From positions 1 to 33,042 of the forward strand of contig WNDP01000037.1 in the NCBI GenBank assembly GCA_009912575.1: 33,042 nt of DNA, written 5' to 3'. Below the pieces are notes generated by a model, which saw only the letters and a program-made list of their open reading frames with translations, was not told where the DNA came from and made no database searches. Position numbers and translations under genes: made by a program. Below are positions 1-33,042 of this stretch, piece after piece. This DNA comes from Acinetobacter bereziniae (GTDB taxonomy: Bacteria > Pseudomonadota > Gammaproteobacteria > Pseudomonadales > Moraxellaceae). Within the stretch, counting starts at the first letter, position 1. Each line of letters begins with the position of its first letter.

Positions 1-7
1 ACAGTTT

Positions 8-121
8 GCTGGCGACAATAGCAAGAGTGAACCACCTGATCCCTTCCCGAACTCAGAAGTGAAACCTCTTAGCGCTGATGGTAGTGTGGGGTTACCCATG
101 TGAGAGTAAGTCATCGCCAGC
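8..121 (+). rRNA. rrf: 5S ribosomal RNA
   Basis: This is the last gene of an rRNA operon whose 16S and 23S genes lie upstream of the window. The 8-base ends GCTGGCGA (8-15) and TCGCCAGC (114-121) pair perfectly and close the molecule at about 114 bases. The interior carries the conserved 5S segment around CCGAACTCAGAAGTGAAAC and matches the Acinetobacter type as I know it. A strong terminator follows within about 15 bases. Confidence 0.96.
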
Positions 122-132
122 TTTTAAATATA

Positions 133-168
133 AAACACCCTCAACTAAAACGTTGAGGGTGTTTTTTT
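133..168 (+). terminator. rRNA operon intrinsic terminator
   Basis: An 11-bp stem, ACACCCTCAAC (135-145) with GTTGAGGGTGT (152-162), has a 6-base loop and is followed by a run of T. It ends the rRNA operon just after the 5S gene. Confidence 0.9.
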
Positions 169-355
169 ATGTGTGAAGAAAAAGGAAAGAGAAAGGTAGA
201 AGCCATAAAGAACAAGAAATATAGGAAAATATGAAATAGAATAGCAAAAATAAGCCATTCATATATTTTTAAGCAGTAGTAAATGGTGTCTAAAATAATT
301 TAATCTGGTTAAGCCGAATAGATCAGCTAAACACAAAAGCATGAGGACTATAAAA

Positions 356-859
356 ATGACAGAATATACTTTGCCATATTTCGGAACTATAAACATAGAA
401 AGCTTAGAAGAATATTATGAAGTCAAAGTTGAGGTGAATGGAAAGGTGGTTCAAATTGATTTGAATTTTGAAGCGAATACTTTGAGTTTAGAAAATTTTG
501 AACGAGTTAAATCATTTATAGAAAATATCGAAAAATTTGACCAAAACAACCACGTTTATATTCAACAAAATTTTGAAGGTGAGCAGGACGGGACTGTCAA
601 AGAATATGTAGATTTTCATCTTGATGAATTAGGTGATGATTTCTTAGCACATATTGGGGTTTCCAACTCAATAGACAAGGCACAACAGTTTTTAAACAAG
701 TTATATTTAACAAGGGTAGGGCTTTATCCAGATGGGAAATATGACACATCGTATTTTGCAGTATTTGATTATACGGCTAATCGAGAATTATCCGATCAAC
801 TGTTGGTGGTCAAAACAGATCATCAAGGTCATTTAGATCATCTAAGCTGGGAAAGTTGA
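356..859 (+). CDS. DUF2004-type protein of unknown function
   Basis: An acidic, soluble protein of 167 residues with no signal peptide or membrane segment. The N-terminal pattern (LPYFGTINIESLEEYY, then IDLNFE) resembles DUF2004 proteins, whose function is not known to me. The frame is open back to an ATG at 341, but GAGG at 343-346 sits about 9 bases before the ATG at 356, so MTEYTL is the likelier start. It stands alone after the rRNA operon, with about 170 bases without a gene before it. The next gene, also of unknown role, lies 160 bases downstream on the same strand. The family call is from pattern memory only. Confidence 0.75.
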   Translation: MTEYTLPYFGTINIESLEEYYEVKVEVNGKVVQIDLNFEANTLSLENFERVKSFIENIEKFDQNNHVYIQQNFEGEQDGTVKEYVDFHLDELGDDFLAHIGVSNSIDKAQQFLNKLYLTRVGLYPDGKYDTSYFAVFDYTANRELSDQLLVVKTDHQGHLDHLSWES

Positions 860-1019
860 AATACCAAATTAAACTCAGCATGTTCATATTTTTGTTTAAA
901 TGAAACAAAGGCAAAGCCGTAAGCTTGATATATTTAGTATTGAGTTTATATACTGATTTGCACAATCATAAGCACTTAATCTGTTCTGACAAATGAATCG
1001 TACAATTTACAAATAATGG

Positions 1020-2216
1020 ATGAACATGGATAGAGACACTCCCATTTATATTTCTTTAACAGGTACCAATAGTCATCAAATCAAAATTCCTGCTGGGCAA
1101 GGAAGTTTCTCGATTGGGCGAATTGGTATGGACAAGAAAAAGTTTGATGCGCTTGTCGATGAAAATGCTGTAATCGATTGGGATGTCTTTAATACCTTTT
1201 ATACGCCACATGGTCAACAAAATGCGCATTTGCATCCTTACGGTGATTGGCCAAGATTTTTTTATTATTGGGGAAATGATATTGGTTTTGTGGAGTGGGC
1301 GAAGAAAAGAGCAATTGAAAATTTCTTTTGGCAACCCTCCCGCCCATTGTGTCTTGATTTGAGTGATGCCCAAATTCGTAATCTTGCAGTAAAAAGTATT
1401 GATAATCCGATCAAATTGACTTTAGATCAGTACAATAATATTGGTTTATATTCACTTCATCTCTCTGGAAATATTGAGCTTTTTGAAGTTGCGGCCCAAC
1501 AAGAAATTCCTTATATTCGAATAGAACCCAATACTGAGAAAGATCAATCTCTATCCGCATACCAGCTTCCAATTATTCCTGACTTGGCAAAAGTTAGTTC
1601 ACTCGATGTCATTGTTAAACCAATTGGGCAGGCTTTTGATTGTGAAAGTTTATTGCAATTTTCTCATTTGAAGTCTCTGAATTTGACTGGAAACATCACC
1701 AATATAGTGTGTTTAAAGCAACTTAAGCAGTTAGAACGTATCGGAATACGTTATGCAATAAATTTAGAAGGTTTTCCTTCTTTGAATACATGGGATAATT
1801 TAATCTCGTTTATCGGATGGAATATTGATGAAAAAACAGGGAAAAGATTAAATGCTGAATTAAAGCAATTGGCCAAAGAAAAGCAATTAGATTATTCTTC
1901 GGTCTCTAAACTGAGAAGTCCGGTTTGGTTTACTACTGAATATGGCATTCCCTTTGAAAACTGGGAAAGCAAAAATGCGAAGATTGCGACAAAAGCTTAT
2001 AAAGCTGTTTTAAAAGACATTGTAAAAGCGAAGACTGAACAAGAAGTAAAACTTTCTATTGAGCAATTCATTGCGCTGATCAATACGCTACCCAATATAG
2101 AGACATCAGAAAGGGAAGATACTGGAATCGCAATACATCAATTGGTTGAGGCTTCAACATTAGAGATAGATCAAGACAAGGCAATTACTTGGTTTGATGA
2201 AATGCGAGATTTTTAA
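1020..2216 (+). CDS. hypothetical protein with LRR-like segment
   Basis: A soluble protein of 398 residues that I cannot assign to a named family. Residues about 193-270 show four leucine-rich-repeat-like strands (for example HLKSLNLTGNITNI and QLERIGIRYAINLEGFPSL), which suggests a protein-binding solenoid. The N-terminal 110 residues are rich in aromatic residues (FFYYWGND, WAKKRAIENFFW). The C-terminal 100 residues are predicted helical, with many Lys and Glu. There is no signal peptide. The ribosome binding site is weak. The ATG at 1026 (third codon) is an alternative start, with GGATGA just before it. A perfect bidirectional hairpin follows. Genes of this kind often belong to accessory or immunity-like sets, but nothing here proves that. 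Confidence 0.75.
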   Translation: MNMDRDTPIYISLTGTNSHQIKIPAGQGSFSIGRIGMDKKKFDALVDENAVIDWDVFNTFYTPHGQQNAHLHPYGDWPRFFYYWGNDIGFVEWAKKRAIENFFWQPSRPLCLDLSDAQIRNLAVKSIDNPIKLTLDQYNNIGLYSLHLSGNIELFEVAAQQEIPYIRIEPNTEKDQSLSAYQLPIIPDLAKVSSLDVIVKPIGQAFDCESLLQFSHLKSLNLTGNITNIVCLKQLKQLERIGIRYAINLEGFPSLNTWDNLISFIGWNIDEKTGKRLNAELKQLAKEKQLDYSSVSKLRSPVWFTTEYGIPFENWESKNAKIATKAYKAVLKDIVKAKTEQEVKLSIEQFIALINTLPNIETSEREDTGIAIHQLVEASTLEIDQDKAITWFDEMRDF

Positions 2217-2249
2217 AATATTCTATTTTTTAATCAAAGTAGGAAAGAA

Positions 2250-2277
2250 AAAAACGGCAAGTTAACTTGCCGTTTTT
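2250..2277. terminator. bidirectional terminator
   Basis: A perfect palindrome built on ACGGCAAGTTAACTTGCCGT is flanked by A-run and T-run. It separates the converging LRR-like gene and porin gene and can serve both directions. Confidence 0.85.
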
Positions 2278-2300
2278 GTGTTTAAAACAGAGCTTTGGAA

Positions 2301-3413
2301 TTAGAAGTTATATTCCATACCTAAGCCGATAACAGTCTTCTTCTTCTCTGGAGTTGAAGATGCTGTCCAATCACGTTTTTGTTGACCAACAACACCGTAG
2401 AAACGTGCTTGTTTGTTGATGTTGTAATCAGCACCAATACCATACATATCTTGTTTACGATCATCACGGCCATCTAATTCAGTTGTTGCAGAAATATATT
2501 CAGCTTTTAACTTAATTGGTGTAGATGGGATTACATATGCAGCTGTTACGCCATATGCATTCTCTTTTAAGCCTTTAAATGATGTTATTACTGGTACTGT
2601 CCCCGTTGTGGTTGAAACAGTGTCATCGGTTGGCTTAGCTGTTTGCCATAATGCACCTAACACTAATCCGTCGATACCCGCTGGTTTCAAGTCAATAGAA
2701 CCTGTAACACGAATTGCATCTGAGTAAATAGTGCTTCCACCTAATTCAGAATTATAAGCGTTATATTTAGACGCAACACCAAAGTTACCTGCAACTGCTG
2801 CTGCCAAGCCGAAGTCTTTGTTGTCGTAAGTAAGTGATGTAGAAATACCATCACCAAAACCATCACGGCTACCTTTTTGACCTTTTGTTGAGTTGTTTAA
2901 TGCAGATGATTCTTCACCTTGCTGGAACATAATGTTAAATGCTAAACCAGCCAATAATTTTTTATCAGTTTCAAAACCAATTACGTTCTTTAAACGATCT
3001 TCACCGACTAAGATTGCAGTCATATCAAGTTCATTGTGATCGTTAAAAATATCTTGGTTGTTACCAGCAGCATTTTTGAAGTATGAATCAAACTGACCCA
3101 CTTTTAATGTTGCGATACCATCTGATTTGATACCCACGAAACGGTTACGGTTACTGAAAGCATCACCGTCACCATCAGCACTGATTTGCCATTCTGCCAA
3201 GTAAACAGCAGATAATTTATCAGTTAATTTTTCTTCGCCTTTAACACCAATACGAGAAGCATTAGAGTTTACTTTGGTTACGCTTTCGTCTTTAAAACCA
3301 TTATTATCGATTTGATCTAAAGTTACGTTGAACTTACCATACAATGTTGGCGCTGCTTGAGCTGCGCTGATGCTAAGGGTGGCGATTGCTGCAGCGAGTA
3401 GCACTTTTTTCAT
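2301..3413 (-). CDS. outer-membrane general porin
   Basis: A 370-residue beta-barrel porin of the Gram-negative (Neisseria-type) porin superfamily. Residues 1-20 are a typical signal peptide ending AQA, followed by APTLYGKFNVTLDQ, the usual first strand. The middle has the conserved NRNRFVGIKSDGIATLKVGQFD segment, and the chain ends in aromatic GMEYNF, as expected for a substrate of the barrel assembly machinery. It should allow diffusion of small hydrophilic solutes across the outer membrane. GGAGA lies 7 bases before the ATG. The upstream gap of about 175 bases should contain the promoter, but I could not fix a convincing -35/-10 pair. It is transcribed alone between two hairpin terminators. 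It is not the Omp33-36, CarO or OmpA type. Confidence 0.92.
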   Translation of the reverse strand: MKKVLLAAAIATLSISAAQAAPTLYGKFNVTLDQIDNNGFKDESVTKVNSNASRIGVKGEEKLTDKLSAVYLAEWQISADGDGDAFSNRNRFVGIKSDGIATLKVGQFDSYFKNAAGNNQDIFNDHNELDMTAILVGEDRLKNVIGFETDKKLLAGLAFNIMFQQGEESSALNNSTKGQKGSRDGFGDGISTSLTYDNKDFGLAAAVAGNFGVASKYNAYNSELGGSTIYSDAIRVTGSIDLKPAGIDGLVLGALWQTAKPTDDTVSTTTGTVPVITSFKGLKENAYGVTAAYVIPSTPIKLKAEYISATTELDGRDDRKQDMYGIGADYNINKQARFYGVVGQQKRDWTASSTPEKKKTVIGLGMEYNF

Positions 3414-3589
3414 TGAGATTTCTCCAAAACATGTTCAATGCGAGTTTGCTGTTACTTTTTTTATGCAGTAAGTGTTGTTTTGAAACTACTTACTAACTTG
3501 CATGCAGTATCTGTAAACTTTGTTACATATAAGTGAAGAATAAATGACAATTTGATGACGTAAACTTAATCTGATTGTCATTTAGGCAA

Positions 3590-3618
3590 AAAAATGAGGC
3601 GATAAACGCCTCATTTTT
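3590..3618 (-). terminator. terminator after HIT gene
   Basis: The stem AAATGAGGCG with CGCCTCATTT has a 4- to 5-base loop. Read on the minus strand it is followed by a T-run, just after the HIT gene stop codon. Confidence 0.85.
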
Positions 3619-3629
3619 AATAGGAAAAT

Positions 3630-4046
3630 TTAAACTAATGCGAGCTTAATTTTTTCAGCCAAAGTTTTAATTTTTTCTTGATCGCCCATTTGTACAGCAT
3701 GGCGCCCTAACTCATGTACAGAGCTTGGAATCAGATGAAAGTGTACATGGGGAACCGTTTGTCCAGCAGATGCACCTGAAAGTTGCATTAAAACAATACC
3801 TTTTGCATCTAGCGCTTTTTCAATTGCTTGAGCCACTTTTTGTACAATTTTGATGGTGTAACTTGCAACTTCTGGATCTAAATCTAATAACGTAACTGCT
3901 TTAGTTTTAGGAATAACCAAAGTATGCCCATCGGCTTGTGGCATGATATCCATGAATGCAAGCACATGATCATCTTCATAAACTTTCAATGCTGGAAGTT
4001 CACCACGTAAAATTCGAGCAAAAATATTCTGATCATCATAAGCCAT
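3630..4046 (-). CDS. HIT family nucleotide hydrolase
   Basis: A 138-residue histidine-triad protein of the Hint/HinT-like branch, a cytosolic hydrolase of nucleoside phosphoramidates and similar nucleotide conjugates. The N-terminal half has FARILRGELPALKVYED and LAFMDIMPQADGHTLVIPK, typical of the family. The signature H-x-H-x-H triad is HVHFHLIP near residues 100-107, where the middle histidine of the triad is the nucleophile in the family. The length is normal for a single-domain member. It lies 28 bases after a small secreted protein gene on the same strand, so the two may share a transcript, with no obvious functional link. Confidence 0.93.
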   Translation of the reverse strand: MAYDDQNIFARILRGELPALKVYEDDHVLAFMDIMPQADGHTLVIPKTKAVTLLDLDPEVASYTIKIVQKVAQAIEKALDAKGIVLMQLSGASAGQTVPHVHFHLIPSSVHELGRHAVQMGDQEKIKTLAEKIKLALV

Positions 4047-4074
4047 ATTGAATTCCTTAAATAAATGAAAGTGA

Positions 4075-4341
4075 TTATTTACAATTCAATTCTTTCTGAC
4101 GTTCCTTGATAGAGTCAAGTTTTTGCTGCTCTTTTTCAGTAAATTTAGGCTTACTTGTATAACAATTGTCATTATTGTATTTTGCTTTGGCTTCAGGATC
4201 TTTAAAGCAGAAACCTTTAGATGCATAAATGACATTGTAATCATCCTGCAGTTTTTTGCATTCTTGGGTGTTATCCGCAAAAGCTTGTGTACCCACAAAA
4301 ATGGATAAAGCAGAAAGTGTAGCAATAAAATATTTATTCAT
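4075..4341 (-). CDS. small exported YARHG-like protein
   Basis: An 88-residue protein with a clear signal peptide (MNKYFIATLSALSIFVGTQA, cleavage near AFA-DN). The mature part is about 65 residues and contains VIYASKGFCF followed by KDPEAKAKYNN, which resembles the YARHG motif found in some extracellular or periplasmic bacterial proteins. Four cysteines remain after cleavage (ECKK, FCFK, NCYT, NCK), which would allow two disulfides in the periplasm. A charged helix with many Lys and Glu forms the C-terminus. It sits upstream of the HIT gene, which is probably read on the same transcript. The family assignment is from pattern only. Confidence 0.78.
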   Translation of the reverse strand: MNKYFIATLSALSIFVGTQAFADNTQECKKLQDDYNVIYASKGFCFKDPEAKAKYNNDNCYTSKPKFTEKEQQKLDSIKERQKELNCK

Positions 4342-4422
4342 GAGTTGGCCTCAAAATTGACATGTTCGTGTGTCACTTGATTAGATTATAGGGGCTGGTT
4401 GTGATTATTCAATGACGAAAAA

Positions 4423-5295
4423 TTAATCTAATGTAATTTTGCTCCATGATTCATACATTTTTACAGCGCATGAAAAGTCACTGTCTGGTGCTGCAAGGCT
4501 ATTTGTCGCTTGGATTAAGCTTTGTGTGAGGCCAAGAACTGGAGCCGATAATTTTGCTTGATGGACTAAATCAATGGCAATACCTGTATCTTTTGCCAGT
4601 AAAGGTAAGCCAAAGGTATGCGGAAAACTTCTGTTGAGTACGCGTTGAGGGAGGATTGACTCTGTGACACCACTTTTACCACTAGATGCATTGATGCAAT
4701 CCAAAGCCTCATGCAAATTTACACCATGTGCTTTAAGTGTTGTAAAACCTTCAGCAGCCGCACATAAGTGGACAGCCATCATCATATTATTGACTGCTTT
4801 TACAGCAAATCCAGCTCCTGAGTCGCCAACATGTTTAATCAGTTTTCCCATGGCTTGCATTGCAGGCAAAGCTTTTTGAAATGCTTCAGATGAACCACCG
4901 ACCATGAAGGTAAGTGTTGCATTTTCAGCACCTATGGTTTGTCCACTTACTGGTGCATCTAAGAACTCAATATCAAGTTGTTTTAGTCGTGTTGCTTGTT
5001 GACGTGCTGCATCTGGTACACCACTGGTACAATCAACCCAGATTGCCCCTTGTTTGATCTTTAAACCTTGTATTAAATCATCAACATCTTGACTCGTCGG
5101 TAAGCATGAAAAAATAATGTCTGCCTGAACTGCCTGTTCTAGTGCTGCTGCTTGAGTACCGAACTCAGTTGCATGTTGTTTGGCTTTTTCAAAATTTCGA
5201 TTCCATACATAAACAGTATCAAAATGCTGAGTTAAGTGAGCTGCCATGCGATAGCCCATCGCGCCTAAACCTATAAATGCAACTGTAGTATTCAT
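4423..5295 (-). CDS. 3-hydroxyisobutyrate dehydrogenase-like oxidoreductase
   Basis: A 290-residue NAD(P)-dependent beta-hydroxyacid dehydrogenase. The N-terminal Rossmann motif is FIGLGAMGYRMAAHL (residues 7-21). The substrate-binding motif DAPVSGQTIGAENATLTFMVGG and the catalytic-lysine region VKAVNNMMM are both present. The length is normal. The family includes 3-hydroxyisobutyrate, tartronate semialdehyde and succinic semialdehyde reductases, and the true substrate cannot be told from sequence alone. The gene lies 9 bases after the PhaC-like hydrolase gene on the same strand, so they are almost certainly co-transcribed. This hints at a shared short-chain hydroxyacid or hydroxyacyl substrate. 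Confidence 0.88.
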   Translation of the reverse strand: MNTTVAFIGLGAMGYRMAAHLTQHFDTVYVWNRNFEKAKQHATEFGTQAAALEQAVQADIIFSCLPTSQDVDDLIQGLKIKQGAIWVDCTSGVPDAARQQATRLKQLDIEFLDAPVSGQTIGAENATLTFMVGGSSEAFQKALPAMQAMGKLIKHVGDSGAGFAVKAVNNMMMAVHLCAAAEGFTTLKAHGVNLHEALDCINASSGKSGVTESILPQRVLNRSFPHTFGLPLLAKDTGIAIDLVHQAKLSAPVLGLTQSLIQATNSLAAPDSDFSCAVKMYESWSKITLD

Positions 5296-5304
5296 ATTTA
5301 TCTC

Positions 5305-6414
5305 TTAAATTTTACTCGATCGTTGTTCTAACCATTTGGATAATGTGGGCCAAAATTCATCTGCACTTTTTTGACTAGACATTAGTCCTAAATGTCCACC
5401 GGGAATAAGAGTAAACGTGACATCACTGCTGTTTGTCAATTCGCTTAAAGGCTTAACTGCATCTGCGGTGACCATTTGATCACTTTTCCCAGCTCCGACC
5501 ATCAATGAACAATTGATATTTTTAAGTTCAATTTTATGATGACTGAGTTGAATTGCACCATTTTTTAGTGGGTTTTGTAGCCACACATTGAATAACATGT
5601 CTTGATTGACCCCACCGGGATAATCCACCATGTGATTAAGAAAATTTCCAAGTGTTGCATGTTCGTGTAGTAGTTCTTGATCATCAAGATTAAGCAATAA
5701 TTGTTTATGTCCTTCATACCAGCCTTTAGGATCAAGGATTTTAAAACCAATCGCATTGAGTAGACCAGGTGTGTGGATCAGTTTTTTGGGTAAGCCGCCT
5801 TTGTAGAGTGTGTCTTTTAATTTTTGGTTTTTAACAATCAAGCTATTGATTCGTTGATATAGTTTTCCTATTCCACCAGATGCATAACTGTCAATAGGGC
5901 TAGCAAGTACAATTAGGTTTTTGACATAATTCGGTTGACGTAGGGCGCTATAAAGCAAAACAAAAATACCCGCCATACTCCAACCATGTAATGATATTTG
6001 ATCGCTTTGTGAATGTTCTCGAATCTTATCAATACACAAGGGTATTGCTTCATCAATAAAATAAAGGAAGTTGAGATCACGATCTTGATAGCTTAATTTA
6101 CCCCAATCTAATAAATAAACATCGAAACCTTGATCGGTGAAATATTTAATCAGGGAGCGATAAGGATATAGATCATAAATCGCCATGTTAATGGATAAAG
6201 GTGCGGTAAAAACCAGAGGTTCTTTAAACTTCTTTTGTGCAGCTGCATAGTAACGCACTTTAGTTTGGTGGTGCTCTGCGATGAGTTCGTAGGGGGTACT
6301 TTGAGATAAAACAAGTGACTTACCATTGAAGATCCTTGTCGTTAAGTTCTTTAACTTGGATTTCCGTACTTGGAACTTGGCTGATACTTGTGTCATAAGC
6401 GATGTTTGTCTCAT
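5305..6414 (-). CDS. PhaC-like alpha/beta hydrolase
   Basis: A 369-residue alpha/beta hydrolase resembling class III poly(hydroxyalkanoate) synthase (PhaC). Family-like features are PLVFTAPLSINMAIYDLYP, then the strand ending DVYLLDWG and the nucleophile elbow HGWSMAG. Probable triad residues are Ser146 (GWSMAG), Asp312 (GKSDQ) and His341 (GGHLGLM). PHA synthases use a cysteine at the elbow (G-x-C-x-G). The serine here argues for a hydrolase, esterase or depolymerase-type activity rather than polymerisation. No phaE, phaA, phaB or phasin gene is visible nearby. It is the first gene of a pair with the dehydrogenase downstream. The start used is the first Met. Met7 (MTQVSAK) is an alternative. 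Confidence 0.82.
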   Translation of the reverse strand: MRQTSLMTQVSAKFQVRKSKLKNLTTRIFNGKSLVLSQSTPYELIAEHHQTKVRYYAAAQKKFKEPLVFTAPLSINMAIYDLYPYRSLIKYFTDQGFDVYLLDWGKLSYQDRDLNFLYFIDEAIPLCIDKIREHSQSDQISLHGWSMAGIFVLLYSALRQPNYVKNLIVLASPIDSYASGGIGKLYQRINSLIVKNQKLKDTLYKGGLPKKLIHTPGLLNAIGFKILDPKGWYEGHKQLLLNLDDQELLHEHATLGNFLNHMVDYPGGVNQDMLFNVWLQNPLKNGAIQLSHHKIELKNINCSLMVGAGKSDQMVTADAVKPLSELTNSSDVTFTLIPGGHLGLMSSQKSADEFWPTLSKWLEQRSSKI

Positions 6415-6537
6415 TTTTATACAGATTTATGCGAAGTGTATGTGATAATTTGCGATTTTGCCTTGACCTTAAATACATAGGACGCTCAAAATGTTGGCAA
6501 TATTTTACAAAGGCAGTTTTAGGACTGAGCAGTTGAA

Positions 6538-7725
6538 ATGAGCCAGCACGACGACATTGAATACCAACTTGATACTTTAGCTATTCGTACAGGTCATACA
6601 CGTAGTTTTGAAGGTGAGCACGGAGAACCCATTTTTCTGACATCTTCATTTGTATATGAAAATGCAGCTGAAGCCGCAGCAAAATTCTCAGGAGCAGAGC
6701 CAGGGAATATTTATTCACGCTTTACCAATCCAACTGTAGCGATGTTTGAAAAACGTCTAGCAGCACTCGAAGGTGGTGAACGTGCAGTCGCTACAAGTTC
6801 AGGTATGGCTGCGATCATGGCTGTCGCAATGTCTTTCCTAAAATCTGGTGACCATGTTATCTGTTCTCGTGCTGTTTTTGGTTCAACAGTGTCTTTATTT
6901 GAAAAATATGTTGCCAAATTTAATGTTGCAGTGAGTTTTGTTGATTTAACAGATCTAAGTGCATGGCAAGCAGCTGTACGTCCTGAAACTAAATTACTTT
7001 TTGTTGAGTCTCCGTCAAATCCTTTAGCGGAAGTTGCTGATATCCAAGCTTTGGCTGATATCGCACACCAGAACGATGCTTTATTGGCAATTGATAACAG
7101 CTTTTGTACGCCTATCTTACAGCGACCATTACAATTTGGTGCGGACTTGGTTATTTACTCAGCAACCAAATATTTAGATGGTCAAGGTCGTGCCTTGGGT
7201 GGTGCTGTGGTCGGTAATCATAAACTTCTTGAAGAAGTGTTTGGCTATGTCCGTACCACAGGTCCATCTATGAGTCCTTTCAATGCTTGGGTCTTTTTAA
7301 AAGGGCTTGAAACATTAAGACTACGCATGAAAGCCCACTCTGAGAGCGCGCAAATTATTGCCGAGTGGTTGGTAAAACATCCAAAGGTTGAGAAAGTTTA
7401 CTTCGCTGGATTAGAAGACCATGTAGGACATGCATTGGCGGCTAAACAGCAAACGGGCTTTGGTGGTATTGTTTCTTTTGAAGTGAAAGGTGAGCGAGAA
7501 GGGGCTTGGACCGTTATTGATCATACACAATTCATTTCAATTACAGGAAATTTGGGTGATGCAAAATCGACTATCACTCATCCAGCAACTACAACACATG
7601 GCAAATTGTCCCCTGAAGCTAAAGCTGCTGCAGGAATTCGAGAAGGCTTAATTCGACTCTCAGTTGGTCTAGAAGACGTCGATGATATTATTCGTGATCT
7701 TTCTCATGGATTAGATTTAATTTAA
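6538..7725 (+). CDS. metZ: O-succinylhomoserine sulfhydrylase
   Basis: A 395-residue PLP enzyme of the Cys/Met metabolism family, which makes homocysteine from O-succinylhomoserine and sulfide in methionine synthesis. Visible motifs are YSRFTNPTVAMFEKRLAALEGG (residues 59-80), SSGMAAI, the PLP-contacting AIDNSF (Asp186) and SATKYLDGQGR with the Schiff-base lysine at 211. The GNLGDAKSTITHPATTTH motif near the C-terminus is typical of MetZ. The length matches the family. A TTGACC element at 6463-6468 could be part of its promoter, with a weak -10 (CAAAAT at 6487) 18 bases on. I see no SAM riboswitch in the 120-base leader. Confidence 0.93.
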   Translation: MSQHDDIEYQLDTLAIRTGHTRSFEGEHGEPIFLTSSFVYENAAEAAAKFSGAEPGNIYSRFTNPTVAMFEKRLAALEGGERAVATSSGMAAIMAVAMSFLKSGDHVICSRAVFGSTVSLFEKYVAKFNVAVSFVDLTDLSAWQAAVRPETKLLFVESPSNPLAEVADIQALADIAHQNDALLAIDNSFCTPILQRPLQFGADLVIYSATKYLDGQGRALGGAVVGNHKLLEEVFGYVRTTGPSMSPFNAWVFLKGLETLRLRMKAHSESAQIIAEWLVKHPKVEKVYFAGLEDHVGHALAAKQQTGFGGIVSFEVKGEREGAWTVIDHTQFISITGNLGDAKSTITHPATTTHGKLSPEAKAAAGIREGLIRLSVGLEDVDDIIRDLSHGLDLI

Positions 7726-7837
7726 GATAAGCATCATTGCTCAAATACAGTCTTGCACCCATTTTGTGATTTTTGAAAAAAACTAGCCAATGAGTGCAGG
7801 ATAAAGATTTATTTAAAGACTTTTTTCGGAGTACCTT

Positions 7838-8167
7838 ATGAACATTAATATGTTGATGCAACAAGCTCAGCGCATGCAAAAAGATATGGAAGGCAATGTT
7901 AAAAAGGCAAAAGAAAAACTTGCGCAAACTGAAGTCAGTGCAGAAGCTGGTGGTGGTTTAGTAAAAGTAACGATGACTTGCCGTAATGTTGTTAAACGCA
8001 TCGAAATTAGTCCTGACTTATTGCAAGATGATCCAGAGATGATTGAAGATTTGATTGCTGCTGCGATGAATGATGCTGCACGTCAAGCTGAAGCAATTTC
8101 AGAGGCAACGATGAAAGAAGCTAATTCAGGTATGGGTTTACCACCTGGTCTTTCAGGCATGTTCTAA
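7838..8167 (+). CDS. ybaB: YbaB/EbfC nucleoid-associated protein
   Basis: A 109-residue protein with the classic YbaB start ([20 protein letters not shown]), the [14 protein letters not shown] strand region and the [11 protein letters not shown] segment. The C-terminus is rich in Met, Gly and Pro ([12 protein letters not shown]), as in other members. These are small DNA-binding dimers that often lie next to recR. Here recR begins 10 bases downstream, so the two form an operon. A GGAG ribosome binding site precedes the ATG. Confidence 0.95.
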
Positions 8168-8177
8168 GGAATCATAG

Positions 8178-8774
8178 GTGTTTAGCGACCGTTTTGATCA
8201 ACTCGTACAAGCTTTACGAATTTTACCAAGCGTTGGGCCGAAGTCGGCTCAACGTATGGCATTGCATCTCATCATGAAAAATAAAGAAGGTGCAATTGGT
8301 TTGGCCCATGCACTGAATGAAGCAACTTCTTATATTCATGAATGTAGTATTTGCCATTCACTTACAGAAAATGAAGTCTGCGATATTTGTTGCTCAACAG
8401 AGCGTGATGATCAACTACTTTGTGTGGTTGAATCACCCGCCGATGTTATGGCGATCGAACAGAGTGGTAGTTTTCGTGGGAAATACCATGTACTAGGTGG
8501 CCACTTATCACCTTTGGATGGAATTGGCCCAGAAGAAATTGGGATTCCTTATCTTGTACAACGTTTGAGTGAAGGGAAGATCAGTGAAGTGATTTTGGCA
8601 ACCAATGCAACCGTTGAGGGGCAAGCCACCGCACACTATCTGGTTGAGGCAACAAAGCATTTATCTTTACAGATGACGCGAATTGCTCAAGGCGTACCAC
8701 AAGGTGGTGAGCTAGAATATGTGGATAGCCACACACTAAGCCAAGCTGTACATAATCGGATGAAGATGAAGTGA
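8178..8774 (+). CDS. recR: recombination mediator protein RecR
   Basis: A 198-residue protein of the RecFOR pathway, which loads RecA on gapped DNA coated with SSB. The order is normal: a helix-hairpin-helix region (LPSVGPKSAQRMALHL, about 16-31), a four-cysteine zinc finger (Cys56, Cys59, Cys68, Cys71), then a Toprim domain beginning VVESPADVMAIEQSG, with the GGHLSPLDGIGPEEI loop typical of RecR. The start is GTG (8178-8180), with AAGGA 7 bases before it. No ATG fits the conserved N-terminus (MFSDRFDQLVQALRILP). It follows ybaB by 10 bases. Confidence 0.96.
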   Translation: MFSDRFDQLVQALRILPSVGPKSAQRMALHLIMKNKEGAIGLAHALNEATSYIHECSICHSLTENEVCDICCSTERDDQLLCVVESPADVMAIEQSGSFRGKYHVLGGHLSPLDGIGPEEIGIPYLVQRLSEGKISEVILATNATVEGQATAHYLVEATKHLSLQMTRIAQGVPQGGELEYVDSHTLSQAVHNRMKMK

Positions 8775-9129
8775 TATGCGGATTGCATGTCATGTCGTTT
8801 TTGGGTTTGTTTGTTAAAATGATTTTGTTGTAAAACGAAAAAATTTAAAAGATGAACAAACCCGATTTTTTTTAAAATAATTTACATAATCACTGAATAA
8901 AATTAGGTAAACTGGGCTGGATAGAACGGTCCGTCTATGATTGATCATTTTTTCTAAAAGATCAATTCATTAAGTTCTAAAACCTATATATAAAATGGAT
9001 ATTTAAAAGATAATTTTATTGAAAAATAAGGCATTTATGTAAAATTAGTTTGAAAATATTATATTTAATTTTTATATATTGAGGTAAAATCAAAATTCAT
9101 TTGAATGTAACATTTTGACTTAAACTGAC
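8775..9129. other. AT-rich intergenic region recR-rnd
   Basis: No gene is seen in these 355 bases. GGGTTTGTT (8803-8811) can pair with AACAAACCC (8855-8863), which is followed by an eight-T run. This is a possible recR terminator with an unusually long loop. Further on, TTGATC and GATCAA flank a T-rich loop near 8940-8966. The rest is very AT-rich and should contain the rnd promoter. Confidence 0.4.
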
Positions 9130-10272
9130 ATGTTTCAATTTATTAATCAACAGGCTGAACTTGAACATGTGTTGAATTTAATGCAACACACGACGACCTA
9201 TGGCCTTGACACCGAATTTATCAAAGTGGATACACTTTGGCCAAAACTTGGTGTTTTTCAAATCAATGTCAATGGCCAAGTCTTCTTGCTTGATGGTACA
9301 ACCCTGAATTTAAATCAGTTTTGGAATCAACTTTTTCAGGCACAGCAAAATGTTTTTCATGCTTGTGGTGAGGATATTGATTTAATTTATCATTATGCTG
9401 ACAAAAAGAATTTGGAAAATGTTTTTGACACGCAAGTTGCACTGTCATTTCTAGGGCATGGATTACAAGTCAGTTATCAAAATGCATTGAAATTAGTTTT
9501 AGACATCGAGATTGATAAAGATCAAACACGTTCAGATTGGCTAGCTCGTCCTTTGACCTGTGAGCAAATGAATTATGCTGCCAACGATGTTTTATATATA
9601 ATGAGTTTGGCTGAAAAAGTGAAAGCCGAACTGGAGCAAAAGCAGTTATATCAACAAGTCTTGGAAGATTGTCAAAATCTGACCTTTGAAATTGCTTCAG
9701 AAACACCAAAAGAAAAATTATATAGTGATATTGGTAATTATCGTCATTCACGCAAACAACTGATGCAATTACAGCAATTGAGTGTTTGGCGAGAAGAAAT
9801 GGTGAAAGCGCTTAATCAACCACGTAGCTTTATACTTAAAAATGCGACAATGATTGATTTGGTTGAAGTCAACCCAAAAAATAATTTTCAACTGTCTAAT
9901 GTAAAGGGAATACGTCCAAATATTGTCCGTGAACATGGAAAAACGATTTTAGACTTATTAAAGTTTTTACCAGAAATGGATGAATGGCCACTCCGTATTG
10001 CTCGACCGATCAAGCATTCATCACAGGGTATTACTGTTGAGGTTGATGAGCTGATTACTCAGATTTCAACAGATACACATGTGCCAAAAGAAGTATTAAT
10101 GCGAAAAAAATGGCTGAATGCCTTATATCATCATGTCGTTTTTCATGGAAAAGAGCAGAATTTGCCTCGCTATTTACTCGGCTGGCGTTATGACTTGCTT
10201 ACGCAACCTTTAATTCAACTGTTGCATGAAGATATCAACTTTTTGAGTAAGCAAATGAAAGTGAATGAGTAA
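9130..10272 (+). CDS. rnd: ribonuclease D
   Basis: A 380-residue 3'-to-5' exoribonuclease of the DEDDy group, acting in tRNA and stable RNA maturation. The exonuclease residues are Asp27 and Glu29 (GLDTEF), Asp82 (CGEDIDL) and Tyr149/Asp153 (YAANDVLYI), all in the expected order. The C-terminal half holds the HRDC region (LQQLSVWREEMVKALNQPR and downstream). The length matches the family. The ATG has no strong ribosome binding site. The stop codon lies inside a hairpin that probably ends the transcript. Confidence 0.94.
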   Translation: MFQFINQQAELEHVLNLMQHTTTYGLDTEFIKVDTLWPKLGVFQINVNGQVFLLDGTTLNLNQFWNQLFQAQQNVFHACGEDIDLIYHYADKKNLENVFDTQVALSFLGHGLQVSYQNALKLVLDIEIDKDQTRSDWLARPLTCEQMNYAANDVLYIMSLAEKVKAELEQKQLYQQVLEDCQNLTFEIASETPKEKLYSDIGNYRHSRKQLMQLQQLSVWREEMVKALNQPRSFILKNATMIDLVEVNPKNNFQLSNVKGIRPNIVREHGKTILDLLKFLPEMDEWPLRIARPIKHSSQGITVEVDELITQISTDTHVPKEVLMRKKWLNALYHHVVFHGKEQNLPRYLLGWRYDLLTQPLIQLLHEDINFLSKQMKVNE

Positions 10273-10317
10273 TTTGAGGTTTGCCTCTAAGCGATTACTC
10301 ATTCATATAAGTTTTTA
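10262..10317 (+). terminator. probable rnd terminator (nested hairpin)
   Basis: TGAATGAGTAAT (10262-10273) pairs perfectly with ATTACTCATTCA (10294-10305). An inner GAGG/CCTC hairpin lies inside the loop, and GTTTTT follows. The rnd stop codon is within the left arm. Confidence 0.55.
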
Positions 10318-10464
10318 AAGATAGTCATTTATAACTCCATTTATTTTGTGCAAAGTTTTAACAATTGATTATAAATAACGACTGATACGTTAAATTTCGA
10401 TAATGTATCTGTCGTTTTTTTCATGTATGCTGTCACATAAGTTTTATAGAAGCTGTTGTTTAAA

Positions 10465-10770
10465 ATGCATTGTGATATTTATAAATCGAGCAAAAAAGAT
10501 GAAATGTATCTTTACGTGGCTCGTCCTGATCATCCAAACCATGATGAAAATGCAGACCCATTAGAGGTTTTGTCTGAACCTGTTCGTATCGCTTTTGGTC
10601 GTGCGACACATGTTATGCATCTTGAATTAAATGAATCAAGAAAGCTTGCACGTGTGAATGTATTACATGTTATTGATTCATTAACAACGAAAGGCTTCTT
10701 TCTTCAAATGCCACCAGAAGGATTAATCAATCCGAATGCGGCTGAACCAGAGGGGCTACGCGGTGCTTGA
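10465..10770 (+). CDS. YcgL domain-containing protein
   Basis: A 101-residue small cytosolic protein of the YcgL family, function unknown. [22 protein letters not shown] matches the family start, and GFFLQMPPE near the end is the conserved C-terminal motif. The frame is open from a TTG at 10456, but the family alignment favours the ATG at 10465. It begins a tight plus-strand cluster: its last codons overlap the next gene, and MoxR and VWA genes follow. Confidence 0.9.
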
Positions 10771-11176
10771 TCAGTTATCAGGAATATGGGCAAATTTTTT
10801 AGAATTATTGGATTCTATCCCAGAAGATAATATTGCAATCACTGTCTATATTCTTGGGACGCTCTTGATTTTATGGTGTTGGTATTCAATCTCAAAAAGA
10901 TTACCATTGCCACTTGGTGGTATTACATGGATCATTGTATTTGCAGTTCTTGCAACACCAACCATTTCTGAAGGACCAAACTCAGCAATTGCACCTGCGA
11001 TATTTGGATTGTTATTTGGAATTTTAACCAAAGATTCTGCATTGATTTGGTCGAATATCGCCCTGATTGCATTTGTAATGGGTGTTGGACTGATTATTGG
11101 ATTTTTTTGGTCTAAATACAAAAGCACCAAAAATACGCAAGCAAACGCTGTAGCTAAAAATATTTCACCACTTTAA
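10763..11176 (+). CDS. small integral membrane protein
   Basis: A membrane protein of about 137 residues and unknown function. Three to four hydrophobic segments are visible: [45 protein letters not shown] and [19 protein letters not shown] Lys-rich tail follows. I chose the GTG at 10763, which overlaps the end of the YcgL gene by 8 bases and has GAGGGG 7 bases upstream. The alternative ATG at 10736 lies well inside the YcgL gene and would add nine polar residues. Translational coupling with YcgL is likely. It precedes a MoxR-VWA pair and may be a membrane partner of it, which is inference from context only. Confidence 0.78.
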
Positions 11177-11196
11177 ATAAAAAATAAAGGTCATTT

Positions 11197-12048
11197 ATGT
11201 CTGTCGATACACAACAATTCACAGGTACTGAACAGTATATTGCAACTGATAGTTTAAAACTGGCTGTAAAAGCAGCTCGCGCCTTGCAGAAACCGCTTTT
11301 AGTCAAAGGTGAGCCGGGGACTGGTAAAACCTTACTCGCGGAGCAAGTTGCAGAAAGTTTAGGGCTTAAACTGATTACTTGGCACATTAAATCGACAACA
11401 AAAGCACAGCAAGGCTTATATGAGTATGATGCTGTGTCACGTTTACGTGACAGTCAGTTGGGCGATGACCGTGTCTATGACATCAAAAATTATATTAAGC
11501 CCGGAAAGTTGTGGGAAGCGTTTACCAGCGAATCACGTTGTGTATTGTTGATTGATGAAATTGATAAAGCAGACATTGAATTTCCAAATGACTTACTGCA
11601 TGAATTAGACAAAATGTCCTTTTTTGTCTATGAAACTGGTGAAACAATTACAGCTACTCAGCGCCCAATTGTGATTATCACTTCAAATAATGAAAAAGAA
11701 CTTCCTGATGCCTTTTTACGTCGTTGTTTCTTTCATTATATTGAATTCCCTGATGAAGCAACCATGCGTGAAATTATTGCGGTACATTTTCCAAAGATCT
11801 CAGGTACTTTGGTCTCTGAAGCACTACAAGTATTTTTTAAATTACGTCAAGTTCCTGGTTTGAAAAAGCCACCTTCAACTTCTGAACTGATTGATTGGTT
11901 GAGTTTGCTCATGGCAGACGATATGCCGGAAGATGTATTGCGTAATCATGATAAGGCCAAAGCAATTCCACCATTGTATGGTGCGTTAATTAAGAATGAG
12001 CAAGATGTTCAATTGCTTGAACGCTTAGCCTTTATGTCACGTCGATAA
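11197..12048 (+). CDS. MoxR-type AAA+ ATPase
   Basis: A 283-residue AAA+ ATPase of the MoxR/CoxD-like group, chaperone-like ATPases that usually act with a VWA-domain protein to mature or remodel a target complex. Walker A is GEPGTGKT (38-45), Walker B is VLLIDEID (116-123), and sensor and arginine-finger regions are at IITSNNEKELPDAFLRRC. An AAGG ribosome binding site precedes the ATG. The VWA gene starts 15 bases after its stop, and the pairing is diagnostic. The target is not identifiable from this window. Confidence 0.93.
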   Translation: MSVDTQQFTGTEQYIATDSLKLAVKAARALQKPLLVKGEPGTGKTLLAEQVAESLGLKLITWHIKSTTKAQQGLYEYDAVSRLRDSQLGDDRVYDIKNYIKPGKLWEAFTSESRCVLLIDEIDKADIEFPNDLLHELDKMSFFVYETGETITATQRPIVIITSNNEKELPDAFLRRCFFHYIEFPDEATMREIIAVHFPKISGTLVSEALQVFFKLRQVPGLKKPPSTSELIDWLSLLMADDMPEDVLRNHDKAKAIPPLYGALIKNEQDVQLLERLAFMSRR

Positions 12049-12063
12049 TGAGGAGATTGCAAC

Positions 12064-13251
12064 ATGTTTGTGCGATTATTTTATACCCTCAGAAAATATG
12101 GTGTACCCGTATCGACACGTGAATTGATTGATTTAAATCAAGCCATCAGTGAAGGTTTAGTTTTTGCTGATCAAGATGATTTCTATCAATTGGTGAAAAC
12201 GGTCATGGTCAAAGATGAACGCTTCTTTGATAAATATGACCGTGCCATGAAAGATTATTTTGAAGGTATTCATACCTTTGAAATTGATGATTTGCTCAGT
12301 AAAGTTCAAAAGCTACCAAAGGATTGGTTTGATTTAGAACTGTTTGAAAAGCACCTCACACCAGAACAACGTGCTGAATTAATGAAAGCAGGTTCACTTG
12401 AAGAATTGATGAAAATGTTGGAAGAGCGTTTACGTGAACAACATAAAAAACATCAAGGTGGCAACCGTATGGTTGGTACAGGGGGAACTTCGCCATTTGG
12501 TGCTTTTGGAGACCATCCAGAGGGTGTGCGAATTGGTGGACCGAGCCGTAAGAATTCAGCGGTAAAAGTATGGGAACAACGTAAATACCAAAATTTGGAT
12601 GATGAACAGATTTTAGGTACTCGACAAATGCAAATGGCTTTACGTCGATTGCGTAAGTTTGCTCGTCAAGGTGCAGCAGAAGAGCTGGATATTAATAGCA
12701 CCATCTATGAAACAGCCAAACAAGGGATATTGGATGTACAAATGGTCCCTGAACGTCGTAACCGTATCAAAGTTTTGATGTTATTTGATGTTGGTGGTTC
12801 AATGGATTCGCATATTGCCCAATGCGAAAAGCTTTTTAGTGCAGCAAAAACAGAATTTAAAACGCTGGAATATTTTTATTTTCATAACTGCTTATACGAT
12901 TATGTTTGGAAAGATAACCATCGTCGCTCTTCTACACGAATGAATACATGGGATTTATTTAATACCTATGGTAAAGACTATCGTGTGATCGTGGTGGGGG
13001 ACGCGAGTATGGCACCCTATGAGTTAAAATCAGTTGGTGGATCTGTCGAATATATGAATGATGAAGCTGGTGATGTCTGGTTACGTCGCTTACGCAATCA
13101 TTTTGAAAAAACAGCATGGTTAAATCCAGAAGAGCAAGGCTATTGGCATTACATGCAAACCATCGCATTGATTAAGCAGATATTTGAAGACCATATGTTT
13201 CCAATGACCCTTAAAGGCATCGAGGATATGACCAAGTATTTGTCACGATAA
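12064..13251 (+). CDS. VWA domain-containing CoxE-like protein
   Basis: A 395-residue partner of the MoxR ATPase. The N-terminal 130 residues are helical, and a Gly-rich linker follows (GGNRMVGTGGTSPFGAFGD). The C-terminal half is a von Willebrand A-like domain beginning near residue 236 (KVLMLFDVGGSMDSH). Its metal site has Asp242 in the form D-V-G-G-S instead of the usual D-x-S-x-S, as is common in CoxE-type proteins. A GAGGAG ribosome binding site precedes the ATG. MoxR-VWA pairs function together in metallo-enzyme maturation or envelope stress in other bacteria. The role here is not determined. Confidence 0.9.
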   Translation: MFVRLFYTLRKYGVPVSTRELIDLNQAISEGLVFADQDDFYQLVKTVMVKDERFFDKYDRAMKDYFEGIHTFEIDDLLSKVQKLPKDWFDLELFEKHLTPEQRAELMKAGSLEELMKMLEERLREQHKKHQGGNRMVGTGGTSPFGAFGDHPEGVRIGGPSRKNSAVKVWEQRKYQNLDDEQILGTRQMQMALRRLRKFARQGAAEELDINSTIYETAKQGILDVQMVPERRNRIKVLMLFDVGGSMDSHIAQCEKLFSAAKTEFKTLEYFYFHNCLYDYVWKDNHRRSSTRMNTWDLFNTYGKDYRVIVVGDASMAPYELKSVGGSVEYMNDEAGDVWLRRLRNHFEKTAWLNPEEQGYWHYMQTIALIKQIFEDHMFPMTLKGIEDMTKYLSR

Positions 13252-13644
13252 ATTTGTAATAGCTTCAAAATCAAGTTTTTATTTAATTTTTTCTTTTCAT
13301 CAAAAGTTTGTATTGTTAGCCAAAATTGAGCATGAGGCTTATACATAAGATGCTATGAAATGTAATGAAATTAAAACAATGATGTTGCTATTTTCAATAA
13401 TGCCTAAGCTAATTTTAGCCACGAGCTAAGTAATCACACAGCTGTACTTGGTTTTCAGTGCAGGGGCAGCGAGGACAACAGTGTTCTGCGATTAGGTTTA
13501 TTGCTTTGAGAACTAACATTTTTACTACTCAGAATAACTCGATTTCGCAAATACTGCCGAAAATGAATTAAAAAATTGAACCACAAATAATGCTGAATTG
13601 CCAATAGGTTCATCAAACGACTTATATTTTAAAGAGGGATAGAT
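13252..13644. other. intergenic region VWA gene-trpB
   Basis: A stretch of 393 bases containing the candidate Cys-rich frame on the minus strand. No clear terminator follows the VWA gene. The GC-richer patch at about 13440-13495 could instead be structured RNA. An overlapping plus-strand frame at 13355-13429 has no tryptophan codons, so a trp-type attenuator is not supported. AGAGGG just before 13645 is the trpB ribosome binding site. Confidence 0.4.
13415..13519 (-). CDS. candidate 34-residue cysteine-rich protein
   Basis: A short reading frame divergent from trpB. It encodes MLVLKAINLIAEHCCPRC followed by PCTENQVQLCDYLARG, with five cysteines in 34 residues, four of them packed as C-C-x-x-C-x-C. 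That density is unlikely by chance in an AT-rich spacer, and the frame covers the only GC-richer stretch of the intergenic region. The pattern suggests metal binding. The ribosome binding site is weak (GAG about 9 bases before the ATG), and I know no named family. Treat it as a candidate gene. Confidence 0.45.
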   Translation of the reverse strand: MLVLKAINLIAEHCCPRCPCTENQVQLCDYLARG

Positions 13645-14853
13645 ATGGATCATCAAATTAATGGTATTGCATTACCAAATGAGCAAGGATTCTTTGGCGA
13701 ATATGGTGGGCAATTTATCCCACCACATTTAAAGGACGCAATGGATGAAATTAATGTGGCTTATGAAGAAATTCGTCAAACTGCTGAATTTCAAAATGAG
13801 TTGGCAGATTTGTTTGCACATTACGTTGGTCGTCCGAGCCCTTTGTTTTATGCAAAACGTCTTTCAGAGCAATTGGGTGGTGCACAAATTTATTTAAAGC
13901 GTGAAGACTTAAACCATACAGGTGCACATAAAATTAATCATTGTTTAGGTGAAGCTTTGCTTGCCAAATATATGGGGAAAACTAAAGTAATTGCAGAAAC
14001 GGGTGCAGGTCAACATGGTGTTGCTTTGGCGACAGCTTGTGCGTTGGTTGGGATTCCATGTGAAATTCACATGGGACAAGTCGATATTGAAAAAGAACAT
14101 CCAAACGTCGTTAAAATGAAAATTTTGGGTGCAAAGTTGGTTTCAGTAACGCAAGGCACTGCTACATTGAAAGATGCGGTTGATAGCGCATTTGAAGAAT
14201 ATTTAAAAGACCCAAAAAACTATATTTATGCGATTGGTTCTGTGGTTGGACCGCATCCCTTCCCAAAAATGGTACGTGATTTTCAATCTATCATTGGCAA
14301 TGAAATTAAAGTTCAAGCACAAGATCGTTTTGGAACTCAACCTGATTATGTGGTTGCCTGTGTAGGTGGTGGTTCTAATGCTATTGGTGCATTTACAGCA
14401 TTTTTGAATGATGCGAATGTTCAGTTGGTTGGTGTAGAACCTGCCGGGCATGGTTTAGATACTCAACAGCATTCAGCAACATTGACATTGGGTAAACCGA
14501 GCCAAATTCATGGTATGGCATGTTATGTACTTGAAGATGAGCAGGGAGAGCCATTGCCTGTGCATTCGATTGCGTCAGGTTTAGATTACCCTGGTGTAGG
14601 GCCTCAACATAGCTTTTTGAAAGATTTAGGGCGTGTAGAATACTCAACAGTGACAGACCAAGAATGTTTAGATGCCTTTATGCAACTTTCTCGTGTAGAA
14701 GGAATTGTTCCTGCATTGGAAAGTTCACATGCTGTAGCTTGGGCAATTCGTGAAGCACCGAAATTAGCGAAAGAAATTAAAATTGTAGTTAATCTTTCTG
14801 GGCGTGGTGATAAAGATGCCGACTATGTTGCTGGAAAGTTAAATCTCAACTGA
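13645..14853 (+). CDS. trpB: tryptophan synthase beta subunit (stand-alone)
   Basis: A 402-residue PLP enzyme that condenses indole with serine. The catalytic features are intact: HTGAHKIN with the PLP lysine at 96, ETGAGQHG with Glu118, the phosphate-binding GGGSNAIG (241-248) and NLSGRGDKD near the C-terminus. The length is normal. There is no trpA, trpF or other trp gene next to it, so it is either a second beta subunit beside a canonical trpBA elsewhere or the only one, relocated. Its wording ([32 protein letters not shown]) differs from the usual enterobacterial TrpB, which fits a paralogue subgroup. A clear terminator follows. Confidence 0.9.
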
Positions 14854-14872
14854 TTTAAAATTAAACAACCTA

Positions 14873-14897
14873 AAACCTAGCTTCGGCTGGGTTTTTA
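14873..14897 (+). terminator. trpB terminator
   Basis: The stem AACCTAGC with GCTGGGTT (one G-T pair) closes on a TTCG tetraloop and is followed by a T-rich run. It separates trpB from the nuclease-toxin gene. Confidence 0.85.
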
Positions 14898-14922
14898 TTT
14901 TCAGTAAAAATTTAAATATCAA

Positions 14923-15375
14923 ATGAGCGAAAGCTCCAGCAGTTTTAGAACAATTAATATTACTATTTCCGAGGTAGATGAATCTGTTTTACATAATCGA
15001 GATGCGCAAAATTCAGGGCTTCCTAGTAAGTTTATATCTGAAGTGGATAGTATTTTTCCTGATAGATCTTTGTCAAAACCACTTACACGCCTAAGGGATT
15101 GGACTACTAGGAATAATAATCGGAAGCATTCCTTAGCAATCTGTAAGGCACAAGATAGTAGCTATAGTGAATCATGTGATCCAGAAGTGAGCTGTCAATG
15201 CGATGAATATCCATTTGCTACAACATATCAAGGTGGAGATGCATTAGAAAACCCAGGAGTCTCTGTCAGGAGAATCGAAGCGAGTGATAATAAAAGTGCG
15301 GGTGCTAGATTAGGTGTTTTCTATACTCAACAACGTATTTTGGATGATGATGAATTTTATATTAATGTTGAATAG
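14923..15375 (+). CDS. orphan NucA/NucB-type DNase toxin domain
   Basis: A 150-residue protein whose C-terminal half is a NucA/NucB deoxyribonuclease domain. Core motifs are CDEYPFATTYQGG (93-105), SVRRIEASDNKSAGARLG (114-131) and the closing FYINV. Bacillus NucB has the equivalents DRDEWPMA and SVEYISPADNRGAGSWVG. Asp94/Glu95 and Asp122/Asn123 are likely active-site residues. In polymorphic toxins (Rhs, CdiA and others) this domain is a common C-terminal warhead. Here no carrier, PAAR or signal peptide is present, and an in-frame TAA lies at 14905-14907, so the product starts at or near 14923. The ribosome binding site is poor. Residues 1-50 are low in structure and may be linker remains. 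The next gene is the probable immunity partner. Confidence 0.85.
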   Translation: MSESSSSFRTINITISEVDESVLHNRDAQNSGLPSKFISEVDSIFPDRSLSKPLTRLRDWTTRNNNRKHSLAICKAQDSSYSESCDPEVSCQCDEYPFATTYQGGDALENPGVSVRRIEASDNKSAGARLGVFYTQQRILDDDEFYINVE

Positions 15376-15393
15376 TACAAAGTAACATTAAAA

Positions 15394-15417
15394 GTTCAGC
15401 AGTTTACACTGTTAAAC
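15394..15417 (+). promoter_or_regulatory. hairpin between nuclease and partner gene
   Basis: GTTCAGCAGT (15394-15403) pairs with ACTGTTAAAC (15408-15417) around TTAC, with one mismatch and one G-T pair. TTTATCT follows. It may act as a weak attenuator or a transcript-stabilising element between the two genes. Confidence 0.4.
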
Positions 15418-15462
15418 TTTATCTAAAATAAATTTGACATGAAAGTAAGGTGGATAATGAAT

Positions 15463-16890
15463 ATGAAAAATAGTGACTATGTTGGAAAAATTTTTAGCAA
15501 ATTAGTAATGATAAGTAAAATAAAACCAAATTCTACTTTAGCTGAAGCAGTATTACTTGAAAATTGTTTAGATAGAAGATTATCTGAAAATGTGTATGCG
15601 AATCAAAATTATCCATCAGTAGCGTTATCCGCAATTTGTGGAAAAATGTTAAATATTCATCAAGATATTACTAGAATTGAACAATTTAAAAAAATTGAGT
15701 CTGTCCATTTTTATGGCGCATTACGCAATGGTAAAGATCCGTACAAGATAAAAATAAAAAGTGAATATGAAACAGGTATTCCTCAATACATCAAGATAGG
15801 AACAATAGGGAATACAGTCATAACAACCGAACAGTTTCAGCCATGGTTTGATGCAGCCTTTCTAAGTGTTAAAAAAGATAATGCGTTAACTGAAATAAAC
15901 AAAGGTAGTGGAGTGATTAAAGTAGGTGACGATTATAAAGAACAAGATATCATTTTAAAAAAAGACACGATCATTACCAATACAAAAAAGGCTTTGCTGA
16001 GACAAGCTGGCATTGAGTATGTACAGGTTTATAAAAATACACGATTCGCAATATTGTGTGTAGATTACGAGTTAGAACATTTCAATAAAAATTTTGAATT
16101 GGAATACATTAAAGATTGTATGATCAGTTGGGGATATCATTTTGAAGTGATAAAAATTAAGCCATCAAGATATGAGTCAAATAATTGTTCAATAGATGAT
16201 TTTGAAATTACAACTGATATTGAAACATATATTCAGAATATTAAAAAAGTTACAGAAGATTTTGATTATATCGTTGCATGCGGTCTGGCTGTAGATCAGC
16301 ATCTTATCCAATTAGGTCTATTTAGATCCATTAATGAGTTAAGCGTATTAACTGAACAAGGTTTAGTTCATCAAAAAAAATATTTGATTGGAAATTCTTT
16401 TAAGATGATGGTTGGCGGTTTAAGAAGTCCAATAAAAAAAGAAACGATTAAATATCTCAATGAAAAAGGTATTCCATTTTGCACAAGGACAAAAACTTAT
16501 GAGGATCGAGCTATCGTAAGTTATATGCCTGGTTATATTCTTGATATTATTATCAATATGCATATTTTTATAAAACCAACGATTCTCAGCCATCTTTATA
16601 ACAAACCTGTTCAACCTGAATGGAAAATTGGCGTTTTAAATCATGATTTTGACTATCAAGGAATTGCTGAAAGTCAGCATAAATTTTTTTGGGGGTGTGC
16701 GAGTGATGTGCATTATGGTAAAGATGGGGAAATGAATACGACGAAGATTCCAGAAATTAAAATAATCAATGTGGAAAATGAACGTCCTGATATGCTGAAT
16801 TTCTTTAAGGAGTGTAATTGTTTTATTCCAGTCTTAAATGATAGTCATCAATTAAAAGCAGGTGATTATTTTTATTACCTAGAAATTTGA
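15463..16890 (+). CDS. degenerate MoeA-fold protein, putative immunity partner
   Basis: A protein of about 475 residues with the layout of molybdopterin molybdotransferase MoeA. Numbering here is from the first possible ATG at 15439. RRLSENVYANQNYPS (46-60) matches the MoeA GRxLAxDVxA-P region. VGDDYKEQDIILKKDTIIT (162-180) matches RxxGEDIxxGxxLxxxGxxL, and ALLRQAGIEYVQVYKNTRFAIL (185-206) matches the strand before TGDEL. NCFIPVLNDSHQLKAGDYF (460-478) matches the C-terminal NCFIVL...VEVGEWV. Active-site motifs are lost: SAMDGYA is SAICGKM, TGDE is VDYE, GGVSVG is CGLAVD and LPGNP is MPGYI. It is therefore unlikely to make molybdenum cofactor. AAGGTGG lies 9 bases before the ATG at 15463; 15439 and 15457 are alternatives. 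ATA and AGA codons are frequent, unlike its neighbours. The position after a nuclease toxin suggests immunity (inference). Confidence 0.75.
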   Translation: MKNSDYVGKIFSKLVMISKIKPNSTLAEAVLLENCLDRRLSENVYANQNYPSVALSAICGKMLNIHQDITRIEQFKKIESVHFYGALRNGKDPYKIKIKSEYETGIPQYIKIGTIGNTVITTEQFQPWFDAAFLSVKKDNALTEINKGSGVIKVGDDYKEQDIILKKDTIITNTKKALLRQAGIEYVQVYKNTRFAILCVDYELEHFNKNFELEYIKDCMISWGYHFEVIKIKPSRYESNNCSIDDFEITTDIETYIQNIKKVTEDFDYIVACGLAVDQHLIQLGLFRSINELSVLTEQGLVHQKKYLIGNSFKMMVGGLRSPIKKETIKYLNEKGIPFCTRTKTYEDRAIVSYMPGYILDIIINMHIFIKPTILSHLYNKPVQPEWKIGVLNHDFDYQGIAESQHKFFWGCASDVHYGKDGEMNTTKIPEIKIINVENERPDMLNFFKECNCFIPVLNDSHQLKAGDYFYYLEI

Positions 16891-16921
16891 AAATTCATCA
16901 TGATTTACAGTTGTTGATCAT

Positions 16922-16950
16922 ATAGCCCTCCATATGGAGGGTTATATTTT
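16922..16950 (+). terminator. terminator after MoeA-like gene
   Basis: ATAGCCCTCC with GGAGGGTTAT (one G-T pair) forms a near-perfect palindrome around CATATG, followed by ATTTTTATAA on the plus strand. It closes the toxin-partner unit before the converging CBS gene. Confidence 0.8.
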
Positions 16951-16961
16951 TATAATTTCAC

Positions 16962-17393
16962 TTAACCTGAAATATATTGTTGTAATTGTTCAATTAACTT
17001 TCGTTGATCTTCCATCGTGGCTTTTACAAGGTCGCCAATAGATACAAAACCAACTAATTTTTCTGCTTCGATCACAGGTAAGTGACGTAGATGACCATCG
17101 GTCATTAAACCTAAGCATTGCTCTACGGTATGACTACGTGTCACTGAGATAACTTGAGATGTCATAATTTCAGCGACAGTTGTGTGATCTGAAGTACGTT
17201 GCATCAATGCAATTTTACGGGTGTAATCACGCTCGGAAAGAATCCCAACAACCTTTGTATCTTCTGTGACTACAACAGCACCAATACCTTTATTTGCCAT
17301 AAGCGTAATGGCCTCTAATACGGTTGCAGAGGGTGAAATAGTGTAAATTTCGTGACCAATTTTATCTTGGATGACTTGTGCTACTGTCGTCAT
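16962..17393 (-). CDS. CBS-domain pair protein
   Basis: A protein of 143 residues made almost wholly of two CBS domains, which bind adenine nucleotides and act as regulatory or energy-sensing modules. CBS1 covers about 8-60 (ISPSATVLEAITLMANKGIG, GILSERDYTRK). CBS2 covers about 72-125 (VISVTRSHTVEQCLGLMTDG, HLPVIEAEKLVGFVSIGDLV). There is no catalytic domain. The frame opens at 17432, but AAGGAAG lies just before the ATG at 17393 (MTTVAQVIQDK), which also fits the family start. It is transcribed alone. Confidence 0.9.
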   Translation of the reverse strand: MTTVAQVIQDKIGHEIYTISPSATVLEAITLMANKGIGAVVVTEDTKVVGILSERDYTRKIALMQRTSDHTTVAEIMTSQVISVTRSHTVEQCLGLMTDGHLRHLPVIEAEKLVGFVSIGDLVKATMEDQRKLIEQLQQYISG

Positions 17394-17540
17394 AATTATT
17401 CTTCCTTTTCTTTGGTGCTGATCTATCTGCACATCTTTAAATTAACTGTATTTTTTAACTTTGCAAATACTCTACAGTCACAAAATATAAAGATTATTTT
17501 TTACAACATTTTTAAAACAGGAAAAAATATTGTTCTACCA

Positions 17541-17918
17541 TTAAGCTGTTTGAAATTGAATATTGTTGTGAAAAAAGAAATGATCCATTTGTGAGGTGGA
17601 AAGTTTAAATTTTCGAGATGAAGAGTTGAATAATGCAGGCATAATATTCAAACGAGTAAGGGTAGGTAGTAGCGACTCTTTAAAGTCTTTTGGTGTTATT
17701 TTTCGAGGGGTATATTGAGGCCAGTGAATTTTTGCATATTGGTGTGCTTGAACTACATTGAGCCAAAATGGAAAGTAAACTTCTTCAGAGGCTGATTTCA
17801 TCGCCCAACCATCATGATAAAGCCCCCAAAGTACTCCACAATACATCAGTGATTTTAGAATAGAAATTTTAATAAACAATTCGTTCGAAATGGGTTGGAG
17901 ATGAATATACTTCTTCAT
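17541..17918 (-). CDS. DUF2750-like protein
   Basis: A 125-residue soluble protein. The stretch VLWGLYHDGWAM, then VYFPFWLNVVQAHQYAKIHWPQY and ITPKDFKESLLPTLTRLNI, follows the DUF2750 pattern of a WxL-x-x-DGW core, PxW and a C-terminal Leu-rich helix. The function of that family is unknown to me. The last 30 residues are polar and look poorly conserved. No terminator or partner is evident, and it sits between a CBS protein and a Sel1-like protein, all on the minus strand but well separated. Confidence 0.72.
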   Translation of the reverse strand: MKKYIHLQPISNELFIKISILKSLMYCGVLWGLYHDGWAMKSASEEVYFPFWLNVVQAHQYAKIHWPQYTPRKITPKDFKESLLPTLTRLNIMPALFNSSSRKFKLSTSQMDHFFFHNNIQFQTA

Positions 17919-18070
17919 AGTCGTTAGTCTGCTTGAGTACCATTGCTATTGTAATGGAAATTGATTCAAGAACTGTGAGAGCTTTATGCTGAATCGTAAG
18001 CATTTATTAAAACTATAAAAAATGTATCGAATACGTAATGATTTATTAATCAAACAAATCTACAGGGATT

Positions 18071-18095
18071 AAAAAACGACACCTAGGTGACGTTT
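18071..18095 (-). terminator. terminator after Sel1-like gene
   Basis: On the minus strand, AACGTCACCTAGGTGTCGTT forms a stem with one mismatch, followed by a T-run. It lies directly after the stop codon at 18098. Confidence 0.75.
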
Positions 18096-18097
18096 GA

Positions 18098-18331
18098 TTA
18101 TGCTTGCATCGTGGCCATCTTTTGCCAGTACTGCGCCTTTAACGAGTCGCGTTCTACACGGAAACCTTGATAGTAAAGTTCTGCAAGAAACATTGCTGCT
18201 TTACCATGTCCAGCTTTTGCTGCATCTTCTAATGCTTTTACCGCTTCTACGAAGTTCATTTCACATTGAATTGTATTTACAGCATCTGCGTAAACGTGTT
18301 CTAAGTCTTGATGAGAGATTTGGTGAATCAT
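18098..18331 (-). CDS. small Sel1-like repeat protein
   Basis: A 77-residue protein with essentially one Sel1-type (TPR-like) repeat: AVKALEDAAKAGHGKAAMFLAELYYQG, then ERDSLKAQYWQKMA. Such repeats mediate protein contacts. The frame extends up to 18367, but AAGGAG lies about 7 bases before the ATG at 18331 (MIHQISHQDLEHVY), which decides the start. There is no signal peptide, so it is probably cytosolic. It has its own terminator and no partner gene close by. Confidence 0.82.
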   Translation of the reverse strand: MIHQISHQDLEHVYADAVNTIQCEMNFVEAVKALEDAAKAGHGKAAMFLAELYYQGFRVERDSLKAQYWQKMATMQA

Positions 18332-18554
18332 ATATAACTCCTTATTGTAATTATGATCTTTTAACATAGCTCCCCAACGGAGCTTATACTTAACTAATCT
18401 AACTTAACTTTATTAAACTAATATTACAGTTTGCTTTACTTGTCAAGTAATTTAAAAACTATGCTTGACGAAAATAAGATTACATGATTAAACATTAAAC
18501 AGAAATAATATTTATTAAAATCAATATGAGAATTATGACAAAGGGAGAGCAAAA

Positions 18555-18914
18555 ATGACAAACACTATCGATGGTTTTACTTTTGATGTACCCGCTGCTG
18601 AGTCTCAGATTGTTGAATTAGCTCAGTATCATCGTCGGCAGTTAGATGAAGCAATTTACCATCAAGAAATTCATCTTGGTGATTATTGTTTAGCCCAACG
18701 CAAACGTGTTTATGATTATACCAGAAATCTTGACCCAACGCAAAAAGCAAGTTTTTACCACGTCTATGATGGAGAGTTGAGACGTCTTGCAGACGATGAT
18801 GATTTGCATCCTGCACATGCAGAGGGTGGGGTAAGTATCTTTGCTGTATGTATCGCATTGGCAATCATTGCCTTTATTTTATATTTTGCATTCTTAAGAG
18901 CAACAATCCTTTAA
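18555..18914 (+). CDS. small C-terminally anchored membrane protein
   Basis: A 119-residue protein of no family I recognise. Residues 1-90 are polar and helical (LAQYHRRQLDEAIYHQEIHLGDYC, LDPTQKASFYHVYDGELRRLADDDD). A single C-terminal membrane helix follows (VSIFAVCIALAIIAFILYFAF), with a three- to five-residue tail. This is a tail-anchored layout with the bulk in the cytoplasm. GGGAG precedes the ATG. It is divergent from the Sel1-like gene, with a 220-base promoter region between them. Confidence 0.75.
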   Translation: MTNTIDGFTFDVPAAESQIVELAQYHRRQLDEAIYHQEIHLGDYCLAQRKRVYDYTRNLDPTQKASFYHVYDGELRRLADDDDLHPAHAEGGVSIFAVCIALAIIAFILYFAFLRATIL

Positions 18915-18958
18915 CCGCCAACATCTAGTACACATCAATCCATGTTTTAAATTCACGC

Positions 18959-18993
18959 AAGCCCTTTTCTTAAAATTGAGAAGAGGGCTTTAA
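18959..18993. terminator. hairpin after small membrane protein
   Basis: GCCCTTTTCTT (18961-18971) pairs with AGAAGAGGGCT (18978-18988), with small irregularities. Only a short T-run follows on either strand, so termination may be partial. Confidence 0.5.
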
Positions 18994-19156
18994 AATGTAT
19001 ACATAACTGAAGATCTAAATCGGGGAGAGTTTAAGCACTGTTGTTTCACTTAGCTTAATTTTAAAGGTCAACTTACAACCGTTCTTCAGATGGCATTAAG
19101 AAAGCCCTATATTTTTATGGTCAGAATGATAAACTATCTGTAATCAGAGGTAGTTC

Positions 19157-19483
19157 ATGCAAAAAATCAAAGATTATTTTCAAAAATTATTCTATTCATT
19201 TCCTGTGGAAAAAATCTTGAATTCTTTTGTTGTTGTGATCATCGTACTGATGATTTTTCTTGCAACATTGGCTTTATTGCGTCCAATAAGCCCAGAACAA
19301 TATCAATACGTTATTCAATATTCACAACAAGCTGCCTATCCGCAAACGCAGAATATTGCTAATCAGTTACGTCATCAAGATCGGGTTTGCGTTGCTGATT
19401 ATCTTCGTCTATTACGTGCATATCACTCTGAAAATCAAAGGGTCAGAGAATACCCGGCAGTGGATAGTACTGACCCAGAATAA
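19157..19483 (+). CDS. small membrane protein
   Basis: A 108-residue protein with one membrane helix near the N-terminus (SFVVVIIVLMIFLATLALL, about 23-41). A periplasmic-side polar tail follows (SPEQYQYVIQYSQQAAYPQTQ, LRHQDRVCVADYLRLLRAY). AGAGG precedes the ATG. I do not recognise the family. An imperfect inverted repeat spans its stop codon (19482-19507) and the stop of the converging M16 gene, which is likely a shared terminator. Confidence 0.75.
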   Translation: MQKIKDYFQKLFYSFPVEKILNSFVVVIIVLMIFLATLALLRPISPEQYQYVIQYSQQAAYPQTQNIANQLRHQDRVCVADYLRLLRAYHSENQRVREYPAVDSTDPE

Positions 19484-19494
19484 CCCTTCAAAAA

Positions 19495-21105
19495 TTATTT
19501 TGAGGGTTCATCTTGAGGTCGAATGGTTTTTTTGATGATCAATGCTGGAATATCAGGCATAGGATTTATATCTACTTTTTGGCTTTGAGCATTCGAAGCT
19601 CGAGACTGACCATCTAAGTCTTCGTTGAGCATTTGTTTAAGTGCTTCTTGATCCAAAGTCGGTGCAACAACAACCAGTGTGAGGCGATCTGCACGAAGAT
19701 GTTTTTGAACAGCTGTTTGAACTTGTTTGGCAGTCACTTGGCTCAATTGTTTTTGATATTGGGCTAAATAATCAGCAGGTAGTTGGTAAAATCCAATAGA
19801 TGCTATTTGTGCATTGATGTTCGCATTTGAACTGAACGTCATTGGAAAAGATCTCAACATCCCTTCTTTAGTTTCTTCAAGTTGTTTTTTTTGTACTGGT
19901 TTTTTTACAAAATCACGTAAAGCTTGATGCGCAACTTGGATACTGTCCATCAGTTGATTTTGTTCAGTTGCGTAGTTCAAGCTAAAAAAACCTTGTGCTA
20001 AGGTGGTGGTTAAGTTGCTATATGCCCCATAAGTATAACCACGTTTAACACGTAATTCTTTCATCAGTATCGAGTTAAAACCGCTTCCACCAAACATTTG
20101 GTTGGCGACTTCTAATGCAACACGATCAGGATCACTTCGTTTGATGCCTAAATGCCCCATAATGACATTGGCTTGTGTTGAGTTAAAAGGAATATAGTGG
20201 ATATTAAAATCATTTTGTTCCTGTGGCTCCGCTAAGGCTGCGGCGGCTTCGCCTTGTGTGATGTTTTGACTAATAAGATTGGCGAGTTTAGTGGCATCAG
20301 CAGCCGTTAGGTTACCTGTCATCGCAATATTCATATTCTGGGCGACTAATAATTTTTGCCTAAATGTACGAAGTAGTTCTGGTGTAATTTTTTTTAGACT
20401 TCCATTGGTGCCTACAGTGGGTTCGGCATAAGGATGTTGTCCATATAATGCTCGATAAAAACGGATATTCATAATACGGCTTGGATTTTCTTGGATTTGC
20501 TTTTGTCCAACTTTGGTATTATTTAAAATAAGATTGAGCCCAGAAGAATTAAATTGTGCATGATTAAGCACATGTAACATCATGTTGATAGTAGGGTTTA
20601 ATTTCTCAGGATCAGACAAGACACGTAGTCGAACCACAAACATGTCACGATATGCGGTGACATTAAATTGCGCACCTAAGCCTTCAAAGGTTGAAGCAAT
20701 TTCTTTTGCAGAATATTGATCTGTACCTTCTGTAATCAGTTTGGCAGCCATATTCGACATACCAAATAGTCCCTGTCCCAATGCTTGATCTTGAGAAGAA
20801 CCTGCATTGAATGTCAGTTGAATATCCACGATTGGGAGGTCTGTGGCCGAAACGAATAAAGTTCTGACTTTTTGGTTATTTTCCAAATCTTGAACAAAAG
20901 GTGTCTGATATTGCTGCTGTTTATCTAAATTTCTTAAGCTTTGTAAGGTTGAATTGGCTTTTAATGTAGAATCATCTATTACGGTATCGCTTTCTTCGTG
21001 GTTATCAAGTTCGACTTCTGCATAGTTAAGCTGTGAGTAAAGCAAGGTGATTAACACAATTAATGGGGTTTTAAATGAATAAATAGAGAATGGTGTGAGT
21101 TTCAT
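19495..21105 (-). CDS. M16 peptidase-family protein, non-catalytic partner
   Basis: A 536-residue exported protein with a signal peptide ending NYA. Two M16 domains are present. The first, near residues 75-290, has FNAGSSQDQALGQGLFGMSNMAAKLITEG where an active enzyme would carry HxxEH, so the zinc site is absent. The second has FGGSGFNSILMKELRVKRGYTYGAYS, the C-terminal signature that contacts substrate. M16 enzymes often work as an active and inactive pair. The active partner is the gene just upstream, 13 bases away. AAGGA precedes the ATG. A periplasmic peptidase complex is the likely product. The substrate is unknown. Confidence 0.9.
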   Translation of the reverse strand: MKLTPFSIYSFKTPLIVLITLLYSQLNYAEVELDNHEESDTVIDDSTLKANSTLQSLRNLDKQQQYQTPFVQDLENNQKVRTLFVSATDLPIVDIQLTFNAGSSQDQALGQGLFGMSNMAAKLITEGTDQYSAKEIASTFEGLGAQFNVTAYRDMFVVRLRVLSDPEKLNPTINMMLHVLNHAQFNSSGLNLILNNTKVGQKQIQENPSRIMNIRFYRALYGQHPYAEPTVGTNGSLKKITPELLRTFRQKLLVAQNMNIAMTGNLTAADATKLANLISQNITQGEAAAALAEPQEQNDFNIHYIPFNSTQANVIMGHLGIKRSDPDRVALEVANQMFGGSGFNSILMKELRVKRGYTYGAYSNLTTTLAQGFFSLNYATEQNQLMDSIQVAHQALRDFVKKPVQKKQLEETKEGMLRSFPMTFSSNANINAQIASIGFYQLPADYLAQYQKQLSQVTAKQVQTAVQKHLRADRLTLVVVAPTLDQEALKQMLNEDLDGQSRASNAQSQKVDINPMPDIPALIIKKTIRPQDEPSK

Positions 21106-21118
21106 GAGTCTTCCTTAT

Positions 21119-22513
21119 TTATTCTTTGTTATCTTCTGGTAATAAATACAAGCTACTGAGATTGTCTTTAACAAAATAAATATTGGCAATCCGTTGTAAA
21201 TCTTGCGGTGTCACTTTGTCATAATGCTTCGGCAATTCATCCATCAAACGAAAACTTAAACCATTCACTTCTAAGTTGCCAATCATATTGGCTTGACCAC
21301 CAATATCGTCTTGGCTATAGATTAAGTTAGAAACAAAGTTGTTTTTTACCCGATCAAGTTCTGCTTGATTAACCAACTCTGTTTTAAATAAGTTCATCTC
21401 TTTCTCAATTGCTTTCTGTGCATCTGCCAGTGAAACACCATCACTAGGGATAGCAGAAATCATAAATAAACTGTCGCCTCGATTATATGGGTCGTAGCTT
21501 ACACTGATTGCGGTGAGCACTTTTTTATCTCGAATGAGACGATCTTGCAAACGTGCTGAAATTCCGCCATCGAGCAAGGACTGAATGATGGTCAATGCAT
21601 ATGCATCCTGCGGGTTTTTTGCTGTAGCAATAGATTTAACATTCCATGCCATAAACAGGTTTGGAACTTGTACTGGAAGATGGACTTCCATATGTCGATA
21701 ACCCAGTCGGTCAAATTCCAACACATCATTGCGATCGGGTAAGTCTTTTTTAGGGATTGCAGCAAAATATTTTTCAACCTGTTTTAATGCTTGTTCAGCA
21801 TTGACATCGCCGACAATAACCAATGTTGCATTATTGGGCGTGTACCAAGTTTGATACCAGTGTTTGAGGTCATCCAAACGAATATTTTGCGGGTTTTTCA
21901 TAAAACCGATAACAGGTTGGCGATGATGACTGGTTGGATAAGCAATCCATTTAAAGCGTTCATAAGCAAGATTTTGCGGATTATCATCTGTTCTTTGTCG
22001 TCTTTCTTCCATCACCACTTTGATCTCAGGATCAAAGTCCTGTTGTCTCAGTACCAGATTGACCATTCGATCTGCTTCGAGTTCTAAAGCCAAGGGAAAA
22101 TACTTTTTAGGATAAAGCTGATAATAGTTGGTGTAATTGGTATAAGTTGCTGCATTTGTACGTCCACCATAAATTCGGCTTAACCGTGCAAACTCATCAT
22201 CTGGAACTTTCTTGGTTCCCTTAAACATCATATGCTCAAGTACATGAGAAATACCGAGCACATTGCCAGATTCATCACTACTGCCAACGCCGTACCAAAT
22301 CTGGGTCATAACAATGGGGGAGCGATGATCCTCACGAATAATCACTTTTAAACCATTTTTTAATGTTGTTTCAAATGTCGTTCGTGCAAGCTGGCTTTGT
22401 GGAGCAGCATAAAGTTGCGTATTTGCAGTAGAAAGCGTTAAGAATAATAAGGGCGCAATGATCACTTTGGATTGTTGGATAAGTTCTAAGAATTTAGATT
22501 TCAAAATATACAC
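21119..22513 (-). CDS. M16 zinc peptidase, catalytic partner
   Basis: A 464-residue exported pitrilysin-family metallopeptidase. The signal peptide spans roughly residues 14-37 (IIAPLLFLTLSTANTQLYAA). The inverted zinc motif HVLEH is at 90-94 (SHVLEHMMFKGT), with a third glutamate near 169-170 (VVMEERRQRTDDNP). The second domain carries LLDGGISARLQDRLIRDK. The frame begins with GTG at 22513, preceded by AGG about 7 bases away. No ATG lies upstream in frame before the spacer. It is first in a two-gene operon with the non-catalytic subunit, divergent from ftsY. Confidence 0.92.
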   Translation of the reverse strand: MYILKSKFLELIQQSKVIIAPLLFLTLSTANTQLYAAPQSQLARTTFETTLKNGLKVIIREDHRSPIVMTQIWYGVGSSDESGNVLGISHVLEHMMFKGTKKVPDDEFARLSRIYGGRTNAATYTNYTNYYQLYPKKYFPLALELEADRMVNLVLRQQDFDPEIKVVMEERRQRTDDNPQNLAYERFKWIAYPTSHHRQPVIGFMKNPQNIRLDDLKHWYQTWYTPNNATLVIVGDVNAEQALKQVEKYFAAIPKKDLPDRNDVLEFDRLGYRHMEVHLPVQVPNLFMAWNVKSIATAKNPQDAYALTIIQSLLDGGISARLQDRLIRDKKVLTAISVSYDPYNRGDSLFMISAIPSDGVSLADAQKAIEKEMNLFKTELVNQAELDRVKNNFVSNLIYSQDDIGGQANMIGNLEVNGLSFRLMDELPKHYDKVTPQDLQRIANIYFVKDNLSSLYLLPEDNKE

Positions 22514-22619
22514 AGATGACCTAAAAAAATTATTCTAAATTTATAACTATTCTTAAAAAATGAATCAGTTAAAGCAAGGCGATCGTGTTGCATTTTGGTT
22601 TGCTTGTTTTATCACTGCT

Positions 22620-22648
22620 TTAACGCTAAAAATCTTTCAATCTATGCT
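22620..22648 (+). promoter_or_regulatory. possible ftsY promoter
   Basis: TTAACG (22620-22625) and TATGCT (22643-22648) are separated by 17 bases, about 40 bases before the ftsY start. Each matches the sigma-70 consensus at four of six positions. This is pattern only. Confidence 0.35.
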
Positions 22649-22690
22649 AAACTCATTCTTTTTTAACGCTATGCTTTTCAAGGAATCGGC

Positions 22691-23800
22691 ATGCAAGAAC
22701 AGCAAAATAAATTTTTGATTGATGCGGATATCGGGGATGACGATGTCACATTACCTAGTTTACCAGCCGTCAATGTGCCTATTATTGAAAATAATGAAGT
22801 AGAATTGCCGAAAACGGAATCTACTCAAGCTGAAACTCAAGAACATCAAACTGAATCGGCTGATGTCAAAGCCAAAGGTGGCTTTTTCAGTCGCATGAAA
22901 GAAGGTTTGACCAAGTCTCGTAAGAGCTTTGCAGATGGTATGGTTAACATACTGATCGGCGGTAAAGAGATTGATGATGAGTTACTTGAAGAAGTTGAAG
23001 AGCAACTTTTAGTCGCTGATATTGGTGTTGAAGCAACTAAAACAATCATTGCAAATTTAACTGAACGAACTGAACGTGGTGATTTGATCTATTCACATTC
23101 GTTGTATAAAGCTTTGCAGGAAGAGTTAGTAACTTTACTTGCACCACGAGTGAAACCATTACATATCGATCCAAATAAAAATCCATTTGTGATTTTAGTG
23201 GTTGGTGTAAATGGTGTTGGTAAAACAACAACGATTGGTAAGTTAGCAAAACGTTTACAAGGCGAAGGCAAAAAAGTCATGCTTGCTGCTGGTGATACTT
23301 TCCGTGCAGCAGCCACTGAACAGCTACAAATTTGGGGTGAGCATAATAATATTGCTGTTGTCGCTCAAGGTCACGGCGCAGATAGTGCTTCAGTCATTTT
23401 TGATGCTTTTGAAAGTGCTCGAGCTAAAGGTGTAGATGTTCTTATCGCAGACACCGCTGGACGCTTACATAATAAAAGCAACTTGATGTCAGAGTTGACC
23501 AAAGTAAAACGTGTGATGCAAAAAATTGATGCAACAGCGCCGCATGAAGTGATGCTGGTGGTTGATGCAGGTACAGGGCAAAATGCGATTAACCAAGTTG
23601 AAATGTTTGATGAAGCTGTTGGGCTTACAGGTTTAACCATTACCAAATTAGATGGTACTGCAAAGGGTGGTGTGTTATTTAATATTGCCAGTCGTACCCA
23701 TGTTCCGATTCGTTTTATTGGTGTGGGTGAAAAAATTGACGATTTGCGTCCTTTCTCAGCTAAATCTTTTGTTGCAGCACTCTTTGAGACAGACAAATAG
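22691..23800 (+). CDS. ftsY: signal recognition particle receptor FtsY
   Basis: A 369-residue GTPase that docks ribosome-SRP complexes at the inner membrane. The acidic N-terminal A region is short (1-60). The N domain follows (FFSRMKEGLTKSRKSFADGM, about 65-84), then the G domain with G1 GVNGVGKTT (172-180), DTFRAAATEQL, DTAGR (254-258) and TKLDG (318-322). All GTPase motifs are intact. The C-terminal GVGEKIDDLRPF is typical. AAGGA lies 6 bases before the ATG. It is a single gene, divergent from the M16 operon, and ends in a strong hairpin. Confidence 0.97.
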   Translation: MQEQQNKFLIDADIGDDDVTLPSLPAVNVPIIENNEVELPKTESTQAETQEHQTESADVKAKGGFFSRMKEGLTKSRKSFADGMVNILIGGKEIDDELLEEVEEQLLVADIGVEATKTIIANLTERTERGDLIYSHSLYKALQEELVTLLAPRVKPLHIDPNKNPFVILVVGVNGVGKTTTIGKLAKRLQGEGKKVMLAAGDTFRAAATEQLQIWGEHNNIAVVAQGHGADSASVIFDAFESARAKGVDVLIADTAGRLHNKSNLMSELTKVKRVMQKIDATAPHEVMLVVDAGTGQNAINQVEMFDEAVGLTGLTITKLDGTAKGGVLFNIASRTHVPIRFIGVGEKIDDLRPFSAKSFVAALFETDK

Positions 23801-23823
23801 TTTGAACGATTAAAATGCTGCAT

Positions 23824-23853
23824 TAAAAAACTCCGCTTAAAGCGGAGTTTTTT
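23824..23853 (+). terminator. ftsY terminator
   Basis: AAAAAACTCCGCTT pairs with AAGCGGAGTTTTTT, leaving a very small loop and a six-T run. Confidence 0.9.
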
Positions 23854-24218
23854 AATGCTTCACCGCTTTTCGGACTGACTGAATTTAAGCAGGATTTTGG
23901 CTCTAATCGTTGGATTTGATGTTTTAAATAAGATTATTTTTACTGTAATTTTTTGCGAAACAGATTTCTTAAAATAAACTATAAAAAAATTTATAAAAGT
24001 AATTTATTTTTTTCGAGGATATATATTATTTTTTAAAATTAATAATTTAAGCTGAAAATAGTGTCATCGTGAATGTTTAATGTCTGTATTATTCCTAGTA
24101 TTGTTCTAAATATAGAACACATTGTTATGTATATATACATAGAACAGGTCAAAATCATGCAATAAACTCTGTCTATGTTAAAGAAAACGGCGCAGATCGC
24201 CATAGAAGGATTATCATC
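23854..24218. other. intergenic region ftsY-nitroreductase
   Basis: No gene is seen in these 365 bases. They contain the operator-like repeats listed at 24102-24147 and AAGGA just before the nitroreductase ATG. The remainder is very AT-rich. Confidence 0.5.
24102..24147. promoter_or_regulatory. operator-like inverted repeats upstream of nitroreductase gene
   Basis: TGTTCTA-AATA-TAGAACA (24102-24119) is a perfect 7-bp inverted repeat. A third TAGAACA half-site lies at 24141-24147, preceded by a perfect 16-base palindrome TATGTATATATACATA (24126-24141). The set lies about 75-115 bases before the nitroreductase start, a suitable place for a repressor or activator. No regulator gene is adjacent. 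Confidence 0.45.
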
Positions 24219-24812
24219 ATGTCATTTTTAAATCAAATCAAACAACGTCGTACAATTTATGCATTAGGTAAAGATCTCAGCTTAGATCAAGTGAAAATTG
24301 AAGAAATTATCAAAGATGCAGTGAAACATAGCCCATCTGCATTTAACTCACAATCTTCACGTGCTGTGATTTTATTTGGTGATTCACACGTAAAATTTTG
24401 GACAATTGTGCTAGAAACTTTACGTAAAATTGTACCTGCTGAAGCATTTGAAGGAACCGCAGGCAAAATTAACAGCTTTATTGCTGGTGCAGGTTCAGTG
24501 TTGTTTTACGAAGATTTAAGTGTTGTCAAAGGCTTACAAGAGCAATTCCCACTTTATGCAGATAACTTCCCAGTTTGGGCTGAACACTCAACTGCAATTG
24601 CGCAATTTGCAACTTGGACAGCATTATCTGAAGCTGGTATTGGTGCATCTTTACAGCACTATAACCCGATTGTAGATGAAGAAGTTGCTGAAACATTTGA
24701 AATTCCGGCAGATTGGAAACTTCGTGCGCAATTGGTATTTGGTTCAATTGAAGCGCCTGCTGGTGAAAAAGCATTTATTGATGATGCCGCACGTTTCAAA
24801 ACATTTAACTAA
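24219..24812 (+). CDS. nitroreductase family protein (Frm2-like)
   Basis: A 197-residue FMN-dependent oxidoreductase. RRTIYALGKDLSL (10-22) and HSPSAFNSQSSRAVILFG (37-54) form the flavin-binding start. WAEHSTAIAQFATWTALSEAGIGASLQHYNP is the conserved helical region typical of the Frm2/Hbn1-like subgroup, named from yeast proteins linked to fatty-acid signalling and oxidative stress. The length is normal. AAGGA precedes the ATG. It is a single-gene unit with a strong terminator after it and a repeat-rich region before it. It probably reduces nitro- or quinone-type electrophiles. Confidence 0.9.
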   Translation: MSFLNQIKQRRTIYALGKDLSLDQVKIEEIIKDAVKHSPSAFNSQSSRAVILFGDSHVKFWTIVLETLRKIVPAEAFEGTAGKINSFIAGAGSVLFYEDLSVVKGLQEQFPLYADNFPVWAEHSTAIAQFATWTALSEAGIGASLQHYNPIVDEEVAETFEIPADWKLRAQLVFGSIEAPAGEKAFIDDAARFKTFN

Positions 24813-24886
24813 ATTTCTATCAGATCAAAGAAATCAAAGCTCAAACCTATGTTTGATTGATGTCTGATCTTTGTTTGATCAAATTT

Positions 24887-24921
24887 AACCTGCTTAAGAT
24901 GCACATTTTAAGCAGGTTTTT
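24887..24921 (+). terminator. nitroreductase terminator
   Basis: AACCTGCTTAA (24887-24897) pairs perfectly with TTAAGCAGGTT (24908-24918) and a T-run follows. A GATCAAA/TTTGATC repeat lies just upstream at about 24823-24880. Confidence 0.85.
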
Positions 24922-25405
24922 ATTTGCGTTGATTTTATCAAATCTTAAAACAAAACAAGCAACCATAAAGTGTCTTCGTTCACTTTAGTGACTCCTTTAA
25001 ATGGAGTTGATCATACTTTCCTGATAATCACTGAGCTAAGAATTTAAGCCACAATAGATCGAACAATTCTTTACATAGAAATATCACTTTGCTTTATCGA
25101 CATTTAGCTTTATTCATGGCTTAATCTTTGCTCAAGGAAAAAAAGTGTATTAAAAAAATGAGTAAATTAGCCTTGATTTGGCACTTTAGTCTAATTTCGA
25201 CATTTTAAAAACTTTATACACTGTAAATAGCTATTCAAGTTGATGATATTGTCGAATTTCTGATCGTTATTTTTTAAGTTAATGTATGTATTTATTTTAA
25301 TTAAAATGATCACTATTTAGGAATGTGTGATAATACTATTCAGCATGGTTTAAATCGGTATACTAGAAACTCTTGTTATAAAAAGTAGCAATATCAGGAA
25401 AGACA
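24922..25405. other. long leader or promoter region of glcB
   Basis: No gene is seen in 484 bases. Two small hairpins stand side by side: AAAGTG/CACTTT (24967-24986) and ACTCC/GGAGT (24991-25007). The rest is AT-rich. AGGA lies before the glcB ATG. I could not choose a single promoter with confidence. Confidence 0.4.
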
Positions 25406-27565
25406 ATGACTGCACGTATTCAAAAAGGCAAGTTAGCGATTGCTAAAGAACTTTACGATTTCATCGAAAATGAAGCACTACCAGGTTCTGGTTTAGACAG
25501 TGAAACATACTGGAAAAACTTTGAGCAAGTTGTTGTCGATCTTAGCCCTAAGAATAAGGCGCTTTTAGCAAAGCGTGACGACATTCAGGCTAAAATTGAT
25601 GAATGGCACCGCAACAACAAATTTGAACTTGAAGCTTATAAAGCTTTCCTAAAAGAAATTGGCTACTTATTACCAGAAGTAGAAGATTTCCAAATCAGCA
25701 CAGAAAATGTAGATGAAGAAATCGCATTATTGGCTGGTGCACAGTTGGTTGTACCTGTGCGTAATGCACGTTACTGCCTAAATGCAGCAAATGCACGTTG
25801 GGGTTCTCTATATGATGCACTTTACGGCTTTGACGTGATCTCTGAAGAGGGTGGCGCAGAAAAAGGTAAAGGCTATAACCCTGTTCGTGGCGACAAAGTT
25901 ATTGCATTTGCAAAGAACTTCTTAAATGAAACATTCCCGCTTGCAAATGGCTCTCATGCAGATGCAACTCGTTATGCAGTTGAAGATAAAAAATTAGTGG
26001 TAACACTGAAAGATGGTTCAACGACCACTTTAGCTAAAGAAGCACAATTTGTGGGTTTCAATGGTGAGGAATCTGCACCAGTTGAAATCGTGTTACTCAA
26101 TAATGGCTTACACGTGATTATTGAAATTGATGCGACTAGCCCGATTGGTAAAACAGATGCGGCAGGCGTTAAAGACCTTGTGCTAGAGGCTGCTGTAACA
26201 ACGATTCAAGATTTAGAAGATTCGATTGCAGCTGTAGATGCAGAAGAAAAAGTTGAAGGCTACCGTAATTGGTTAGGCTTGATGAAGGGTACACTTGAAG
26301 AGTCTATCGAGAAAAATGGTAAAACCGTTACTCGTAAATTAAATAAAGATCGTAGCCATAAAAACCTCATTGGTGGTGAAACTTCTCTCCACGGTCGTTC
26401 GTTGATGTTGCTTCGTAATGTGGGGCACTTGATGACAAACCCTGCGATCCTTGTAGATGGTGCTGAAATTTACGAAGGCATTATGGATGCTTTAATTACA
26501 CCATTGCTTTCATTTGCAGATATCAAAGGTCAAAACGAAAACAAGAACTCTCGTAAGGGTTCAATGTATATCGTTAAACCAAAAATGCATGGTCCAGAAG
26601 AAGTTGCTTTCGCTGTTGAATTGTTTGAACGTTCGGAAAAAGCTTTAGGCTTACCTGCGAAAACTTTAAAAATCGGGATTATGGATGAAGAGCGTCGTAC
26701 ATCTGTAAACTTGAAAAACTGTATTGCTCAAGCAAAAGATCGTACTATCTTCATCAACACAGGCTTTATGGACCGTACTGGTGATGAAATCCATACATTT
26801 ATGGAAGCTGGACCATTTGTTCGTAAAGGTGAAGTAAAAGCGCAAATTTGGTTCCCTGCTTATGAAAACCGCAATGTGATGGTAGGTCTTCAAGCTGGTT
26901 TGCGTGGTAAAGCACAAATTGGTAAAGGTATGTGGCCTAAACCAGACATGCTTTTAGACATGTATAAAACCAAGATTGAGCATCCTGAAGCAGGCGCAAG
27001 CTGTGCTTGGGTTCCTTCGCCATCGGGTGCAGTGATTCATGCGATTCATTATCATCAGTGCAATGTTTCAGCACGTCAGCAAGAGTTGTTGAAAACTGAA
27101 GCTTTACCGTTAGATGATTTGCTTACTCCGCCTTTAGCGACTGATACAAATTGGTCTGAAGAAGAGAAAACCAAAGAGCTTGAAAACAACCTTCAAGGTA
27201 TTTTAGGTTATGTTGTGCGTTGGGTTGATTTGGGTGTAGGTTGTTCTAAAGTGCCAGACATTAATAATGTTGGCTTAATGGAAGACCGTGCAACATTGCG
27301 TATCTCATCTCAACATGTTGCTAACTGGCTACGTCATGACATCGTGACTCAACAACAAGTTGAAGAAGTGATGCAACGTATGGCAAAAATTGTCGATGAG
27401 CAAAATGCCAATGATCCAGAATATACCAACATGGCACCAAGCTTTGATGGTTATGCTTACAAAGCTGCTTATGATCTCGTATTCAAAGGTGGTGAACAAC
27501 CGTCTGGTTATACTGAGCCATTATTGCATGCATATCGTTTGAAATTAAAAGGTTATACAAGGTGA
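25406..27565 (+). CDS. glcB: malate synthase G
   Basis: A 719-residue enzyme that joins glyoxylate and acetyl-CoA to malate, the second step of the glyoxylate shunt, needed for growth on acetate and fatty acids. The length is that of the large G isoform. Recognisable regions are [26 protein letters not shown] (residues about 115-140), [22 protein letters not shown], the active-site stretch [18 protein letters not shown] followed by [16 protein letters not shown], and the C-terminal [18 protein letters not shown] precedes the ATG. It is not next to an isocitrate lyase gene here. A strong hairpin ends the transcript. Confidence 0.97.
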
Positions 27566-27596
27566 TTAATTTCACGTTGTGAATTTTTAAAATCAA

Positions 27597-27628
27597 CAAT
27601 AAAGCCTCTTCAGAGGTTTTATTGTTTT
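27597..27628 (+). terminator. glcB terminator
   Basis: CAATAAAGCCTC pairs with GAGGTTTTATTG (one G-T pair) around a TTCA loop, with further T after the stem. Confidence 0.85.
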
Positions 27629-27748
27629 CAGGTGTTGTAAATCATAAATTTCAACACTAGAAAATTTGCTGATACAGTTAGGGTTTAAGCCTACAACATG
27701 AAAACTCTGATACAATTTAAAAGAGTTAATTATTATGTTGAATTATAA

Positions 27749-28369
27749 ATGACATCAATTCTGAAATTAGATGCGCTGAAAAATGCTGAAGTTGAAAGCA
27801 CACCTTATCCATACTTTGTGGTTGAAAATGCTTTGGCTGATAGCGAAGTTCAAGCTGTAATCAAAGATTTTCCAAAAATCGAACAGGGCGGAAGTTTCAA
27901 TATTGAAGATGTAGAAATTAAGCCTAATTTTGATCGTTTTTTAAAATCTCTAGATACGCCAGAGTTTCGTCAAATTCTGACAGATAAATTTGATGTCAAT
28001 GTAATGGAACATCCGATGATGATTACATTACGTGGTTATTCGCGTCAAAAAGATGGGCGTATTCACAGTGATTCAAAAAGTAAGTTGCTGACCATTCTGA
28101 TTTACTTAAATGAATCATGGGATGCACCAAATGGTCGTTTACGTATCTTAAATGATGATAAAGATATCAATAATTATGTGGCTGAAATTAATGCGGGTCC
28201 GGGTTCATTGGTTGCATTTAAAGTCACAGATAATGGTTGGCATGGTTATATCCCTTATGAAGGACAACGTCAGTCAATTCAGATTAATTTTTTAACCAGT
28301 GAAAAAGCCAATGCTAAGCATAAATTCTTCCATGGTTTAAGTGCAAAAGTTAAAAAAATCTTTGGTTAA
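27749..28369 (+). CDS. 2OG-Fe(II) oxygenase superfamily protein
   Basis: A 206-residue cupin-fold dioxygenase. The iron ligands are His106 and Asp108 (GRIHSDSK) and His165 (NGWHGY). Arg174 (EGQRQSIQINF) is placed to hold 2-oxoglutarate. The strand KLLTILIYLNESWD after the HxD motif is typical of the prolyl-hydroxylase-like branch. GRLRILNDDKDI and INAGPGSLVAFK follow the same fold. The substrate is unknown. Members of this branch include peptide and sugar-nucleotide hydroxylases. The ribosome binding site is weak. The SRAP pseudogene follows about 108 bases downstream. Confidence 0.87.
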   Translation: MTSILKLDALKNAEVESTPYPYFVVENALADSEVQAVIKDFPKIEQGGSFNIEDVEIKPNFDRFLKSLDTPEFRQILTDKFDVNVMEHPMMITLRGYSRQKDGRIHSDSKSKLLTILIYLNESWDAPNGRLRILNDDKDINNYVAEINAGPGSLVAFKVTDNGWHGYIPYEGQRQSIQINFLTSEKANAKHKFFHGLSAKVKKIFG

Positions 28370-28477
28370 TACAATTCAGGATGATCTAGGTTTGACCTGA
28401 TTGAATGAGGAACATTGTGTTGTATCACATGCGCTAACATTATCAATGTATGTGATCAGCACAACAATAATAAATTT

Positions 28478-29143
28478 ATGTGTGCTAATTTTAAACCCAT
28501 AACAGCCTTACAAGTACAACAATTTCGACTACCAGAGATTCCTTTTACATATCAAGAAGAAATATTTCCAAGCTTTGAAACACCACTATAGTTTAAATCT
28601 CACTCTGGACTTGAGTGGAGATCTGTTAATTTTGGATTAATTCCCAAATGGGCAGAAGACAAAGAGATCGCAAAACATACCTATAATGCGAGAAATGAGA
28701 CGCTTATAGAAAAGCGGAGTTTTGTTGAAGCTTTTACAAAATGTCAATTTGGGGTTATTCCCGTAACTGAATTCTACGAATCAAAATATATCAATGGCAA
28801 AGCTCAGCGCTGGGGCGTAAAGCGTCAAGATGGTCAAGCGTTTTATATCGCTGCATTATATGAGATCACACGGTTAAAAAATGGAGAGGTTGTACGATCA
28901 GCGACGATGATTAGTATGGATGCCCATTTTCACCCGATGATGAGTGAATTTCATGAGCCAAGAACAGATAAACGTTCAGTTGTTGTCATTCAAACACATC
29001 GACTGGATGAGTGGCTGAGTCTAAAAATACCGAATATTGCGAGTTTTATAGAAGGATTCCCTGTAGAAGAATTTGAATGTTTTTATTGTCCTAAACAACG
29101 TAATGACCCAAATTCTTCGCAGTTAAGTATGTTTGATGAATAA
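28478..29143 (+). pseudogene. SRAP (YedK/HMCES) gene broken by an in-frame TAG
   Basis: Read from ATG 28478, the frame encodes a SRAP-domain protein, which crosslinks to abasic sites in single-stranded DNA and shields them. It starts MCANFKPITALQ, with the catalytic cysteine at position 2, and continues to IFPSFETPL, where codon 38 is TAG (28589-28591). The rest reads on without a shift: NFGLIPKWAED, the Asn motif YNARNETL, the Glu motif IPVTEFYES and the His motif DAHFHPMMSEFHEPR. Total length (222 codons) equals an intact family member. Only one nonsense change separates it from a full gene, so decay is recent or the stop is suppressed. A downstream restart would lack Cys2 and could not crosslink. 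Confidence 0.85.
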
Positions 29144-29182
29144 TTTGAAAAGACCAAATATTATAAAATATTGATTCTAAAG

Positions 29183-29206
29183 AAAACCCTCATAGAGAGG
29201 GCTTAT
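29183..29206 (+). terminator. possible terminator after SRAP gene
   Basis: CCCTC (29187-29191) pairs with GAGGG (29197-29201) around ATAGA. The T-run after it is poor. Confidence 0.35.
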
Positions 29207-29259
29207 TTATTTTAGATCAAAGTTGTTCCCAGACAACCATATTGAAGTCTAAGAGTGAC

Positions 29260-29853
29260 TTAGAATGAAGTAATTGCTGAATAACTTAAAGGCATTGAGA
29301 AACTGATTAATACCAGTGATGCAGTACGCTTAAGATTTTTTTGATTTAACCACGAGATACGGTTTGAAACGAGAACCGAGCCAATAAAAATCCAGAACAT
29401 CGCGATAGGTACGATTAAGCTCAGGAATGTACCCATATGAATCGTGTAATTGTGTAGTGATGCCCAAGTTGTTACAGGGAAAATAGCAGAAGCAAATAGG
29501 AGTGCTTTCGGATTTAGCAAGGTTGCACAAAACAGCGCTTTAACTGTAATAGATGGCTGACTCATATCTGCATTTACTGTAGACGTTTTCCAAAGCTTTA
29601 ACGCTAAAAAAATAATATATGCAGCACTCAGTAATTTCATTATGGATGGAACGATTGGATATTTGTCAGCGACTGAATCAATAAGTACACCCCAAATGGA
29701 AATCGCAATCAGATAACCCAATGCTTCGGCTGGAATGAGTTTGAGTGATTTACGAATCCCAGATTCGATGCCAGAAGAAGCAAGTAATGTATTGGTCGGT
29801 CCTGGTGTTAACAAAATTGTAATGACTAAACTAACAAATAACCATGAAATCAT
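29260..29853 (-). CDS. LysE/RhtB-family exporter
   Basis: A 197-residue inner-membrane amino-acid or metabolite exporter with about five to six hydrophobic helices. The N-terminus has the family signature LLTPGPTNTLLASSGIESG (about 15-33), followed by an AEALGY helix. LLNPKALLFASAIFP (about 111-125) is the second conserved motif. The length is typical. AAGGA lies about 6 bases before the ATG. It is a single gene. The substrate cannot be inferred. It converges on the SRAP pseudogene. Confidence 0.9.
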   Translation of the reverse strand: MISWLFVSLVITILLTPGPTNTLLASSGIESGIRKSLKLIPAEALGYLIAISIWGVLIDSVADKYPIVPSIMKLLSAAYIIFLALKLWKTSTVNADMSQPSITVKALFCATLLNPKALLFASAIFPVTTWASLHNYTIHMGTFLSLIVPIAMFWIFIGSVLVSNRISWLNQKNLKRTASLVLISFSMPLSYSAITSF

Positions 29854-30596
29854 CTGAATTCCTTCTCATTTCGAATTGCTGAAATGTTCATTTAAAACGC
29901 TGTTGTTGTCGATCTTTAATATGTAAGGAAAAATGTAAAAATTGAGTTAAAACTATATTTTATAATAGGTTATGCGATTTTAACTATGTGTATTAAGTGT
30001 CAGTTAAGTAATTTTTTGGCTGTACTGGTTGGTAAAATAATACCGTTTCAGTCATAAAAATGCGTTTAAAATCACATTTAATTTTTTGGTTATGTTGCAG
30101 ATTTTTGCTATAAAGTGCAAAAAAGCATCTTGAACGATACAGATTAAAGATTATGGAAGAAAGACATTTTTAAGGTTTGAGTGCAAATTTAATTTGGGAT
30201 GGCTTTGAGTATTTTCATATAGTTTTGCTTGTTTCTATTCATGGAGTACTATTTTTACTAAAAAAATAAATAGGTACATAAATATTCAGTAATTGGCCTC
30301 GGTGAAGAAGAATGGATTAGATTATTGTTTTAATTATTGTTTTAATTATTGTTTTAATTATAGAACCTACCTAAAGGTTGCGTATCTAAACGATTGAGCT
30401 CAAATTTATAGAAAATACATGTTTTTGGATAATCAAAAAAATTCAGATAAATTAAACAGCAGAACTTAACGCATAAATTTTAATATAGAAGTTTTTTTTC
30501 TGTGGAAAGAGTTTAAGTGTTTTATTGCTTAAACTTGAAGCAACCAAATAACAGAAACTCACCACAGTGCAATATAGCTGATAAAGATTTAGATCT
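29854..30596. other. 743-base non-coding region between LysE-type and MarR genes
   Basis: No open reading frame of note was found on either strand. Visible structure: a 3-copy 12-base tandem repeat (30324-30359) and an inverted repeat GTTTAAG/CTTAAAC (30511-30534). The base composition is very AT-rich. It may hold remains of lost genes, but I recognise no protein fragment. Confidence 0.5.
30324..30359. repeat. 12-base tandem repeat, three copies
   Basis: ATTGTTTTAATT occurs three times in a row without change. It lies outside any gene and could vary in copy number by slippage. Confidence 0.85.
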
Positions 30597-31061
30597 TTAA
30601 TGTGCAAGGTTTTTAAAGATAATTTTTAAATTTTCCATGGTTTTTTCGATTTGTAGAGGCGTTAAACCATCAAAAGACTGTTCCAAAATAACACCCATTA
30701 AATCATTGATCTTAATGGTCATTTGTTCTCCTGCTTCAGTCAAACGTACACGAGTAATACGTGCATCATGTATGCAAGAGTAAGTATCTACAAAACCTTC
30801 TTCCTTTAAGCGATAGACAATTTTCGTGGTTGTCGACATTTTAGAGACAATCATTTCTGAAAGTTCAGAAACACTTGCATCAGGTTTGGCTTCTAAAGAA
30901 ACCAATAGACGACGGCGTGAGTTATCAATGCCGTATTTTTTGAGCACCTGATCTAAATTTAAGACGTATTGAGCATGGACCTGAGTGATCCAATAATAAG
31001 GAAAATTTTCAATATTAAAATTTTCCGCAGAAGGCAGAAACTTTGAATATTTTTTAGTCAT
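30597..31061 (-). CDS. MarR-family transcriptional regulator
   Basis: A 154-residue dimeric winged-helix regulator. The winged HTH spans about residues 55-115 (ASVSELSEMIVSKMSTTTKIVYRLKEEGFV, then the wing HDARITRVRLTEAGE). The N- and C-terminal helices form the dimer interface. Members respond to phenolic or other small ligands and usually repress a neighbouring gene or themselves. Here no target gene is adjacent: 743 non-coding bases lie downstream and 951 upstream. The palindromes at 31287-31345 are candidate binding sites. AGGGA precedes the ATG. Confidence 0.9.
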   Translation of the reverse strand: MTKKYSKFLPSAENFNIENFPYYWITQVHAQYVLNLDQVLKKYGIDNSRRRLLVSLEAKPDASVSELSEMIVSKMSTTTKIVYRLKEEGFVDTYSCIHDARITRVRLTEAGEQMTIKINDLMGVILEQSFDGLTPLQIEKTMENLKIIFKNLAH

Positions 31062-32012
31062 TTGAATATCCCTGTTTTTTTGTAATTATTGCCATATGTT
31101 AAGTGGTAATAATATTTTATTTCGAATATCTGAATCAATATGTGAGTCTCACTTAAAGCTAAAAAACAAGAAAAATCGACGAAAATATGATTTAACTCGT
31201 CATAAATTTAAGTTTTGATATCTAATAAAGTCATTGAATAAATATCTTTATGCGAACAAATTATGACTCGGTACGGAAAAAAATACTTGCATCTTCATGC
31301 AATTGTTAATCATCGGTCTTGTATCTTGTTGCATTGTTCATGCAATATATTTTTTTTAAGATTACTATCATTAATTAGTGTATCTTAAAAATCACCCCAT
31401 ACTATTTCGAATTGATTGATTCAATCATTCCTAAATCAGCAACAAAGCTCTAATTTAACCTTAGAAAACCTGTGCTATTCACGATAATTCAACTTACTTA
31501 TTTCCTTGATTCACCCACAAATATCAAGAATTTTGCTACAAAATAGGTTTATTTGTTAAGAAAATTAATATCTGTTGTTATTATAACTGAAAAATAAAAA
31601 AATCCAAGTTGCCTTTATGAAAAATTTTGTCGACTCATCCTTATGTATTTCTCATTGTATAGATAAACTGTATACTTTAGTGGTGTATTATGTGAAAAAA
31701 ATTAAATAAATCAATGGAAAAAGTTGAGTGCTTAGCTGCCTTGAATGCGCACTTTAACTTGGATAGTGATGAAGCCTATTTTTTATAAATACAAGTGATA
31801 ATCACTTATATGTTGAAACTTAAACGATAAAGGCAATACAGAAATATTAAATAAATGTAAAAATTTCATGAAAAATAATTACAAGTCGCCGATATTGTGC
31901 ATAATTAAAGTAATTTATTTGAAAAGGTATCATTCATGGATCCGTCGCCGTGTAGGTCAAGCTTATTTTGTTCCAATTTATATACTTATAATAATAAGCG
32001 GGAGATCTAATA
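31062..32012. other. 951-base non-coding region between MarR and terC genes
   Basis: I see no convincing gene. The region has four short palindromes: two TTGCAT/ATGCAA elements (31287-31302, 31329-31345), TGATTGA-T-TCAATCA (31413-31427) and AAGTGAT-A-ATCACTT (31793-31807). A 24-codon frame at 31714-31788 has no ribosome binding site. GGGAG just before 32013 is the terC ribosome binding site. I looked for the yybP-ykoY manganese riboswitch common before terC genes and did not see its conserved segments. Confidence 0.5.
31287..31345. promoter_or_regulatory. paired TTGCAT/ATGCAA operator-like palindromes
   Basis: TTGCAT-CTTC-ATGCAA (31287-31302) and TTGCAT-TGTTC-ATGCAA (31329-31345) share identical 6-base arms. 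Their centres are about 42 bases apart, four turns of DNA, so two dimers would face the same side. MarR-type regulators bind such sites. The MarR gene starts 226 bases away. Confidence 0.5.
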
Positions 32013-32777
32013 ATGGAATTTTTATTAGACCCTGGAATTTGGGTTGGACTTTTAACCCTTATCGTTTTAGAAATTGTACTGGGTATTGATAACCTGGTAT
32101 TTATTGCCATTCTTGCAGATAAATTACCTCCAGAACAACGAGATAAAGCACGTGTAATTGGTCTGTCCTTGGCCTTGATCATGCGTTTAGGCTTATTGAC
32201 GATTATTTCTTGGTTAGTCACTTTAACCAAACCTTTAATTGCATTCGGGGGACTATCCTTTTCAGGACGAGACTTAATTTTATTATTTGGAGGACTGTTC
32301 CTCGTTTATAAAGCCGTCACTGAATTACATGAAAAAATTGAAGGTAAACCTGAAGTCAAAAGTTCAGGTGCTGCCGTATATGCCAGCTTCTGGGCTGTTG
32401 TTGCCCAAATCATTGTCTTAGATGCTGTATTTTCACTAGACTCGGTGATTACCGCGATTGGTATGGTGGATAATATTTATGTGATGATGGCGGCAGTTAC
32501 GATTGCTGTAATTGTAATGTTAATTGCATCTAAGCCATTGACCACATTCGTAAATAAGCACCCTACAGTGGTGATTTTATGTCTAAGCTTCTTATTGTTG
32601 ATTGGCTTTAGCTTAATTGCAGAAGGCTTTGGTTTCCATATTCCGAAAGGCTATATCTACTCAGGTATTGGTGTTGCAATCTTAATTGAAGCATTTAATC
32701 AATTCTCAAGTCGTAATGCAGAAAAGCATGAAGCTAAAATGAACCGTACCATGTTTGTCGGAGACTCAACATTCTGA
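32013..32777 (+). CDS. TerC/YoaE-type membrane protein, C-terminus cut by IS3
   Basis: A 254-residue TerC-family integral membrane protein. It begins [20 protein letters not shown], then [26 protein letters not shown], and keeps the second conserved motif [19 protein letters not shown]. The seven-helix TerC domain, linked to metal-ion homeostasis, is complete to about residue 243. It closely follows E. coli YoaE, a protein of about 520 residues whose membrane domain continues into CBS and CorC/HlyC domains. Here the match stops near EKHEAKMNR, and the last ten or so residues (TMFVGDSTF) come from IS sequence. The truncated protein may still insert in the membrane but lacks the cytosolic module. 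GGGAG precedes the ATG. Confidence 0.88.
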
Positions 32778-33042
32778 GAAACTACTCCGATGAAAAAATC
32801 AAACTATACCCCTGAAATCAAAGAAAGAGCGGTTCAACTTGTTATTGAATCCGAAAAAGATTATCCATCGAATTGGGCTGCAATCACTGCTATTGCTCCC
32901 AAGATAGGTTGTACCCCTGAAACACTGCGTGTTTGGCATCAAAAATATTTGGATCAACAAAATCCAGTTAAAGTACAGCATCTTTCAGATCAAGAACGTA
33001 TAAAACAACTGGAACGTGAAAATAAAGAACTGCAACGCGCTA
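32752..33042 (+). mobile_element. IS3-family insertion sequence, left end, partial
   Basis: The element probably starts near TGTTTGTCGGAG (32752), where the TerC homology ends, and runs off the window. Its leader forms a nested hairpin, CGGAG/CTCCG with CTCA/TGAG inside (32759-32789), just before the transposase gene. The exact border and target duplication cannot be seen without the right end. Confidence 0.65.
32790..33042 (+). CDS. IS3-family transposase OrfA, partial
   Basis: The first 84 codons of the small transposase subunit. It opens MKKSNYTPEIKERAVQLVIE, then has a helix-turn-helix with NWAAITAIAPKIGCTPETLRVWHQ, which is the DNA-end-binding part in this family. From about residue 65 a leucine-zipper-like coiled coil begins (QERIKQLERENKELQRA), used for multimerisation. 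The OrfB integrase with the DDE triad should follow outside the window after a -1 frameshift. The start lies 12 bases after the TerC stop. Confidence 0.92.
   Translation, partial: MKKSNYTPEIKERAVQLVIESEKDYPSNWAAITAIAPKIGCTPETLRVWHQKYLDQQNPVKVQHLSDQERIKQLERENKELQRA

Follow-up and report, generated by a model that had tools for sequence, protein, structure and literature searches.

A MoeA-like protein as the predicted immunity partner of secreted NucA/NucB DNases in Acinetobacter

Why should a gene for a protein built like MoeA, an enzyme of molybdenum cofactor synthesis, lie directly behind a DNase gene? The question is raised by a locus in the window, that is, the whole stretch of 33,042 nucleotides analysed here (Acinetobacter bereziniae, contig WNDP01000037.1). 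The genus was taken as Acinetobacter on the ground that all 15 named relatives from a scan of species genomes belong to it. According to the original prediction, a NucA/NucB nuclease domain is followed on the same strand by a protein of MoeA architecture, the pair is bounded by terminators, and the molybdenum-cofactor enzyme fold has been reused as a nuclease inhibitor. The arrangement itself was confirmed, with PF14040 identifying the nuclease, MoeA_N and hhalign identifying its neighbour, a gap of 63-81 nt between the two, and terminator-like hairpins at 14872-14895 and 16920-16947. The features of the locus are:

13645..14853, + strand: trpB, the upstream neighbour (ORF; synteny)
14872..14895, + strand: terminator-like hairpin 3' of trpB (hairpin search)
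14923..15375, + strand: 5'-truncated secreted-type NucA/NucB DNase, nuclease domain only (Pfam PF14040; alignment with 8 full-length relatives)
15376..15456, + strand: intergenic gap 5' of the MoeA-like gene (sequence read by eye)
15457..16890, + strand: MoeA-like predicted immunity protein, 477 amino acids, in an ORF that opens at 15439 (Pfam; profile alignments)
16920..16947, + strand: terminator-like hairpin 3' of the pair (hairpin search)

The nuclease ORF starts 69 nt past the stop codon of trpB and ends 63 nt before position 15439 and 81 nt before position 15457. Three terminator-like hairpins were found in the region against 0.8 expected, one of them inside the MoeA-like gene. By synteny, the site 3' of trpB is also used in the loci L031, L032, L034 and L035. 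Most of the gap 15376..15456, compared by eye, recurs in A. guillouiae (L031) between two MoeA-like genes that stand in tandem, and for this reason it probably carries the promoter and ribosome-binding site of the MoeA-like gene itself. The slot before the same predicted immunity gene is occupied by a nuclease remnant in the window and by another such immunity gene in A. guillouiae.

The ORF at 14923-15375 (+, 150 amino acids) matches the Pfam family DNase_NucA_NucB (PF14040; E = 5.9e-13, 49.6 bits, cut-off 23.8) and contains the motifs CDEYPFATT and SDNKSAG; it has no match in NCBIfam. It had been regarded as an orphan, free-standing domain, a view contradicted by the alignment with its relatives, in which it appears as the 5'-truncated remnant of a secreted protein. 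About the first 242-245 residues of the 395-amino-acid relative in L035, which likewise sits behind trpB, are missing, and with them the export-signal-like start and an N-terminal domain of about 200 amino acids. No Shine-Dalgarno sequence is visible by eye before the ORF, the DNRRAG of the relatives is changed to DNKSAG, and the ORF may not be translated. Its frame is open, and it keeps H24, D94, E95 and N123, the equivalents of His53, Asp93, Glu94 and Asn117 of NucB; for D, E and N this equivalence comes from a weak alignment to the solved NucB (E = 0.69), and for the histidine from the relatives' alignment together with inference. The family profile matches the NucB structures at E = 1.2e-6, compared with 0.69 for the window sequence alone. 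The catalytic H, D, E and N are kept, by sequence comparison, in the window copy and 10 relatives, and mutation of any one of the four NucB residues kills its activity (PMC5758888).

The 8 intact relatives from Acinetobacter are 353-398 amino acids long and consist of a hydrophobic, export-signal-like start, an N-terminal domain of about 200 residues and then the nuclease. A hydrophobic start is found in all 10 full-length relatives (8 from Acinetobacter and 2 from Burkholderia), with a best 12-residue mean of 1.9-2.7, as judged by eye and by hydropathy score without a dedicated signal-peptide predictor. The N-terminal domain gave no Pfam match over the cut-off in the 4 relatives scanned, 2 of them among the 8 from Acinetobacter. 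The expectation of a warhead from a known polymorphic toxin did not hold, as the relatives are carrier-less and resemble a Sec-exported protein. An Rhs or CDI warhead was rejected as an identity for the window nuclease, since the relatives of 353-398 amino acids carry neither a repeat nor a filamentous carrier. Two other NucA/NucB domains end Rhs reading frames, L064 (genome G042) and L065 (genome G115), and SUKH-like proteins that score below the cut-off lie downstream, in G042 as the next gene and in G115 as the one after it. In G115 there is another Rhs frame just upstream of the Rhs-NucA/NucB frame.

The second ORF of the pair, 15439-16890 (+), encodes 483 amino acids from its first ATG, or 477 from 15457, the start used by close relatives. 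In Pfam it matches MoeA_N (E = 8.4e-7) with 29.2 bits, just below the cut-off of 30.8, and no other MoeA domain; NCBIfam gives partial MoeA matches alone, far below the cut-off. The claim of a full, four-domain MoeA architecture depends on profile-profile alignment and not on Pfam: hhalign aligns the family to canonical Acinetobacter MoeA over 377 columns (E = 5.1e-22), and over 376 columns when the Burkholderia members described below are added (E = 1.4e-29). Among solved chains, the family profile matches MoeA and gephyrin via their N-terminal half alone (best E = 9e-17).

To compare the active site, 28 MoeA-like proteins were aligned with 5 canonical ones, at an identity of about 20%. The position of Asp228, which is catalytic in E. 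coli MoeA (PMC9458074), was mapped by a hand count along the alignment of canonical MoeA to solved structures, and holds Asp in 1 of the 28 MoeA-like proteins. Neither lysine of PGKP, nor Arg147, nor Asp268, the last Asp of GGVSVGDYD, is kept in any of the 28; the Asp of SAVDGYA is kept in two, and of LPGNP the LPG part is mostly retained. With most catalytic residues gone, the MoeA-like protein appears to be a catalytically dead MoeA scaffold. The genome also has a canonical moeA at another location, and its neighbour there looks, by eye, like a moaC-mog fusion. No SUKH domain was found by Pfam in the window MoeA-like protein, and PADLOC has no match for the window proteins. ComJ/Nin had been said to be unrelated, in agreement with the lack of any ComJ-type match at E up to 1 in the window proteins (Pfam, NCBIfam).

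NucA/NucB domains occur in 11 of 176 Acinetobacter genomes; nine belong to the secreted type (the truncated copy of the window and the 8 full-length ones) and two are the Rhs tips. In these genomes, all nine secreted-type nuclease genes have a MoeA-like gene next downstream on the same strand. The MoeA-like family profile finds 24 strong copies in 21 of the 176 genomes, including a partial one in G095, and G100 additionally holds a fragment with stops. The search covered 349 genomes of the host's taxonomic family, and those outside the 176 have no strong copy. The next profile matches are far weaker (from E = 1e-13 on), and the 5 weakly matching genes inspected are canonical MoeA. Nine of the 24 copies are paired with a nuclease and 15 have no adjoining nuclease, G095 being counted among the latter solely because its genome has no PF14040 match; for the other 14, no nuclease remnant was found in the surroundings retrieved. 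Counted by genome, 9 have both genes, 12 the MoeA-like gene only, none the secreted-type nuclease only and 155 neither (Fisher p = 8e-10, kinship ignored). Homologues had been expected to lie beside NucA/NucB domains across genomes, which is true of the nucleases (9/9 paired); for 15 of the 24 MoeA-like copies the result is the one named beforehand as speaking against the idea, taken literally. Sorted by the flanking genes that they have in common, the 8 full-length pairs from Acinetobacter form 7 groups, with short flanks for L033 and L048, which suggests that nuclease and MoeA-like gene move as a unit. Distances between nucleases and between partners correlate (r = 0.93, 11 pairs), in line with an immunity role, but this may reflect shared descent.

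Lone MoeA-like copies are under purifying selection. In five comparisons of lone copies (L031a/L032, L044/L047, L045/L040, L047/L041 and L037/L104), dN/dS is about 0.16-0.27; it is 0.19 for the paired L039/L048 and 0.11 for the lone L037 against the paired L038. The MoeA-like gene of the window gives 0.19 with both L031b and L031a (dN 0.04 and dS 0.215 for the A. guillouiae counterpart), and trpB gives 0.03 between the window and L031. In A. guillouiae, the tandem pair of MoeA-like genes (L031 10864-13870) encodes proteins that are 54% identical. When the two genes are compared, the last 60-base bin shown is 97% identical against 43-85% in the other bins, and the last 150 bases are 92% identical. 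This 3' end resembles a converted one, as recombination between tandem immunity copies would produce, and together with the tandem arrangement it recalls immunity arrays; in EsaG arrays, tandem paralogues recombine (PMC9484751). Gut bacteria are documented to gain protection from SUKH immunity genes that stand alone (PMC12247911).

Five loci (L040, L041, L044, L045 and L047) carry lone MoeA-like genes of a second subfamily, with flanking genes common to the trpB-site loci; L044, L045 and L047 adjoin a different gene than the trpB-site loci. The trpB-site and second-subfamily loci are apparently two insertion sites close together. An identical lone MoeA-like protein, WP_163146732.1, is encoded on two small Acinetobacter plasmids (9 and 14 kb) that differ in replicon type (gene at L102 4258-5649 and L103 6034-7425); on L103 it is near a gene labelled Rhs.

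A search of the plasmid collection with the secreted nuclease matched 37 records, 30 of them from Streptomyces. Nuclease homologues were also found in Burkholderia stagnalis and B. cenocepacia (44% and 42% identical to that of L035), with a MoeA-like gene 78 nt and 30 nt downstream, respectively, whose products are 22% and 21% identical to that of the window. Both genera together thus provide 11 secreted-type nucleases, all paired with a MoeA-like gene; in the 10 full-length pairs the gap to the first in-frame start is 12-78 nt. A third MoeA-like protein, from B. arboris, has no nuclease in the 11 kb retrieved around it. The three full-length Burkholderia MoeA-like proteins have 680-691 amino acids, match MoeA_N at E = 1e-21 to 1e-26 and, in 2 of the 3 cases, MoeA_C over the cut-off. 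At the C-terminus all three carry an SMI1/KNR4 (SUKH-1) domain, matched at E = 5e-19 to 1e-20; SUKH is among the superfamilies listed as providing immunity to Tox-NucA toxins (PMC3482391). The SUKH part of one fusion (L101 6099-8174) matches the PADLOC candidate defence model PDC-M40A at E = 6e-54.

The Streptomyces homologues have another neighbour, so the nuclease family overall does not require a MoeA-like partner. In the 6 neighbourhoods inspected, the next gene encodes a DUF6924 protein in 5 and an unmatched protein in 1. The alignment also covers most of the nuclease N-terminal domain in 3 of the 6 and the nuclease part alone in the other 3, one of the latter being a short annotated gene beside a transposase. 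On the Streptomyces plasmids L106, L109, L110, L111 and L112, the NucA/NucB genes are followed by proteins of about 290 amino acids with a C-terminal DUF6924, which form a candidate immunity family. An even sample of 398 Pseudomonadota genomes was searched with the nuclease profile and PF14040 and matched in the host's own genome alone (0 of the 397 others), so the spread outside Acinetobacter rests on the three Burkholderia replicons and one relative on a viral contig. That relative, a MoeA-like protein of 29% identity, is encoded at L108 5001-6065, an IMG/VR contig classed as viral. As for a phage origin, the Burkholderia nuclease has no match among 50,697 phage records, and the alignment of Acinetobacter nucleases has none in viral contigs.

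Gene linkage, architecture, the loss of MoeA catalytic residues, the SUKH fusion and the purifying selection on lone copies point to a family that very probably pairs a secreted DNase with a cytosolic immunity protein of MoeA fold, often retained as orphan immunity. From these observations we infer binding, inhibition, compartment, target cell and delivery in the following scheme. When intact, the first gene would encode a protein exported by the Sec pathway, in which an N-terminal domain precedes a non-specific DNA endonuclease of the NucA/NucB type. The product of the second gene, a MoeA-fold protein without molybdate-insertion chemistry, would remain cytosolic and inhibit the nuclease by binding to its nuclease domain, at the active site or at an exosite. 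For a different DNase of the beta-beta-alpha-metal kind, the active site is covered by one immunity protein, and another has been modelled at an exosite (PMC13392607). The immunity would guard producer cells, and lone copies would guard non-producers. Since the window nuclease has no export part, the window copy would be an immunity gene retained beside a decaying (or cytosolic) nuclease remnant.

The proposed reuse of the MoeA fold as a NucA/NucB inhibitor is therefore supported by context, namely linkage in 9/9 Acinetobacter and 2/2 Burkholderia cases, the SUKH fusion and the eroded active site, but the Streptomyces homologues, which adjoin other genes, speak against it. So do the 15 of 24 Acinetobacter copies without an adjoining nuclease, the size of the MoeA-like protein, much larger than common nuclease inhibitors, and the below-cut-off scores of the SUKH-like proteins that follow the two Rhs tips. 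The asymmetry between the genes, with a nuclease never partnerless in two genera, a partner often nuclease-free and selection on lone copies, fits orphan immunity better than refutation. A wider reading, likely but held with less assurance, is that the MoeA scaffold has become a transferable module for DNase immunity, in which either the dead molybdopterin cleft or an opened dimer groove is remodelled so as to accommodate NucA/NucB. It would be used alone in Acinetobacter and joined to SUKH in Burkholderia, against a carrier-less secreted DNase whose Streptomyces relatives are partnered differently (DUF6924). In corynebacterial Glp, an opened dimer groove holds FtsZ (PMC11733289).

A working second MoeA, or one of the tungsten type, lying behind the nuclease by chance is extremely improbable; MoeA domain order and a mostly retained LPG would suit it, but it was rejected for the eroded active site and the canonical moeA of the same genome, and the 11 pairings out of 11 in two genera also oppose it. 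A co-oriented position beside all the secreted-type nucleases found in the two genera and a large multi-domain scaffold would equally be expected of an export or folding helper (chaperone) or a maturation factor for the secreted nuclease, rather than an inhibitor. We consider this improbable. Helpers are not expected to persist without a client, yet 12 genomes retain the MoeA-like gene without a NucA/NucB match and lone copies are under purifying selection; tandem copies and the Burkholderia fusion to a SUKH domain count against it as well. Nor does the window pair seem to be a purely decayed relic without present function, which has a small chance of being correct. The truncation, the change of DNRRAG to DNKSAG and the lack of a visible ribosome-binding site fit decay of the nuclease, but its frame is open with catalytic H, D, E and N in place, and the MoeA-like gene is intact and under purifying selection relative to its A. 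guillouiae counterpart.

Acinetobacter is naturally competent, and the pair could instead serve in competence or DNA processing, the nuclease processing environmental DNA and the MoeA-like protein guarding the cytosol, with no role in competition. B. subtilis NucA and Nin/ComJ have the same arrangement of an exported NucA-family nuclease and an adjoining inhibitor (PMC5758888, PMC3482391). The competence reading deserves some weight but is unlikely given the patchy occurrence (9/176 Acinetobacter genomes and 0/397 other sampled Pseudomonadota), the several neighbourhoods, the lone MoeA-like copies without nuclease and the lack of a ComJ match. It still makes the MoeA-like protein an inhibitor and differs from the immunity reading in biological purpose alone, so that the two overlap.

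The immunity reading places the pair within a familiar kind of system. Barnase and barstar have the same layout of a secreted nuclease and a cytosolic inhibitor, here predicted, and barstar is unrelated to the MoeA-like protein. The layout is shared by Anabaena NucA and NuiA, an inhibitor likewise unrelated to it (PMC5758888). The genes of the exported Bacillus nucleases NucA/NucB, members of the same Pfam family, likewise adjoin an inhibitor gene, that of Nin (ComJ); the nuclease described here has an extra N-terminal domain, and Nin is an unrelated, mostly-beta protein of 18 kDa, compared with a MoeA fold of roughly 480 amino acids (PMC3482391). In Tox-NucA polymorphic toxins, as here, a NucA-type DNase is followed by an immunity gene (Imm-SUKH, Imm36 or Imm-NTF2), and SUKH, found here in the Burkholderia fusion, and tandem and lone immunity genes are shared features (PMC3482391). 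The pairs described here differ in that the nuclease is stand-alone and exported, with no Rhs, filamentous-haemagglutinin or other known carrier, and in the MoeA fold of the predicted immunity protein; the terms 'MoeA' and 'molybd' are absent from the available text of that paper. Reuse of the MoeA architecture to bind another protein, predicted here, is known from gephyrin and from Glp, which likewise has an eroded active site (PMC11733289). The present family differs from both in its predicted partner, a nuclease, and in its patchy gene with several neighbourhoods, sometimes tandem copies and a SUKH fusion.

No description of MoeA-type immunity was found among the papers listed by searches of open-access literature, and the MoeA-like proteins are predicted to form a new immunity class within a known kind of system. 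If the reading is true, this class would be built from a core metabolic enzyme and would be a further repurposing of MoeA after gephyrin (synaptic scaffolding) and Glp (cell division); a paper on MoeA evolution, dealing with eukaryotes without nerves, leaves other uses of the scaffold open (PMC11733289). Stand-alone exported NucA/NucB nucleases with swapped neighbours might then serve Acinetobacter, Burkholderia and Streptomyces as bacteriocin-like weapons.
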